Source: a virus. Taken from it: 53,114 nt of DNA. Below the pieces are notes generated by a model. That model searched no databases. It saw nothing but the letters and a program-made list of their open reading frames with translations, and was not told where the DNA came from. Location: the IMG/VR virus record IMGVR_UViG_3300034283_001180, positions 1 through 53,114 of that record, one strand, 5' to 3'. The translations under genes and the position numbers were made by a program. Shown here piece by piece: positions 1 through 53,114 of the stretch. Every line of letters starts with the position of its first letter. Position 1 is the stretch's first letter.

Positions 1-238
1 ATGCATATGTTAATGCATATACGTGTGAGAGACCGTCTAACTGGCCCTCCCAGTACTTCCGCTCCATGGATTCCATAGCGTCCCCATAGTCGTTCTCCTC
101 CTCGATTCTTTTGGCCTCCAGGTATTCCTTTTCAGCCTCATACATGAGGTGCTTCAGTTCACCGTGCAAGATATCTGTGCCGCTCTCGCCCATGTCTACA
201 AGTTTCTGCAGATGTGGTTCCAGTTCTAATGTTTCCAT
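1..238 (-). CDS. Hypothetical acidic helical protein, 3' end cut by window
   Basis: The reading frame begins at ATG 238 and stays open through the left edge, so only the first 79 residues are visible. It starts METLELEPHLQKLVD and is rich in Glu and Lys, with a charged, probably helical stretch in the second half (around residues 31-60). The start overlaps the stop of the preceding gene as TAATG, which implies translational coupling at the end of the minus-strand operon. I recognise no family. Confidence 0.7.
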   Translation of the reverse strand, partial: METLELEPHLQKLVDMGESGTDILHGELKHLMYEAEKEYLEAKRIEEENDYGDAMESMERKYWEGQLDGLSHVYALTYA

Positions 239-399
239 TATCGGCACACTCGCTTTGTAACATATCGGTAGTAGGTGTAGGACTTAGTAGAACTATCTTT
301 AATCTGATATCTTTTATAAGTACAAACCCGTGCTTCAGAAACAGTTGTTGTGATTGGCATTAATCCTAGGACTAGGATTGCTACTATTACTTTTTTCAT
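238..399 (-). CDS. Small secreted or membrane-anchored peptide
   Basis: A 53-residue protein with a strong ribosome site (GAGGAGG, 3 nt before ATG). The N-terminus is MKKVIVAILVLGLM followed by a polar stretch and SEA, a plausible signal peptide cleaved near residue 23. The mature part would be about 30 residues, basic, Tyr-rich, with two Cys (CTYKRY near the new N-terminus and VCR at the end) that could form a disulfide. It overlaps both neighbours by TAATG. The function is unknown; export to the cell envelope is inferred. Confidence 0.75.
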   Translation of the reverse strand: MKKVIVAILVLGLMPITTTVSEARVCTYKRYQIKDSSTKSYTYYRYVTKRVCR

Positions 400-638
400 T
401 ATTCCTCCTCGTTTGTTTCGGCAAGTATATCATTCGCCACTGACAAAAAGTGGCGGGCATTAAGAATCTGTCCAGCCATATGATTATATTCAAAATCTAA
501 TTCATTATAATCTTTACTAGCAGGGTCTAATGATTCCATTTGTTCAGAAATACCTTCAAGGTCTTGTTCCAAACTAATTATATGGAGCTTTATATATTCT
601 TTCAGTTGACCAGTTCTACGAATGTATTCTGATTCCAT
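399..638 (-). CDS. Hypothetical helical protein (79 aa)
   Basis: Starts MESEYIRRTGQLKEYIK. A longer upstream reading frame exists, but ATG 638 overlaps the stop of the preceding gene as TAATG, matching the coupling seen along this operon, and the upstream residues are better explained by that gene. The protein is acidic and looks all-helical, with a likely coiled coil over residues 10-45. No family recognised. Confidence 0.7.
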   Translation of the reverse strand: MESEYIRRTGQLKEYIKLHIISLEQDLEGISEQMESLDPASKDYNELDFEYNHMAGQILNARHFLSVANDILAETNEEE

Positions 639-787
639 TATTGAACATGCCCCTCTTCCATTAATCCAATTAAAAAGTCGGCGGCTAACCAAACTTCTTC
701 TTTATCTCTAGAATCAGGTAAAGATTCATGAATATTCAATAAACCAGTTACCATTTCTTCTACATCTTGTAATTTATAACCCAACAT
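638..787 (-). CDS. Small hypothetical protein (49 aa)
   Basis: Begins MLGYKLQDVEEMVTG and ends GLMEEGHVQ. The start lies inside the 3' end of the upstream gene, about 12 nt after a GGAGG, and its stop overlaps the next start as TAATG. It looks like a short amphipathic helical protein. Function unknown; the tight coupling is the main evidence that it is real. Confidence 0.6.
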   Translation of the reverse strand: MLGYKLQDVEEMVTGLLNIHESLPDSRDKEEVWLAADFLIGLMEEGHVQ

Positions 788-998
788 AATGTTCATCATC
801 CTCCTTTAAATTATAGAATTGATTAAATGCTTGTTTAATCTCTTTAGAATCACACATTACTGCAAATTGATAATCTGCATAAAATGAACCTTCATCTAAA
901 TTAGAATTCATCCATTCTTCAAATAGATGTTCAGATATTACTTGTATCTCATAATCAATAACCATTTGGTTAATGTTGGCTTCTTCTAGGAAACTCAT
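774..998 (-). CDS. Hypothetical protein (74 aa)
   Basis: Begins MSFLEEANINQMVIDYE. Its ATG overlaps the stop of the upstream Api92-like gene as ATGA, so the two are probably translated together. The protein is acidic with many aromatic residues in the centre (FEEWMNSN, SFYADYQFAV) and an internal GGAGG near its end that serves the next gene. No family recognised. Confidence 0.7.
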   Translation of the reverse strand: MSFLEEANINQMVIDYEIQVISEHLFEEWMNSNLDEGSFYADYQFAVMCDSKEIKQAFNQFYNLKEDDEHYVGL

Positions 999-1786
999 TT
1001 GATTTGCTCCATTCTATAATCAGGGACATGCTCGGAATCCAAGTATATCTTATGGGTCTGACATTCTTTGACACAATCAAGGTCTGCCTCGCCAAGGTAA
1101 TTACAAGATGAACATATCTCACCACAATCATTATCGCAATAATCTAATGTATCTATTTCATCACAATCTCTGCATTTGTTCTCATATTCTTCACAGATTG
1201 TTACATTGCCACGAAGAATCTCATATTCCCCACCCCAACCTGTTTCTTCCTCAAATTCGAGGGTAAGAAGAGAATTAGGAACAAGATTAGATAGTTTAGT
1301 TAGAATAGTTACAGCAGGTGACCAAGCAGTTTCATACTTATATACAACCCAGTTGTCTTCGCCTTCTGATTTATATTCAAGCAATTCTGTATTTGGATAC
1401 TTATCGTCATCTGATACGGCTACATCCCACTTAGTTCCCCAGTTAGTGTTATTCCAAGAATACCAATCTTTCTGAGTTTTGGCGTGAGCAATTTCTTGTG
1501 CAAACCAATTTGGGTCTTTTATGTCTGCACCTGAACGTGTTGGCTGGCAGGCATATTCCTCATCAGTAATGCCATCATCCTTATATGAGTGAATATTAAA
1601 GAAGGCAAAGACAGGATTACTATAAGTAACTTCTTTAATTTTGGTGGGGAAACCCATAGATGAGATATCACCCATACCATAAGTCTCTTGTGCTAATGTA
1701 AATGGACGATTCAATCTATCCTTGATATAATCAATTTCCTCTTTAGGTCCTTGAATTGTTAGAGTGTTATATACCCAATTTGGCAT
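995..1786 (-). CDS. Api92-like ferredoxin-fold protein with Cys-rich tail
   Basis: I place the start at ATG 1786 (MPNWVYNTLTIQGP) because the longer reading frame would run through the promoter at 1811-1832, and because a conserved AACGAAAGGAA leader lies just upstream. The MPNWVYN opening is typical of phage and plasmid proteins with the Api92-like ferredoxin domain. The central region is rich in Trp and Tyr. The C-terminal about 70 residues hold at least ten Cys (CRDC, CDNDC, CSSC, CVKEC), suggesting one or two zinc sites appended to the usual domain. It is the first gene of the operon running to the left edge. Molecular role unknown. Confidence 0.75.
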   Translation of the reverse strand: MPNWVYNTLTIQGPKEEIDYIKDRLNRPFTLAQETYGMGDISSMGFPTKIKEVTYSNPVFAFFNIHSYKDDGITDEEYACQPTRSGADIKDPNWFAQEIAHAKTQKDWYSWNNTNWGTKWDVAVSDDDKYPNTELLEYKSEGEDNWVVYKYETAWSPAVTILTKLSNLVPNSLLTLEFEEETGWGGEYEILRGNVTICEEYENKCRDCDEIDTLDYCDNDCGEICSSCNYLGEADLDCVKECQTHKIYLDSEHVPDYRMEQIK

Positions 1787-1810
1787 TTCATTTCCTTTCG
1801 TTATTGTCAT

Positions 1811-1832
1811 ATTATACAACCCCCCACTGACA
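1811..1832 (-). promoter_or_regulatory. TGTCRGT-type early promoter 1
   Basis: Reading the minus strand: TGTCAGT (1832-1826), 9 nt, TATAAT (1816-1811), then a leader with AACGAAAGG before ATG 1786. TTGTCA further upstream would also give an 18-bp-spaced -35. A weak CRP-like dyad lies at about 1856-1871. Confidence 0.8.
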
Positions 1833-1908
1833 TTTGACAATATCTCACACGAATATGAGGTTTAGATCACAAATCTCACAAAAGCTCACAATTTCGGGAA
1901 AAATATAA

Positions 1909-1937
1909 TTGACAACGTAAACAGTTTTTGATACCCT
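1909..1937 (+). promoter_or_regulatory. Possible plus-strand promoter
   Basis: TTGACA at 1909-1914, 17 bp, then TACCCT at 1932-1937. The -35 is perfect and the -10 weak. It points into the structured intergenic segment 1960-2072, which has no plus-strand gene. Confidence 0.35.
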
Positions 1938-1959
1938 CTGGTATTTGTGGGCAAGAAGA

Positions 1960-1979
1960 AGGGCCCCCGAAGGGGCCCT
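1960..1979. terminator. GC-rich hairpin
   Basis: AGGGCCCC (1960-1967), CGAA loop, GGGGCCCT (1972-1979). It lies downstream of the minus-strand gene at 2088-2492. Neither side has a convincing U-tract, so it may be an attenuator or RNA-stability element. Confidence 0.45.
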
Positions 1980-1983
1980 AGAA

Positions 1984-2072
1984 TGTGAGGCTGCTAGCAC
2001 AAACGAAAGGAATTAAGTAAAAGCTGCCTTACTTAGCGACTTGGTGACTAACCCTAGTAGCCGCACCTCACA
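1984..2072 (+). ncRNA. Candidate structured RNA in intergenic gap
   Basis: The 300-nt gap between two minus-strand genes holds nested complementarity: TGTGAGG (1984-1990) with CCTCACA (2066-2072), CTGCTAG (1991-1997) with CTAGTAG (2054-2060, one G-U pair if read as plus-strand RNA) and an internal AAGTAA...TTACTT. The segment also contains ACGAAAGGAA on the plus strand, the same sequence as the minus-strand gene leaders. It is not a tRNA, since no T-arm is visible. The call rests on pairing alone. Confidence 0.3.
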
Positions 2073-2087
2073 AGATGTGAACCTCTA

Positions 2088-2492
2088 TTATACCAAAATC
2101 TTGGCGTCCGTGTATTTCTCAACAAATGCACGTAGGTCCATGGTGAACATTGCTTCGTTCTTCATACCTCGAACCTTATTAGATTCGTTATGGAATGAAT
2201 CTTCTTCATGAAGACTGAATGTACATTCGAGCCAGTTTACTACAGGAATCTTATGCTCATTGTCTGAGATTTCATTTACCTGCAGGCCCCATCCAGTTTC
2301 CGAAGCCCATGCGTCGCCAATCATATTACTGATTGCGATACGTGTAGCATATGAAGGGTCCGACCAACGTGGCTGTGCCTTTGCTACTGCCTCTGCTAAA
2401 TTCTCTAGCATGTTGTAGCCTGCCCAGTGCCCATATAGTACGATTGTCTCTCCGCTTGGTTGTACAAAGACGAAGTTTGCACGGTCTCCCAT
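2088..2492 (-). CDS. Conserved actinophage-type 'MGDRANF' protein
   Basis: A 134-residue protein starting MGDRANFVFVQPSG. I recognise the pattern MGDRANF... YGHWAG ... PRWSDPSYATRI ... SETGWGL ... DNEH as a hypothetical protein frequent in phages of actinobacteria; no biochemical role is known to me. It is the last gene of a unit that begins at ATG 3520, and the hairpin at 1960-1979 follows it. A weak site (AAAGG) precedes the start. Its presence is one of the clues to the host group. Confidence 0.75.
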   Translation of the reverse strand: MGDRANFVFVQPSGETIVLYGHWAGYNMLENLAEAVAKAQPRWSDPSYATRIAISNMIGDAWASETGWGLQVNEISDNEHKIPVVNWLECTFSLHEEDSFHNESNKVRGMKNEAMFTMDLRAFVEKYTDAKILV

Positions 2493-2493
2493 G

Positions 2494-2700
2494 TTATATC
2501 CTTTCTGTTTCTAGTCTTTGAGGAACTTCCTCAATCTTATTCAATTCTATAATTTCATAGGCCCAGTTGTCAAGGACCTTGTACTTATTTCGGTGGTGGC
2601 CACAGAAATACAGCTCCCCGCTAGTTCCTCTAGCCAGAAATAAAGCTTGTGCTGAACATGAATCACATTTGATCCATCTAGTTAGATCCTCAGAGGTCAT
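2494..2700 (-). CDS. Small zinc-binding protein, CxxC...CGHH (DUF7455-like)
   Basis: Residues 13-16 read CDSC (in WIKCDSCSAQALFL) and the centre reads GELYFCGHHRNKY, giving a C-x2-C plus C-G-H-H zinc-ribbon-like site. This layout matches a small family common in actinobacteria and their phages (DUF7455-like, from memory). The start overlaps the end of the upstream gene by 11 nt and the downstream gene follows after 1 nt, so it sits in a tight operon. DNA or protein contact through the zinc site is a guess. Confidence 0.65.
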   Translation of the reverse strand: MTSEDLTRWIKCDSCSAQALFLARGTSGELYFCGHHRNKYKVLDNWAYEIIELNKIEEVPQRLETERI

Positions 2701-2845
2701 GGTCTAATGTCCCAAATTCGATTTTGTCTGCAACCCAATCTAATACGGCGCCATCATCATGGGCTTCTGCCCACCTGCGAATGTTATTGATAATAACTTC
2801 ACGAGTAAACTTGACACCATCTTCAAAACCTTCTCTGTAATCCAT
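2690..2845 (-). CDS. Small hypothetical protein (51 aa)
   Basis: Begins MDYREGFEDGVKFTREVI, preceded by AGGAGGT, 4 nt before the ATG, the best ribosome site in this operon. Acidic and probably helical; it ends GTLDHDL. The stop lies inside the next gene, so translation is likely coupled. No family recognised. Confidence 0.65.
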   Translation of the reverse strand: MDYREGFEDGVKFTREVIINNIRRWAEAHDDGAVLDWVADKIEFGTLDHDL

Positions 2846-2846
2846 T

Positions 2847-3059
2847 TTACCTCCTAGTGTAGCCTGTTGGCTGATAATCTGATTCCACTAGTATATCTAA
2901 CTTATACTTAGAAATCAAGGCCGAAACCTTTTCAATGCTGCCAGTTCCTAATTCAAAAGCATTGTCTTCTAAATAGTATGGGTCCAGGCCTGAGAACTCA
3001 GCCTCCCAGTAGGCCGCCTTGCAGACGGCACCACTAGGTGCTTGTAGTTGATAATACAT
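2847..3059 (-). CDS. Hypothetical protein (70 aa)
   Basis: I place the start at ATG 3059 (MYYQLQAPSGAVCKAAYWE), which overlaps the stop of the preceding gene as TAATG, rather than at the ATG 9 nt upstream. The N-terminal half is rich in Tyr and Trp and the C-terminal half looks helical (IEKVSALISKYKLDIL). The function is unknown. Confidence 0.65.
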   Translation of the reverse strand: MYYQLQAPSGAVCKAAYWEAEFSGLDPYYLEDNAFELGTGSIEKVSALISKYKLDILVESDYQPTGYTRR

Positions 3060-3520
3060 TAGTTCCAATCCTGACTGTCGATATAATCAACATCCCATGA
3101 ATCAACCTTGGTGTCGAAATCATTTGAGTCAACTGCTAAATTGTCACCAATGTGATAACGAATATCAAAGTCCTCAACTTCATCAAGATTTACCAAAGTA
3201 GTTCCTGATACTGTAAGAGTTGCAGTCCAAGACATTTCCTGTTGAGGAGTGTGGTCTAGAATTGTGCACAGGTCACGAAGCACTTCATCTTTTTCTGTAT
3301 TTGGATTAAACCAACTCTCCATAGTTAGATTATCAATAATCTTTCTAATGGTACCTTGTGAGCGAGACAAGTGGTCTTCCAGGTTTTTGATACGTTCTAA
3401 CTTATATTCAAGGTCAGTCACCTTGACAATTGGGAATGTAACTTCACCGTTTGTGATGTCCTTGTATTGAACAAGAACATTAGCATTGTAGGTCGTTGGA
3501 ACCTCTATAGTATTTTCCAT
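3059..3520 (-). CDS. Hypothetical acidic protein (153 aa)
   Basis: ATG 3520 (MENTIEVPTTYNANVLVQ) follows a conserved AACGAAAGGAA leader; an in-frame ATG further upstream lies beyond the promoter and is rejected. A coiled-coil segment covers roughly residues 35-60 (LEYKLERIKNLEDHL). The last 40 residues are very Asp-rich. It is the first gene of the unit that ends at 2088. No family recognised. Confidence 0.7.
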   Translation of the reverse strand: MENTIEVPTTYNANVLVQYKDITNGEVTFPIVKVTDLEYKLERIKNLEDHLSRSQGTIRKIIDNLTMESWFNPNTEKDEVLRDLCTILDHTPQQEMSWTATLTVSGTTLVNLDEVEDFDIRYHIGDNLAVDSNDFDTKVDSWDVDYIDSQDWN

Positions 3521-3547
3521 TGTATTCCTTTCGTTGTTATGTGGAGT

Positions 3548-3569
3548 ATTATAGCGGACCTGACTGACA
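3548..3569 (-). promoter_or_regulatory. TGTCRGT-type early promoter 2
   Basis: Minus strand: TGTCAGT (3569-3563), 9 nt, TATAAT (3553-3548), leader with AACGAAAGGAA, ATG 3520. A CRP-like site lies 56 bp upstream of the -10 centre. Confidence 0.85.
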
Positions 3570-3598
3570 TTTACAACCAGGTTTCGGGAAAAAAGTTT

Positions 3599-3614
3599 TG
3601 TGATACGTAACACA
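3599..3614. promoter_or_regulatory. CRP/GlxR-like site (one mismatch)
   Basis: TGTGA-TACGTA-ACACA, one mismatch from TGTGA-N6-TCACA, upstream of early promoter 2. Confidence 0.5.
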
Positions 3615-3650
3615 CGCTGCCTGCCTTCAGTTGTGCGGGCGTATTAGCTG

Positions 3651-3726
3651 CGACCCCAACGGGATTTGAACCCGTGATCTCCACCGTGACAGGGTGGCGA
3701 ATTAAACCAGACTATTCCATGGGGCC
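3651..3726 (-). tRNA. tRNA-Asp (GTC)
   Basis: The minus strand folds as a complete cloverleaf: acceptor GGCCCCA with TGGGGTC (one G-U), D stem GAAT/ATTC, anticodon stem CCACC/GGTGG around CTGTCAC (anticodon GTC), T arm CGGGTTCAAATCCCG, discriminator G. CCA is not encoded. It lies alone between two minus-strand units. The many GAT/GAC codons in the virion genes fit a supplement to the host tRNA pool. Confidence 0.93.
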
Positions 3727-3731
3727 TAGGT

Positions 3732-3751
3732 GGGGCCCCTTGCGGGGCCCC
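3732..3751. terminator. Perfect GGGGCCCC hairpin
   Basis: GGGGCCCC, TTGC loop, GGGGCCCC (8 bp, perfect), 7 nt beyond the stop of the DUF932 gene and directly before tRNA-Asp. T-rich sequence follows on the plus strand only, so on the minus strand it may act as a processing or pause site rather than a strong terminator. Confidence 0.5.
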
Positions 3752-3758
3752 GTCATTT

Positions 3759-4769
3759 TTAGAATGACTTTACAACTTGAAGAATCTTATTCTTCTCAGC
3801 AGTAATAACAGGGTCGAATCCTGAAGCAGAAGCCCACTTCGATTCTGAATTACTCTTACGAGTAGGGCGGAAATAATCAAGGCGTTCAGTAAGCGCATTG
3901 AAAGCACCCCATTTTGTACCCTTGATGTTAGCATTAGTTGGTGAGTTATGATAAAGGTCATTTAGCAAAACAACTTTATTATCCCACTTAGTCTTAGCCA
4001 ATTTAGAATCTGATTCAGCAGGCTTAGGATAAATTGTTTTTACAATATCCTGAAATTGCTTATCAGTAATCTCAGCATTGAATAGAGCCTGAGCCTCTTT
4101 TTCGAATGAATCGAAATAGCCTAGAGTTAGACCAAGAGTTTCACGAGCAATTTGAATCTTGCCTTCAGCGGTCTGTGTGTGGCGAATCTTGAAAGATTGC
4201 TTAGCAGACTTCATTGCTAGATTCAAAGTGTTTTGGCATACAACACGAACAGGAGTAATTGCTGCCTGAACAGCAACAGAGCCGTCGTGTGATGTCCATA
4301 CAATAAGATAAAGTTTTGTCTTATCGTTAGCACCTTGTGGGTCTAAAACCATTTCACGAGGAACAGTAAGAGAACCGAATACAACTTTACCAGCCTTTAG
4401 AGAGCCAGCAGATTCCCAAGCGCAGCGAGAATCGCCATCTAGAATGTTATCAGCGAATGAAAATAGTTCTTCATTCTGAACAACTTTATATCTAGAACCT
4501 ACAACAGAAAGAACATCAGTTCCTCCATTGAATGGGTTATTACGAATTACATATTGTGAACCAGAACTATCGTTCCATTCAGCAGGAATATGTTCAGCAA
4601 CAGGAGATAAGCGTACGTCCCAATTGGAAAGTTTTGCTTCATCGAGCATGAGTTGTGTTGAAACTTCTTCATCTTGTGAGAAGATTCGATTTGCGAGATT
4701 GTGCCATGCGGGAGTTCCACGCAAGGCGAAAGCGACTTCGTCGCCATTGATTTCAAGGTTATGAGCCAT
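3759..4769 (-). CDS. DUF932 family protein (phage/plasmid-like)
   Basis: 336 residues, starting MAHNLEINGDEVAFALRG. The sequence matches the DUF932 / TIGR03299 phage-plasmid family: GTPAWHNL near residue 19, NPFNGG...SRYKVVQNEELF near 78-100, and a C-terminal LNDLYHNSPTNANIKGTKW segment. Members occur in many phages and conjugative elements; some are proposed to help establish the element in its host, but the reaction is not known. It is a single-gene unit with its own TGTCRGT-type promoter. The length is normal for the family. Confidence 0.85.
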   Translation of the reverse strand: MAHNLEINGDEVAFALRGTPAWHNLANRIFSQDEEVSTQLMLDEAKLSNWDVRLSPVAEHIPAEWNDSSGSQYVIRNNPFNGGTDVLSVVGSRYKVVQNEELFSFADNILDGDSRCAWESAGSLKAGKVVFGSLTVPREMVLDPQGANDKTKLYLIVWTSHDGSVAVQAAITPVRVVCQNTLNLAMKSAKQSFKIRHTQTAEGKIQIARETLGLTLGYFDSFEKEAQALFNAEITDKQFQDIVKTIYPKPAESDSKLAKTKWDNKVVLLNDLYHNSPTNANIKGTKWGAFNALTERLDYFRPTRKSNSESKWASASGFDPVITAEKNKILQVVKSF

Positions 4770-4802
4770 GAATTTTCCTTTCTATAGTTGATTAGTTCCT
4801 GA

Positions 4803-4824
4803 ATTATACACTACCCCACCGACA
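4803..4824 (-). promoter_or_regulatory. TGTCRGT-type early promoter 3
   Basis: Minus strand: TGTCGGT (4824-4818), 9 nt, TATAAT (4808-4803), then GAAAGGAAAA before ATG 4769. Two inverted DnaA boxes lie just upstream. Confidence 0.85.
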
Positions 4825-4845
4825 TTTGTCTATTTAGTTTTGGGA

Positions 4846-4879
4846 GTTATCCACAGGTACTCGTAAGGCTGTGGATAAC
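4846..4879. promoter_or_regulatory. Inverted pair of perfect DnaA boxes
   Basis: TTATCCACA at 4847-4855 and its reverse complement TGTGGATAA at 4870-4878 form an 11-bp inverted repeat (GTTATCCACAG / CTGTGGATAAC). Both match the DnaA consensus TTATNCACA exactly. They lie upstream of the DUF932 promoter. Confidence 0.65.
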
Positions 4880-4905
4880 CCCGCAGTTGTGGGGGCCGCA
4901 GCTGA

Positions 4906-5022
4906 TCACTGCATAAATTCTTCCAGCACCTCCAAGGCTATGCAATATTTACAGTTACAGTCGACGTGGTCCATTACCGTTTCCCAAATATCATGGCGGA
5001 CCTCATGAGCAGCATATGACAT
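4906..5022 (-). CDS. Tiny CxCxxC protein (38 aa)
   Basis: Starts MSYAAHEVRHDIWETVM at ATG 5022, overlapping the stop of the Gp88-like gene as TAATG. The centre reads DCNCKYC, and two His precede it, so a metal site is possible. The protein is too short for family assignment. Confidence 0.6.
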   Translation of the reverse strand: MSYAAHEVRHDIWETVMDHVDCNCKYCIALEVLEEFMQ

Positions 5023-5750
5023 TATTTTTTACTCGCAGAAAATCGAATGTCTGCCTTGTTATAGACACACAGGCCGCATGATACGCATGCGCTACCATTA
5101 GCAGAAATAAGTGGAATAGACTTATTGTTTTCAGGGCACTTAGCACCAACTTTACCAGTCAATTCTTTCATTGTTGTTTCGGTGACAGCGAAAGTCTTTC
5201 CTAGATAAGCAAGGCGGGTACCATGAGAGACACGCAATTCCTTAGCAATATCCTTATTTTCATCATCCGTCGAATAGTATAGAGACAGATTAGAAATTCC
5301 TTTTAGGATAACAGCAGCAGAGGCTACACGTGTATAGACCCAAAATTGAACATCAGAGTGTTTCTCAATAACAGTCTTCCATGCATATGAATATGTCTCG
5401 CTAAAGAAATCTCCGTCCCAGTGAATACGGAATAGTTTATCTGCAGAACGCTTATCACAGTCAGCCTTGAATTCTACAATCATCTCATCTAGAAGAGATA
5501 CCATTGTTTCAATATCTGCATTGCGTAGGAGCTCCCAGTTATGCAAGAGTACAGCTCTAACGCCTTTATATATTTTTTCTAGTTTACCAGCATAGCAGAC
5601 AGACTCGCAAATACTAGTAGCACCAGGGCAAGAATACTCCCTACCAGCAGGTAGGCCAAAAGTATTCGCAATCGTGGGGGTTTTTCCGTTTGGGGATACC
5701 GCATTGGTAACTTTCCTATCTTTTGAGCGTTTTAGTTTCATGGTAGACAT
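5022..5750 (-). CDS. Gp88-like cysteine-rich phage protein
   Basis: I choose ATG 5750 (MSTMKLKRSKDRKVTNAVSP), 4 nt after the upstream stop; an earlier in-frame ATG would overlap that gene. The pattern GLPAGREYSCPGATSICESVCY near the N-terminus and a C-terminal Cys cluster (CPENNK, CVSCGLC) fit the mycobacteriophage Gene product 88 family, from memory. The spacing C-x5-C-x3-C plus the later CxxC and CxxCxxC could bind zinc or an iron-sulfur cluster. 242 residues. The reaction is unknown. Third-last gene in its unit's order, followed by the tiny CxCxxC protein. Confidence 0.6.
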   Translation of the reverse strand: MSTMKLKRSKDRKVTNAVSPNGKTPTIANTFGLPAGREYSCPGATSICESVCYAGKLEKIYKGVRAVLLHNWELLRNADIETMVSLLDEMIVEFKADCDKRSADKLFRIHWDGDFFSETYSYAWKTVIEKHSDVQFWVYTRVASAAVILKGISNLSLYYSTDDENKDIAKELRVSHGTRLAYLGKTFAVTETTMKELTGKVGAKCPENNKSIPLISANGSACVSCGLCVYNKADIRFSASKK

Positions 5751-5754
5751 TCTA

Positions 5755-5901
5755 TCACCACATACCGACAGCAAATTCGGCAACAGTATCTAAGCATTCG
5801 GCGCATGACCAATCATCGCCATAGACCTCATATTCCGCCTCATCACCAAAATAGGTGGCAGTGCCACAAATCTCATAATATAAACAAGCAACTTTTATCA
5901 T
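5755..5901 (-). CDS. Small CxxC protein (48 aa)
   Basis: Starts MIKVACLYYEICGTATYFGD at ATG 5901, 8 nt after a GAAAGGA site in the conserved leader. It has four Cys, two arranged as SCAEC. Its stop is 4 nt before the next start. It is the first gene of the unit containing the Gp88-like gene. Function unknown. Confidence 0.7.
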   Translation of the reverse strand: MIKVACLYYEICGTATYFGDEAEYEVYGDDWSCAECLDTVAEFAVGMW

Positions 5902-5926
5902 TTAGTTATCCTTTCGTTATGCCGAT

Positions 5927-5948
5927 AGTATAACAGATTAAACTGACA
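5927..5948 (-). promoter_or_regulatory. TGTCRGT-type early promoter 4
   Basis: Minus strand: TGTCAGT (5948-5942), 9 nt, TATACT (5932-5927), leader AACGAAAGGA, ATG 5901. Confidence 0.8.
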
Positions 5949-5970
5949 AAATTTCGGGGACACGCCGTAG

Positions 5971-5986
5971 TGTGTCTTAAATCACA
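5971..5986. promoter_or_regulatory. CRP/GlxR-like site (one mismatch)
   Basis: TGTGT-CTTAAA-TCACA, one mismatch from the consensus, 49 bp upstream of the -10 centre of early promoter 4. Confidence 0.5.
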
Positions 5987-6022
5987 TTGGGCCCCCACTC
6001 TTTTGCGGGCCAAAAGGGAAAT

Positions 6023-6046
6023 GGGGCGGGTAGACAGACCCGCCCC
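6023..6046 (-). terminator. Strong hairpin after the 85-aa gene
   Basis: GGGGCGGGT (6023-6031), 6-nt loop, ACCCGCCCC (6038-6046), beginning 7 nt beyond the stop of the minus-strand gene 6053-6310 and followed on that strand by ATTTCCCTTTT. Confidence 0.65.
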
Positions 6047-6052
6047 AAGCTT

Positions 6053-6310
6053 TTAGATCAAACCTAATTCAATTCTAGTCAATTGCTTAGGTTTATATTT
6101 ATTTACAGTTTGCTCAGGCAAAAACAAAGCAACAGTTTTTGATTTCTTTAGTTCATCATATACATACGCTTTCACATTACCAGAAAACCTAGAAAGATTA
6201 CTAAAAACAATTTCAGTCAAGTATTCTTTATCTATTCCTTGTTCGGAATAAATAGTTAGGTCATTTAGTTTATTCGCATCATAGATTTCAACACGAAAAC
6301 GATTTTTCAT
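6053..6310 (-). CDS. Hypothetical basic protein (85 aa)
   Basis: Starts MKNRFRVEIYDANKLNDLTI. The pattern of alternating hydrophobic and charged residues suggests a small alpha/beta fold. It is flanked by hairpin terminators on both sides and so is probably monocistronic. No TGTCRGT box is present upstream; a TAGAAT about 80 nt upstream could be its -10. No family recognised. Confidence 0.65.
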   Translation of the reverse strand: MKNRFRVEIYDANKLNDLTIYSEQGIDKEYLTEIVFSNLSRFSGNVKAYVYDELKKSKTVALFLPEQTVNKYKPKQLTRIELGLI

Positions 6311-6405
6311 TTATTTACTTTCTGTTAGTAGGGATTTTGGTTGAGCAGTTTATCGCTTGACTTGCTCAGGTCAGGGATTTTTTCCTGTGCTGTATTCTAA
6401 CATAA

Positions 6406-6428
6406 GGGGCTAGATTTTGTCTAGCCCC
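6406..6428 (-). terminator. Hairpin terminator after the 139-aa gene
   Basis: GGGGCTAGA (6406-6414), TTTTG loop, TCTAGCCCC (6420-6428): 9 perfect pairs, then TTATGTT on the minus strand, 8 nt past the stop at 6437. Confidence 0.7.
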
Positions 6429-6436
6429 CTAATTTA

Positions 6437-6856
6437 TTAGAGATAACGAGCAATAGCGTTATAGGTTGAGGTTGAAACTACTTCCTCATCTGTCATTTTG
6501 AGAATACGAATTGCGTTCTCAATTTCATCTACCATTTCCTTGTATTGCCACTCATGATAAGTGTCAAAATCCTTTTCAGGTTCTTTTGGTAGGTCAATAG
6601 CACCCTTAGGCAAATCAAAATCTACATTTACCATGCCATTGTATCTGACATTTGCTCGTAGGTTTTCTGCCTTTGAGATTTGAGCGAGAGCAAGTTTAGC
6701 GATTTCCTTAGACCACTTTTCAGTAGCCTTCGCAAACTTTTCCTCGTTTGATTTCTGATTAGCCTTATCCTTTTGGATTTGTGCTAACTTTGTTTCAAGA
6801 GCCTTGATTACCTTAGTGGTGGCAATCTTGACTTGAATTGCTTTTCCTCTAGCCAT
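6437..6856 (-). CDS. Hypothetical coiled-coil protein (139 aa)
   Basis: Starts MARGKAIQVKIATTKVIKAL behind the AACGAAAGGAAA leader. Residues 10-65 are rich in Ala, Lys and Gln with heptad character, a likely coiled coil; the C-terminal half holds NVDFDLPKG and an acidic helix. The basic N-terminus is compatible with nucleic-acid binding but no motif proves it. Monocistronic, with its own promoter and terminator. Confidence 0.7.
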   Translation of the reverse strand: MARGKAIQVKIATTKVIKALETKLAQIQKDKANQKSNEEKFAKATEKWSKEIAKLALAQISKAENLRANVRYNGMVNVDFDLPKGAIDLPKEPEKDFDTYHEWQYKEMVDEIENAIRILKMTDEEVVSTSTYNAIARYL

Positions 6857-6889
6857 TTGTTTATTTCCTTTCGTTGTTTGTTGAGAGAG

Positions 6890-6911
6890 ATTGTAGCAGG
6901 GGCTACTGACA
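6890..6911 (-). promoter_or_regulatory. TGTCRGT-type early promoter 5
   Basis: Minus strand: TGTCAGT (6911-6905), 9 nt, TACAAT (6895-6890), leader AACGAAAGGAAA, ATG 6856. Confidence 0.85.
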
Positions 6912-6930
6912 TTTCGCCCCTGCCGATTAT

Positions 6931-7083
6931 TTACTTAGCAGATACGCTAGTCCAGCGTTCTGTGCCATTTACATCTAGCAGAATACGAGCCACGCCTGAA
7001 GGGTGGTTATCTACTGCCTTGATTACTCCTGTCACGCCACTATTAGTGGTTGTGAAGGTCTGACCGATAGTTAGTGTTGCCAT
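6931..7083 (-). CDS. Small beta-rich protein (50 aa)
   Basis: Starts MATLTIGQTFTTTNSGVTG at ATG 7083 behind the conserved AACGAAAGGAAA leader and its own promoter, which is strong evidence for a gene despite its size. Thr/Val-rich, with a likely SH3-like or small beta-barrel pattern (SGVARILLDVNGTERW). The layout 'IGQ...' then 'Arg-Ile...Trp' loosely recalls the small proteins at 8997 and 10706. Function unknown. Confidence 0.75.
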   Translation of the reverse strand: MATLTIGQTFTTTNSGVTGVIKAVDNHPSGVARILLDVNGTERWTSVSAK

Positions 7084-7115
7084 TGGTTTATTTCCTTTCG
7101 TTAGTTTGGAGGGCT

Positions 7116-7137
7116 ATCTTACCATAGCCCACCGACA
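7116..7137 (-). promoter_or_regulatory. TGTCRGT-type early promoter 6 with -10 dyad
   Basis: Minus strand: TGTCGGT (7137-7131), 9 nt, TAAGAT (7121-7116). The plus strand reads GGGCTAT-cttacc-ATAGCCC, a 7-bp dyad covering the -10. Confidence 0.8.
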
Positions 7138-7138
7138 T

Positions 7139-7402
7139 TTATAGCCACGCCTCTAGGTGGTGTTGTTCTACGATAGCCCAAGCGGGTGCTGTATCTAATC
7201 CTTTGTATGATACGCCTTCGGGCATCTTTATCTCTCGATCTGTTTCATCTTCCCAATAAGCCTCTAGTGCCTCAATACATGGCATTACCATACTTTGAGG
7301 AACGGGCGGGTAGTGATTAGAAGATAGGTGAATTGAGATAGCAGTAGATAAATCTAATCCTAAATCATAGTCCGCTAATTCGGTAGCAAAATTACTGCCC
7401 AT
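7139..7402 (-). CDS. Hypothetical protein (87 aa)
   Basis: Starts MGSNFATELADYDLGLDLST. The start overlaps the end of the upstream gene by 11 nt. It contains HLSSNHYPPVPQSM and an acidic Trp-containing segment (LEAYWEDETD). I have the impression of a phage hypothetical family whose members share 'HYPPVP', but cannot name it. Second gene of a two-gene unit. Confidence 0.65.
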   Translation of the reverse strand: MGSNFATELADYDLGLDLSTAISIHLSSNHYPPVPQSMVMPCIEALEAYWEDETDREIKMPEGVSYKGLDTAPAWAIVEQHHLEAWL

Positions 7403-7667
7403 TATCTAATACCTCATTTCGTAGAGTTTCCATTTCGTCAATAACTGACATTAGTTCTTGTAATTCTGAATTATCTAATAATACTTTAGTAGCCTTATCT
7501 ACGGCACTAGAAGCAATTATTCCTGAATAAAGATAAATAGCCTTAGCAAAATCATCTGACGACATTTCGCTATGATTATGAGTTAGCATGCGAGCAAAAT
7601 CCATAGAGTCATCATCAAAAATAGCGTCTTCAGTTGCCTGAATTAGAGCGGTTGCGGTTGATAACAT
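7392..7667 (-). CDS. Hypothetical helical protein (91 aa)
   Basis: Starts MLSTATALIQATEDAIFDDD behind ACGAAAGGAAA. All-helical by composition, acidic, ending with a Glu/Leu-rich segment. First gene of the unit with 7139-7402. No family recognised. Confidence 0.7.
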   Translation of the reverse strand: MLSTATALIQATEDAIFDDDSMDFARMLTHNHSEMSSDDFAKAIYLYSGIIASSAVDKATKVLLDNSELQELMSVIDEMETLRNEVLDNGQ

Positions 7668-7698
7668 TTGTTTCCTTTCGTTGTTGTTAGTGGGCTAG

Positions 7699-7720
7699 AT
7701 TATAGCCTAGCCCACCGACA
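7699..7720 (-). promoter_or_regulatory. TGTCRGT-type early promoter 7 with -10 dyad
   Basis: Minus strand: TGTCGGT (7720-7714), 9 nt, TATAAT (7704-7699). GTGGGCTAG / CTAGCCCAC, a perfect 9-bp dyad with an 8-nt centre, brackets the -10. Confidence 0.85.
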
Positions 7721-7723
7721 TTT

Positions 7724-7975
7724 TTAGGCTAGGCAGAGAAGCGCCTGCGAAGCGCCTGCGTTGATACTATCCAATTCCGCTTGCAATTCGGCGGTGGTCA
7801 TAAGAGTAGGGTCCCCTACTAATTCGGTAATAGCCTGAGTATTTATCATGTCCACCATTGCTGTTGGCATTTGTGATAAAGCAGGATAGAATGAGCCAGT
7901 AGTATCTATCTTAGATACAAAATTGACTCCATTTACGGAGAATGGGAATGAAGCCCAGTTATCTGTATTTAGCAT
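7724..7975 (-). CDS. Hypothetical protein (83 aa)
   Basis: Starts MLNTDNWASFPFSVNGVNFV. N-terminal beta-rich part, C-terminal helical part with AELQAELDSINAG. Monocistronic: its own promoter lies upstream and the next promoter's TGTCGGT box begins 4 nt past its stop. No family recognised. Confidence 0.7.
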   Translation of the reverse strand: MLNTDNWASFPFSVNGVNFVSKIDTTGSFYPALSQMPTAMVDMINTQAITELVGDPTLMTTAELQAELDSINAGASQALLCLA

Positions 7976-8003
7976 TATTTTCCTTTCGTTTGGTTATGTC
8001 GCT

Positions 8004-8025
8004 ATTATAAACTAAACTACTGACA
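8004..8025 (-). promoter_or_regulatory. TGTCRGT-type early promoter 8
   Basis: Minus strand: TGTCAGT (8025-8019), 9 nt, TATAAT (8009-8004), leader AACGAAAGGAAA, ATG 7975. Confidence 0.85.
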
Positions 8026-8062
8026 ATTTCCATTTTAGCCTCGGCGTGTCGCAAATTATTTT

Positions 8063-8078
8063 TGTGATGAATGTCACA
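8063..8078. promoter_or_regulatory. Perfect CRP/GlxR-like site
   Basis: TGTGA-TGAATG-TCACA, an exact match to TGTGA-N6-TCACA, 64 bp upstream of the -10 centre of early promoter 8. Confidence 0.7.
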
Positions 8079-8144
8079 ATTCTGGGAATGCGTGTCGACT
8101 TGACGTAAGGCAGCTTGCGCCCCCTCTCCTTTGCGGGCGCCGAT

Positions 8145-8300
8145 CTATTCTGTCAAATCAACACGCCGTTTATGTTTTATTTTTCTGCGATATTTTTTCT
8201 TATTGCGAACAGGTTGCGCCGCATTGCTGCGGCGCAATTCCTGAATTCGTTTTACTTTTTCACGAAGTGAATTTTGGCACACGATAATTACTCGCTTCAT
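8145..8300 (-). CDS. Possible small basic protein (51 aa)
   Basis: A reading frame MKRVIIVCQNSLREKVKRIQ... overlaps the end of the previous gene by 41 nt and ends RRVDLTE. The C-terminal 35 residues are strongly basic. No clear ribosome site precedes ATG 8300, and the frame contains the hairpin at 8214-8237, so this could equally be a structured untranslated region. Confidence 0.3.
   Translation of the reverse strand: MKRVIIVCQNSLREKVKRIQELRRSNAAQPVRNKKKYRRKIKHKRRVDLTE
8214..8237. terminator. Perfect 9-bp hairpin
   Basis: TTGCGCCGC, 6-nt loop, GCGGCGCAA. It lies about 22 nt past the stop of the 8260-8448 gene on the minus strand, without a U-tract. Confidence 0.4.
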
Positions 8301-8448
8301 GAAATCTTGTAACATCAAAACGGGGATTATCTTTTGCGAACATCTCCGCAAAATCATTTACCATTTTTGAAAATACAGCAGGGTGAGTTTTATCGCTAAC
8401 ATATTTTAGAATATTAGCGGTTTCAATATAATCTTTTCGTGTCATCAT
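8260..8448 (-). CDS. Small protein homologous to C-terminal half of 35410-35880
   Basis: 62 residues, starting MMTRKDYIETANILKYVSD, with FAKDNPRFDVTRF near the end. The same pattern (YYDVAEALNDL... FAKDNWRFDPERF) forms the C-terminal domain of the plus-strand protein at 35410-35880, so these are paralogues. Short proteins with this 'DNPRFD' pattern are common in phages; no function is known to me. The start overlaps the stop of the upstream gene as ATGATG, suggesting coupling. Confidence 0.75.
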   Translation of the reverse strand: MMTRKDYIETANILKYVSDKTHPAVFSKMVNDFAEMFAKDNPRFDVTRFHEASNYRVPKFTS

Positions 8449-8648
8449 TTTTGTGATACCAATCCTGTTCTATCAAAGTTTTTTGTATACATTTTACCAT
8501 TAGGCAAAGTTAGATTATAAGTTGCGTTTTCCATAGCGAAACCTACATCTTTACATCTAGCGAAAGCCTCAAACGCTTCAAGGGCATCTGAAAAGCCATA
8601 AGTTTCTTTACTTATTCCGCCGTCATAAATTGTTGTTAGTTTATACAT
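8445..8648 (-). CDS. Small protein homologous to N-terminal half of 35410-35880
   Basis: 67 residues: MYKLTTIYDGGISKETYGFS, then a helix (DALEAFEAFARCKDVGF) and a beta hairpin (LTLPNGKMYTKNF). It aligns by eye with residues about 25-95 of the protein encoded at 35410-35880. Here it is a separate gene directly upstream of the 8260-8448 gene, in the same order as the two halves of the fused protein. Function unknown. Confidence 0.75.
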   Translation of the reverse strand: MYKLTTIYDGGISKETYGFSDALEAFEAFARCKDVGFAMENATYNLTLPNGKMYTKNFDRTGLVSQK

Positions 8649-8803
8649 TAGTCCTGTTCCTTTACAAATAGAGAGCCGTCAAAATCTGAAGTTAGATTAC
8701 AGTCGCAAGGTTCAACATTATAATCCTCGCCGTCACCATAAAATAACCAACCTTTGTTGTAGCAAGTATCGCAATCAAATGCGAGAGTGTGAATTACTTT
8801 CAT
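8648..8803 (-). CDS. Small zinc-ribbon-like protein (51 aa)
   Basis: I place the start at ATG 8803 (MKVIHTLAFDCDTCYNKGWL), after a conserved leader; the longer frame would run into the upstream gene. CDTC near residue 10 and CDC near residue 35 suggest a treble-clef or ribbon zinc site. First gene of a three-gene unit leading to the 'split' pair. The function is unknown. Confidence 0.7.
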   Translation of the reverse strand: MKVIHTLAFDCDTCYNKGWLFYGDGEDYNVEPCDCNLTSDFDGSLFVKEQD

Positions 8804-8804
8804 T

Positions 8805-8942
8805 TTAGTTTTCCTTTCGTGTTGTTTCGGTAATTGTAGCATTAGCCACCGACAAAATTGCGGTGAGATTAGAATTGCGCTTTTCTTTGATTTCTGCTAA
8901 GCGTTGAGCAGTAATGAAATCTCTAAAGTCTTTTAGATCCAT
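8805..8942 (-). CDS. Small basic protein overlapping the next promoter (45 aa)
   Basis: ATG 8942 follows ACGAAAGGAAAA 5 nt upstream, the same leader as its neighbours. MDLKDFRDFITAQRLAEIKEKRN is a basic amphipathic helix. The remaining residues run through early promoter 9 and end one base before the next start, so the tail may simply be promoter DNA being read through. Confidence 0.6.
   Translation of the reverse strand: MDLKDFRDFITAQRLAEIKEKRNSNLTAILSVANATITETTRKEN
8833..8854 (-). promoter_or_regulatory. TGTCRGT-type early promoter 9
   Basis: Minus strand: TGTCGGT (8854-8848), 9 nt, TACAAT (8838-8833), leader ACGAAAGGAAAA, ATG 8803. It lies inside the 3' part of the 45-aa gene. Confidence 0.8.
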
Positions 8943-8974
8943 TTTAGTTTTCCTTTCGTTTTGTTATTAGTTAG

Positions 8975-8996
8975 ATTATAGCGGAAGGGTCTGACA
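8975..8996 (-). promoter_or_regulatory. TGTCRGT-type early promoter 10
   Basis: Minus strand: TGTCAGA (8996-8990), 9 nt, TATAAT (8980-8975), leader AACGAAAGGAAAA, ATG 8942. Confidence 0.8.
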
Positions 8997-9212
8997 TTAT
9001 AAGTCAGACACCTTGACGGCAATAGTAGCCCAATTAGTTTTGATAGACTGTGCTACACGATAGCGAATTGCGTAGGCTTGATAATCTGTGCCAACCCAGA
9101 CATCATCACGCTTTTCAGCAAAATCAATTTCTCCGCCATGAAATCGGCGGGCTAGAGATGAAGGGCGATAGAATTGCCCTACTAGTAAATCCTCAATAGA
9201 ATAAGTTTTCAT
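8997..9212 (-). CDS. Small conserved protein, paralogue of 10706-10900
   Basis: 71 residues: MKTYSIEDLLVGQFYRPSSL ... YQAYAIRYRVAQ ... WATIAVKVSDL. The protein at 10706-10900 shares SIE-x-LL-x-G-x2-YR-x2-S near the N-terminus, then AYA-V/I-R-x-R and W-x-T-I/L-AV near the C-terminus. Beta-rich, small and charged. It has its own promoter and leader. Function unknown; duplication within the early region suggests a dosage or variant role. Confidence 0.75.
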   Translation of the reverse strand: MKTYSIEDLLVGQFYRPSSLARRFHGGEIDFAEKRDDVWVGTDYQAYAIRYRVAQSIKTNWATIAVKVSDL

Positions 9213-9242
9213 TTAGTTTTCCTTTCATTTTGTTACTCCGTA

Positions 9243-9264
9243 AGTTTAGCAAAAACCACTGACA
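9243..9264 (-). promoter_or_regulatory. TGTCRGT-type early promoter 11
   Basis: Minus strand: TGTCAGT (9264-9258), 9 nt, TAAACT (9248-9243), leader with GAAAGGAAAA, ATG 9212. Confidence 0.75.
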
Positions 9265-9297
9265 TTTTCAAATCCAAAATGCGTATAAATCGGACAT

Positions 9298-9313
9298 TGT
9301 GATTTTTATCACA
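9298..9313. promoter_or_regulatory. Perfect CRP/GlxR-like site
   Basis: TGTGA-TTTTTA-TCACA, 60 bp upstream of the -10 centre of early promoter 11. The flank TCGGACAT is shared with the site at 10993-11008. Confidence 0.7.
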
Positions 9314-9366
9314 AAAGTAAATTTGTCTGGTCATATTTTTTTCGGGCGTGTCGCAAATTTTGGGGT

Positions 9367-9396
9367 TGTGGATAACTCTTCGTAACCTGTGGATAA
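9367..9396. promoter_or_regulatory. Two DnaA boxes in direct orientation
   Basis: TGTGGATAA at 9367-9375 and 9388-9396, both exact reverse complements of TTATCCACA, 21 bp apart start to start. They lie in a non-coding block bordered by GGCGTGTCG (9351-9359) and CGACACGCC (9439-9447). Confidence 0.6.
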
Positions 9397-9448
9397 CCCT
9401 CACAAGAACTTGCGGGCAGCTGTCGATCTTGTCAAATCGACACGCCGA

Positions 9449-9595
9449 TTATTTATCTATTTTATTTAGTAAATAATTATTATTTAGATTACGATTATTA
9501 TTTGAGAACATAGCCTCAATTACTTTTTTATCCTTTTCACGCTGGATTTTGCGTTGCTCTTCTTGAGCCTTTAGTATTCTGTTATAAGTATCCAT
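9449..9595 (-). CDS. Small basic coiled-coil peptide (48 aa)
   Basis: MDTYNRILKAQEEQRKIQRE, a charged helix, then an Asn-rich tail (NNNRNLNNNYLLN). ATG 9595 is preceded by GAAAGGTAAAAA. Probably second in a unit after 9612-9809. Its low-complexity tail makes function hard to guess. Confidence 0.55.
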   Translation of the reverse strand: MDTYNRILKAQEEQRKIQREKDKKVIEAMFSNNNRNLNNNYLLNKIDK

Positions 9596-9611
9596 TTAGT
9601 TTTTACCTTTC

Positions 9612-9809
9612 TTAGTTAGGGAGAATTTCTGTTCCGTAGTATTCTACGGCATCATAGAGGCTCATCATGCCTTTATAATCACGGCAGGAGTAGCAAATAC
9701 TATTCCACCCGTCTGTTAGTGTTGAACAAAAAACACAGATTTTATCTGTTACGCAAAAATCGTTATCTACTAAGTAGCCGATTATTTCATTTTTATTTAG
9801 TGTAGTCAT
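9612..9809 (-). CDS. Small zinc-ribbon-like protein (65 aa)
   Basis: MTTLNKNEIIGYLVDNDFCV, then ICVFC and ICYSC 14 residues apart, a classical two-knuckle zinc ribbon (C-x2-C ... C-x2-C), followed by an aromatic tail. GAAAGGTGG precedes ATG 9809. A role as a small regulator is possible, but only the metal site is visible. Confidence 0.7.
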   Translation of the reverse strand: MTTLNKNEIIGYLVDNDFCVTDKICVFCSTLTDGWNSICYSCRDYKGMMSLYDAVEYYGTEILPN

Positions 9810-9846
9810 TTTATAACCACCTTTCTTTTTTTATCTTATGTATGGA

Positions 9847-9868
9847 ATACTACCATAGACCACTGACA
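9847..9868 (-). promoter_or_regulatory. TGTCRGT-type early promoter 12 with -10 dyad
   Basis: Minus strand: TGTCAGT (9868-9862), 9 nt, TAGTAT (9852-9847). TATGG...CCATA brackets the -10. A half CRP-like site (TGTGA-TTTAGA-TCATG, 9907-9922) lies 65 bp upstream. Confidence 0.75.
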
Positions 9869-9920
9869 AATTAGCCCGTTTTTCGGGCGTGTCGGAAAAC
9901 TATTTTTGTGATTTAGATCA

Positions 9921-9982
9921 TGTGGATAACTTACGCTCAAAATTTCGGGGATTTCCACAGCTGTGCATAAACCTGTGGATAA
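9921..9982. promoter_or_regulatory. Three DnaA-box matches in direct orientation
   Basis: TGTGGATAA at 9921-9929, TGTGCATAA at 9962-9970 and TGTGGATAA at 9974-9982, all matching TTATNCACA in reverse. The block is bordered by GGCGTGTCG (9889-9897) and CGACACGCC (10024-10032). Confidence 0.6.
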
Positions 9983-10033
9983 CGCCCACAAAAGACTGCG
10001 GGCAGCTGCGCCTTTTGTCAAGGCGACACGCCG

Positions 10034-10114
10034 TTAGTTTAGTGTGAGATATGCCACAGAGAAGCCTATGCCTACGCATAGGGCTATTAGTGAGATAGTT
10101 TGGAGGACGATCAT
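10034..10114 (-). CDS. Single-span membrane peptide (26 aa)
   Basis: MIVLQTISLIALCVGIGFSV... is almost entirely hydrophobic. Its ATG overlaps the stop of the upstream gene as ATGA, which supports translation. Possibly a small membrane effector, but nothing identifies a role. Confidence 0.5.
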   Translation of the reverse strand: MIVLQTISLIALCVGIGFSVAYLTLN

Positions 10115-10203
10115 TTAGCACACTCGCAGTGTTCTATCTCGTACTCTTGGCGGTTACCTACATAGATAACGCCTCTACCATAACATAGGGAGCATTTAGT
10201 CAT
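10111..10203 (-). CDS. Tiny zinc-finger-like peptide (30 aa)
   Basis: MTKCSLCYGRGVIYVGNRQE then CEC. C-x2-C-x-G-x-G is the half-motif of the DnaJ-type zinc finger; paired with the terminal CEC it could bind one zinc. Coupled to the membrane peptide downstream. Confidence 0.55.
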   Translation of the reverse strand: MTKCSLCYGRGVIYVGNRQEYEIEHCECAK

Positions 10204-10204
10204 T

Positions 10205-10375
10205 TTATATCGCCTCCGCCAATTCTTCCAATTCCATTTCATCTTCTAATTCTAGCATTTCCTCTAGAGAGATTTCAATAGGGTCTGCCTCTACTTCATC
10301 ATAGTATTCAATTTCGTATCCGTGTTGAATACTTTCATACTTGTAGGAATTGTCTGTGTTATCGAATGAATACAT
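10205..10375 (-). CDS. Very acidic small protein (56 aa)
   Basis: MYSFDNTDNSYKYESIQHGY followed by a Glu-rich C-terminus (EEMLELEDEMELEELAEA). Such acidic phage proteins can mimic DNA or bind host basic proteins, but here only composition supports that. Its promoter (early promoter 15) lies inside the next gene upstream. Confidence 0.6.
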   Translation of the reverse strand: MYSFDNTDNSYKYESIQHGYEIEYYDEVEADPIEISLEEMLELEDEMELEELAEAI

Positions 10376-10377
10376 TT

Positions 10378-10539
10378 TTAGTATCTCGCTTTCTTTGTTT
10401 GCTTTACTTTGTAGATTCTATACGCTACCACTGACAAGGCAACTAGTAGCATTCCTAGAGGTGAGAGGTAGAAATCTAATTGGGCGGTCTCGAAGGCTAG
10501 CCCATCGCTTGTTATATCTATTACTAAGTATCTGTCCAT
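10378..10539 (-). CDS. Small membrane protein (53 aa)
   Basis: MDRYLVIDITSDGLAFETAQ, then one hydrophobic span (LGMLLVALSVVAYRIY, about residues 28-43) and a basic end (KVKQTKKARY), predicting N-out/C-in topology. ACGAATAGGAAATAA precedes ATG 10539. Function unknown. Confidence 0.6.
   Translation of the reverse strand: MDRYLVIDITSDGLAFETAQLDFYLSPLGMLLVALSVVAYRIYKVKQTKKARY
10415..10436 (-). promoter_or_regulatory. TGTCRGT-type early promoter 15 (intragenic)
   Basis: Minus strand: TGTCAGT (10436-10430), 9 nt, TAGAAT (10420-10415), inside the 53-aa gene and upstream of ATG 10375. Confidence 0.65.
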
Positions 10540-10569
10540 TTATTTATTTCCTATTCGTTTAGTTAGTTT

Positions 10570-10623
10570 AGTTAGGGTCTTATTTGCTAGGCTCACCCTT
10601 TCGGTTTATTTGCTAGGCTCATA
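10570..10623 (-). repeat. Short direct repeat in a leader
   Basis: TTATTTGCTAGGCTCA occurs at about 10579-10594 and, as TTTATTTGCTAGGCTCA, again from about 10606. The two copies lie in the untranslated leader of the 53-aa gene, separated by CCCTTTCGG. Confidence 0.6.
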
Positions 10624-10648
10624 CCCTTATTTAATTGTTATGTCTGTA

Positions 10649-10670
10649 AGACTATCATCTATGACCGACA
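10649..10670 (-). promoter_or_regulatory. TGTCRGT-type early promoter 14
   Basis: Minus strand: TGTCGGT (10670-10664), 9 nt, TAGTCT (10654-10649), about 110 nt before ATG 10539. Confidence 0.65.
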
Positions 10671-10698
10671 TTATCAAGGCGACACGCCGTTAGGCGTG

Positions 10699-10714
10699 TG
10701 TGACCTTAGTCACG
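10699..10714. promoter_or_regulatory. CRP/GlxR-like site (one mismatch)
   Basis: TGTGA-CCTTAG-TCACG, 55 bp upstream of the -10 centre of early promoter 14, overlapping the end of the 64-aa gene. Confidence 0.5.
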
Positions 10715-10900
10715 GGCTACCGCTAGGGTACGCCATTCGTCACGGCGTCCATTGGTAGGGCGAACACGGACGGCATAAGCGTCAGCGTCTACATAGTAGA
10801 CATTGTCACGAGGCTCAGCGTCCTCGATAATGCCCTCAATAGAGCGGCTACGATAAGCCTTGCCAATTAGTAGAGATTCGATTGAGTGTAGGTTTGACAT
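10706..10900 (-). CDS. Small conserved protein, paralogue of 8997-9212
   Basis: 64 residues: MSNLHSIESLLIGKAYRSRS ... ADAYAVRVRPTN ... WRTLAVARD. It shares the N-terminal SIE-x-LL-x-G-x2-YR block and the C-terminal W-x-T-L-AV block with the protein at 8997-9212. GAAAGGACA lies 6 nt before ATG 10900. It is the first gene of the left arm next to the hub. Function unknown. Confidence 0.75.
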   Translation of the reverse strand: MSNLHSIESLLIGKAYRSRSIEGIIEDAEPRDNVYYVDADAYAVRVRPTNGRRDEWRTLAVARD

Positions 10901-10936
10901 AGTATATGTCCTTTCTTTAGTTTGTTTAATAATATA

Positions 10937-10958
10937 ATACTAGCAGGGGGGTCTGACA
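10937..10958 (-). promoter_or_regulatory. TGTCRGT-type early promoter 13
   Basis: Minus strand: TGTCAGA (10958-10952), 9 nt, TAGTAT (10942-10937), leader AAAGAAAGGA, ATG 10900. Confidence 0.75.
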
Positions 10959-10992
10959 AATAGCAACTCAGAAACTATAACAAATCGGACAT

Positions 10993-11008
10993 TGTGAACT
11001 AAATCACA
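10993..11008. promoter_or_regulatory. Perfect CRP/GlxR-like site
   Basis: TGTGA-ACTAAA-TCACA, 61 bp upstream of the -10 centre of early promoter 13. Confidence 0.7.
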
Positions 11009-11017
11009 GATTATTTG

Positions 11018-11033
11018 TGTGATTAGCATCACA
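11018..11033. promoter_or_regulatory. Perfect CRP/GlxR-like site
   Basis: TGTGA-TTAGCA-TCACA, centred 25 bp beyond the previous site. The divergent spacer to the rightward genes begins here, so it could serve both directions. Confidence 0.7.
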
Positions 11034-11128
11034 ATTATGGGCGCACTATCCGAAATGTCCGAATTTACGGATATGTGTATCATACAAAATAAAAAAATAT
11101 TAACATTTTTGTAAATCTAAAAAAGTAG

Positions 11129-11158
11129 TTGAGTAAAACCAAAGCGGGGTGGTACAAT
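11129..11158 (+). promoter_or_regulatory. Promoter upstream of tRNA-Ile
   Basis: TTGAGT (11129-11134), 18 bp, TACAAT (11153-11158). The first transcribed base should fall at or next to ATG 11165. Confidence 0.65.
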
Positions 11159-11164
11159 AAGATC

Positions 11165-11191
11165 ATGAAATTGTTTTTACGAATACGCTAA
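11165..11191 (+). CDS. Leaderless 8-codon mini-ORF before tRNA-Ile
   Basis: ATG to TAA encodes MKLFLRIR. The ATG is exactly 6 nt after the -10 hexamer, the spacing seen at several longer genes here, so it would be translated from the first base of the transcript. It ends 7 nt before tRNA-Ile. It may be a leader peptide or coincidence. Confidence 0.3.
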   Translation: MKLFLRIR

Positions 11192-11198
11192 TCCTCTT

Positions 11199-11273
11199 GG
11201 GGATATAGCTTAATCTGGTTAAAGCAATTGTCTTATATACAATCGAGTTTGGGTTCAAATCCCAATATCCCTA
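11199..11273 (+). tRNA. tRNA-Ile (TAT)
   Basis: Acceptor GGGGATA with TATCCCT (first pair G-U), D stem GCTT/AAGC, anticodon stem ATTGT/ACAAT around CTTATAT (anticodon TAT), T arm TTGGG-TTCAAAT-CCCAA, discriminator A, no encoded CCA. Anticodon UAU reads AUA directly. Most bacteria use a lysidine-modified CAU tRNA for this codon, and AUA is very frequent in this phage's tail and oxygenase genes. Confidence 0.92.
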
Positions 11274-11309
11274 CAAAAATTTTTTTTAACATTTTATAAA
11301 TCTAAAATA

Positions 11310-11359
11310 CTAGTCGACTAGAATACCTATTGACTTTGCTAATTTTTTAATGATACACT
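11310..11359 (+). promoter_or_regulatory. Promoter with upstream CTAGTCGACTAG palindrome
   Basis: CTAGTCGACTAG (11310-11321), then TTGACT (11330-11335), 18 bp, TACACT (11354-11359). Eleven of the 12 palindrome bases recur beside the -35 of the transglycosylase promoter. Between here and the gene at 11549 I see a GGAAAG/CTTTCC hairpin and the dyad TATAGTA-AATA-TACTATA (11498-11515) overlapping a TATAAT. Confidence 0.6.
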
Positions 11360-11548
11360 TTAGTTCGGTTTGTGGGGGCTTACACTGGAACTCAAATATA
11401 CCAGATGTCTTGCTTCTCCTATCTCAACATTGTAGCAATTTTTTCAATGGGGGGAAAGGGGGGCTTTCCTAAAATCTAAATTCCCAGATATCATTTATAT
11501 AGTAAATATACTATAATTATCACATATATTTATAAAAGGAGATTTATC

Positions 11549-12184
11549 ATGATTAATTACCCAATAGGTGAATGGGAAACAGATTTTGAAATACCAGAAG
11601 ACTTTGTTTCAGAGTTCAATCATTTTGTTAAAGAAATAATGAAAGAAGAAACAAGCATAAGACATCCTCTATACGAAAGACTTTTTATACTATGGTCTGC
11701 TGCAAAGCATGCTTCTAAGCTAGAAGGAGATTTTGTAGAGTGTGGAGTATATGCTGGATTCACTTCTTACTTCATGGCTAAGCACTGTAAAACAAATATC
11801 CACCTATTTGATTCTTGGGATGGTGTAACTGATTTTACAGAACATGATAATGAATATTATAAAGAAAATCCATTTAAGGTTGAAATGGATCAGGCTGTTA
11901 ACACAATGAAAGACTTTTCAAATGTAGTATTCCATAGAGGTGAATTTCCATTTGATTTTGATCAACTAGAAAAAATATCTCTATTACATATTGATGCTGA
12001 TAACTACAATCCTACAAAGATTTGCTTAGAGCAACTATGGGATAAGATGGTTCCTGGTGGAATTGTAATAGTTGATTTCCATGATTCATGGGCAACTGGG
12101 GCAGAAAAAGCAACTAAGGACTTTTTTGAAGGTAAAAGAGATCTTATCATGTTTAGGACTGGGAAAGCTTTAATAATCAAATAA
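11549..12184 (+). CDS. TylF/macrocin-type O-methyltransferase
   Basis: 211 residues, start behind AAAAGGAG. The SAM-binding motif GDFVECGVYAG is at residues 60-70, followed by an acidic LFDSWDGV near 86-93 and the family's HIDADNY (147-153) and GGIVIVDFHD (170-179), whose Asp residues bind a divalent metal in TylF relatives. These enzymes methylate sugar or antibiotic hydroxyls; in a phage the likely substrate is a glycan or small metabolite, which cannot be read from sequence. First gene right of the hub and likely expressed from the promoters before it. Confidence 0.8.
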   Translation: MINYPIGEWETDFEIPEDFVSEFNHFVKEIMKEETSIRHPLYERLFILWSAAKHASKLEGDFVECGVYAGFTSYFMAKHCKTNIHLFDSWDGVTDFTEHDNEYYKENPFKVEMDQAVNTMKDFSNVVFHRGEFPFDFDQLEKISLLHIDADNYNPTKICLEQLWDKMVPGGIVIVDFHDSWATGAEKATKDFFEGKRDLIMFRTGKALIIK

Positions 12185-12228
12185 TGGGCGGGAGAGTCTA
12201 AAAAGCTATGCTTGAGAAAAGGCTTCTA

Positions 12229-12462
12229 ATGGGCTTTATAGACCTTGGAACCAATAACTCCATATATGGACTACCTAATGAAATCTTACTTGTCCAAGAA
12301 GCCCTTAAAGCCTTTATTGACTACATAGACTCTAAATTGCTGGAGTGTCCAAATATTGAAAATGGCATTTGCTATACATATTGGAGACATGATGATTGTA
12401 GGATATTGATGGATATCTTATTTGAACTTACCTTGGAAGAAAGATATAGGGCATGGAAATAG
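12229..12462 (+). CDS. Hypothetical protein (77 aa)
   Basis: I favour ATG 12229 (MGFIDLGTNNSIYGLPNEIL) because AAAAGG lies 7 nt upstream; an in-frame ATG at 12208 is also possible. It has three Cys and an acidic helical C-terminus (FELTLEERYRAWK). Follows the methyltransferase in the same direction. No family recognised. Confidence 0.6.
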   Translation: MGFIDLGTNNSIYGLPNEILLVQEALKAFIDYIDSKLLECPNIENGICYTYWRHDDCRILMDILFELTLEERYRAWK

Positions 12463-12539
12463 CTATTATTGGGATATTGTCTCTATATGGGTTTATTATT
12501 TACCATATACTGAAAAATACTGATAAGATGTATAAATGA
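12453..12539 (+). CDS. Single-span membrane peptide (28 aa)
   Basis: MEIAIIGILSLYGFIIYHIL then a basic tail (KNTDKMYK). It overlaps the end of the preceding gene by 10 nt in another frame, as small coupled phage peptides often do. Evidence is limited to the hydrophobic span and position. Confidence 0.4.
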   Translation: MEIAIIGILSLYGFIIYHILKNTDKMYK

Positions 12540-12590
12540 TCTTCTAGTTTCGCCCGCCGCCGCACTTTTTTTCGCACTTCAGGGGACATG

Positions 12591-12640
12591 TATAATATTA
12601 GATGATGTATAATTACATAGTGATATTAGCCTGCATATAG
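12591..12640 (+). CDS. TATAAT box followed by 12-codon mini-ORF
   Basis: TATAAT at 12591-12596, then ATG 12602 (5 nt later) and a reading frame MMYNYIVILACI ending at 12640. The 84-aa gene follows from its own AAAAGGAG site. The arrangement mirrors the mini-ORF before tRNA-Ile: a -10 box and an immediate, very short frame. It may be a leader peptide or coincidence. Confidence 0.3.
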
Positions 12641-12663
12641 GCTATTAGTAAAAGGAGCTAAAT

Positions 12664-12918
12664 ATGAATTGGTTAAGAACAATAGAAGAAGATAGACTAG
12701 TTGCCATGTTTGAGAAACTAGCATCTGAATTAAAAGAAAAAGAATTAGCTGATAACCCAAGAGAATTAACTGCCGAAGAGAACAATGAGTTAGGCGTATC
12801 TTTAACAACTAAGTGGCAGAATGAAAATGCTGATGGCATGGAAGAGAAGCTAGTTGAGCTATATGGTACAGAAAAAGATAAGCTTGATTATGCCAACTGG
12901 AAAGTTAAGGGAGAGTAA
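12664..12918 (+). CDS. Hypothetical helical acidic protein (84 aa)
   Basis: MNWLRTIEEDRLVAMFEKLA, behind AAAAGGAG. Almost wholly charged helix, with a short basic end (NWKVKGE). Three nt before the next start, so co-translated with the degenerate oxygenase-fold protein. No family recognised. Confidence 0.7.
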   Translation: MNWLRTIEEDRLVAMFEKLASELKEKELADNPRELTAEENNELGVSLTTKWQNENADGMEEKLVELYGTEKDKLDYANWKVKGE

Positions 12919-12920
12919 TT

Positions 12921-13655
12921 ATGGGAATACTGGACACAGTAACAAAGACTAACGAGTACGGGCAACATGGAATTCACATCTTTAGAAATTTTTTTACAGA
13001 AGAAGAGCTCGCACTTCTTGATACTTGGGTAGAAACAAGTTACAGTAGCTCTACTGATGTTTCTGGACACCTTACCGCAAAAAACTATTCCATTATAACC
13101 AATAGAGAATCAGTTAGACCATATTTTACTAAGTTAAGAGAAGCAATTAAAACTAAGTGCAGCACAGAGACTTTGTTTATTGCTAGAGTAAAAGTTTTAG
13201 AGATTTCTCCATGGGAGTGGGAAGAGCTTGTTGATCCAGATTATGTTCCTACCGAAGAGCAGCTTGCTTCATGGGATAGGCCAATGAAAACTCTTAGTTA
13301 TAATCTTACAGAGGTTAGAGAAGCTGCATTGGCTTCAGTACCTTCTAACGGATACGCACTAACCGACTTCGAAAGTGGAATTGTTTCTAATCCACTATTT
13401 TTAGATATTTATCAGAATCCAATAGAAATTGATGCATATCATGCAATGGTAGTTTTGAACCCAGAATTTACTGGAGGTTCTGTTACTGTTAACAGCTCTA
13501 TTACCAATGAAGACGTTGTGTTAGATCTAAATCCTGGAGACGTATTGTTCTTTAATAAGAGCGTTTCTGGTGTACAACAAATTTCAAAAGTTTTAACTGG
13601 AAAAAGACGTTGTTTTAATTTAGTACTAACTGAGGATAGAGCCTTTAGAGTTTAA
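12921..13655 (+). CDS. Degenerate 2OG-Fe(II) oxygenase-fold protein
   Basis: 244 residues. It keeps family landmarks: an N-terminal NFFTEEELALLDTWV, a core strand with the small turn MVVLNPEFTGGSV where active paralogues have YLNDDYEGGE, and LNPGDVLFFNKSVSGVQQ where they have PKAG...H. The HxD iron pair is absent and the distal His position reads Val-Gln-Gln, so iron binding by the usual triad looks impossible. It is probably a non-catalytic relative with a binding or structural role. It lies directly upstream of an active paralogue. Confidence 0.6.
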   Translation: MGILDTVTKTNEYGQHGIHIFRNFFTEEELALLDTWVETSYSSSTDVSGHLTAKNYSIITNRESVRPYFTKLREAIKTKCSTETLFIARVKVLEISPWEWEELVDPDYVPTEEQLASWDRPMKTLSYNLTEVREAALASVPSNGYALTDFESGIVSNPLFLDIYQNPIEIDAYHAMVVLNPEFTGGSVTVNSSITNEDVVLDLNPGDVLFFNKSVSGVQQISKVLTGKRRCFNLVLTEDRAFRV

Positions 13656-13660
13656 CGCAT

Positions 13661-14248
13661 ATGTCCATACATGTGCATGAAAACTTTATAGAAGGACAAG
13701 ACTTAGAAAACATATTAGGGTTTAGCAAATCGTTTAGCCCCGAAGATAAGTTTCTTTGGGGTTATAACGATATTGTTAACTTAGAATATGAAAATAAAAA
13801 TAACATTATTGGTTCACTAGATAAGTGTGTGCTATTTTTGAACGAAGAGTTCTTAAAAAAATATAAATTAAAAAATGATTTAAAAGTAATTAATATATTT
13901 GGTGCAGGGTTGAGACCTGGGAAAAAGTATACTAGACATCAAGATAAAGAATATACATATGAAGGCAAAAAAGACTCAGATGTAGTATACACTGGATTAC
14001 TTTATTTAAATGATGATTATGTTGGAGGAGAATTACTATTAGAAGATCATTCTTCTGATAGTGTAACAGGTGGGCATAAATTAATTAAGCCTAAAGCTGG
14101 AACTTTAATATATTTTACAGAAGATGTCTATCATTCAGTAATGCCCGTTTCTGAAGGTATTAGATACAACATAGTTATGTTTTTTTCAGACGCAGACTTG
14201 CGTAGACCTTTAGCTAGAAAGACTACACTAGAAAACTTTGGTTATTAA
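13661..14248 (+). CDS. 2OG-Fe(II) oxygenase (P4H-like)
   Basis: 195 residues. The iron triad is visible: His93 and Asp95 (RHQDKE) and His158 (YHSVM); Arg168 (IRYNIV) would bind the 2-oxoglutarate carboxylate. The core motif YLNDDYVGGE (about 115-124) and KPKAG are typical of prolyl-4-hydroxylase-like enzymes. The substrate is not deducible. It ends tail-to-tail with the next gene, overlapping by 4 nt, which is unusual and prevents a terminator between them. Confidence 0.85.
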   Translation: MSIHVHENFIEGQDLENILGFSKSFSPEDKFLWGYNDIVNLEYENKNNIIGSLDKCVLFLNEEFLKKYKLKNDLKVINIFGAGLRPGKKYTRHQDKEYTYEGKKDSDVVYTGLLYLNDDYVGGELLLEDHSSDSVTGGHKLIKPKAGTLIYFTEDVYHSVMPVSEGIRYNIVMFFSDADLRRPLARKTTLENFGY

Positions 14249-14907
14249 GAGTATTTATTATTGTCGTAAAAATTTGGTACCTTTAAAAATGCTGGTAACA
14301 CATATCTAATAGGGCCAGCACCAACATGTCTAACTCCATGATTAAACTCATCATTACCTGGGAAGACAATTAGTGTTCCAGGCTCTGGAACAATTTCAAT
14401 GTTTTTGTTGGGCCAGAACACCTGACCATTTTTATAATCATCATGTATATATATGATTGCTGCATACTTAATTGATGGATCTGTGTGTTGATCTGTATGG
14501 GCTACAAGTTCCACCCCTTCTGGCATTCTTTGAAAAAAATAAAATCCAGAGCATATTAACTTTTCTGTACCTTGATCCATAATTTTTTGAAGTCGATTAC
14601 TTACTTGGTGATGAATAGGGTTATCTGTAAATGCTAAGTTTTTATCGTGCCAGTTTTGTGTTACTTCGAATAGACCTTCTGCAACTAAATTTTCAACATC
14701 ATCTCTTCCAAACTTAGCCATACAGAATTTAGCAAGTCCTTGCGTATACTGAATTTCCCAATCAGCTTGAGTAGCATTGTTTATTATTTCAAAATATTGT
14801 TTAATTTCTTCGTCTGTAACAAAATTTTTTACAAGCAATAATCCTTCTACTGGAGTTTCTACTTCATAGCCAGCAGATTCCATTTCTTTTTTGAGATATG
14901 TTGTCAT
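14245..14907 (-). CDS. 2OG-Fe(II) oxygenase (P4H-like), leaderless promoter
   Basis: 220 residues on the minus strand. His137/Asp139 (HTDQHT), His190 (NHGV) and Arg201 (IRYVLP) complete the active site; IHDDYKNGQV replaces the usual LNDDYEGGE. The -10 TATAAT (14919-14914) ends exactly 6 nt before ATG 14907, and the terminator of the upstream unit is just behind it, so the mRNA probably begins at the start codon. The only oxygenase gene in this orientation. Confidence 0.85.
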   Translation of the reverse strand: MTTYLKKEMESAGYEVETPVEGLLLVKNFVTDEEIKQYFEIINNATQADWEIQYTQGLAKFCMAKFGRDDVENLVAEGLFEVTQNWHDKNLAFTDNPIHHQVSNRLQKIMDQGTEKLICSGFYFFQRMPEGVELVAHTDQHTDPSIKYAAIIYIHDDYKNGQVFWPNKNIEIVPEPGTLIVFPGNDEFNHGVRHVGAGPIRYVLPAFLKVPNFYDNNKYS

Positions 14908-14925
14908 GGTTATATTATATCAAAA

Positions 14926-14957
14926 AACCCTAATAGGAGGCGGATCCTATTAGGGTT
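14926..14957 (-). terminator. Rho-independent terminator
   Basis: AACCCTAATAGGA / TCCTATTAGGGTT, 13 perfect pairs with a 6-nt loop, followed on the minus strand by TTTTTTGATA. It ends the transglycosylase unit. Confidence 0.9.
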
Positions 14958-15013
14958 CTGTGCGTTTCCGCAATACATGAGGGCAAAATATGGGATGCTC
15001 ACCTCATGTAAAT

Positions 15014-15199
15014 TTATTTAATTATGTCTTTTTCAACCATTACTTCGTAAACAGCAGTAAGAGCGTGTTCGATAGAAGGAGTACTCTGTTCAATAAACTT
15101 AGAAACTTCCTCTTCACCCATTCCACTCATTAATGCCATGCTTTTATTAATTTCGATAAAGGTTTCAACCATTACCGCAATAGCTTCTTCTTTACTCAT
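15014..15199 (-). CDS. Small hypothetical protein (61 aa)
   Basis: MSKEEAIAVMVETFIEINKS, helical and acidic, with a Met-rich middle (MALMSGMGEEEV). Last gene of the minus-strand transglycosylase unit; its start overlaps the preceding gene. No family recognised. Confidence 0.65.
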   Translation of the reverse strand: MSKEEAIAVMVETFIEINKSMALMSGMGEEEVSKFIEQSTPSIEHALTAVYEVMVEKDIIK

Positions 15200-15422
15200 T
15201 CTCTTCCTTAGATCTGAAGGCTGGTGAGGGGCCCAGCAAAAAACCCTCTTGATGATATTCTACCATTTTAGCAAGCTGTTGTCTATCATTTTCATCTTTT
15301 GATAGTAAATTTGCTATAAGGCTTAGCAGGTCATATATTCTATGGAGCATAATATAATTTACCATGGGTAAATTATCTTCCATGTCCTGAGTTATATAAT
15401 CTTCAGGCATTATATTTTTCAT
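15192..15422 (-). CDS. Hypothetical protein (76 aa)
   Basis: MKNIMPEDYITQDMEDNLPM, then an amphipathic helix (IYDLLSLIANLLSK) and a Pro/Gly patch. It overlaps both neighbours by 8-20 nt. No family recognised. Confidence 0.6.
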   Translation of the reverse strand: MKNIMPEDYITQDMEDNLPMVNYIMLHRIYDLLSLIANLLSKDENDRQQLAKMVEYHQEGFLLGPSPAFRSKEENE

Positions 15423-15597
15423 CGCTAGTTATTTCAAATAGAACCTGATTTATAGTTTTATTTGACTGAGACTGCTCATCTAGATATTTAACAAAATGTT
15501 TAATAACTCTATCAGCGATAAATTCCCTAGGTATGTGAGCGCATGGGATCACCATGGATAGCTCTAGTATTAAATCTTTATTATAAATACTTTGCAT
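15403..15597 (-). CDS. Hypothetical protein (64 aa)
   Basis: MQSIYNKDLILELSMVIPCA, helical with mixed charge. The start lies within the end of the upstream gene (17-nt overlap). No family recognised. Confidence 0.6.
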   Translation of the reverse strand: MQSIYNKDLILELSMVIPCAHIPREFIADRVIKHFVKYLDEQSQSNKTINQVLFEITSDEKYNA

Positions 15598-15793
15598 CTA
15601 CGTATCCTTTCATTTTTTTATACATATCGATTCCTATATATTTTTTATAACTACAAGAAATGCAGTATAGGAAAATTTTATCTTCTTCATCTAAATTTGA
15701 AAAAAGAAGACCCTGATCTAATGGGCAATCCATTTTAGGAACAAGGCCTTCTTTTGATAGAGATAGGTACCTTGATACAATTTGTATTTTAAT
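15581..15793 (-). CDS. Small Cys4 protein with probable ATT start
   Basis: The frame contains MDCPLDQGLLFSNLDEED then LYCISCSYKKYIG, a zinc-ribbon-like pattern. ATG 15733 would give 50 residues, but coding character continues upstream (IVSRYLSLSKEGLVPK) to an ATT at 15793, placed 6 nt after AGGGG and just beyond the transglycosylase stop. No ATG, GTG or TTG lies in that stretch in frame. I therefore propose an ATT start (70 aa). Small phage proteins with 'CP-DQ-LF-NL-D' and YCxxC are familiar, but I know no function. Confidence 0.55.
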   Translation of the reverse strand: MKIQIVSRYLSLSKEGLVPKMDCPLDQGLLFSNLDEEDKIFLYCISCSYKKYIGIDMYKKMKGYVDAKYL

Positions 15794-15806
15794 ACCTATC
15801 CCCTAA

Positions 15807-16364
15807 CTACTTTGGAAATTGAATCATCAATCTCTTTGCTTTACTAATAGAATTTGGCCACGATGACCAGTCTATTCCGCCTTTAGTCATATAATACGTT
15901 ATCTCTGCGTTTATGACTGGATCGAACAAAAGTACGTTCGACCTCAATTCGAATTTCTCTTTACGATCTATACCAAGGTTACCCAGCATGTTGATCTGAA
16001 AAATTCCGTAGGAACTGTCTCCAGTGCTCCTGTTGCCATTGTATGCCATAGGGCGTCCATTAGACTCCGCTTTAGCAATGGCCCACGCCATTTTAAGGGC
16101 GCTTCCTTCAAAACCTACAGACTTGAGAAGTTTTACTAACTCATTATCTGTTAACATTTCCGAAGGTTTGTATACAGTATTGCTGAATTTTTCCAGCGTT
16201 TCTCTTTTCAGTTGTGCTTCTGTTTTAGACTCTACCTTTACAGTTAGAGCTTCGGCTGGCGGTGTATTAACAACTGGTGTTCCAGTATATAAAAACATTA
16301 AACCAACCGCTATTGCAACATAATGATGTAAAACATCACTAAGTTTTTCTTTTATATTCTCCAT
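15807..16364 (-). CDS. Lytic transglycosylase (SLT-type), membrane-anchored
   Basis: The start is set at ATG 16364 because GGAGG (16377-16373) is 8 nt upstream; earlier in-frame ATGs overlap that site. 185 residues: hydrophobic span at about 15-30 (signal anchor or signal peptide), Thr/Lys linker, then a lysozyme-like domain from about 75. AWAIAKAESNGRPMAYN carries the catalytic Glu100, and SSYGIFQIN follows as in SLT/GEWL-type enzymes. It cleaves peptidoglycan glycan strands; export suggests lysis or envelope passage. First gene of its minus-strand unit. Confidence 0.8.
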   Translation of the reverse strand: MENIKEKLSDVLHHYVAIAVGLMFLYTGTPVVNTPPAEALTVKVESKTEAQLKRETLEKFSNTVYKPSEMLTDNELVKLLKSVGFEGSALKMAWAIAKAESNGRPMAYNGNRSTGDSSYGIFQINMLGNLGIDRKEKFELRSNVLLFDPVINAEITYYMTKGGIDWSSWPNSISKAKRLMIQFPK

Positions 16365-16397
16365 TGGCATTTCCTCCATTAGAGATAACGGACTATA

Positions 16398-16438
16398 ATC
16401 ATAACATTGTTATTTAGTACATGTCAAGCTAGTCGACT
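16398..16438 (-). promoter_or_regulatory. Strong promoter for the transglycosylase unit
   Basis: Minus strand: TAGTCGACTAG directly upstream of TTGACA (16427-16422), 18 bp, TATGAT (16403-16398). The upstream palindrome copy suggests a shared activator or operator with the promoter at 11330. Confidence 0.75.
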
Positions 16439-16581
16439 ATAATTTTTATTTATAGTTAACTAATAATCTTACTGTTTTTTATTAGTTTATTTTCTAAAGC
16501 ACTTCCCTTAAAGAATTTTCTTTGGTAGAATTATCTTCTATTATTTTAAAATTAAACCGCAAGGCGGAGAAAAGGTGCTAT

Positions 16582-18516
16582 ATGTCAAGAATTATTGAAA
16601 ACCCATACGAAAACTTTATTGCATTGTCGAGATATGCAAGATGGATCCCAGATGACAATCGCAGAGAAACATGGGGTGAGACAGTTGATAGATACTTTAG
16701 TTTTATGTTAAATCATCTGAAAAATAATTTTGACTATGTTCCAGATAAAAAGCTTGTAGATGAACTTAAAGAGTTTGTTTATGATAGAAATGTAATGCCT
16801 TCAATGAGAGCAGTAATGACTGCAGGTCCTGCTCTTGATAGAGATCATGTTGCAGGGTATAACTGCTCATTTGTTCCAGTTGATTCACCTCGATCATTTG
16901 ATGAGACTATGTATATCTTAATGTGTGGAACTGGTGTTGGATTCTCTGTTGAATACAAGTATGTCAATAAGCTTCCTGCCGTTCCAGAAAGTTTTGAAAA
17001 GTCCAATACAATTATTTCTGTTGAGGATTCAAAGACTGGATGGGCAAAGGCGTATCGTGAACTTCTTGCAATGCTTTGGGCTGGACAAATTCCTTCTGTT
17101 GATGTATCTAAGCTTCGCCCAGCAGGTGCACGTTTAAAGACAATGGGAGGAAGGTCATCTGGACCACAGCCTTTGATTAACCTATTTGATTTTACTATTG
17201 CAAAATTTAAGTCAGCAGCAGGTCGCCAATTGAAACCTATTGAAGCTCACGATATAATGTGTAAGATTGGTGAAGTTGTAGTTGTTGGTGGAGTACGTCG
17301 TTCCGCAATGATTTCGTTATCTAATATTAACGATATTGAAATGGCAGCCGCAAAATCTGGAAACTGGTGGGAAAACAACACTCAACGTGCACTATCAAAT
17401 AATTCAGTAGCATATTCTCGCAAACCAGAAATGGAGCAGTTTATAGCAGAGTGGAAAAATTTATATGATTCAAAATCAGGTGAGCGTGGCATATACAATG
17501 TTGCCGCTGCTCAAAAGCAAGCAGCAAGATGGGGTAGAAGAGACCCAGAAATTCATTACGGAACTAACCCATGCTCAGAAATTATCCTTCGCCCTTATCA
17601 GTTCTGTAATTTATCCGAAGTTGTAATTCGTGAGAATGATTCTTTAAAGGATATTGAAAATAAGGTAAAGTTAGCAACAATTCTTGGAACATGGCAGTCA
17701 ACCCTTACAGACTTCAAATATCTTCGTAAGATTTGGAAAGACAATACTGAAGAAGAAAGACTACTTGGCGTTTCATTGACAGGTCAATTTGGACACAAGT
17801 TTATGTCTGGAAAAGAAAACTTAGAAAAGCTTGGAAAGTTCTTAGAGGACATTAGGGATGTTGCAAGATTTATTAATAAAGCAGAGTCAGATAGAATTGG
17901 AATCAATGAGTCTGCAGCTATAACCTGTGTTAAGCCTTCAGGGACCGTCTCACAGCTTGTAGGAGTGTCTTCTGGAATGCATGCATGGCATTCAGAGTAT
18001 TATATTCGTACAGTTCGTGGAGATAAGAAAGATCCCCTATCAACATTTTTAAAGGAAGTCGGAATTCCCGTAGAAGATGACTTTATGAAGCCAAATGATA
18101 CATATGTATTCTCATTCCCTGTAAAGGCACCAGAAGGTGCAATTGTAAGAAATGATTTAACTGCAATCGATCATTTGAATACATGGTTAGTTTATCAACG
18201 TTCATGGTGTGAACATAAGCCATCTATTACTGTATCTGTTAAAGAAGATGAATGGATGGAAGTAGGGGCTTGGGTATATAAGCATTTTGACGAAGTTTCT
18301 GGAATCTCATTCCTTCCGCACTCAGATCATAGTTATAAGCAAGCACCATATCAAGAGGTAACAAAAGAAGAATATGAAACTCTTCTTTCTCAAATGCCAA
18401 AAAATATTCGTTGGGCAGATTTATCATTTTATGAAACCGAAGACGGTACAAGCGGAACACAGACTTTAGCTTGTACATCAGATGGAAATTGTGAAATTGT
18501 AGATATTTCAGCTTAG
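16582..18516 (+). CDS. nrdJ: Class II (adenosylcobalamin) ribonucleotide reductase
   Basis: 644 residues from ATG 16582 (MSRIIENPYENFIALSRYAR), preceded by AAAGGTG. It reduces ribonucleotides to deoxyribonucleotides using a B12-derived radical, so it needs no separate small subunit and no oxygen. Conserved residues: Cys95 (GYNCSF), Cys331 and Glu333 in NPCSE, Cys342 in FCNLSE, with Cys331 to Cys342 spaced by 11 as in the Lactobacillus RTPR enzyme. A C-terminal Cys631/Cys637 pair would accept thioredoxin electrons. Shorter than RTPR (about 739 aa). No intein or intron. Upstream (16440-16581) no clear promoter is seen. Confidence 0.93.
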   Translation: MSRIIENPYENFIALSRYARWIPDDNRRETWGETVDRYFSFMLNHLKNNFDYVPDKKLVDELKEFVYDRNVMPSMRAVMTAGPALDRDHVAGYNCSFVPVDSPRSFDETMYILMCGTGVGFSVEYKYVNKLPAVPESFEKSNTIISVEDSKTGWAKAYRELLAMLWAGQIPSVDVSKLRPAGARLKTMGGRSSGPQPLINLFDFTIAKFKSAAGRQLKPIEAHDIMCKIGEVVVVGGVRRSAMISLSNINDIEMAAAKSGNWWENNTQRALSNNSVAYSRKPEMEQFIAEWKNLYDSKSGERGIYNVAAAQKQAARWGRRDPEIHYGTNPCSEIILRPYQFCNLSEVVIRENDSLKDIENKVKLATILGTWQSTLTDFKYLRKIWKDNTEEERLLGVSLTGQFGHKFMSGKENLEKLGKFLEDIRDVARFINKAESDRIGINESAAITCVKPSGTVSQLVGVSSGMHAWHSEYYIRTVRGDKKDPLSTFLKEVGIPVEDDFMKPNDTYVFSFPVKAPEGAIVRNDLTAIDHLNTWLVYQRSWCEHKPSITVSVKEDEWMEVGAWVYKHFDEVSGISFLPHSDHSYKQAPYQEVTKEEYETLLSQMPKNIRWADLSFYETEDGTSGTQTLACTSDGNCEIVDISA

Positions 18517-18525
18517 TGCTACAAT
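18497..18525 (+). promoter_or_regulatory. Promoter before the holin-like gene
   Basis: TTGTAG (18497-18502), 17 bp, TACAAT (18520-18525), overlapping the nrdJ stop. A CTGGGC/GCCCAG hairpin (18556-18572) lies in the leader before AGGGAGG. Confidence 0.55.
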
Positions 18526-18587
18526 AATAGTATTGGGATAAAACCCAAAATTCCTGGGCACCCCGCCCAGAAGTAGGGAGGTCTTTA

Positions 18588-18815
18588 ATGAAAGAAGATC
18601 TTAATAATGATGGAAAGGTAACAATGCAAGAAAAAATTCTCGCAGCGCTAGCAAGCTATGGTCGTCACTTTTTAGGTGCGGCTATTGCACTATACATGAC
18701 TGGCAATACAGACCCAGGAGATTTAATTAAGGGTGGTATCGCAGCATGCTTGCCAGTTATTTTAAAGGCGTTAAATCCAAACGAACCAAGTTTCGGGTTT
18801 ACAAAGAAGGCTTAA
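18588..18815 (+). CDS. Holin-like membrane protein with EF-hand loop
   Basis: 75 residues behind GGGAGG. The N-terminus DLNNDGKVTMQE (residues 4-15) is a canonical 12-residue EF-hand loop (Asp1, Asn3, Asp5, Gly6, Glu12). Two hydrophobic segments follow (HFLGAAIALYM and LIKGGIAACLPVILKAL) and the end reads NPNEPSFG, as in small actinophage holins. It would form the membrane lesion that starts lysis; a calcium sensor on it would be unusual. Not beside the transglycosylase but only nrdJ separates them. Alternative: a membrane-associated tail or assembly factor. Confidence 0.6.
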   Translation: MKEDLNNDGKVTMQEKILAALASYGRHFLGAAIALYMTGNTDPGDLIKGGIAACLPVILKALNPNEPSFGFTKKA

Positions 18816-18835
18816 TTTAATAGTCGATTAGGATG

Positions 18836-18866
18836 ACTCCTGTGCTAAAATTGGCATAGGAGTTTT
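18836..18866 (+). terminator. Rho-independent terminator
   Basis: ACTCCTGTGC / GCATAGGAGT (10 pairs, one G-U) with an 8-nt loop, then TTTT. It lies 20 nt past the holin-like gene. Confidence 0.8.
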
Positions 18867-18888
18867 CCTATTTTAGGAGATTTTGCAA

Positions 18889-19239
18889 ATGGCAGTACAA
18901 AAGAATTTCGAAGTAGATCAAAATGCTACTTTCACCTTTGAGGTTCAATACACCGAAGAGGATGAAACTACGCCTATTGATTTAACTGGCGCAACCGCTA
19001 AAATGCAGGTGCGTGATACTAAGGGCGGAAGTAAGTTAGCTTTTACATTAACTTCTCCTTCTGGAGGAATTACTATTGACGGCCCAAATGGAAAATTAAC
19101 TATTAAGATCACTCCTACTCAAACTAATAAAATGTTTTACCCTAAGTCTTCTTATGACATTATGGTAGTTGATTCTAATAGCAATAAAATAAAATTGCTA
19201 GAAGGATTTATGACATTGAGTAGGAGCGTGACTATTTAA
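18889..19239 (+). CDS. Baseplate/fibre beta-sandwich protein (BppU-like)
   Basis: ATG 18889 has AGGAGA 8 nt upstream; an in-frame TTG two codons earlier is rejected. 116 residues: MAVQKNFEVDQNATFTFEVQ, DLTGATAKMQVRDT, TIDGPNGKLTIKITPTQT. The pattern resembles the N-terminal domain of phage baseplate upper proteins. It would sit at the tail tip as an adaptor for fibres. First of the fibre block, overlapping the next start by 1 nt. Confidence 0.65.
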   Translation: MAVQKNFEVDQNATFTFEVQYTEEDETTPIDLTGATAKMQVRDTKGGSKLAFTLTSPSGGITIDGPNGKLTIKITPTQTNKMFYPKSSYDIMVVDSNSNKIKLLEGFMTLSRSVTI

Positions 19240-19688
19240 TGGCAGATGTAGTAAAAGTCGTTGAAACTAAAAACAAAGTAATTGTATCTACTCCAGGATC
19301 TCAAGGTCCTAGAGGAAGAACTATTCTCAATGGTTCTGGTTCACCTTCAGCCAATTTAGGCTTAGAAGGAGATTTTTATTACGACAAAGATTCTGCAACA
19401 TTCTATGGTCCAAAGTTATCCGACATCACATGGGTAGGAGCCACAGTAGTAGAATTTGCGACAACCGAAAACGTTTCTTATTCTACATCCTGGGAGCTTT
19501 CTCAAGTTGTTGGTCCAGTAAATGGTGAATACTCTATACAAATAACACATAACTTAGGATACAGTCCAAGTGTTACGATTAAGTCAAGCTCAGGCGATGT
19601 AGTAGAAACTGGCATCAATTATGATTCTCTTAATGTATTAACTCTTGTAATGGCACAGCCATTTTCTGGAACAGTATACCTATCATAA
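19239..19688 (+). CDS. Small tail-fibre protein
   Basis: 149 residues. A short collagen-like GSQGPRG near residue 20 precedes GLEGDFYYDKDSATFYGPK, a motif frequent in fibre proteins, and the C-terminal 50 residues form a beta domain (ITHNLGYSPSVTIKSSSGD) that resembles receptor-facing tips. It overlaps the previous stop by 1 nt, so it is coupled to the BppU-like protein. Confidence 0.7.
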   Translation: MADVVKVVETKNKVIVSTPGSQGPRGRTILNGSGSPSANLGLEGDFYYDKDSATFYGPKLSDITWVGATVVEFATTENVSYSTSWELSQVVGPVNGEYSIQITHNLGYSPSVTIKSSSGDVVETGINYDSLNVLTLVMAQPFSGTVYLS

Positions 19689-19699
19689 GGAGATAAAAA

Positions 19700-20980
19700 A
19701 TGGCAAGAAAATTTTTGGTAAGCGTCGACCTAAATAAAAATGAACTTCTCAATGCCAGAATTCAAAATTTAGGTAGTGCACCGTCCAGTCCAGTAACTGG
19801 TCAAATTTACTACAATACTGGAGATAATACATTATACTTCTGGAATGGAACAGAGTGGATTCCAACATCTGGTTCACAAGAAGTAATTCAAGACTTAATA
19901 GGCTCTTCGATAGATGGCGGAGTAGGATTAACAAAAACCTATAATGATTCTACTGGAGTAACAACTTTAGATTTAGACGATACAACAGTAACTGCAGGAT
20001 CTTATGGTTCTAGCACAGAAATTCCTACCTTTACAGTTGACGCACAGGGTAGACTAACTGCTGCTGGATCCACCACTATATCTACGGATTTAGATATAGC
20101 TTCAGATTCTGGAACAGATACAATTTCTCTTCTTTCGGAAACATTGACAGTTTCTGGCGGAGAGGGAATAGATACTTCGATTTCTGCAGGAACAATTACA
20201 ATTTCTGGAGAAGATGCATCTGATACCAATAAGGGTATTGCAAGTTTTAATTCTACAGATTTTTCTGTAACAAATGGTCATGTAAGTTTAGCTAAAGATC
20301 CAGTAATAACACTTTCTGGAGACGTTGCTGGTTCTGCTACTATGACAAATCTTGGCGACGTAACAATTACAACAACTGTTCAGCCAAACTCTGTAGCTTT
20401 AGGAACAGACACCACAGGAAATTATGTTGCGACAATTGCTGGAACTGTAAATGAAATTACAGTAACAGGTTCTGGTTCAGAAACAGCTGCCGTAACTATC
20501 GGATTACCAGATGACGTAACAGTTTCTGGAAACTTAACAGTTAATGGAAATCTAGAAGTACAAGGCTCAATTAACTCTATTAGCACAACTGAAGTCAATA
20601 TTATTGACAACAAGGTTGTATTAAATTCTAATGTAACTGGAGCTCCATCTGCAGATGCAGGAATAAAGGTTGAGCGAGGAACTTCTTCTGATGTAGAAAT
20701 TTTATGGAATGAGACTTCAGATCAATGGCAATTAACAAATGATGGGTCAAATTATCATGAAATTACTAGAAAGTTTAAACAAACTCTTTCTACTTCGGCA
20801 ACATCTTATACACTAACTCACAATTTGAATACACAAGATGTTGTAGTTCAAATTTATGAAGTTGCATCTCCATACCAGCAAGTTTTTACAGATGTAGAGC
20901 ATACAAATGCAAACACTGTAACTATTAAATTTGCTACCGCACCAACTGCTGGAGAATATAGAGTAGTAGTTATAGGATAA
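19700..20980 (+). CDS. Tail-fibre protein (426 aa)
   Basis: Behind AAGGAG. N-terminal attachment domain with GQIYYNTGDNTLYFWNGTEW (about 33-52), a long Ser/Thr/Gly beta-helix-like shaft with NVTGAPSADAGI...VERGTS near 305-325, and a C-terminal beta domain (YTLTHNLNTQDVVVQIYE). The final domain echoes the ITHNLGY tip of the preceding protein, suggesting shared receptor-type tips. It is probably a trimeric fibre contacting the host surface. Confidence 0.75.
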   Translation: MARKFLVSVDLNKNELLNARIQNLGSAPSSPVTGQIYYNTGDNTLYFWNGTEWIPTSGSQEVIQDLIGSSIDGGVGLTKTYNDSTGVTTLDLDDTTVTAGSYGSSTEIPTFTVDAQGRLTAAGSTTISTDLDIASDSGTDTISLLSETLTVSGGEGIDTSISAGTITISGEDASDTNKGIASFNSTDFSVTNGHVSLAKDPVITLSGDVAGSATMTNLGDVTITTTVQPNSVALGTDTTGNYVATIAGTVNEITVTGSGSETAAVTIGLPDDVTVSGNLTVNGNLEVQGSINSISTTEVNIIDNKVVLNSNVTGAPSADAGIKVERGTSSDVEILWNETSDQWQLTNDGSNYHEITRKFKQTLSTSATSYTLTHNLNTQDVVVQIYEVASPYQQVFTDVEHTNANTVTIKFATAPTAGEYRVVVIG

Positions 20981-20990
20981 GGAATTAATA

Positions 20991-21365
20991 ATGGCAAAAT
21001 TTAAATCATTATTAAACTTAGTAACTTTATCGGCAGACCCAGTTTCTGGGTCTGCTGGAGATGTTTACTTTAATGTAACATCAAAGAATCTAAAAATACA
21101 TAATGGTTTAGAGTGGACCGATTTAACACCTGGATCTACAGATCCAACTCCATTTTATATGCATACTCACACTTATGATGGAGATGTACACACGATTAAC
21201 TTACAAGAAACAATTAACTTTACAACAGATATAAACGATGATGCATCAGTTAATGAAACAATTCCTGCTATAATAGGACTTGATGGCGGTGCACCAAATT
21301 CAACATACGACAATGTTTCCGCAACAAATGTTACATTGTTAGACGGAGGCGAAGTTGGCAACTAA
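20991..21365 (+). CDS. Short fibre-associated protein (124 aa)
   Basis: Starts MAKFKSLLNLVTLSADPVSG behind AAGGAA. The segment GDVYFNVTSKNLKIHNGLEW matches the attachment motif of the neighbouring fibres (GxxYYNTxxxxLxxWNGxxW). It lacks a shaft and ends at the overlap with the next gene, so it may cap or link a fibre made by that gene. Confidence 0.65.
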   Translation: MAKFKSLLNLVTLSADPVSGSAGDVYFNVTSKNLKIHNGLEWTDLTPGSTDPTPFYMHTHTYDGDVHTINLQETINFTTDINDDASVNETIPAIIGLDGGAPNSTYDNVSATNVTLLDGGEVGN

Positions 21366-22425
21366 TTTCCCAACAAATTTAGACGATTTGTCAAATCCAC
21401 AAGGTACAGATTCCTTACAAGGTCACGCTCAATTACACACAAATGTAAATGATGCGATTGAAGCGTTACAAGAAAAAGTAGGTGTTAATAACTCTACTGA
21501 TGTTACATCTTTAGATTACCGTGTAACTTCTCTTGAAAATGTTCCACAGAGCACTGAAGCTAAACTAATTTATGAAACTGTTAGCAACAATACTGGCTCA
21601 GCAATTGCAAAAGGCAAGGCAGTATATGTAAGTGGCGCAGTTGGAGCATCAGGAAAGCTTAGAGTATCTTTAGCATCTAATGTATCAGAGAGTACGTCTA
21701 CAAAAACTTTTGGAATAACACGACAATCAATTGCAGATGGCGCAGAGGGTGAAGTTGTATCTGAAGGTTTACTTCAAGGTATAAATACAACTGGCGCAAA
21801 CGATGGAGATCCAGTTTGGCTAGGAACAAATGGTAATTTATTATTTGGATTAGCAAACAAACCATCTGCTCCAGCACATTTAGTATTTTTAGGTATAGTA
21901 ATAAGAGGCAATCAGGCAAACACAGGCTCCATGTTTGTAAAAGTACAAAATGGATTTGAGCTTGAAGAACTTCATAATGTTTCTATAACAAACCCACAAG
22001 ATGGGCAGATTCTCCAATATAACTCATCTACTGGTCTTTGGGAAAATGTAAATTTAGATTTAGAATATGCAAAAGATGAAGATGTTGCCTTAATAAATAC
22101 AACATTAGGATTGGCTGGAAACAATGACCTAACTATTACTGGTATAGAAAATAAGACCACAATAGATAGCTTTAATTCCAGTACATATAGAACAATTAAA
22201 TATAGTTTGCAGATATCAAAGGGTAGCGAATATATATCTTCGGATTACCTGCTTTTAAATGATGGGACAGATATTAACGTATCTGAGTCTAACATTATAT
22301 CAAATACATCAAGTAGCCTAGCAAATGTTACATTTGAATCAAATGCAGGTATAATTAGCTTATGCGTAACTCCCACAACCTCTGCTGTTACAGCAAGATA
22401 TGTGCGGACTGCGCTTAAAGCTTAA
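21355..22425 (+). CDS. Tail-fibre/adhesin protein with TTG start
   Basis: 356 residues starting at TTG 21355 (MATNFPTNLDDLSNPQGTDS) with GGAGG 7 nt upstream, inside the end of the previous gene. NDAIEALQEKVG near residue 32 gives a short coiled coil for trimerisation, followed by VNNTGSAIAKGKAVYVSG-type beta repeats as in fibre heads. The C-terminal 100 residues are a beta domain. Role: host adsorption. Confidence 0.7.
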   Translation: MATNFPTNLDDLSNPQGTDSLQGHAQLHTNVNDAIEALQEKVGVNNSTDVTSLDYRVTSLENVPQSTEAKLIYETVSNNTGSAIAKGKAVYVSGAVGASGKLRVSLASNVSESTSTKTFGITRQSIADGAEGEVVSEGLLQGINTTGANDGDPVWLGTNGNLLFGLANKPSAPAHLVFLGIVIRGNQANTGSMFVKVQNGFELEELHNVSITNPQDGQILQYNSSTGLWENVNLDLEYAKDEDVALINTTLGLAGNNDLTITGIENKTTIDSFNSSTYRTIKYSLQISKGSEYISSDYLLLNDGTDINVSESNIISNTSSSLANVTFESNAGIISLCVTPTTSAVTARYVRTALKA

Positions 22426-22442
22426 TCAAGGGGGTTGTCAGA

Positions 22443-24032
22443 GTGGCAACAGTAAATAAAAATTTTAGAGTAAAAAATGGTCTGGTAGTTGAAGGAAATA
22501 CCGCTACCGTAAATGGCTATGACATATTAACAAAGGCATCTGCAGATCAGTCTTATATTATTGATCTTATTGGCGGTACCGCAACTTCTGCAAATACCCC
22601 AAATACAGTTGTTAAGCGTGATGGATCTGGCAATTTTTCAGCTGGAACAATTACAGCAACATTTAGTGGTAATTTAACTGGTAACGTAACTGGTACAGTT
22701 TCGGACATTTCGAATCATGATACTGGAGACTTAGCAGAAGGAACAAACTTATATTTTACAAACCAGAGAGCTTTGGATGCAACATCGGCCGCTTACGACG
22801 CAGCAGGTGCAGCTTCAGCGGCACAATCGGCAGCAGAAGCAACTGCAGCATCATACACAGATAGCGTAGTAAATAGTTTAGATACAGACGATATTGAAGA
22901 AGGTTCATCTAATCTATACTTTACAAATCAGAGAGCTCTTAACGCTACATCATCTGCTTATGACGCAGCAGGTGCAGCTTCAGCAGCCCAGTCCGCAGCA
23001 CAATCTTATGCTGATAATTTAGTAAATGGTCTAGATACAGATGACATTGAAGAAGGTGCCTCTAACCTTTACTTTACAAATGGTCGTGCTAGAAATGCAA
23101 TGGGAGCTGGCACAGGATTATCATATGATTCTTCAACAGGAACATTCTCCGTAACAGCAAATACTTTCGACGCTTGGGGTTCAGCATCTGCAGCAGAAGC
23201 AGCAGCAAACAGCTATACAGATGATGAAATAAATGCACTTACAACAACTGATATTGAAGAGGGCACAAATCTTTATTATACAGATACACGTGCTCGTGGT
23301 GCAGTAAGCGCTGGCTCAGGATTAAGCTATAATGGTGGAACTGGTGAATTTTCAGTAGACACATCTGTTATTGCCAATAAGTCATATGTTGACACAGCAA
23401 TAACAAATCTTGTTGATGGAGCACCAGGACTTCTAGATACATTAAATGAAATTGCAGCAGCAATTAACGATGATGAAAATTTCTTTACTACAGTAACAAA
23501 TAGCATCAACGGAAAACTTTCGCTAACTGGTGGAACTTTAACTGGAGCACTAACACTTAATGCAGACCCAGTAAATGCGCTTGAGGCAGCTACTAAGCAA
23601 TATGTAGATGCAGCAGAATCCGCAGCACAATCAGCTGCCGAATCAACTGCACAGGCAGCTCTTGATGATGTTCTAGATGGCACAACTGACTTCACAGCAC
23701 TTGATGTAAATTCAGTTTCTCGTCAAGTTGCAGCAACAACTGGAAATATAGTTACAGCAGCAGCAACTACCGTTCTAAGCTGGAATAAGACAGACTATAG
23801 ATCTGCTAAAATTTTAGTTAAGGCTAAGAATGGATCGCATACTCATGTTTCTGAGGTAATAGCTACGCTAGATACATCAGATAATATTGCTTTAAATGAA
23901 TATGGAATTACAACAACAAATGGATCATTGATAACAATTGATGCAGACATTAACAGCGGAAGCGTACGAATCCGTGTAACTCCAACACATAATAATACTG
24001 AAGTTATGGCACACGCCACTCTTCTTGCTTAA
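22443..24032 (+). CDS. Large tail-fibre protein with NLYFTN repeats
   Basis: 529 residues from GTG 22443 (VATVNKNFRVKNGLVVEG). Three to four repeats of DDIEEG-x-SNLYFTN-x-RA alternate with Ala-rich helices (AYDAAGAASAAQSAA), an arrangement known from long phage fibre shafts. Then VDGAPGLLDTLNEIAAAIND, a common fibre module, and LTLNADPVNALEAATKQYVD. The C-terminal 100 residues are a new beta domain. The N-terminal VAT-x-N-x-FxVKN-xLVV block is shared with the next gene, so both may dock at the same site. Confidence 0.8.
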   Translation: MATVNKNFRVKNGLVVEGNTATVNGYDILTKASADQSYIIDLIGGTATSANTPNTVVKRDGSGNFSAGTITATFSGNLTGNVTGTVSDISNHDTGDLAEGTNLYFTNQRALDATSAAYDAAGAASAAQSAAEATAASYTDSVVNSLDTDDIEEGSSNLYFTNQRALNATSSAYDAAGAASAAQSAAQSYADNLVNGLDTDDIEEGASNLYFTNGRARNAMGAGTGLSYDSSTGTFSVTANTFDAWGSASAAEAAANSYTDDEINALTTTDIEEGTNLYYTDTRARGAVSAGSGLSYNGGTGEFSVDTSVIANKSYVDTAITNLVDGAPGLLDTLNEIAAAINDDENFFTTVTNSINGKLSLTGGTLTGALTLNADPVNALEAATKQYVDAAESAAQSAAESTAQAALDDVLDGTTDFTALDVNSVSRQVAATTGNIVTAAATTVLSWNKTDYRSAKILVKAKNGSHTHVSEVIATLDTSDNIALNEYGITTTNGSLITIDADINSGSVRIRVTPTHNNTEVMAHATLLA

Positions 24033-24048
24033 CAATTAAATATTAATT

Positions 24049-24069
24049 GGTGGGGGCCAGTCCCCCACC
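24049..24069 (+). terminator. GGTGGGGG hairpin
   Basis: GGTGGGGG, CCAGT loop, CCCCCACC (8 pairs), 17 nt after the large fibre gene; only a weak AAAATTT follows. It may reduce rather than stop transcription. Confidence 0.5.
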
Positions 24070-24094
24070 TAAAATTTCGGGGGATATTGAACTC

Positions 24095-24415
24095 GTGGCA
24101 ACATTAAATAGAGACTTTAAAGTTAAAAATAATCTAGTAGTCCAGTCTGGACAGGTTACACTAGGCTCAGTACCCCTTAGATATAATTCAGATAATAATA
24201 AATTACAAATCCAGGTCAATAATCAGTGGATAGATATAGCTGATTCTAATGACATGGGATTTAATGATTTAGATTTAGCCATTGACTACAATGGCTCGCC
24301 AATATATTCTGTTGGTGATACGGGGGTCGTTACTGAGGCTACTAAATTTGCCGATGGCGGTTCCCCAAGTAGCTCATCATTTGCGCTTACGTTTGATTCA
24401 GGAGTGGTTTCCTAG
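24095..24415 (+). CDS. Short fibre-like protein (106 aa), GTG start
   Basis: GTG 24095 (VATLNRDFKVKNNLVVQSG) follows GGGGGA and matches the first residues of the 22443 gene; the longer frame reads through the hairpin at 24049. The protein has the attachment motif RYNSDNNKLQIQVNNQW and a Gly/Ser-rich end (ADGGSPSSSSFALTFDSG). It looks like an N-terminal docking domain with a minimal tip, perhaps a decoration or a remnant of a larger fibre. Confidence 0.65.
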   Translation: MATLNRDFKVKNNLVVQSGQVTLGSVPLRYNSDNNKLQIQVNNQWIDIADSNDMGFNDLDLAIDYNGSPIYSVGDTGVVTEATKFADGGSPSSSSFALTFDSGVVS

Positions 24416-24437
24416 TAAAATAAGCAAGTGGTATAAT
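24409..24437 (+). promoter_or_regulatory. Possible promoter for the 858-aa fibre gene
   Basis: TTCCTA (24409-24414), 17 bp, TATAAT (24432-24437). A second TATAAA ends 5 nt before ATG 24462. Confidence 0.45.
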
Positions 24438-24461
24438 TCTAATATAGGGGTATAAAACAAA

Positions 24462-27038
24462 ATGGCAACAGTAAGAATTCAACTTAGAAGAGGAACCTCT
24501 TCACAATGGGATACCGCAAACCCAACATTAGCTGCGGGAGAAATTGGTATTGAAACAGATACCAATACATTTAAATTTGGTGATGGCGTAACAGCTTGGA
24601 ATAGCTTAGATTATGCGCTATCAAATACAGTAGACGATTATATTCCATTATCACTTAAGGGAGCAAATAACGGTGTTGCAGAACTAGATGGTTCTGGAAA
24701 AATTCCTTATTCGCAAATACCAAGTATTGATGAGCTTTCGCAAGATGCTGTAAACACTGCTCTTGTTGCAGGAACTGGTATTACAAAAACCTATAATGAC
24801 GGAGCAAACACTATCACAGTTGCCGTTGATACATCCGTTATTGCCACTAAAGCAGAATTAGCAGAAGTTGCACAGGATTCTGTAAACGATTCTTTGGTTG
24901 CAGGATCTGGTCTGCAAAAGACTTATGATGATGTAAATAATTTAATTACACTTGAAATTTCTTCTGCTGTTGCTACAGTAACTGGAGCACAAAATTTAAC
25001 AAACAAGACTTTAACTTCTCCAGTAATTGAAAATGGAGCCACCTTGAAGGGTGGACTTTCATTTGAAGGCTCAACAAATGATGACTATGAAACTTCTTTA
25101 GTAGTAGTTGACCCAACAACTGATAACACAATTAGCATACCAAATTCTAGTGGAACTATGGCATTAACTTCAGACTTAACACCATATGCACTATTATCTG
25201 GTGCAACATTTACAGGAGCAGTTAATGGTACAGACTTAACATTATCTGGAAACCTAACTGTTAATGGAACTACAACAAATATTAATACAACAAATCTTAC
25301 AGTAGAAGATAAGAATGTTATTTTAGGAGATACTTTAAGTCCATCTAATGCTACTGCAGATGGAGGCGGAATTTCTCTAAAGGGAGATACTGATAAGTAT
25401 ATACAGTGGTCTCTTTCCGATGATGCATGGGTATCCTCAGAAGACTTTGAATTACCAGTTGGAAAATCATATAAAATTGATGGAGATGTTGTTTTAACAA
25501 GCTCTGAAGTTTTAGGTAAATCTCTTCCATCTGGATTAATTGTTGGAACAAATGATGTCCAAGAATTAACAAATAAAACAATTGATTTAACTTCAAATAC
25601 ACTTACTGGAACAGTTGCTGAATTTAATGCAGCTTTACAGGATGAAAGTTTTGCAACATTAAGCGGTGCAGAGACTTTAACAAATAAAACTTTATCTTCT
25701 CCAGTAATTAATGGCCCAACTGGATTAAACAAGACAGATGTCGGACTTTCAAATGTAGATAATGTTGCTGATTTAGATAAGCCAATTTCAACAGCAACTC
25801 AGTCAGCTCTTGATTTAAAGGCACCTTTATCTGGACCTTCATTTACTGGAACTGTGTCGTTACCAAGCACAACAAGCATTGGCAACGTTTCTTCATCAGA
25901 AATCGCAACACTTGATGGAGTGACTTCAGCAATTCAAACACAAATTGATACTAAGGCTCCATCTGCCAGCCCAACATTTACAGGCACAGTCTCTTTGCCT
26001 AGCGATACAAGCATTGGCAACGTTTCTTCATCAGAGATTGAAACACTTAACGGAGTAACTTCAGCAATTCAGACACAGTTAGATGCAAGACTAGAAGCTA
26101 CGCTTGCTGCCTCAACATATGCACCTATTGAGTCTCCTACATTCACAGGAACAGTTTCTGGAATTACAAAATCTATGGTTGGACTTGCAAATGTTGACAA
26201 TACAGCTGATAGCGCAAAGCCAATATCTGCAGCAACTCAAACAGCTCTTGATTTGAAAGCACCTTTGTCTGGACCTACCTTTACAGGAACAGTCACTCTA
26301 CCTAGCACAACTAGCGTAGGTAACGTTTCTGCAACAGAGATTGGATACCTTGACGGTGTAACCTCAGCAGTACAGACCCAGCTTGACGCTAAGCTAGCCT
26401 CAGCTACAGCAGCTTCAACTTATGCACCAAAAGAGTCTCCTACCTTTACAGGAACAGTCACTCTACCTAGCACAACTAGCGTAGGTAACGTTTCTGCAAC
26501 AGAGCTTGGATACCTCGACGGTGTAACCTCAGCAGTACAGACCCAGCTTGACGCTAAGCTAGCCTCAGCTACAGCAGCCTCAACTTATGCACCGATTGCC
26601 TCACCAACATTTACAGGAACTGTAACTGTTGCAGCATCTGGCGTAGCATTTACAGATGGAACACAAACCAAGGAAGGTGTCCCATCAAGAACTACAGTTT
26701 ACGGTGCTGCCACTGGTGCTCAGCAGAGCGCTATAACAGCAAATGCAACTCTTAGCACATTAGGATATAGAGACGCAATGATCGAGGTAAACTCATCATC
26801 TGATGTCACATTAACAATTCCACTTAATTCAGCAACTGCGTTTCCAGTAGGAACATCAATAGATGTTGTTAGAGTAGGAACTGGAAATGTTATTATTGCT
26901 GGAAGTGCTGGTGTTACAATTAATGCAACACCACAAAATGCAACAAATCAAGCAAAACTAAGATCACAGTGGTCTTCAGCAACATTACTTAAGAGAGGCA
27001 CTGACTCTTGGATAGTAATGGGAGACCTAACAGTTTAA
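24462..27038 (+). CDS. Long tail fibre with Mtd-type N-terminal domain
   Basis: 858 residues. MATVRIQLRRGTSSQWDTAN ... AAGEIGIETDTNTFKFGDG matches the N-terminal domain of major tropism determinant-like fibres. The shaft holds repeats of PTFTGTV-x-LPS-x-TS-x-GNVS, ending in two near-identical 55-residue units (165-bp tandem repeat). The C-terminus (YRDAMIEVNSSSDVTLTIPL) is a beta domain likely facing the receptor. No diversity-generating retroelement (TR/VR pair or reverse transcriptase) is seen. Confidence 0.8.
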   Translation: MATVRIQLRRGTSSQWDTANPTLAAGEIGIETDTNTFKFGDGVTAWNSLDYALSNTVDDYIPLSLKGANNGVAELDGSGKIPYSQIPSIDELSQDAVNTALVAGTGITKTYNDGANTITVAVDTSVIATKAELAEVAQDSVNDSLVAGSGLQKTYDDVNNLITLEISSAVATVTGAQNLTNKTLTSPVIENGATLKGGLSFEGSTNDDYETSLVVVDPTTDNTISIPNSSGTMALTSDLTPYALLSGATFTGAVNGTDLTLSGNLTVNGTTTNINTTNLTVEDKNVILGDTLSPSNATADGGGISLKGDTDKYIQWSLSDDAWVSSEDFELPVGKSYKIDGDVVLTSSEVLGKSLPSGLIVGTNDVQELTNKTIDLTSNTLTGTVAEFNAALQDESFATLSGAETLTNKTLSSPVINGPTGLNKTDVGLSNVDNVADLDKPISTATQSALDLKAPLSGPSFTGTVSLPSTTSIGNVSSSEIATLDGVTSAIQTQIDTKAPSASPTFTGTVSLPSDTSIGNVSSSEIETLNGVTSAIQTQLDARLEATLAASTYAPIESPTFTGTVSGITKSMVGLANVDNTADSAKPISAATQTALDLKAPLSGPTFTGTVTLPSTTSVGNVSATEIGYLDGVTSAVQTQLDAKLASATAASTYAPKESPTFTGTVTLPSTTSVGNVSATELGYLDGVTSAVQTQLDAKLASATAASTYAPIASPTFTGTVTVAASGVAFTDGTQTKEGVPSRTTVYGAATGAQQSAITANATLSTLGYRDAMIEVNSSSDVTLTIPLNSATAFPVGTSIDVVRVGTGNVIIAGSAGVTINATPQNATNQAKLRSQWSSATLLKRGTDSWIVMGDLTV
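26275..26599 (+). repeat. Tandem 165-bp repeat within fibre gene
   Basis: About 26275-26434 and 26440-26599 are nearly identical (period 165 bp, 55 aa), differing at few bases. Such units allow fibre length change by recombination. Confidence 0.8.
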
Positions 27039-27059
27039 TAAAATTACAAGGAGAATAAG

Positions 27060-28205
27060 ATGGCAATTTCAAAAAGAAGAGGAACTAAATCCTCAGCACA
27101 AGATAACTTTCTTGAGCCGTTAAATGTAACAAATCTTACAGCCGTTGATGTTGGAACTAATAGACCATATTTAGCTACAGCAGCAACAACACAAGCTGGT
27201 GCATCAGGCACTGGTGGTGCTGTAGATTTATCTTGGACATTGCCATCTAATTCTCCAGCAGCAACAAGTTATGACATAACAACTACACCAGCAACATATA
27301 CCGCAAATACATCTTCAACAACCTATAGATTTGAAGGTTTAGTGTCTGGACAAAGCTATACATTTACAGTAATTCCAAAAAATAGTTCTGGTTCAGCAAA
27401 AACTCCTAATACAACATCATCTTCTGTTTCTGCAACAACAGTGCCTCAGGCGCCACAAAGCGTAACAGCCTCTGCCTCATCTGCTAATTCAAATACTGTT
27501 AGCTGGACAATTGGCGGAAATGGAGGAAAGCCATTATCTGCACATAATGTTTATGGATCAGACAACAACAACTCACTTGGTCTTTCTGCATCAGCTACAA
27601 GCGCAACTATTAATGACCCAGGAGCAGCTCCAGGAGCACAGACATATTATGTTACAGCAGTAAATGCAAATGGAACTTCTGCTAACTCTAATAGCACTGG
27701 AAGCGTTACTACAATCCCGCCGTTTTTCCCATTCTTCCCACCGTTCTTCCCACCGTTCTTCCCATTCTTCCCACCATTCTTCCCACCATTCTTCCCACCA
27801 TTCTTCCCACCGTTCTTCCCATTCTTCCCACCATTCTTCCCACCGTTCTTCCCACCATTCTTCCCACCGTTCTTCCCATTCTTCCCACCATTCTTCCCAC
27901 CATTCTTCCCACCATTCTTCCCACCATTCTTCCCATTCTTCCCACCATTCTTCCCACCGTTCTTCCCACCATTCTTCCCACCATTCTTCCCATTCTTCCC
28001 ACCGTTCTTCCCATTCTTCCCACCATTCTTCCCATTCTTCCCACCATTCTTCCCACCATTCTTCCCAGGATTCGGACCGTACTTCCCAGCCTTTAAGGGA
28101 CCATTCTTCCCAGGATTCGGACCGTTCTTCCCAGGATTTGGACCGTTCTTCCCGTTCTTCCCAGGATTCGGTGGCGGACCATTCTTCCCAGGATTCGGAT
28201 ACTAA
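27060..28205 (+). CDS. Fibronectin-III protein with long Phe/Pro repeat tail
   Basis: 381 residues behind AAGGAG. Residues about 45-215 contain two fibronectin type III-like domains (GGAVDLSWTLPSNSPAATSY and NTVSWTIGGNGGKPLSAHNV). From about residue 220 almost every residue is Phe or Pro in PFF and PPFF units, and the last 50 residues switch to PFFPGFG. Only CCA/CCG third-base changes vary in the repeat DNA, pointing to recent expansion. Such a hydrophobic Pro-rich tail is not a normal fibre shaft; it may insert in a membrane, stack with itself or be enzymatically modified. Seven oxygenase genes follow. Confidence 0.75.
   Translation: MAISKRRGTKSSAQDNFLEPLNVTNLTAVDVGTNRPYLATAATTQAGASGTGGAVDLSWTLPSNSPAATSYDITTTPATYTANTSSTTYRFEGLVSGQSYTFTVIPKNSSGSAKTPNTTSSSVSATTVPQAPQSVTASASSANSNTVSWTIGGNGGKPLSAHNVYGSDNNNSLGLSASATSATINDPGAAPGAQTYYVTAVNANGTSANSNSTGSVTTIPPFFPFFPPFFPPFFPFFPPFFPPFFPPFFPPFFPFFPPFFPPFFPPFFPPFFPFFPPFFPPFFPPFFPPFFPFFPPFFPPFFPPFFPPFFPFFPPFFPFFPPFFPFFPPFFPPFFPGFGPYFPAFKGPFFPGFGPFFPGFGPFFPFFPGFGGGPFFPGFGY
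27718..28200 (+). repeat. PFF/PPFF-coding low-complexity repeat
   Basis: Units TTCTTCCCA and TTCTTCCCACCA/G recur from 27718 to about 28065, then with GGATTCGGA inserts to 28200. Long shadow frames (His/Ser-rich, or Val-Gly-Arg-Met on the other strand) are by-products. Confidence 0.9.
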
Positions 28206-28213
28206 TAAATTAA

Positions 28214-28238
28214 AAGTGGGGGAGTAAATCCCCCACTT
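28214..28238 (+). terminator. Hairpin terminator after fibre block
   Basis: AAGTGGGGGA / TCCCCCACTT, 10 perfect pairs with GTAAA loop, 8 nt past the stop. Confidence 0.75.
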
Positions 28239-28243
28239 AGCTA

Positions 28244-28272
28244 TTGTTTATATATTTCGTATATGATACAAT
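28244..28272 (+). promoter_or_regulatory. Promoter of the oxygenase cluster
   Basis: TTGTTT (28244-28249), 17 bp, TACAAT (28267-28272), 24 nt before ATG 28297. Confidence 0.65.
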
Positions 28273-28296
28273 TTACATACATGTACAGGAGATATT

Positions 28297-29001
28297 ATGG
28301 AATGGTATGATTTACCAAGATTAGAAAAAACAAAAACAAGATTAGAGTCTGAATTTATACAAGATGGTATAGAGGTTATTAATTTAGATTACGGCATCCA
28401 CTTGTATAGAAATGCAGTTAATAAAGATGACTGTAAAACCATTATAGATTTAATTGAAAATGAAATATCTTTAGGCATACCAAAAATTCAATGGAATGAA
28501 GCCAGTGTTAATGGTAAAGAAAGAACCACCCATGCAAGAAATTGTTATGATCTAAAATATAAAAAAGAAGCTCTTGGAACTTATATTCCTAAAAATGATG
28601 CTTTGGCAAAAGCTCATGACATGGTTAATGATAGATTAAATGTTGCATTGCAGCACTATGAAAGATTATGGCATTTTTCAATAAAGTATAAAGAAGCATT
28701 TAACTTTGTAAAATATATGCCAGGTGAATTCTTTAAAATACATGCAGACCATGGACCATTTTATACATGTACAGTTTCTGCAATAGTTTATTTGAACGAT
28801 GACTATGAAGGCGGGGAACTAGAATTTCCAAGACATGGATTAACAGTTAAGCCAAAGGCTGGAGACATTATGTTGTTCCCATCCAATTATGTATACGAGC
28901 ATGCATCATTAAATATAAGTTCAGGAATTAAGTATGCTGTAGTTATCATGATGGATTATAATGATTTATATCATAAATCAGAAAGTTCAGGCGGATATTA
29001 A
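28297..29001 (+). CDS. 2OG-Fe(II) oxygenase (P4H-like) 1
   Basis: 234 residues behind AGGAG. Iron triad His149/Asp151 (IHADHG) and His202 (YEHASL); Lys212 (IKYAVV) is at the 2-oxoglutarate-binding position, as in prolyl 4-hydroxylases. Core YLNDDYEGGELEF at about 165-177 and KPKAGD follow. The first 45 residues (IEVINLDYGIHLYRNAV) form the usual substrate-side lid. The first gene after the Phe/Pro repeat protein, transcribed from its own promoter. Confidence 0.88.
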   Translation: MEWYDLPRLEKTKTRLESEFIQDGIEVINLDYGIHLYRNAVNKDDCKTIIDLIENEISLGIPKIQWNEASVNGKERTTHARNCYDLKYKKEALGTYIPKNDALAKAHDMVNDRLNVALQHYERLWHFSIKYKEAFNFVKYMPGEFFKIHADHGPFYTCTVSAIVYLNDDYEGGELEFPRHGLTVKPKAGDIMLFPSNYVYEHASLNISSGIKYAVVIMMDYNDLYHKSESSGGY

Positions 29002-29764
29002 TAAAATAATTTTTACAGCATTTAGACCATGGCTAACAAAATTTAGCCCATCAGTGCCAGGAACTACTCATTCTGTTATGCCTAAATGGTACAAGGATGC
29101 CGACAGGTTTGCTAAAAACCCAATCAATGGTGAATATTACAAAGCTACCAAGGAAGTTTGTCCTTTTCCAAAAGAGGGTACAAATAATGATTACGGGTAT
29201 ATCCCAACTTGGAAAGCTTGTCCAGCAGTTATGGATGCATTTATTACTGGTTATGTTTTTAAGACTCCATGTGATATAACATTCTATAAAGATAAAAATG
29301 GAAAAATTAATGTAAAAATAGATGATAAAAAAAATGCAGGTTTTTGTACAACAAGAGATCCGATGCCTCAGTTTGAGCATCCAACTGGTTATTATAAAGA
29401 ACATTTTGCGTGGTATCCAGATTGGGCATTAGAAGTTCCTGAAGGGTATAGCTGTTTATATATGACTCCAATGAATAGATTTGACTTACCGTTTTTAAAT
29501 ACAACTGGAGTTGTAGATAATGATAGTGTCCATTTATCTGGCACATTTCCATTCTTTTTGGTTGAAGGATGGGAAGGAACAATTCCAGCAGGAACACCGT
29601 ATTTACAGATACTTCCATTTAAAAGAGAAGACTGGCAGCATGAGGTAAAGTTTTTGTCACAAAAAGATATATATGATAAAATGACAGACAATATGAAATT
29701 CTACCGTCAACCAGATGGCGGAGTATATAAAAGCAAGGTATGGAGTAGGAGAGAGTACAAATAA
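28961..29764 (+). CDS. DUF6065-related hypothetical protein
   Basis: Up to 267 residues. The start is unsure: ATG 28961 lies 41 nt inside the previous gene with no ribosome site; conserved-looking sequence begins near KIIFTAFRPWL, where only ATA or ATT codons are available. PKWYKDADRF, ACPAVMDAFITGYVF and IPAGTPYLQILPFKRE give the same layout as the 30430 gene, so the two are distant paralogues. The pattern suggests a beta-rich protein, role unknown. It alternates with oxygenase genes, hinting at a shared process. Confidence 0.65.
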   Translation: MIYIINQKVQADINKIIFTAFRPWLTKFSPSVPGTTHSVMPKWYKDADRFAKNPINGEYYKATKEVCPFPKEGTNNDYGYIPTWKACPAVMDAFITGYVFKTPCDITFYKDKNGKINVKIDDKKNAGFCTTRDPMPQFEHPTGYYKEHFAWYPDWALEVPEGYSCLYMTPMNRFDLPFLNTTGVVDNDSVHLSGTFPFFLVEGWEGTIPAGTPYLQILPFKREDWQHEVKFLSQKDIYDKMTDNMKFYRQPDGGVYKSKVWSRREYK

Positions 29765-29765
29765 A

Positions 29766-30440
29766 ATGCAAACTTGGTCATCAAAAGAGTCTCTAGGGAA
29801 TGGTATATTTGTCTATAGAGATGTTATAAAAAAAGAAATTGATGTAATAGGCAGACTAGAAAACATTCTTAGTCCAGTAAATTCTGGCGCTAAGTATGCA
29901 TGGCAGCCAGCGTATGTTGGGTATCAAGAACTTATGCCAGATTATAGAGACTGTGTAGATTTTAAATTCAAGAAGACCGACATTCAATTTGATAAAAGCG
30001 AAGAGTCCTCAAAACTTCAAAAATTGTGGCAAGACGTATTTGATGTACAATCTCCAGCCGTAAATGATTATAGAAAAGAACATAATCTTATGGACCTTAA
30101 ATACTGGGAAGCATTTAATTTTATTAAGTATGGACCAGGACAACACTTTATGGAGCACCACGATCATGGATACTCATATAATTGTACTGTCTCTTTAGTT
30201 GCATATGTTAATGATGATTACGAGGGTGGAGAATTATATTTCAGGTTGCAAAACCTGAATATTAAGCCAAAAGCTGGAGATTTATATATATTCCCTTCTA
30301 ACTACATGTACCCACATCAAGCAAAGCCAGTTATATCGGGAACAAAATATTCAATTGTTACTATGTTAGATTATAGTGGCAAGTTCCACTCACAAGAAAT
30401 GTATGATCCTAAATGGGAGAATGAGCCAAGTGTTAGTTAA
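29766..30440 (+). CDS. 2OG-Fe(II) oxygenase (P4H-like) 2
   Basis: 224 residues from ATG 29766 (MQTWSSKESLGNG); an earlier in-frame start would overlap the previous gene. His131/Asp133 (EHHDHG), His184 (YPHQAK), Lys194 (TKYSIV). Core YVNDDYEGGELYF. It is closest by eye to oxygenase 1 (KYWEAFNFIKYGPG versus KYKEAFNFVKYMPG), so the pair probably arose by duplication with the DUF6065-like gene between them. Confidence 0.88.
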   Translation: MQTWSSKESLGNGIFVYRDVIKKEIDVIGRLENILSPVNSGAKYAWQPAYVGYQELMPDYRDCVDFKFKKTDIQFDKSEESSKLQKLWQDVFDVQSPAVNDYRKEHNLMDLKYWEAFNFIKYGPGQHFMEHHDHGYSYNCTVSLVAYVNDDYEGGELYFRLQNLNIKPKAGDLYIFPSNYMYPHQAKPVISGTKYSIVTMLDYSGKFHSQEMYDPKWENEPSVS

Positions 30441-31146
30441 AGCCTATAAACATGCTGGACATAGGGTAAAGATAGAGCAGACTAAAGTAAAAAGGGACTG
30501 GATGGATGCTACTGATAATGCTCATGCATACAAATGCTTTCCAGTTAGTTTAGCTAATACAATTGGATGGTCGATATCATTACTAGACGATGTCGAGTTT
30601 ATTTGGGATGGAATATCTGACTCAAGTTCGGAACACGTAAAGGTTTTAAAGGATCCAGCTGGAGCCTGTAGTACACAACGCTCTAATGGCACAATAAGTT
30701 TTTATACTGGTATCTTTTTTGAGACAGATAAAGACACGACAATGCTACAAATAGTTCCTCCTAATTACTTTATAGATGGTGCTGCGCCATTTACAACTCT
30801 TATATCCACATCTTTTTTTCCAGAAGCAATTCCAGTTGCATGGAAAATAACTAGACCAAACACAGTAATAACTATACCAGCTGGTACTCCAATAGCTACT
30901 TTTATTCCAATATCATTGGCTAAATACAATGAGGTAGAGTTAGAAATTCAGGATAAGGTGTGGCCAGAGCTTTCTTGGAAACAAAAAGAAGAAAGAAACA
31001 AGGTCTGGCAAGAAATAACTATGCAGGGCAAGTTTACTAATTTTTATAGAGATGGTGTAGAGTATGATGGAACAAAAATTGGTGACCATGAATTAAAGGC
31101 TATAAGGTTAAAAATTAACGATTTTTCTACAAAGATAGAGGAGTGA
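30430..31146 (+). CDS. DUF6065 family protein
   Basis: 238 residues from GTG 30430 with GGGAGA 9 nt upstream; ATG 30421 is the alternative. RDWMDATDNAHAYKCFPVSL followed by ANTIGW and later IPAGTPIATFIPI match the DUF6065 family, from memory. Members are found in bacteria and phages without known activity. It overlaps the preceding oxygenase by 11 nt, so the two are co-translated, supporting a joint role. Confidence 0.7.
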   Translation: MLVKAYKHAGHRVKIEQTKVKRDWMDATDNAHAYKCFPVSLANTIGWSISLLDDVEFIWDGISDSSSEHVKVLKDPAGACSTQRSNGTISFYTGIFFETDKDTTMLQIVPPNYFIDGAAPFTTLISTSFFPEAIPVAWKITRPNTVITIPAGTPIATFIPISLAKYNEVELEIQDKVWPELSWKQKEERNKVWQEITMQGKFTNFYRDGVEYDGTKIGDHELKAIRLKINDFSTKIEE

Positions 31147-31158
31147 TATAATATTAAT

Positions 31159-31917
31159 ATGGAAAAGATGAATGTAAATCATTTAGATCAGGTGACAAAA
31201 TCTATCACCCCATCAGGATTTTTTGGGACCAGCAAAGATAATATTGTTGAACTAGAAAACTTTATGACAGAAGAAGAGATAGACTTTTTGGAAAAATCTG
31301 CAAAAGGTATAACAATTTGGGATTATACAGAAAGCCATGTCAATGAAAATGGAACCACAATATATGATGCTAACTATTGGAAAGATAGAGTGGCAACTAG
31401 ACCATCATTAGATAAGAATGATCCAAAAATTGGTCCAGTTATTGAAGGTCTATTTAAAAGACTTCAGCCAATTATAGAAGACTTTTTCTATGTTAGAGTA
31501 CAGCCAACTGGACAAACAATTGTAAGATGGTTACCAGGACAATTACAAAAACCTCATGCTGATAAAGAACTACATGATGGTCCAGATGCAGGACTGCCAA
31601 ATGATTTTCCATATTACGACATAGCAAGTTTATTTTATTTAAACGATGACTACGAAGGTGGAGAAATCTACTGGCCTCTACAAGGAGTTAGAATTAAGCC
31701 TAAAAGAGGAGCAGCATACTTTTTCCCAGGAGACATGAATTATATACATGGCGTCACCGAGATAAAAGGAAATATAAGATATACAGTTCCTTTCTTTTGG
31801 ACCATATTAGAACACACTGGAGAAAATAAGCCTGAGGCAGGTAAAGAGTATTATAGGACGCTATTAGATCCAGAAATGCGTGGAAAGAATCTTTATGAAA
31901 GTGTTTACGAGGGGTAA
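31159..31917 (+). CDS. 2OG-Fe(II) oxygenase (P4H-like) 3, leaderless promoter
   Basis: 252 residues. His133/Asp135 (PHADKE), His197 (IHGVTE), Arg207 (IRYTVP). Core YLNDDYEGGEIYW and KPKRG. TATAAT (31147-31152) ends exactly 6 nt before ATG 31159 and no ribosome site is present in that gap, so a leaderless mRNA can begin here inside the cluster. Its C-terminal 35 residues (PEAGKEYYRTLLDPEMRG) are an extra helical tail. Confidence 0.88.
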   Translation: MEKMNVNHLDQVTKSITPSGFFGTSKDNIVELENFMTEEEIDFLEKSAKGITIWDYTESHVNENGTTIYDANYWKDRVATRPSLDKNDPKIGPVIEGLFKRLQPIIEDFFYVRVQPTGQTIVRWLPGQLQKPHADKELHDGPDAGLPNDFPYYDIASLFYLNDDYEGGEIYWPLQGVRIKPKRGAAYFFPGDMNYIHGVTEIKGNIRYTVPFFWTILEHTGENKPEAGKEYYRTLLDPEMRGKNLYESVYEG

Positions 31918-31919
31918 AA

Positions 31920-32663
31920 ATGTCTAATTATACAAGATTAACTCAAGATATTTTGTTGTATGAAAACTTTTTGACTAAAGAGGAGTCCCAAGCAATTATT
32001 GATGTTATGGAAGCTCAGGTTAAAAATGAAAAGTTGTCTTGGACACCAATTACATTTTATGAATCTTATTCTTCCGTTCTTCCGCAAGACGGTGACGAAG
32101 AACTAGAGCAATTCGGATTGCCTTCTGATTTTTTTTCTGTGCTTCAGAATAGAATAGTTGAAGCAGTTGCAGAGGTTCATGGAAAACAATTTTCCGATAT
32201 TCACAAGATTGGTTTTCATGCTCAGAAGTGGGAGCCAGGAGCCTTTGCAAAAGAACATTCAGACAATACAGATTTAGAAGGCAACACTGGACCATTTGAA
32301 AGAAGCAGGTACGCTGCCTTTTTATACCTTAATGACGAGTTTGAAGGCGGACTACTAAAGTTCAATAAGCAAGATAAATTGATTTATCCTAAGACAGGTT
32401 CTTTAGCTGCTTTTGCAGGCGGGTTTGATAATACTCATGAGGTTACAATGATTACTTCTGGCATTAGGTACACGCTTGGATCATTTTGGGACGACAGAGA
32501 CCAGAGTGCTTACCCTCAAGAAACAATTGATGCCTGGGACGCTGAAATGAAAAGAATTAGAGAAGAGCAAGAAGTGATAAAGGCTGGTTGGCAAGATGCA
32601 CTAAAAGAAGGATATAAGTTAGATCCAGACGGAAATAAATATAAAATGGAGGAAAACGAATAA
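31920..32663 (+). CDS. 2OG-Fe(II) oxygenase (P4H-like) 4
   Basis: 247 residues, 2 nt after the previous stop. His113/Asp115 (EHSDNT), His173 (THEVTM), Arg183 (IRYTLG). Core YLNDEFEGGLLKF. The C-terminal 50 residues (about 198-247) are a charged helical extension not seen in oxygenases 1 and 2. It overlaps the next start by 1 nt. Confidence 0.87.
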   Translation: MSNYTRLTQDILLYENFLTKEESQAIIDVMEAQVKNEKLSWTPITFYESYSSVLPQDGDEELEQFGLPSDFFSVLQNRIVEAVAEVHGKQFSDIHKIGFHAQKWEPGAFAKEHSDNTDLEGNTGPFERSRYAAFLYLNDEFEGGLLKFNKQDKLIYPKTGSLAAFAGGFDNTHEVTMITSGIRYTLGSFWDDRDQSAYPQETIDAWDAEMKRIREEQEVIKAGWQDALKEGYKLDPDGNKYKMEENE

Positions 32664-33427
32664 TGCAACTAGAAGAAAGATTACATGAAAATGTTTACAT
32701 GTATTCGGATGTAATTGAGAATCCTCAAGAAATTATTGATCTAATCAATAAGCTGGATTCTGACGAAAGAGTTCACAAGGTTATTCCTAAGTGGAACAAT
32801 TGGAACTCAAGCAGCAGAGATGGAAATATCTTTGGTAAGAAAAAAGATTTCAATCTAGCTGAAGTAGAAGGTTTAGATCCAGAAGTTAGAAAGGATGTAG
32901 ACTTAATTATTTCTACGATTAGAAATGCAATTAGAAATATTGCAGAAGCTTTTATTGTAGACAGAGGTCTGAAGGGAGAGCCAAACGTTTCTCCTTTCGT
33001 AGGTATTTCTAAATATATTCCAGGTTGTGCCATGGGAGCACATTTTGACAGACAGGCTGGAGATAACAGTTTAGAGTGGTCAATTATCATTTATTGGAAC
33101 GACGATTATGAAGGTGGAGAAATATCATTTGTAATCAGACCAGAAGACTTAAGACTAGAGGTTAATGGTCATTTGAGACCACCAGACGACGCTCTAGATC
33201 CAAGAACTAAAGACATGGTTACATTTACTGCAAAGCCAAAAGCTGGTAGCGCACTAATATTCCCATCTACTGACCCATACAAGCATCAAGTTCATATTAT
33301 GAAAGAGGGAGAAAAATATATTACTCCAGGTTTCATATTTGTAGATGGCTATGTTGTTGGTGGCCCAGGAGGTCCTTCAGAGGAGTACATCAAAGCTTAT
33401 CACGAGCAAATGAATGGAATGATGTAG
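32663..33427 (+). CDS. 2OG-Fe(II) oxygenase (P4H-like) 5
   Basis: 254 residues. His127/Asp129 (AHFDRQ), His208 (YKHQVH), Lys218 (EKYITP). Core YWNDDYEGGEISF. A 25-residue insert (RPEDLRLEVNGHLRPPDDAL, about 159-178) sits between the core strand and KPKAG; it would lie near the substrate channel and may give different specificity. GGAGG is available in the end of the previous gene. Confidence 0.87.
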   Translation: MQLEERLHENVYMYSDVIENPQEIIDLINKLDSDERVHKVIPKWNNWNSSSRDGNIFGKKKDFNLAEVEGLDPEVRKDVDLIISTIRNAIRNIAEAFIVDRGLKGEPNVSPFVGISKYIPGCAMGAHFDRQAGDNSLEWSIIIYWNDDYEGGEISFVIRPEDLRLEVNGHLRPPDDALDPRTKDMVTFTAKPKAGSALIFPSTDPYKHQVHIMKEGEKYITPGFIFVDGYVVGGPGGPSEEYIKAYHEQMNGMM

Positions 33428-34225
33428 TTGTCTTTTGATAACATTGAAGTGGAAGTTCTTCACCCTAAAATTTGGGTTTTTAAAAACATACTAACTCAAA
33501 GTGATGATTTAATAAATTATCTAAGGGGTGAAGAATTTTCTAATCAATGGATGCAATGGTATTCTTTCGGAGAAAAAATTTATCTTCCTATAGGAGGATC
33601 TAGTTTTGAAAAATTTCCATCTGATTTAGAATGGTCTGAAAAAATAACGCTTGAGTCTTCTAAAAACAAATCACTTCAAGAATTTACCGATTCTTTTTAT
33701 TACATAACAAAAAAATATACTGAGTCTCAAGGAATAGTTTTAGATAATTGGGAGTTTGGTAGCCCAGATTTGTGTTACTATAATGAAATGTCTGGTGTTT
33801 CTGGAACCCAGGCCATGAATTATCATACTGATTATCAGCTAGAAAGAGATTACGAGCCAGGTATGAAATTTGAAACAACTTCTGTGTTTTACCTAAATGA
33901 TAATTATGATGGTGGAGAAATATGTTTTAAGGTATTCGAAGAAGACTATTCAAAAGTTTTACACAGAATATCGTACAAACCATCAAAGGGAGATGCAATA
34001 ATTTTCCCATCCAAGCACCCCGTCTATCATGGAGTAAAAATTGTTGAAAACGGAACTAAGTACATAATTAGAAGTTATTGGAAATATTGGCAGGACGGAA
34101 CAGAAGAATACTACAATGATAAAAACTCTATGGGCGTAGAAGAGTTTGAAGAATTTTTAGATCAAAGACACAAAGACATTTGGAATGAAATTGTTAGTAA
34201 AACTCATGATGATGTAACAGGATAA
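33428..34225 (+). CDS. 2OG-Fe(II) oxygenase (P4H-like) 6, TTG start
   Basis: 265 residues starting at TTG 33428, directly abutting the previous stop. His133/Asp135 (YHTDYQ), His201 (YHGVKI), Lys211 (TKYIIR). Core YLNDNYDGGEICF. Longest active paralogue; an N-terminal stretch of about 60 residues is Trp-rich. No other start fits without leaving a gap. Confidence 0.85.
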   Translation: MSFDNIEVEVLHPKIWVFKNILTQSDDLINYLRGEEFSNQWMQWYSFGEKIYLPIGGSSFEKFPSDLEWSEKITLESSKNKSLQEFTDSFYYITKKYTESQGIVLDNWEFGSPDLCYYNEMSGVSGTQAMNYHTDYQLERDYEPGMKFETTSVFYLNDNYDGGEICFKVFEEDYSKVLHRISYKPSKGDAIIFPSKHPVYHGVKIVENGTKYIIRSYWKYWQDGTEEYYNDKNSMGVEEFEEFLDQRHKDIWNEIVSKTHDDVTG

Positions 34226-34227
34226 TC

Positions 34228-34830
34228 ATGAATATAAATAAACTTTTACCAGACATTTATGAGGTTGAAAATTTTATAACAGAAAAAGAACAGTCTCTTA
34301 TTCTAGACCAGATAAAGTTACTAGATGAAAGTTACTGGTATGCAATGGATAAGAATGCATACGAGTTTAATTTTTGGGATGGCAAAATAATAGATCCAAT
34401 GGTTCATGAACTAAATGATAATCTTTACGATGGCATAAATGTTAAATGTAAAAAGATTTTTGATTCGTTTTTAGAGATTACTGGAATAAATATTGCCAGA
34501 TACACTAAAGATGATTTTTTAGGCACACACAGGGATTATTGGAAATACGATGAAGATTATCATATAAGATACGGTCTTGTTATATATTATAATGATGATT
34601 ACGAGGGCGGAGAGATAGAGTATCCAGAACTAAATCTAATACATAAGCCAAAAGCAAGGTCCATGTTGATTCATGGTGGAAACATATTACATGGAACGCT
34701 GCCAGTTAAAAGTAATAATTATAGATATATATCTACAATGTTTGTTAAAGGATCTAAAGATAAACCTGCAGTTCTAAGCAAGGAACTGTTTGATGGAATA
34801 GAGGAATCAGATGGAACAATTTATAGATAA
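34228..34830 (+). CDS. 2OG-Fe(II) oxygenase (P4H-like) 7
   Basis: 200 residues, 2 nt after the previous stop. His101/Asp103 (THRDYW), His155 (LHGTLP), Arg166 (YRYIST). Core YYNDDYEGGEIEY. Compact, with no extensions. It overlaps the methyltransferase start by 20 nt, so the last oxygenase and the methyltransferase are co-translated. Confidence 0.87.
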   Translation: MNINKLLPDIYEVENFITEKEQSLILDQIKLLDESYWYAMDKNAYEFNFWDGKIIDPMVHELNDNLYDGINVKCKKIFDSFLEITGINIARYTKDDFLGTHRDYWKYDEDYHIRYGLVIYYNDDYEGGEIEYPELNLIHKPKARSMLIHGGNILHGTLPVKSNNYRYISTMFVKGSKDKPAVLSKELFDGIEESDGTIYR

Positions 34831-35413
34831 AAGAAACTTTATAAGTTCTTCGGACTCATTTGCACTAGACATCCTGAATTATAAGAGGGATGGATACTAT
34901 GTTGAAATGGGTTCAGCAGACCCCATTAAGGGAAATACTACTTATAGAATGGAAAAAGATTACGGATGGAAAGGACTAGGGTTTGACTTAAACGAACAGC
35001 ATGCTAAAAACTATAACTCGGTTAGATCCAATCCATGCCTAGTAGAAGACGCAACTAAATTTAATTACCTAAAGTATTTTGAAGAAAATAATTTTCCAAA
35101 ACAAATAGATTATCTTCAAATTGATATAGAGAGTCCAATGGACAGAGGCGGGAGACCTCAGCATCCAATAGGACAACCGCTTTTAGGTTTAATTGCTTTG
35201 CCACTAAATCATTATAGATTCACTGTCATTTCTTTCGAGCATGAGTTTATAATTCATTATAAAAATGCTTCTTTGAGAGATGCACAGAGAGAAATTTTAG
35301 ATAGCCTCGGCTATTCATTAGTTTGTAAAATTGGCCATGAAGATTGGTGGGTTGACTCTACAGTTATTCCTTACCAAGACTACAAGTGGTACTCTAGATT
35401 TGAGTCGCCATGA
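34811..35413 (+). CDS. FkbM-type SAM methyltransferase
   Basis: 200 residues. GYYVEMGSADPI (28-39) is the SAM-binding loop, GFDLN (57-61) holds the acidic residue that contacts the ribose, and YLQIDIESP (about 99-107) is the FkbM-type motif IV. FkbM enzymes O-methylate sugars or polyketides. Placed at the end of an oxygenase operon, it could methylate a hydroxyl group that an oxygenase creates; that is inference. The TylF-type enzyme at 11549 would be a second such activity. Confidence 0.75.
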   Translation: MEQFIDKRNFISSSDSFALDILNYKRDGYYVEMGSADPIKGNTTYRMEKDYGWKGLGFDLNEQHAKNYNSVRSNPCLVEDATKFNYLKYFEENNFPKQIDYLQIDIESPMDRGGRPQHPIGQPLLGLIALPLNHYRFTVISFEHEFIIHYKNASLRDAQREILDSLGYSLVCKIGHEDWWVDSTVIPYQDYKWYSRFESP

Positions 35414-35880
35414 CAGCTGCTGGACAGTTAAAGCAAGAACATGTCGATGTTGTTTCTAGTTATCTTAATGATGTTTCCTCTAAAAAGGCAACATCTTATA
35501 TGCTAACAATATCTAGAGATGGTGAGTCCCCAGTAAGAACTATCATATTCTATGACAATGCAATAGATGCATCTGAAGCATACAATATGTATAAGGACTG
35601 GGGTTTTGCTAGACAGTACTTGACAGTAACATTATATGAGCCATCTGGAAGAATAAATCAAAAGGTGTTTAAAAGAAATCAGGCGGGGGATCCAACTTTT
35701 TTAAGACAAAATTACTATGATGTTGCGGAAGCCTTAAATGATTTAAAGCCTTTTCTAGAAAAGGATGTATATGATAAGGCATGTGCCAAAATAGCCACCT
35801 CTTTTGCCAAAGATAATTGGAGATTTGATCCAGAAAGGTTTTTAAAAACAACTGGATCGGATATCGTGTTAAACGGATAA
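35410..35880 (+). CDS. Two-domain protein fusing homologues of 8445 and 8260 genes
   Basis: 156 residues. Residues about 25-95 (YMLTISRDGES ... DASEAYNMYKDWGFAR ... YEPSGRINQKVFKR) align by eye with the protein at 8445-8648; residues about 100-150 (YYDVAEALNDLKPFL ... FAKDNWRFDPERF) align with 8260-8448. The early arm carries the halves as adjacent genes in the same order. It overlaps the FkbM gene as ATGA. Function unknown; the fusion implies the halves interact. Confidence 0.75.
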   Translation: MTAAGQLKQEHVDVVSSYLNDVSSKKATSYMLTISRDGESPVRTIIFYDNAIDASEAYNMYKDWGFARQYLTVTLYEPSGRINQKVFKRNQAGDPTFLRQNYYDVAEALNDLKPFLEKDVYDKACAKIATSFAKDNWRFDPERFLKTTGSDIVLNG

Positions 35881-35898
35881 AATTGGTATAATATAGTT

Positions 35899-36066
35899 AT
35901 GTCACCATATCAAAGGCATCCAAGAAGGCATTTTTCAAATCAAATGAAAAATCCTTATTTCCATAGCAAACACTATCAAGAAGAACATACTTCTACTGAG
36001 GTGAAAATAGAAAAAGCTGCCCTGAGCTTTATTCATTTTTTCAAAAAGATATTCAGCAAAAAGTAA
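35899..36066 (+). CDS. Small basic protein (55 aa), leaderless promoter
   Basis: MSPYQRHPRRHFSNQMKNPY, His/Arg/Lys-rich, ending with FIHFFKKIFSKK, an amphipathic basic helix. TATAAT (35887-35892) ends exactly 6 nt before the ATG. Independent evidence of coding is limited to the start context and composition. A membrane- or nucleic-acid-binding peptide is possible. Confidence 0.6.
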   Translation: MSPYQRHPRRHFSNQMKNPYFHSKHYQEEHTSTEVKIEKAALSFIHFFKKIFSKK

Positions 36067-36087
36067 AGCTTCTGATATAATAAAATC

Positions 36088-37809
36088 ATGTCCTACTATA
36101 CTTCAATTTTTAAGGACAGCCCACTAGGTTTCTGGAAGCTTGATGAGAGTGTGGGCAATGTGGCGTATGATTATTCTGGATGCGGAAATCACGCTGAGTA
36201 TAACAATTTTGTAGATGAAAAGATATTTCCATTGATTCCTCAAGGAGTTTCTGGAACAACAATAACTAGCACATCTTATATCGATTTTCCAATAACAAAA
36301 GACTATTATGGGAATAACTCATCAGAAGCTTTTGGGACAACAAAAACTTCGGACAACGATTTTTCTTTAGAGGCATGGATATACCCAAAGTCAATAAACT
36401 CTTTTACAAAAATTTTAGGAACATCTAACGACTTAGGGATTTATTGGGATCAGGGAAATATTGTTTTTTCAGTTGGCTCAGAAAAAATTTCTTATACCCT
36501 GCCTAATACAAATAAAACTATGCACATTGTTGCAGTATATAAAAAGCAATTAATATCTTTATACATAGACGGAGTTCTTGTTAGGTCTAAAAAACTAAAT
36601 AATTTTAGATTTTCCAATAATTCAATTTTACTTTCTTCTGGGCCATGTTCTGCTGGTGAAAGTTTTGTTATAGATGCACCAGCAGTATACAGGTATGCAT
36701 TAAGTATAAATCAAATTAAAAATCATTACTTTAAATCGTCAACTGTTACACCATCACAGATTGCTTCTTTAAACTCTGGAGTTATATTTAAATCAACAGA
36801 GAAACATCAGCCAGAAGCAGATAAGTTTATGTTTCCGTTATCAAAAGGATGGGATTACTTTTCAAGTGCGGAATTGGCTTATGATGAAATTAAAAACACT
36901 ATCTATTTAAAGCCAGGGAAATTATCTGGAGAATTTGTAGAAGCAGTTTCTTTATCAATAAGAAAAAATTATGTGTCTTCAAAAATAGAATGGCTGGGCG
37001 GAGAGGGAGTGTCTGTCTTTGTTTCAACTGATGAAATAACTTGGACTCAGTGTGAGAATGGATCTTCTATTCCAAACCCAAATAATAAAAAAATAATATA
37101 TGTTAAGGTGCAGTTTGATTCTTCTGATTCAACAGAGTATACTCCAGAACTACATTATTTAAGTTTGTTTTTTTATCAAGAGAAGAAATTATTTGCACAC
37201 AATGGAACTGGACATATATCTTCTAATCAATTATCTGGAGATATAGACCTATCTAATTTAGAATACCCAGTTCTTGCAAGAGCCAAAAATGATGGCATAG
37301 TTTGTAAATCAGCAGGGTTTAAATTAACTACAATTAATTCAATTTTAGATTTAGAATTTATATTTACACCTAAATCTTTGTCTGCGGGATACTTGGTACA
37401 CAACATGACTGAGGGCACCGAATACAGCCTTTCCTGGGCCTCTGGAGGCTCTATCTCCAAGTCTGGGATATCTGAGCTATACATAAATGGACAGGACGCC
37501 ACAGGGGCTACAAACATATCTTCTTATATCAATATAAATGATTCAAATCATATATTTATCAAATTCAATTCAGAGATTACGGGAGACACCTGGTTTAATG
37601 TAAAGTATCAGTCTGGATCCTGGAGCGGGCTTTTAGACAATAATACCTACAAAAATATAACCATATATTCAAATAGTGATGCTGATCCAATAAATAACTA
37701 TCAACTTTATATGGGCAATAACTCTTTAATAGTAGAGGATTCGGACATCACCATGACAGAACTAGATGTGTACACATATTCTCCAGACTGGGTACGTATA
37801 TCAAATTAG
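36088..37809 (+). CDS. LamG/concanavalin-like virion protein
   Basis: 573 residues. Residues 1-225 form a laminin-G/concanavalin jelly roll (PLGFWKLDESVGNVAYDYSG, DFSLEAWIYPKS, HIVAVYKKQLISLYIDGVLV), a carbohydrate-binding fold used in adsorption proteins. The remainder is beta-rich and of unknown fold. TATAAT (36076-36081) ends 6 nt before ATG 36088, so the message may be leaderless. Its place between the modification cluster and the portal suggests a tail appendage rather than a head part. Confidence 0.75.
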   Translation: MSYYTSIFKDSPLGFWKLDESVGNVAYDYSGCGNHAEYNNFVDEKIFPLIPQGVSGTTITSTSYIDFPITKDYYGNNSSEAFGTTKTSDNDFSLEAWIYPKSINSFTKILGTSNDLGIYWDQGNIVFSVGSEKISYTLPNTNKTMHIVAVYKKQLISLYIDGVLVRSKKLNNFRFSNNSILLSSGPCSAGESFVIDAPAVYRYALSINQIKNHYFKSSTVTPSQIASLNSGVIFKSTEKHQPEADKFMFPLSKGWDYFSSAELAYDEIKNTIYLKPGKLSGEFVEAVSLSIRKNYVSSKIEWLGGEGVSVFVSTDEITWTQCENGSSIPNPNNKKIIYVKVQFDSSDSTEYTPELHYLSLFFYQEKKLFAHNGTGHISSNQLSGDIDLSNLEYPVLARAKNDGIVCKSAGFKLTTINSILDLEFIFTPKSLSAGYLVHNMTEGTEYSLSWASGGSISKSGISELYINGQDATGATNISSYININDSNHIFIKFNSEITGDTWFNVKYQSGSWSGLLDNNTYKNITIYSNSDADPINNYQLYMGNNSLIVEDSDITMTELDVYTYSPDWVRISN

Positions 37810-37837
37810 CTCAGCGTCATTTTGTGTGACAAAAGGC

Positions 37838-37866
37838 TGGACTTAGGCTGTCATTAGTGGTAAAAT
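37838..37866 (+). promoter_or_regulatory. Promoter of the head operon
   Basis: TGGACT (37838-37843), 17 bp, TAAAAT (37861-37866), 9 nt before ATG 37876. Confidence 0.6.
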
Positions 37867-37875
37867 GATGTGTAT

Positions 37876-38214
37876 ATGGATATCAAAACTAGCTATAAGG
37901 TCAAAGAAGGCGAAACCACAATTGGTGTTTATGTCTGGGAGATGCCAGACGGACGCTGGATCGGAGACGATGAGGGAAACTTCTTGTCGGTAGCATCACG
38001 TAAAGATAATAGACAAAAGATTGAAATGCTGGCTAAAGCAGTAAGACATTATGGAATTGAAGAAGGAAAGCCTAAGTTTTTAGAAGGCAGTAGAAAAATT
38101 GACGACGAAGAGTTTGAGTATCAAAAACAAAGATTAAAATGGGGACTTACTCCAGATCCGTTGGATATAGGAAACTATAAGGATGAAATGAAAAAGTTAA
38201 AGGGTGGAAAATAA
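37876..38214 (+). CDS. Small protein upstream of portal
   Basis: 112 residues from ATG 37876 (MDIKTSYKVKEGETTIGVYV); a GTG two codons earlier is within 3 nt of the -10 box and rejected. It contains MPDGRWIGDDEGNFLSVASR and a basic helical C-terminus. It overlaps the portal start by 1 nt, suggesting a structural or packaging accessory. No family recognised. Confidence 0.65.
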   Translation: MDIKTSYKVKEGETTIGVYVWEMPDGRWIGDDEGNFLSVASRKDNRQKIEMLAKAVRHYGIEEGKPKFLEGSRKIDDEEFEYQKQRLKWGLTPDPLDIGNYKDEMKKLKGGK

Positions 38215-39797
38215 TGGAGTTTATTGATGATGAAGAAAACTCGATCAGCGAAATAGAAATTTCTAATGCGGCTGATTGGGTTAAGTACAATAGCCCAAAG
38301 AACACCATCAGCAATGATCCATTTAAGGTGGAGGGCGAAGACATATCTAAGATATCTGGATTAGGACCTACATTCAGAAGAAAGATGAATCGTGACCTGC
38401 AAAAAAGATTTGTAGGTGTGGATGGAACTGCTACTCAGCAAAATCTATTACAGCAAGCAGTAACTGGCTATGCTATGTTTGACTTGATCGAGCCACCATA
38501 TAACCTAGAATATCTTTCAAGAATTTATGAAATTTCTCCATACAACTACGCTGCCATAAATGCAAAGGTGTCCAACATCGTTGGACTTGGTTATCAGTTT
38601 GTAGAATCAAAAAGAGCAAATGATGCGTTAGACAACATAGAAGATGAAAAGCAGCTTGCAAGAGCTAGAAAAAAGCTAAATAGAATTAGACAAGATTTAA
38701 ATGAGTGGCTTGAGTCAGTAAACGAAGAAGAAACATTTACTGAAACTCTTATTAAGGTGTATACAGATTTAGAATCTACAGGAAATGGATACATCGAGAT
38801 TGGAAGAACAACAAGAGGCGATATAGGATATATTGGACATATACCTGCTAAAACAATGCGTGTAAGAAGATTGCGTGATGGATATATGCAGTTGCTATAT
38901 GGAAAGGCAGTGTTTTTTAGGAACTTTGGAGATCAAGAGACTCCTAATCCAATTACAAGTGCAACAGATCGCCCTAATGAAATTATTCATTTAAAGAAGT
39001 ACACTCCAACAAATAATTATTATGGAATACCAGACATTATTGCATCTCAAAACGCAATGGCTGGAAATGAATTTGCTGGAAAGTACAACCTAGATTATTT
39101 TGAAAACAAGGCGGTGCCAAGATATCTTATTACAGTCAAGGGCGCAAAGCTTTCGGGTGAATCAGAAAGAAAACTTTTAGAGTTTTTCCAGGTAGGCTTA
39201 AGAGGTAAAAATCATAGATCTCTTTATATTCCTTTGCCCCCAGACTCTGCTGATTCAAAAACTGAATTTAAAATGGAGCCAATTGAATCTGGAGTTCAAG
39301 ATGGGTCATTTAATACTTACAGAATTTCAAATAGGGACGAAATATTAATTTCTCATAGAGTTCCTATAAATAAAATAGGAACCCCTGCTGGAGTTAATTT
39401 AGCAGTCGCTAGAGACGCAGATAAAACATTCAGGGAGCAGGTTTGTGGCCCTGCCCAGGCTAATTTAGAAAAGAAATTAAATAAGATTATTGAAGAAAAG
39501 ACAGACGCTTTAACAATTAAATTTAATCAGTTGGCCCTTAATGATGATGATACTCAGTCAAAAATTGATGAAAGATATTTAAGATTCCAGGTAATTACAC
39601 CAAATGAGGTTAGAATTAGAATGGGATTAGTTCCTAGAGAAGGTGGCGATGAGGTCGTAGATCTTCAAGCCCAGGCAGCAGAAGCAAAGGCTCAGGCAAT
39701 GCAAACCAGAACTAGGGACCAAGAAAGATCTGCAAATTCTCCAGATACCTCTGGGGAAGGCCGAAATGCAAAAGGCGACGGCAGACAAGTCGAGTAG
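38214..39797 (+). CDS. Portal protein
   Basis: 527 residues. EPPYNLEYLSRIYEISPYNY near residue 85, GNGYIEIGRTTRGDI near 190 and FAGKYNLDYFENKAVPRYLI near 285 are the clip, wing and stem signatures of HK97/SPP1-like portals of the PBSX type. It forms the 12-subunit ring through which DNA enters. The Gln/Ala-rich C-terminus (LQAQAAEAKAQAMQTRTR) would line the crown. It is followed by the protease, as in most HK97-like head operons. Confidence 0.85.
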   Translation: MEFIDDEENSISEIEISNAADWVKYNSPKNTISNDPFKVEGEDISKISGLGPTFRRKMNRDLQKRFVGVDGTATQQNLLQQAVTGYAMFDLIEPPYNLEYLSRIYEISPYNYAAINAKVSNIVGLGYQFVESKRANDALDNIEDEKQLARARKKLNRIRQDLNEWLESVNEEETFTETLIKVYTDLESTGNGYIEIGRTTRGDIGYIGHIPAKTMRVRRLRDGYMQLLYGKAVFFRNFGDQETPNPITSATDRPNEIIHLKKYTPTNNYYGIPDIIASQNAMAGNEFAGKYNLDYFENKAVPRYLITVKGAKLSGESERKLLEFFQVGLRGKNHRSLYIPLPPDSADSKTEFKMEPIESGVQDGSFNTYRISNRDEILISHRVPINKIGTPAGVNLAVARDADKTFREQVCGPAQANLEKKLNKIIEEKTDALTIKFNQLALNDDDTQSKIDERYLRFQVITPNEVRIRMGLVPREGGDEVVDLQAQAAEAKAQAMQTRTRDQERSANSPDTSGEGRNAKGDGRQVE

Positions 39798-39814
39798 TCT
39801 TACTCAACTGTTAT

Positions 39815-39843
39815 TTGCCTTTTGATATATAGAAATCTATAAT
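39815..39843 (+). promoter_or_regulatory. Promoter before the protease-scaffold gene
   Basis: TTGCCT (39815-39820), 17 bp, TATAAT (39838-39843), 8 nt before ATG 39852. AGTCGAGTAG lies about 18 nt upstream of the -35. Confidence 0.65.
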
Positions 39844-39851
39844 ATACACAT

Positions 39852-41261
39852 ATGACCATTGAAAAATCCCATTGGTCTTCTAACGGAAATGTTATTAATT
39901 TATCAGTTCCGTTTACGAAGGTCAACAGAGAAAAAAGAACAGTCTCAGGTTTTGCTACATTAGACAACCTAGATCAGACTGGTGATGTTGTTACGCAGGA
40001 AGCGAGCATGAAAGCTTTCGAAGGTTTTCGTGGAAATCTAAGAGAAATGCATCAGCCTTTAGCTGTCGGTAAGGTTGCATCATTTAGACCAGAAACATAT
40101 TACGATCCAAAAACAAAAGAGTTTTATAACGGAGTATATGTTGACGCATACATTTCAAAAGGCGCACAGGATACCTGGGAAAAAGTTCTTGATGGAACAT
40201 TAACAGGATTTTCAATTGGCGGAAAGATTATAGATTCAGACACAGAGGTTAACAAGTCTACAGGACAAAGCGTTAGATTTATTAAAGATTATTCTTTAGT
40301 TGAATTATCAATAGTAGACTCTCCAGCAAATGAGCTTTGCAATATTTTGTCTATTGAAAAGGTAAATGGCCAAATGATATTTAAAGGAATTGCTGCAGAT
40401 GTAAAAATGGAAAATATTTTTTATTGTGCAGAAAGTGATTCTGTGTTTATGTCAACAGAGGCAGAATATATTTCTCCAGTTACTGGAAAGAAGACAGAAC
40501 TCATTGGATGGGTAGAGTCAAACGATATTAACAAATCAAAGGAAATAGATAAGATTCTTGATTCTCATAAATCAAGATTAAAAACGTTGCCTGATACACA
40601 AATTGCAAAACAGGCAAACGCAGAAGGAGGTAATGAAGTGGAAAACGTAGAAAATACAGAAGTCGTAGAAGACACTGTTGAAAAGTTACGTGCTCCTGAG
40701 GCTCCAAAGAAAGATGAGCCAAAGGCAGCAGCTCCTGTTGTAAAAGCAGAAGCGCCTGCAGCTCCAGTTGTAGAAGCAACTCCAGCTGCTCCATCATCTG
40801 ATGAAGTTAAAAAGTCTGATGAAGTTGAAAACACTGAAGCAACATCAGAAGAAACTTCTGCCGAAGTTCTGGAAAAAGCAGCCGACGTATCAGAAGTTGA
40901 GGTTGAAGAACCTGATTTTGCAAAGATGCTTGGTGACCTAAAGGGTTTCTTCTCAGAGACTTTGGAAAAAGCCTCTGAGGCAAACGCAGCTCAAGTTACA
41001 GCTATCAAAGAGACAGTTGAAACTTTCAGCAAAGGCGTAGATGCTAGAATTTCAGAATTAGCAGAACAACACACAGCACTCTCATCTGCAGTAGATGCAA
41101 TTAAGAATACAATTGCAACTGTTGAAAAGAGAGTAGACGCAGTCGAATCAGAGACTGCATTCAAGAAGTCCTCAGACCTTGGCGGGTCTCAGGAGATTAC
41201 AATAAAAAAATCAAAATGGAACGGTTCTTTCCTCGGTTCCGTTAATGAATTACTTAAATAA
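39852..41261 (+). CDS. Prohead protease fused to scaffold domain
   Basis: 469 residues. Residues 1-165 match the HK97 prohead protease fold: TVSGFATLDNLDQTGDVV, His67 in EMHQPLAVGK, and Ser153 in DYSLVELSIVDSPAN. Then an Ala/Pro/Glu linker (about 275-335) and a coiled-coil scaffold (about 350-450, FFSETLEKASEANAAQV). Fusing protease and scaffold makes the assembly core self-removing. A leaderless or very short 5' leader is likely. It is followed at once by the capsid gene. Confidence 0.85.
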   Translation: MTIEKSHWSSNGNVINLSVPFTKVNREKRTVSGFATLDNLDQTGDVVTQEASMKAFEGFRGNLREMHQPLAVGKVASFRPETYYDPKTKEFYNGVYVDAYISKGAQDTWEKVLDGTLTGFSIGGKIIDSDTEVNKSTGQSVRFIKDYSLVELSIVDSPANELCNILSIEKVNGQMIFKGIAADVKMENIFYCAESDSVFMSTEAEYISPVTGKKTELIGWVESNDINKSKEIDKILDSHKSRLKTLPDTQIAKQANAEGGNEVENVENTEVVEDTVEKLRAPEAPKKDEPKAAAPVVKAEAPAAPVVEATPAAPSSDEVKKSDEVENTEATSEETSAEVLEKAADVSEVEVEEPDFAKMLGDLKGFFSETLEKASEANAAQVTAIKETVETFSKGVDARISELAEQHTALSSAVDAIKNTIATVEKRVDAVESETAFKKSSDLGGSQEITIKKSKWNGSFLGSVNELLK

Positions 41262-41285
41262 TGAAGGTAGGTGAAACAAAAAACA

Positions 41286-42338
41286 ATGAGCAATGAACTA
41301 TTACAAAAAGCAGTTTCCGCTGATACAACATTAACCACAGCAATGACTGGTTCCGCTGGTGCCGATTCAGGTATCCACGTTGGTTCCGAAGGCAAGGGTG
41401 GTTTGTTGAACCCAGAGCAATCTGCTCGATTCCTCGATTATATGTTCGATGCGACAGTAATCGGTAAGGTAGCTCGTACTGTTCGAATGAGAGCAGACAC
41501 TACTGAAATTGATCGTATCGGCGTAGGTGAGAAACTTATGAAGGTTGCTTCTGAAGCAGATAACACAAACAGTGGTAATGCTGCAGTCACCTTCTCCAAG
41601 ATTTCTCTTACAACAAAGAAGCTTCGCCTAGATTGGGAGCTTTCAACAGAATCTCTTGAAGACAACATTGAAGGTGCTGATCTAGAAGATCATATCGCAC
41701 GTATGATGGCAACTCAGGCAGGTAACGACATTGAAGATGTAATCCTCAATGGAAATACTGCACTAAGCTCTGACCAGCTATACAAGGCGTTTGACGGCGT
41801 AGTTAAGATTGCAAAGACAAACGGACATGTAGTTGATGCTGAGGGTGCTAACGTATCCCGTGAAGTATTCAACAATGCCCTTAAGGCTTTGCCACGTAAG
41901 TACAAGCAGCGTAGACCAGATCTCCGCTTCCTATCAGGATCAAACTTGATTCAGGATTATTTGTATTCAACATCACAAAATATCCAGAACGTAAACCCAC
42001 AGGATATCGCTTCAAGCATTATCCGTGGAGATCAGCCAGGTCTTGGTGGCCCAGCTGGATTCGTAGCACCATTCGCATTCGGTATTCCGATTGTTGAAGT
42101 GCCACTACTTCCTGAGACACAAGCTGGAGATTATGACACTCCATCAGGTAACCATGGTGACGTACACTTGACATTCCCTAATAACGTAGTTATTGGTATC
42201 AAGCGTGACGTTACAGTTTATCGCTTCTTCTGGCCAAAGAAGGATTCGATTGAGTATACAATGTATACCCGTGTCGGAACCCAAATTGAGCAAGCAGATG
42301 CATGGGTTGTCGTTAAGAACGTTAAGGTTGCTTCCTAA
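41286..42338 (+). CDS. Major capsid protein (HK97 fold)
   Basis: 350 residues from ATG 41286, 13 nt after AAGGTAGG; the GTG five codons earlier is too close to that site. The N-arm (MSNELLQKAVSADTTLTT), the E-loop region (GEKLMKVASEADNTNSG), the spine (DIEDVILNGNTAL) and the P-domain (RREPDLRF-type PRKYKQRRPDLRFLSG) give the HK97 pattern. Arg codons here are mostly CGT and Ile mostly ATC/ATT, unlike the AGA/ATA-rich neighbours, as expected for a very highly expressed gene. Confidence 0.88.
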   Translation: MSNELLQKAVSADTTLTTAMTGSAGADSGIHVGSEGKGGLLNPEQSARFLDYMFDATVIGKVARTVRMRADTTEIDRIGVGEKLMKVASEADNTNSGNAAVTFSKISLTTKKLRLDWELSTESLEDNIEGADLEDHIARMMATQAGNDIEDVILNGNTALSSDQLYKAFDGVVKIAKTNGHVVDAEGANVSREVFNNALKALPRKYKQRRPDLRFLSGSNLIQDYLYSTSQNIQNVNPQDIASSIIRGDQPGLGGPAGFVAPFAFGIPIVEVPLLPETQAGDYDTPSGNHGDVHLTFPNNVVIGIKRDVTVYRFFWPKKDSIEYTMYTRVGTQIEQADAWVVVKNVKVAS

Positions 42339-42360
42339 TTTATAGGAATTAAACTGCTGA

Positions 42361-42390
42361 AAGGCCCCTAAATTAAATTTGGGGGCTTTT
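42361..42390 (+). terminator. Terminator after capsid gene
   Basis: AAGGCCCC...GGGGGCTT hairpin with an AT loop, then TTTT, 22 nt past the capsid stop. Confidence 0.85.
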
Positions 42391-42415
42391 CCTTTTAACC
42401 CAGTAATGCTATAAT
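42387..42415 (+). promoter_or_regulatory. Promoter of the adaptor operon
   Basis: TATAAT (42410-42415) with a 17-bp spacer to a weak TTTTCC that overlaps the terminator T-run. Confidence 0.55.
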
Positions 42416-42442
42416 TATTGTTACCTAGATTAAGGAGAATAT

Positions 42443-42841
42443 ATGTCATTCGAGACATTAAAGGTAAAAGAATTAAAGAAAATTGCAGAGGACTTTGCAG
42501 TTGATACAGATGGTCTAAAAAACAAGGCCGATATAGTAGCCGCTCTTGCAGAAGAAGGCGTAACATGGTCAGTATACCAAAGCACATTAAAGAATATTGA
42601 AGAGGCAAAAGAAGAAGCTCCTACTGTGCTTCCAAAGTTTGACCCAAATAAAGATATTTCTGCAGACGAAGTGCTTGTTAGAATGACAAGAAATAATTTT
42701 AGATACGATATAATGGGTAAGACATTTACTAAAGAGCATCCATTTGTCGCTATGGGCAAGGAAGACGCTCAAAGAATTTTTGACAAGGAGGAGGGCTTTA
42801 GATTAGCAACTCCAGCAGAAGTAAGAGAGTTCTACAACTAA
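42443..42841 (+). CDS. Head-associated protein with SAP/Rho-N-like domain
   Basis: 132 residues behind AAGGAG. Residues 1-42 (LKVKELKKIAEDFAVDTDGL ... IVAALAEEGV) form a helix-extended-helix of the SAP / Rho N-terminal type, usually nucleic-acid binding. The C-terminal 55 residues (VRMTRNNFRYDIMGKTFTKE) are a separate small domain. It could be a head-tail adaptor or capsid accessory touching packaged DNA. Confidence 0.65.
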   Translation: MSFETLKVKELKKIAEDFAVDTDGLKNKADIVAALAEEGVTWSVYQSTLKNIEEAKEEAPTVLPKFDPNKDISADEVLVRMTRNNFRYDIMGKTFTKEHPFVAMGKEDAQRIFDKEEGFRLATPAEVREFYN

Positions 42842-42850
42842 GCCTATTAA

Positions 42851-43834
42851 ATGGCAGAGATATTAAAAAATAGCAATTCCCCAGTTTATCATCAGGTATT
42901 CTGGAGAGGAAATGTTGTTGATGCAGACAATCTACCAACAGTAGAGATATACGATATCACTGAAACTCCAGAAGAAGAAAATCCTGGCTTAACAATTTTA
43001 TTAGATACTATTACTGCTGAAAAAGATGAAACAAATATTGGTCTGTATGCAGCACACATACCTTTGCCATATACAAGCAACACAGGTACTCTAAGACTTG
43101 TTTGGATTTATGAGGTAGATTCTGAAGAGTTTACCTACCGTCATGATGTTTTTGTAGTGACGCCATATGCAGATTTATACCAGTCTGCCTACATGCTTGG
43201 TGTAAGCACAGATCCTTCAGATCCAAATTATAAATCTTTTTCAGAGCTAGCAGCGGCAGAACGATATGCTAGACAGAGAATAGAAGATTATACTGGACAA
43301 CAATTTTATCTGTATAGCGATATACATAGAGTCATGGGAACTGGTTCTGACACCTTGCCATTACCAGATCGTCTTCACACAATTCATAAGCTATACTTAA
43401 ATGATATTGTTTTAATAGATAACACTGCCTACCCAGCAGTAAATAATTGGGGATACAACGTACAGGTTTCAGAAACTGGCTTTGGTATAAGAGTTAATAG
43501 AGCAGAAATGTTAGATAATACTGTCTATATTGCAAATGGAATGGTTCCACCAACAATACATGATGGTCAAGGTGTATTTAAAAACGGTGCGATGTATGAA
43601 GTTCAAGGCAAGTTCGGATGGAAGAAGGTTCCAGACAAGGTAGAGCTTGCAGCTATAGAATTAATGAAAGATTTCTTCGCAAAGGATAACACTTGGAAGA
43701 ATCAATATATTTCAACAATACAAACTTTTGACTGGCAGTTTGAATACAGTCCAGAAGTTTTTATGGGAACGGGTAATGCTTACGCTGACCGACTATTGTC
43801 TGACTTCATTGTAAACAAAGCCTCATTGATATAA
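42851..43834 (+). CDS. Head-tail connector (adaptor) protein
   Basis: 327 residues. An N-terminal beta domain (VYHQVFWRGNVVDADNLPTV) precedes an adaptor-like helical region (SFSELAAAERYARQRIEDYT) and DTLPLPDRLHTIHKLYLND, typical of gp6/gp15-type connectors. It would dock below the portal. The N-terminal Ig-like domain adds about 110 residues over minimal adaptors. It overlaps the next start by 1 nt. Confidence 0.7.
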   Translation: MAEILKNSNSPVYHQVFWRGNVVDADNLPTVEIYDITETPEEENPGLTILLDTITAEKDETNIGLYAAHIPLPYTSNTGTLRLVWIYEVDSEEFTYRHDVFVVTPYADLYQSAYMLGVSTDPSDPNYKSFSELAAAERYARQRIEDYTGQQFYLYSDIHRVMGTGSDTLPLPDRLHTIHKLYLNDIVLIDNTAYPAVNNWGYNVQVSETGFGIRVNRAEMLDNTVYIANGMVPPTIHDGQGVFKNGAMYEVQGKFGWKKVPDKVELAAIELMKDFFAKDNTWKNQYISTIQTFDWQFEYSPEVFMGTGNAYADRLLSDFIVNKASLI

Positions 43835-44262
43835 TGTCATCAGTTATTAATGCAGTTTTATCAATGAAGCTGGATGTATATAAGCAGATTGATATTCAGG
43901 ACGCAAACACTGGTTCTATAAAAAAAGAATGGATTTATGATAAAACTTTAGACTGTCATGCTAAAGGAGTAATAAGCAACTCAGCTACAACAAGAACTAG
44001 CGATAAGCAGGTATTCGACAATAGATACTATAATGATCAAATACTTCAGATAAGAACTAAAGACAGACTTACAATAAGAGAAAAGATAACAAATATAAGG
44101 GATTCAAGAGGAGAATGTGTTTGGACTGAGATAAACTTTCCAACCAACAGCCCAACTGTTTTTGAAGTCGTAGGAACCACACCAATAACAGATCCATTTG
44201 GATCGGTTTTAGGATATAACTCATCTGTAAGAAGATCGGAGAACCAGCAAATTGGCATCTGA
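43834..44262 (+). CDS. Head-closure/stopper-like protein
   Basis: 142 residues, MSSVINAVLSMKLDVYKQID ... RTKDRLTIREKITNIRDSRG. Size, beta-rich composition and position after the adaptor match head-completion (stopper) proteins. No motif proves it. It overlaps the next gene by 11 nt. Confidence 0.6.
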   Translation: MSSVINAVLSMKLDVYKQIDIQDANTGSIKKEWIYDKTLDCHAKGVISNSATTRTSDKQVFDNRYYNDQILQIRTKDRLTIREKITNIRDSRGECVWTEINFPTNSPTVFEVVGTTPITDPFGSVLGYNSSVRRSENQQIGI

Positions 44263-45034
44263 TAAATTACTATTACAAGCAGCCAGCGGATTAACAAAGT
44301 TAATGGCGGGACAACGAGTTGACGGAGCAATTAAAGATAGTACTGTGGCCCAGGTTTCCGCAGCAATATTTTATCAAGCAAATGTTGTAGCAAAATTAAC
44401 AAACAGCACATCATTTAATAGAGCATTTGCAAAAACTATATTTAAGCAAATCGAACAGGATTTTGGCCAGTACATAGATGCGAAAGCAAGAACTTCTCCA
44501 AGGTCAATGCACCATGTATATGAATGGCAAAGAGTTGGTGACAAGGAAGCTAGGCTTTTTAAGTTAAACAAAATTTCTGAAGGCGTAATGTCTTTTCAAA
44601 TCAATTATAACCTTCTGCCTTCAAAGTCCATGGTTCCAACTAAAAAGGGCAAGCATAGACATGTCTTTGTTAGCAAAGCAGAAATTATGGAACAGGGCAA
44701 GCCAGTTGTAATATCCCCTAGATCAGCAGAGAGACTCGTTTTTGATGTAAACGGATATACTGTTTTTATGCCCAAAGGAAAATCTGTAACTGTACAAAAG
44801 CCTGGTGGAGCAGCAACAAAAAATTCTTTTTTATCAGCATATAAATATTTTTTTACCAGCAATTTAGTTAGCAACTCAATTAAAGCTTCTGGATTTCAGA
44901 GATTATTTAATTCGTCTTTAACAAAAGCAATGAAGATACCTGTTAATATAAAAACGGTACAATATAAGTTCTCGCCTAATTCAGTTGCAAGCCAAGCTGA
45001 GGCGGCGGTAAGCACAGCATTTGCGGGGGTATAG
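44252..45034 (+). CDS. Neck/tail-completion protein, TTG start
   Basis: 260 residues starting at TTG 44252 with CGGAG 11 nt upstream. ARTSPRSMHHVYEWQRVGDK near residue 73 and LVFDVNGYTVFMPKGKSVTV near 160 recall HK97 gp10-like tail-completion proteins, but it is about 100 residues longer than usual. It lies between the stopper and tail-terminator genes, as expected. Confidence 0.65.
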   Translation: MASDKLLLQAASGLTKLMAGQRVDGAIKDSTVAQVSAAIFYQANVVAKLTNSTSFNRAFAKTIFKQIEQDFGQYIDAKARTSPRSMHHVYEWQRVGDKEARLFKLNKISEGVMSFQINYNLLPSKSMVPTKKGKHRHVFVSKAEIMEQGKPVVISPRSAERLVFDVNGYTVFMPKGKSVTVQKPGGAATKNSFLSAYKYFFTSNLVSNSIKASGFQRLFNSSLTKAMKIPVNIKTVQYKFSPNSVASQAEAAVSTAFAGV

Positions 45035-45035
45035 A

Positions 45036-45545
45036 ATGGTAAATTATAGATTAGACGCTATGTTTGAGATCAGAAAGTATCTTTGGGAAAAGTTAAGAGA
45101 TGCTAATATATTTGATCCAGATGATTACTATAGTGACAATTTAAATGAAACTATAGTTCCAATTTTGCCAATTCAGCAGGCACCAGAAATGAATCAATTT
45201 TTAAGTGGCAAAAAGCATATAGTCTATGACAAAATAGGAATGTCATATGAAAACAATTGGCTTATATGCTGTGAGCAAATATTATTTACAATATACTCAA
45301 CAGACATCTTAGACATTGTAGAGATAAGAAACTTTCTTACAGATGAGTTTCGCAGAATGGATGATTCTGCTAGAGACGTAAACCGTTGGGACAGCTTATC
45401 AGATAAATTTAAATTTCACAGTATATTTATATCGGACATGTCGCCGACAGCCCCATCAGAAGAGCTACAAGGGTTCTTGGCAGCAGATGTTATTTTGGAG
45501 ATAAAATATTCCAGAATAACTGATAGCTCTGGCAGATTTGCCTAG
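45036..45545 (+). CDS. Tail-terminator-like protein
   Basis: 169 residues from ATG 45036, behind GGGGG. MVNYRLDAMFEIRKYLWEKL and the alpha/beta pattern (WLICCEQILFTIYSTDILDI) fit tail-terminator (gpU-like) proteins that cap the tube. The assignment rests mostly on position between the completion protein and the major tail protein. Confidence 0.6.
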   Translation: MVNYRLDAMFEIRKYLWEKLRDANIFDPDDYYSDNLNETIVPILPIQQAPEMNQFLSGKKHIVYDKIGMSYENNWLICCEQILFTIYSTDILDIVEIRNFLTDEFRRMDDSARDVNRWDSLSDKFKFHSIFISDMSPTAPSEELQGFLAADVILEIKYSRITDSSGRFA

Positions 45546-45546
45546 T

Positions 45547-45575
45547 TTGCTTTAGGCGACTAGGACATCTATAAT
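45547..45575 (+). promoter_or_regulatory. Promoter of the major tail protein
   Basis: TTGCTT (45547-45552), 17 bp, TATAAT (45570-45575); a leader of about 70 nt precedes AGGAGG. Confidence 0.7.
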
Positions 45576-45649
45576 TGGACATAGAGGGAAGGGCCTAGCC
45601 AGCCATTTATATATATATAAACATTTCATGAAATAGGAGGTTAGACTTC

Positions 45650-46384
45650 ATGGCAGCACAAAACGTAGGTAATGCTAAAAACATTCTTGTCGGTGCTTCT
45701 CCATTGTTCCTTTCAGTAGAAGATTCTACAGTCGAAGGTTACGATGAGAGCATGGAAGCTGGCGTTGCAAATACATTCGTAGCGAACAAAAATCGCTTCG
45801 TTCCAGCATTTTCAACTTCAGAGTCATACACTGATACCCTTAACGCAGTTGCAGTAACAACTGCCACAACACAGGGAACAACACCAAAGGATGGAGGCGC
45901 ATACCGTAACGTTGGTTATACAAATAATGGTCTTCAGATCACTTATAATCCAACATACGATTCAGTAACCGTCGACCAGCTACTTGATACAGCTAAGCTT
46001 TTCAAGTCTGCGATGGAGGTTATGATCGCAACCGAAATGTCCGAAGGTACATTAGAAAATATTCTTATTGTATTCGGACAAGGCAAGTCAACTTTGACAG
46101 AAGGAGATAACGACGAACTAGGTCTTGAGGCAGGTGCACTTGGTGCAGCTCCAACAGAGCGCCAGCTTGTCGCTATTGGAAAGGCTCCTACAGTAGCTTC
46201 TCCAAATACAGAGCGTGTATATTATGCACGTCGTGTTCTTTCAGTACAACAGTCACAGTTCTCGCTTGCTCGTACTGCTCCAACCACATTCCCAGTAACA
46301 TTCCGTCTTCTACCATCTGGTGACTCAGCTCACGCAGGTTCAGAATACGGTAAGATTATTGACCGTGCTTGGACACCAGCATAA
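45650..46384 (+). CDS. Major tail (tube) protein
   Basis: 244 residues behind AGGAGG. MAAQNVGNAKNILVGASPLF, GLQITYNPTYDSVTVDQLLD and IATEMSEGTLENILIVFG form the beta-sandwich pattern of siphovirus tube proteins. Like the capsid gene it uses CGT/CGC for Arg and is set off by its own promoter and terminator, in line with hundreds of copies per virion. Confidence 0.82.
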   Translation: MAAQNVGNAKNILVGASPLFLSVEDSTVEGYDESMEAGVANTFVANKNRFVPAFSTSESYTDTLNAVAVTTATTQGTTPKDGGAYRNVGYTNNGLQITYNPTYDSVTVDQLLDTAKLFKSAMEVMIATEMSEGTLENILIVFGQGKSTLTEGDNDELGLEAGALGAAPTERQLVAIGKAPTVASPNTERVYYARRVLSVQQSQFSLARTAPTTFPVTFRLLPSGDSAHAGSEYGKIIDRAWTPA

Positions 46385-46409
46385 TAATTAATTTTAATTA
46401 TTAAATAAG

Positions 46410-46431
46410 GCCCCCAGAAATGGGGGCTTTT
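46410..46431 (+). terminator. Terminator after major tail protein
   Basis: GCCCCCA / TGGGGGC with GAAA loop, then TTTT. Confidence 0.88.
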
Positions 46432-46434
46432 CAT

Positions 46435-46463
46435 TTGTATCCACACCATCCTTATGTTATAAT
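46435..46463 (+). promoter_or_regulatory. Promoter of the chaperone-tape measure operon
   Basis: TTGTAT (46435-46440), 17 bp, TATAAT (46458-46463). Confidence 0.7.
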
Positions 46464-46489
46464 AATTAAGAATCCTAAAGGAGGATAAA

Positions 46490-46822
46490 TTGGCTACTAC
46501 AGTATACGACGTAGAAGAAATTGAATTACAAAATGGTGCTAAGGTAAAACTAAAGCCATTATCAATCAAGCAGTTACGTAAATTTATGGCTGCCGTACAA
46601 AAGACTCAAGAATCAACAGATGAAAATGCAACATTGAGCATTTTAATTGATGCATGTGCAGTTGCGCTAGAAACACAGTTACCAGATTTGGTATCAGATA
46701 GAGACGCATTAGAAGAAGCATTGGACGTACCAACAATCAATCGCATCCTTGAAGTATGTGGAGGGATTAAGATGGACGACCCAAACCTAATAGCGGCAGC
46801 GGTTCTGGCTGGTCAGAACTAG
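46490..46822 (+). CDS. Tail assembly chaperone, short form (TTG start)
   Basis: 110 residues from TTG 46490 behind AAAGGAGG. VEEIELQNGAKVKLKPLSIK then helical segments (LSILIDACAVALETQLPDLV) match the gpG-type chaperone that coats the tape measure during tail assembly and is absent from the virion. The stop falls 34 nt after the slippery site, giving the usual short G product. Confidence 0.8.
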   Translation: MATTVYDVEEIELQNGAKVKLKPLSIKQLRKFMAAVQKTQESTDENATLSILIDACAVALETQLPDLVSDRDALEEALDVPTINRILEVCGGIKMDDPNLIAAAVLAGQN

Positions 46823-47148
46823 ATCTTGCCGCTTTAGAAGGAGAAGTATTTCTTTTAGGACATTGGAAGAATTACGAAGAGTTAGAAGAAAACCTATCAA
46901 TGCCAGAGCTCATTCAGACATTGAAATCAATGCATGAAAAAGAGCACAACCAGAGAAAGTTTGCAGCATCTCTAAAGGGAATACCGATGGACGATGAAGC
47001 AGAAAAATCAGGTCCTACGTTCGACGATGTCAAGCGGAGAGCACTTGGGATTAACGCATCAGCAGATGATGTAGTTAGTCTGCAAGGATCGTTCGCCTCA
47101 GAAGCTGGATTCGGAATCGGAATGGGATTGGGATACTCCAAGGGGTAG
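46490..47148 (+). CDS. Tail assembly chaperone, -1 frameshift product (G-T type)
   Basis: About 99 codons in frame 1, then a -1 shift at CCCAAAC (46780-46786) into the frame that runs PNSGSGWSELDLAALEGEVF and on to 47148, total about 219 residues. No start codon with a ribosome site serves the second frame, and the frame is open from the slippery site on. The extension would recruit the tube protein while G coats the tape measure. Confidence 0.8.
46780..46786 (+). promoter_or_regulatory. -1 slippery heptamer CCCAAAC
   Basis: Read C-CCA-AAC in the zero frame, it fits X-XXY-YYZ exactly and lies after the last stop codon of the -1 frame (46768-46770). Confidence 0.82.
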
Positions 47149-47151
47149 CAA

Positions 47152-50100
47152 ATGGCCGATGATCAGATTGTAACTAATATAGTTGCGAAAGCTGATCTTT
47201 CAAGCCTTGTCACGGAAGTGCACAGGGCTACTGCCAGCCTACAACAATTACAACAAAACCTTTCATCAGCTGGAAAATCAGTTGCTTCACAAATAAAGGT
47301 TATCAATAACTCATTCGGAGAAACGTTACGAAGTACTGGACAGTTTGCGTCTCATTTCGTAACACTACATTCCGATGTAGAAAGATTTGGAAAAGGCTTA
47401 GACTCTGGAAGATTAAAATTAAGAGATTATTATAGTGCTTTTAATCAGCATGCAAAACAAAGTGGCGGATTAATTAGAGACCTTGCTAAGCAGCAAGTAA
47501 TGTTACAAAATGCAGTTATGCAGCCATTGGGTAGAAATGCTCAAGGCTTAATGCAATACAATGTACATATTCCAAGAGGTTTAGATTTAGTAAAAAATAA
47601 AGCAAACTTAGCTCGTATGGAATTGCAGATTATGAATCGTGCAATTAATGAAGGAGCCACAGCATTAATTAATTGGGGTAAAAATACTCAGTGGGCTGGT
47701 CGTCAGTTAACAGTTGGATTGACTGTCCCTATAGCAGGTTTTGGTGCGGCAGCAGCCAAAGCATTTAGAGAAGCAGACCAAGAGTTAACAAGATTATCTA
47801 AGGTGTATGGAGATATAGGCGGCGCAACAGCTGATGAACTTACAAAAGTAAGAAGAGATATTATTGCAACATCTAAAGAATTGTCTGCTGCATTAGGCGT
47901 AAATTATAAAGAAACTATTTCATTAGCCGCTGATATTGCCGCAACAGGTAAGCAGGGCAACGAACTGATGGGCTCATTAAGAGAAACAACTCGATTAGCC
48001 GTACTTGGAGAAGTAGATAGAGCAGAGGCCATGAAGGCCACTCTGGCAATTCAAACTGCCTTTAAACAAAATACAGATGAACTATCTGAATCAATTAACT
48101 TTTTAAACGCAGTTGAAAACCAAACTTCAACAACTCTAAATGATTTAGTAGAAGCAATTCCCAAAGCTGGTCCAGTTATTAAAGGATTAGGTGGAAGCGT
48201 TCAAGATTTAGCTCTATACCTTACAGCTATGCGTGAAGGTGGAATATCTGCATCAGAAGGAGCTAACGCATTAAAGTCTGGTCTTGCTTCTTTAATTAAC
48301 CCAACAGATGTGGCGGTTGCTAAGTTTAGTAATTGGGGAATAGATATTTTAGGAATGGTTCAAAGAAATGCTGGTAATACAACTGGCATGATTTTGGAAA
48401 TGCAATCTGCATTAGATAAACTTGACCCACTGCAAAAGCAGCAAGCAATTGAACAATTATTTGGTAAATTTCAATTTTCAAGACTTAATGCTTTATTTAA
48501 CAACTTAGGAAGACAGGGTAGCCAAACGCTCCAGGTAATGGATCTTATGAAGGCCAGTGCTGGGGATCTGGAGGCTGTAGCGGGCCGAGAATTAGCAGCC
48601 GTAACTGAATCTGCATCTGGACAATATAAGAGGGCTATAGAGTCTTTAAAGGCCGAATTATCAACATTAGGTGAAGACTTCTTAACAATAGGAACTAAGT
48701 TCATTAATATTATAACTAAACTATTAAAGTTTTTAAACAATTTACCAGAACCAGTAAAGAAATTAATAACAGCATTTGGAGGATTAACCGCAATTGCTGG
48801 ACCAATAATTATGTTAACTGGTGTTCTTGCAAACTTTGCTGGATATCTGTTAAAAGGATCAACTAATTTAAAAGCATTACTTTCTGGCTCAAAGGGATGG
48901 AAAATGCTTACTCCAGAAATTGTTGCAGCAAATCATGCTGCTCAATCCCTAGAGGCAACATTTTATAGTGATGCACAGGCGGCAGCTGTATTGGAACAGG
49001 CTTTAAGAAACCTTGTAGACGAGTTTAATGTTTTAAATAATGCAGTAAATAGTGGAAACATATCTGTAAAGCCAGCAATTTCTACAATGGGTAATAATTT
49101 AATAATGACTGGCGGAACACAAATAGAAGTAGATCCTACTCATAGGCTTACTGGAGAAAGAGATACTAGAGCATTCTCACACATTAATCCAAGAAAGAGC
49201 GGTCATGCTGGACAATTATTGGGTGTAGTTCCAGGAGCAATACCAGTAAATAGAAGGCTGGGTGCAACTCCACAAATGTATATGACCGAAAGACTTCCAA
49301 ATATAGAAGGTCTGACTTCTGTTGGAGGAGTTTCAACTGGAATTGTTGCACAGGAAGCGGCTAAGTTCCATGCATTAATGGCTACGCTTGGAATGCAAAC
49401 TGAAGCAGAGGTGGCAGAATTAAAGAAGGTAGTCGCTTTAGGCGGAACAATAAGCTCAGATCTTTTAAATACATATGATGACTTGCTTCCAATAACATCA
49501 AAGTTTGCTAATAAAGCTGCTTCAGAATCAGCCTTAATTGTTGCAGAATTACGTGCAGCTAAAATTACCGTAGATCAGGCTAGAATTCAAATCATGCAGC
49601 TCAATGCACAAATTGAGGCAGAAATGTCTGCTGAAATATCTCAATTAGCAGCAGCTCGTGGAAGAACAATTGATTTTTCAAAAGCTCCATTAATAAATCA
49701 AGCTGTAACAGATCCTACTGGAAAATATACTTTAAGAGATATGTTTAAGCGTGAAAGCAGCAAGAATGTTTTGGAGGAGTTCGGCAGACTTCGTGGAATT
49801 AAAACATTTGGCGCACCTTACAGCATGGAAGTAAATAGGCCAAAAAGATTTAACTCTGGAGGAGCAGTATACTCTTCTCCAAATATTGTTCCTGGTCCAA
49901 ATGTAGACTCCGACATTGTTCCAGCAGTTTTAACTCCTGGAGAATTTGTTGTAAATAGAAAAGCTACTCAAAGAAATCTTCCATTACTAATGGCAATTAA
50001 TAATGGCACATTGGGTGGAGAAGTTTCTAATCAACAGTTCGGCTACGGAGCACAAGCTGCTACATCTCCATTTAGATCCACTTCATCTGATGTTGATATG

Positions 50101-53100
50101 TTATATAGTTATGTTGATAGTCTTATGGATGACAGCTATGATGCTAGGTTTAAATCAAGCGCTATACTTAATGACGCTATGGGAATTATGCAGGCGAGAA
50201 TTACAAATGACCCAGACGATGCAATCGCAAGAGCAAGAAAGTATTTTGAGCAGGCCACAAATTTAGCAGAAACCGAAGGAATAACATACAGAGAAGCAAG
50301 AGATAGAATTCTTCAACAAAATCCTAAACTTATTTCCTTAAGAAGTGGACGCCAGCCAGTGTTATCAAATGAAGCAAGAAAATTAATTGGTGATACTATG
50401 CGTAGATCTGGTTATCCAATTGGAAGAAATGCAGAATTTTTGCAAAGAGGACACATTGATCCAATAGGAACACTTACTACTCACGGAGTAGGATATTTTG
50501 GGCAGGCTATCGCTGATCCATATAATCAGTTTACAAGAATGTTAAGTGTAAGGTTGCCAGAAATTGAGGATAGAATACCAGACAATTCTTCTGCTGCAAA
50601 AGCTAGAGCAAATGCAATAGTTAAAACATTGGGCTTTGAAGACTATGATGATTTTATTTTAAGAAGAGGAGAAGTTGATAATATAGTTTCAACTGGAAGA
50701 CCTCTTAGAAGAAGCCCAGTACCTCTTGGCCTATTTAGATTCTTAAACCCAGTAAGAAGAAATATGGGAGGAATGATTCCTGGATACAGTAGGGGAGGAG
50801 GAGTCGCTAAGTCTGGAAGACTTTTTTACGGAGACAACAGGCCTTCATATTTAAGTGCTGCAGACATTGCATCCAGAGTTCCTTTACAACAAACTTCAAC
50901 TGGAATGCGTACTCCAGGATTAATGCAAGCATTTGGTCAAGGGTTTAAAGAAGGAAGACCTTTAATAAGTACTGGCGCAGGACCCGTTGATCCATTTGTA
51001 AAAATGAACGCCATATCCATGGGCGGAAGCATGCTAGGAATGGGTGCAATGAGCATGGGCCAATCAGGTCTTGGAATGGGAATAATGGCTGCAGCAAATT
51101 TCCTTCCACTACTAACTCCAAAACTAATGGCAATAAAAAATGCTATGTCTGCTGCTGCAGGTGGTGCTGGAGGATTAACAAAAGCATTTAAGCTATTAGG
51201 AATGGCAACAAAGTTTGCTTGGCCTATAGCTGCAATAACTGCAGTCGGCTTTGCCCTAAAGAAACTTTATGATAACGTAAAAGAGTATCAAAGAGAACAA
51301 ACTTTATTAAATGGAATGACAGAAGAAGGTGCTAAGCAGGCTGGAATAAAGTATAATAATTTATCTTCTTCTATTAAAAATGTAACAGAACAAATTAGAG
51401 CTCAGAGGGCTATGGGCAAGGCAGCATTTGAAGCTGTTGCTCCAGCTGGACTTCCTGGAATGTCGATAACAATAAAGGAAATGAAAGAAGCCAAAAAATT
51501 TGCTCAAGAAAATTTAACAGAGTTTGTTGACACATTTAATTCAGCATCAAGAGATCAGGTTGTACCACTAGCTCAAAACATTAAGGCACAATTTATTGCT
51601 GGTGGCATGAGTGCAGAAGAAGCAACAAAGAAGATATATGGAATTGTTGCCGCTTCTGAAAAATCTAAAGAGGCATTAAATGTTTTAGGGTCTTCTGGAT
51701 TTGCTATCATAAGAGATAAAGCTTCAGCTGCTGATTTTATGGTTAAAAATTTAGTTAAAAACTTAGAAGGAATGACTAGAAGCAAAGATTTAGGAAATGC
51801 ATTTAGTAATACCCTAAATGTAATTGATGGAATTAGAAAGGGATTAGAAGGAACTAAGGACGCTACTGGTAATGTAATAGATCAGTCAGAGGCCTTAAAA
51901 CAAACACTAGAGCAAGTTAAAAATATAAATGGCTCAGATAAGCAAATTGGAGAGGCCAAACTAGATCAGTTGGAAAAGTCTCAGCCAGAGTTGGCAGCTA
52001 TACTTAATTCAGCAGATACCATTGCTAGTGCCTATGCTAAATGGCAAATTGCAATTTCTGGAGCTAGAGTTAATTTGAAAAATATGACTGCCGATCAGGC
52101 TCTCATGCTTGCAGAGTTTGACACAGCCATGTCTACTGCTATGACTAATTTATCTAAAGAGGCTGGAGACAACAGTACTTTTGGAAAAGTTGGAAAGCAA
52201 ATAGCTAGACTAAATAAAATTGCTTTATCTACTTCAGCAGCAGCCCAAAGAAATGCCGAAAAGGCAAGAAAGCAAATTGAAGAAGAGATAAAGTTAATTG
52301 ATGAAAAGATTAAAAAGATTAATGAAGAGGCTGACGCAAAGATTAAAGCTCTTCAAAGAGTTCAACAAAAAGAAAATTATCAATTAGATTTACAAAGAGC
52401 TCAGCTTGATTATCAGGATGCAATTGCTAGAGGAGATATGGCAGCGGCAGCTAGAGCTCAGCTAGCCATAGACCAGCTTGTTAAGGAACGTCAAAATACA
52501 TTAGCAATAGATGCAATCCAAGATGAAAGAGAAAGAAAGTTAAATAAGGCTAACAAGGAAAAAGAGGCTAAGCAAAAACAACTAGAAGCAAAGGCTGAAG
52601 CTTTTCAAAATAGTCAAATGAATGCTCAAGAAGCAGCTTCAGTTCGTGATGAATTATTAAAGCAACAAGCTGAATATCAAAGAATTGTTAAAGAACTCGC
52701 ATATGCCCAAGCAATGCCAAGCGGCACAGTAAAACAAAATACAGCAAGACAAAAAGCAATAGAATCAGCAACAGGTCAATTGGTTGGCTTCCAGTCAACA
52801 GTAAGAGATTTTGCAACAACTGGAACAGCTGCACAAAAGAAAGCTTTCTCTGAAGCTTTTAAGGATATGCTATCTCAACCTGCTGGAGTGTTTCAGAATA
52901 TGGGTTCTGTTGTTGGCGGTAAGTATGTTCCTGGCGGAAATGTTTCCACAATAGGAAAATCCACACAAGACGATATTGAAAGAGTTCAGAGAGAAGCTTT
53001 AGCTATCACTGGAGGCAAAACTTTAGCAGACCTATATAGACTTATAAATAATAAGGGAATAGGCAAGGGCGATGGGGCAACATATGGGAAAGATAATCCG

Positions 53101-53114
53101 TATGTATTACGTGG
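47152..53114 (+). CDS. Tape measure protein, 3' end cut by window
   Basis: Open from ATG 47152 to the right edge: at least 1,987 residues. At roughly 0.15 nm per residue this implies a tail of about 300 nm or more. N-terminal coiled coil, then TP901-type core (GRQLTVGLTVPIAGFGAAAA, SLAADIAATGKQGNELMGSL, FSRLNALFNNLGRQGSQTLQ), hydrophobic segments near 48.76-48.85 kb (ITAFGGLTAIAGPIIMLTG) and 51.0-51.3 kb, and a charged coiled coil around 52.3-52.6 kb. FNSGGAVYSS ... IVPAVLTPGEFVVNRKATQ is a motif I know from tape measure proteins. It sets tail length and may help DNA entry. Confidence 0.9.
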   Translation, partial: MADDQIVTNIVAKADLSSLVTEVHRATASLQQLQQNLSSAGKSVASQIKVINNSFGETLRSTGQFASHFVTLHSDVERFGKGLDSGRLKLRDYYSAFNQHAKQSGGLIRDLAKQQVMLQNAVMQPLGRNAQGLMQYNVHIPRGLDLVKNKANLARMELQIMNRAINEGATALINWGKNTQWAGRQLTVGLTVPIAGFGAAAAKAFREADQELTRLSKVYGDIGGATADELTKVRRDIIATSKELSAALGVNYKETISLAADIAATGKQGNELMGSLRETTRLAVLGEVDRAEAMKATLAIQTAFKQNTDELSESINFLNAVENQTSTTLNDLVEAIPKAGPVIKGLGGSVQDLALYLTAMREGGISASEGANALKSGLASLINPTDVAVAKFSNWGIDILGMVQRNAGNTTGMILEMQSALDKLDPLQKQQAIEQLFGKFQFSRLNALFNNLGRQGSQTLQVMDLMKASAGDLEAVAGRELAAVTESASGQYKRAIESLKAELSTLGEDFLTIGTKFINIITKLLKFLNNLPEPVKKLITAFGGLTAIAGPIIMLTGVLANFAGYLLKGSTNLKALLSGSKGWKMLTPEIVAANHAAQSLEATFYSDAQAAAVLEQALRNLVDEFNVLNNAVNSGNISVKPAISTMGNNLIMTGGTQIEVDPTHRLTGERDTRAFSHINPRKSGHAGQLLGVVPGAIPVNRRLGATPQMYMTERLPNIEGLTSVGGVSTGIVAQEAAKFHALMATLGMQTEAEVAELKKVVALGGTISSDLLNTYDDLLPITSKFANKAASESALIVAELRAAKITVDQARIQIMQLNAQIEAEMSAEISQLAAARGRTIDFSKAPLINQAVTDPTGKYTLRDMFKRESSKNVLEEFGRLRGIKTFGAPYSMEVNRPKRFNSGGAVYSSPNIVPGPNVDSDIVPAVLTPGEFVVNRKATQRNLPLLMAINNGTLGGEVSNQQFGYGAQAATSPFRSTSSDVDMLYSYVDSLMDDSYDARFKSSAILNDAMGIMQARITNDPDDAIARARKYFEQATNLAETEGITYREARDRILQQNPKLISLRSGRQPVLSNEARKLIGDTMRRSGYPIGRNAEFLQRGHIDPIGTLTTHGVGYFGQAIADPYNQFTRMLSVRLPEIEDRIPDNSSAAKARANAIVKTLGFEDYDDFILRRGEVDNIVSTGRPLRRSPVPLGLFRFLNPVRRNMGGMIPGYSRGGGVAKSGRLFYGDNRPSYLSAADIASRVPLQQTSTGMRTPGLMQAFGQGFKEGRPLISTGAGPVDPFVKMNAISMGGSMLGMGAMSMGQSGLGMGIMAAANFLPLLTPKLMAIKNAMSAAAGGAGGLTKAFKLLGMATKFAWPIAAITAVGFALKKLYDNVKEYQREQTLLNGMTEEGAKQAGIKYNNLSSSIKNVTEQIRAQRAMGKAAFEAVAPAGLPGMSITIKEMKEAKKFAQENLTEFVDTFNSASRDQVVPLAQNIKAQFIAGGMSAEEATKKIYGIVAASEKSKEALNVLGSSGFAIIRDKASAADFMVKNLVKNLEGMTRSKDLGNAFSNTLNVIDGIRKGLEGTKDATGNVIDQSEALKQTLEQVKNINGSDKQIGEAKLDQLEKSQPELAAILNSADTIASAYAKWQIAISGARVNLKNMTADQALMLAEFDTAMSTAMTNLSKEAGDNSTFGKVGKQIARLNKIALSTSAAAQRNAEKARKQIEEEIKLIDEKIKKINEEADAKIKALQRVQQKENYQLDLQRAQLDYQDAIARGDMAAAARAQLAIDQLVKERQNTLAIDAIQDERERKLNKANKEKEAKQKQLEAKAEAFQNSQMNAQEAASVRDELLKQQAEYQRIVKELAYAQAMPSGTVKQNTARQKAIESATGQLVGFQSTVRDFATTGTAAQKKAFSEAFKDMLSQPAGVFQNMGSVVGGKYVPGGNVSTIGKSTQDDIERVQREALAITGGKTLADLYRLINNKGIGKGDGATYGKDNPYVLR

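Follow-up and report, generated by a model that had tools for sequence, protein, structure and literature searches.

A predicted two-helix, holin-like membrane protein family of actinobacterial phages, with an EF-type loop at the N-terminus in one clade

Results

The window analysed here is the whole stretch of 53,114 nucleotides, that is, positions 1 to 53,114 of the IMG/VR virus record IMGVR_UViG_3300034283_001180. It holds a small gene for a predicted membrane protein that carries a calcium-type loop, together with the following features (basis of each call in brackets).

15807..16379, minus strand: SLT_3 lysozyme and candidate lysis partner, hydrophobic and signal-like at its N-terminus (Pfam SLT_3, E 3.2e-14; hydropathy)
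18517..18525, plus strand: extended -10 promoter-like element TGCTACAAT (sequence, alignment)
18533..18548, plus strand: leader hairpin 1, TTGGG/CCCAA (hairpin searches, alignment)
18554..18570, plus strand: leader hairpin 2, CTGGGC-ACCCC-GCCCAG, just 5' of the ribosome-binding site (hairpin searches, alignment; compensatory changes in relatives)
18575..18581, plus strand: ribosome-binding site AGGGAGG (sequence)
18588..18815, plus strand: two-helix holin-like membrane protein with an N-terminal EF-type loop, 75 amino acids (sequence, AlphaFold2, hydropathy)
18597..18632, plus strand: codons for residues 4-15, the EF-type loop DLNNDGKVTMQE (sequence; Pfam EF-hand_5, sub-threshold)
18624..18698, plus strand: codons for residues 13-37, predicted as helix 1, from the exiting helix of the loop into the first hydrophobic segment (AlphaFold2, hydropathy)
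18714..18773, plus strand: codons for residues 43-62, predicted as helix 2, the second hydrophobic segment (AlphaFold2, hydropathy)
18835..18864, plus strand: terminator-like hairpin 3' of the gene (hairpin search)

The open reading frame at 18588-18815 (+) begins with ATG, 6 bases 3' of the ribosome-binding site AGGGAGG, and its product of 75 residues reads MKEDLNNDGKVTMQEKILAALASYGRHFLGAAIALYMTGNTDPGDLIKGGIAACLPVILKALNPNEPSFGFTKKA. The initial annotation had placed an EF-hand loop just before two hydrophobic segments in this protein, and both motif patterns and hydropathy confirm that arrangement. The segment DLNNDGKVTMQE is 12 residues long with ligands at positions 1, 3, 5 and 12 and glycine at position 6, and it satisfies the 12-position EF-loop pattern as well as the stricter D.[DN].[DN]G.[LIV]...E pattern. 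The PROSITE pattern PS00018, which spans 13 positions with a hydrophobic residue at the last, is not matched, as K16 stands at position 13. This lysine and the short N-terminus, with no helix before residue 13 in the AlphaFold2 model, also set the protein apart from a full helix-loop-helix EF-hand. Because just three residues precede the loop, there is no room for an entering helix, and what we see is predicted to be half an EF-hand, a loop with its exiting helix. The Pfam EF-hand_5 profile scores the window protein below its cut-off (E 0.13, 12.2 bits against 25.9); the best score among 12 relatives is E 5.5e-5. In 200,000 shuffles of the 75 residues, the 12-position pattern arose in a fraction of 2.9e-4 and the strict pattern in 3.5e-5, and the 12-position pattern has a single match in the 38,649 six-frame residues of the window. 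Together with the ligand-biased conservation described below, these figures led us to reject a chance motif.

The two hydrophobic segments have moderate Kyte-Doolittle means over 19 residues (1.43 and 1.41). AlphaFold2 models made without and with an alignment both place helices at residues 13-37 and 43-61/62, with medium confidence (mean pLDDT 69.9 and 71.7); the loop geometry itself is not predicted, since residues 1-10 average a pLDDT of 49. In the models helix 1 thus starts at loop position 10, the place where the exiting helix of an EF-hand begins, and continues as the first hydrophobic segment. A search of PDB folds returned nothing at E <= 0.001. In size and predicted topology (75 amino acids, two hydrophobic helices) the protein resembles a holin; the moderate hydrophobicity of the segments and R26 and H27 within helix 1 count against this reading.

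Relatives were collected from viral-contig scans queried with the window protein, the relative in Actinomycetia phage DSL-LC01 and further relatives, plus one genome scan, which gave at least 438 loci and, after identical protein sequences were collapsed, at least 157 unique proteins. The proportions below describe this sample rather than nature, because most queries carried the loop, the best 80 matches were kept per scan, and some contigs recur under several locus identifiers. DSL-LC01 is the sole isolate with an annotated relative among the matches listed; that protein is loop-less, 52% identical over residues 10-74 and annotated 'hypothetical protein', and the endolysin named by the depositor lies four genes downstream and scores under the CHAP cut-off. 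A cellular homologue was found on one metagenome-assembled genome contig (L310, labelled Alphaproteobacteria), the single relative among 195 candidate stretches. No family in Pfam, PHROGs or NCBIfam matches the core of the window protein or its relatives, only the loop being matched, and none of the three names a holin for them; phosphotransferase profile matches (E 0.0007) look like a common short hydrophobic stretch and were set aside. By these library searches the family appears undescribed. WhiB is encoded in 15 of 16 large records, and among 14 control genomes only Corynebacterium glutamicum gave a match, which indicates actinobacterial hosts for the loop-bearing phages. The proteins form an abundant family of membrane proteins in actinobacterial phages that is so far uncharacterised.

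Of the 157 unique relatives among the matches listed, 115 keep all four ligand positions; 110 of these match the loop pattern and five differ from it solely by valine at position 9. In the remaining 42 the ligand positions are absent or broken: 38 relatives are loop-less, two have the loop deleted (L137, L315) and two read DLKQNGLLEMQE with ligand 3 lost (L358, L359); two recent losses are among the 42. Changes were counted over 167 distinct nucleotide sequences with the loop or its ligand-broken form, on a tree built from 55 non-loop codons and leaving out 3 odd-length loci and 57 without the loop. Amino-acid and silent changes number 5 and 57 at ligand positions 1, 3, 5 and 12, and 21 and 48 at loop positions 2, 4, 7, 10 and 11 (Fisher p 0.0018, on parsimony changes uncorrected for codon degeneracy and with position 10 mostly Met and without silent changes). 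D1, G6 and E12 are invariant in this set, and positions 3 and 5 exchange only N and D, except for K at position 3 in the ligand-broken lineage. A metal site would be expected to show such slow change at its ligands. Taken over all its positions, the loop is under slightly weaker constraint than the core (38/141 changes in the loop, 199/1132 in the core, p 0.037), a pattern that suggests a metal site both useful and dispensable. Poor conservation of the loop positions in homologues, the outcome that the initial annotation had named as speaking against its proposal, is thus not found inside the loop-bearing clade. The 'calcium loop' of that annotation gains support in that the ligand positions are kept and constrained, and lacks a curated-profile match at cut-off for the window protein. 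On the protein tree, which is unrooted and has 52 columns and many weak forks, the loop label needs three changes; these can be read as one gain and two losses, and the loop-less groups may instead have lost the loop.

Constraint on the ligands also suits a use of the loop that we think unlikely, namely a structural or topological clamp that holds the N-terminus of a holin-like hairpin outside and senses nothing. Such a loop would always be filled with Ca2+, because an N-terminus outside the cytoplasm would lie in millimolar calcium. The position of the loop, a few residues into the protein and running straight into helix 1 in the AlphaFold2 models, fits a clamp, as does the net charge of the N-terminal segment, which is near zero in relatives and varies by lineage from -2 to +4, so that charge alone would not force an inside location. 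The C-terminus argues the other way. Among the matches listed, 135 of 157 unique relatives carry a net positive charge over the final 14 residues, which by the positive-inside rule puts the C-terminus inside, and with two helices the N-terminus is then predicted to lie inside too.

Gene neighbourhoods were tabulated for 209 of 231 selected loci, with at most two loci per unique protein. In 27 of 29 loci of the loop-less group A, the gene comes directly after a CHAP/NlpC endolysin gene of the same strand and often overlaps it. On contig L310 the immediate upstream neighbour is a Peptidase_M15_4 enzyme (E 9e-16), and in group B a VanY/M15-type enzyme lies immediately downstream in the 3/3 loci examined (two above the Pfam cut-off, one below). 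As the neighbour on L310 is of the M15 type where that of group A is CHAP/NlpC, the adjacency has outlived a change of enzyme class. Whereas an endolysin adjoins the loop-less relatives, the loop-bearing clade has an SLT_3 lysozyme 2-4 genes upstream on the opposite strand (166 of 171 loci), which is present in 16/16 large records. These lysozymes are more hydrophobic at the N-terminus than the group-A endolysins (median best 15-residue hydropathy 1.88 against 1.10). A class II ribonucleotide reductase (window 16522-18516) lies directly upstream of the gene and keeps this placement in most loop-bearing loci; with it in between and the lysozyme on the opposite strand, the loop-bearing clade has no lysis operon. 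CHAP endolysin genes occur elsewhere in 9 of the 16 large records, some beside other small membrane proteins, which leaves the lysis partner of the loop-bearing protein uncertain. The pairing of loop with SLT_3 and of loop-less group A with CHAP would fit a coupling of the loop to an exported lysozyme, but it is confounded with ancestry, and SLT_3 is also present in the loop-deleted (3/3) and ligand-broken (3/3) loci; we therefore rejected the coupling.

Given the relatives' neighbourhoods, the likeliest identity of the core is a holin or a protein that works closely with a holin. They are also what supports the term 'holin-like' used by the initial annotation, a reasonable and still unproven label that no family library backs by naming a holin.

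A doubtful alternative is that the protein is some other lysis-associated membrane protein, such as an antiholin or accessory factor, and that the hole is formed by the phrog_25359 protein or by a 64-residue two-helix protein. Actinophage lysis cassettes often contain several holin-like genes (PMC9671378), which is compatible with this alternative. Two contigs carry such a lysis-like cassette, in which a 64-residue two-helix open reading frame, a lipoprotein-like open reading frame, the two-helix phrog_25359 protein and a CHAP endolysin follow one another (L439:2323-3732 and L440:2751-4153). Its last three genes resemble those around the group-A endolysin, so that a lipoprotein-like frame and phrog_25359 directly before a CHAP endolysin are common to both, and the phrog_25359 protein is 44% identical over 79 residues to its group-A counterpart. 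The cassette may hold an uncharacterised rival holin family. Against this, only 4 of the 16 large records contain phrog_25359, and a search of the window record did not detect it, while the window-type protein is in 16/16, these records having been chosen for holding it.

In the loop-bearing clade, where the gene lies outside the endolysin operon, it apparently has its own transcript. The putative promoter element TGCTACAAT is kept as TGnTAnAAT in most aligned relatives, and the region contains 7 terminator-like sites against 2.0 expected from shuffles. Of 173 upstream sequences, 145 have hairpin 1 and 147 have hairpin 2 (35 and 25 in shuffles), and pair changes on both sides of a stem occupy 22 cells in 60 aligned sequences against 3.8 in shuffles, with 0/500 shuffles as high. 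No Rfam family reached its gathering score on the leader (window 18517-18581 and the loop-bearing loci). A PyrG leader match over the downstream terminator, at 32 bits against 65, was taken as chance.

A separate promoter-like element, leader and terminator in the window, apart from any lysis operon in the loop-bearing clade, would suit a membrane protein that has nothing to do with lysis, lies near lysis genes by happenstance and carries the loop as a passenger motif; the absence of a family annotation points the same way. We regard this as very unlikely, given that the endolysin adjacency persists across the change from CHAP/NlpC to M15 and that the ligand positions are constrained.

Discussion

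With moderate confidence, we read the protein as a holin-like hairpin whose action is tuned when a divalent ion binds where helix 1 begins. The phage would be a large one that infects actinobacteria, and in the clade of the window protein helix 1 of the two-helix hairpin would be the exiting helix of a half EF-hand; for this reason a divalent ion, most likely Ca2+, could bind at the membrane edge. Late in infection the hairpin would build up in the cell membrane and then permeabilise or depolarise it, after which the SLT_3 lysozyme with its signal peptide, and the CHAP endolysin where present, would reach or attack the wall. A bound ion would neutralise the acidic cluster, cap helix 1 and add two positive charges beside it, and this would shift the topology or timing of helix 1. 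The loop, the family, its gene neighbourhoods, the selection pattern and the losses were observed directly, and holin activity, ion binding and the effect on timing are what we infer. The small protein probably contributes to lysis of the bacterial host by a freshwater phage, and calcium control of that lysis is possible.

The loop would tune the hairpin rather than enable its function, since two lineages with a missing or broken loop nonetheless retain the core, as befits an accessory tuner and not a pore-forming part. The initial annotation further proposed a calcium-responsive holin or one that needs calcium for insertion. As a requirement this finds no support, for the membrane core is kept in relatives that are loop-less, loop-deleted or ligand-broken, and the latter two groups also retain the same neighbour genes. 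A modulatory role of the loop is possible. A calcium-gated holin is quite unlikely and could take either of two forms. In one, a loop left empty in the low-calcium cytoplasm would allow the N-terminus to cross the membrane, and Ca2+ filling it outside would latch helix 1 in the lytic topology; in the other, calcium entering through the first lesions would fill the loop and synchronise the collapse. Were this so, lysis timing would read membrane integrity and freshwater calcium. A charge-switch ratchet as a general rule is weakened by the variation of N-terminal net charge between lineages.

Class II (two-transmembrane) holins of double-stranded DNA phages share the small size, the predicted hairpin and the charged C-terminus, as well as the endolysin adjacency seen here in loop-less relatives. 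The window protein differs from them by its N-terminal EF-type loop, by matching no Pfam, PHROGs or NCBIfam holin model and, in the loop-bearing clade, by what appears to be its own transcription unit. Dockerin type I repeats and other half EF-hands, with a DxDxDG loop and an exiting helix and no entering helix, offer a parallel in shape; four of 12 relatives give weak Dockerin_1 matches (best E 0.013). In contrast to dockerins, the loop here is a single copy with E rather than D at position 12, and its exiting helix is predicted to be transmembrane. The endolysin LysGH15 reportedly has an EF-hand-like calcium site, that is, a calcium-type loop in a phage lysis protein, but there it belongs to the lysin and not to a membrane protein. 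In lambda S, charge at the N-terminus of helix 1 decides topology and timing (review PMC9636201). The holin-antiholin pairs of lambda (S107/S105) and of the phage 21 S gene embody the same idea, although in those pairs a dual start sets the charge, whereas ion binding could change it here. No holin with an EF-type loop was seen among the open-access papers listed.

The family adds actinobacterial-phage membrane proteins to the search for the lysis genes of these phages. As the moment of lysis is set by holins, the loop-less, loop-deleted and ligand-broken natural relatives with the same core are a ready-made comparison for divalent-ion tuning of that moment.

Minor observations by eye concern other genes. 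In one phage record (L441:3586-4631), an AhpC-like peroxiredoxin and an AhpD-like protein adjoin a CHAP endolysin, and at 13661-14907 the window holds two adjacent convergent open reading frames that resemble 2-oxoglutarate/iron oxygenases.
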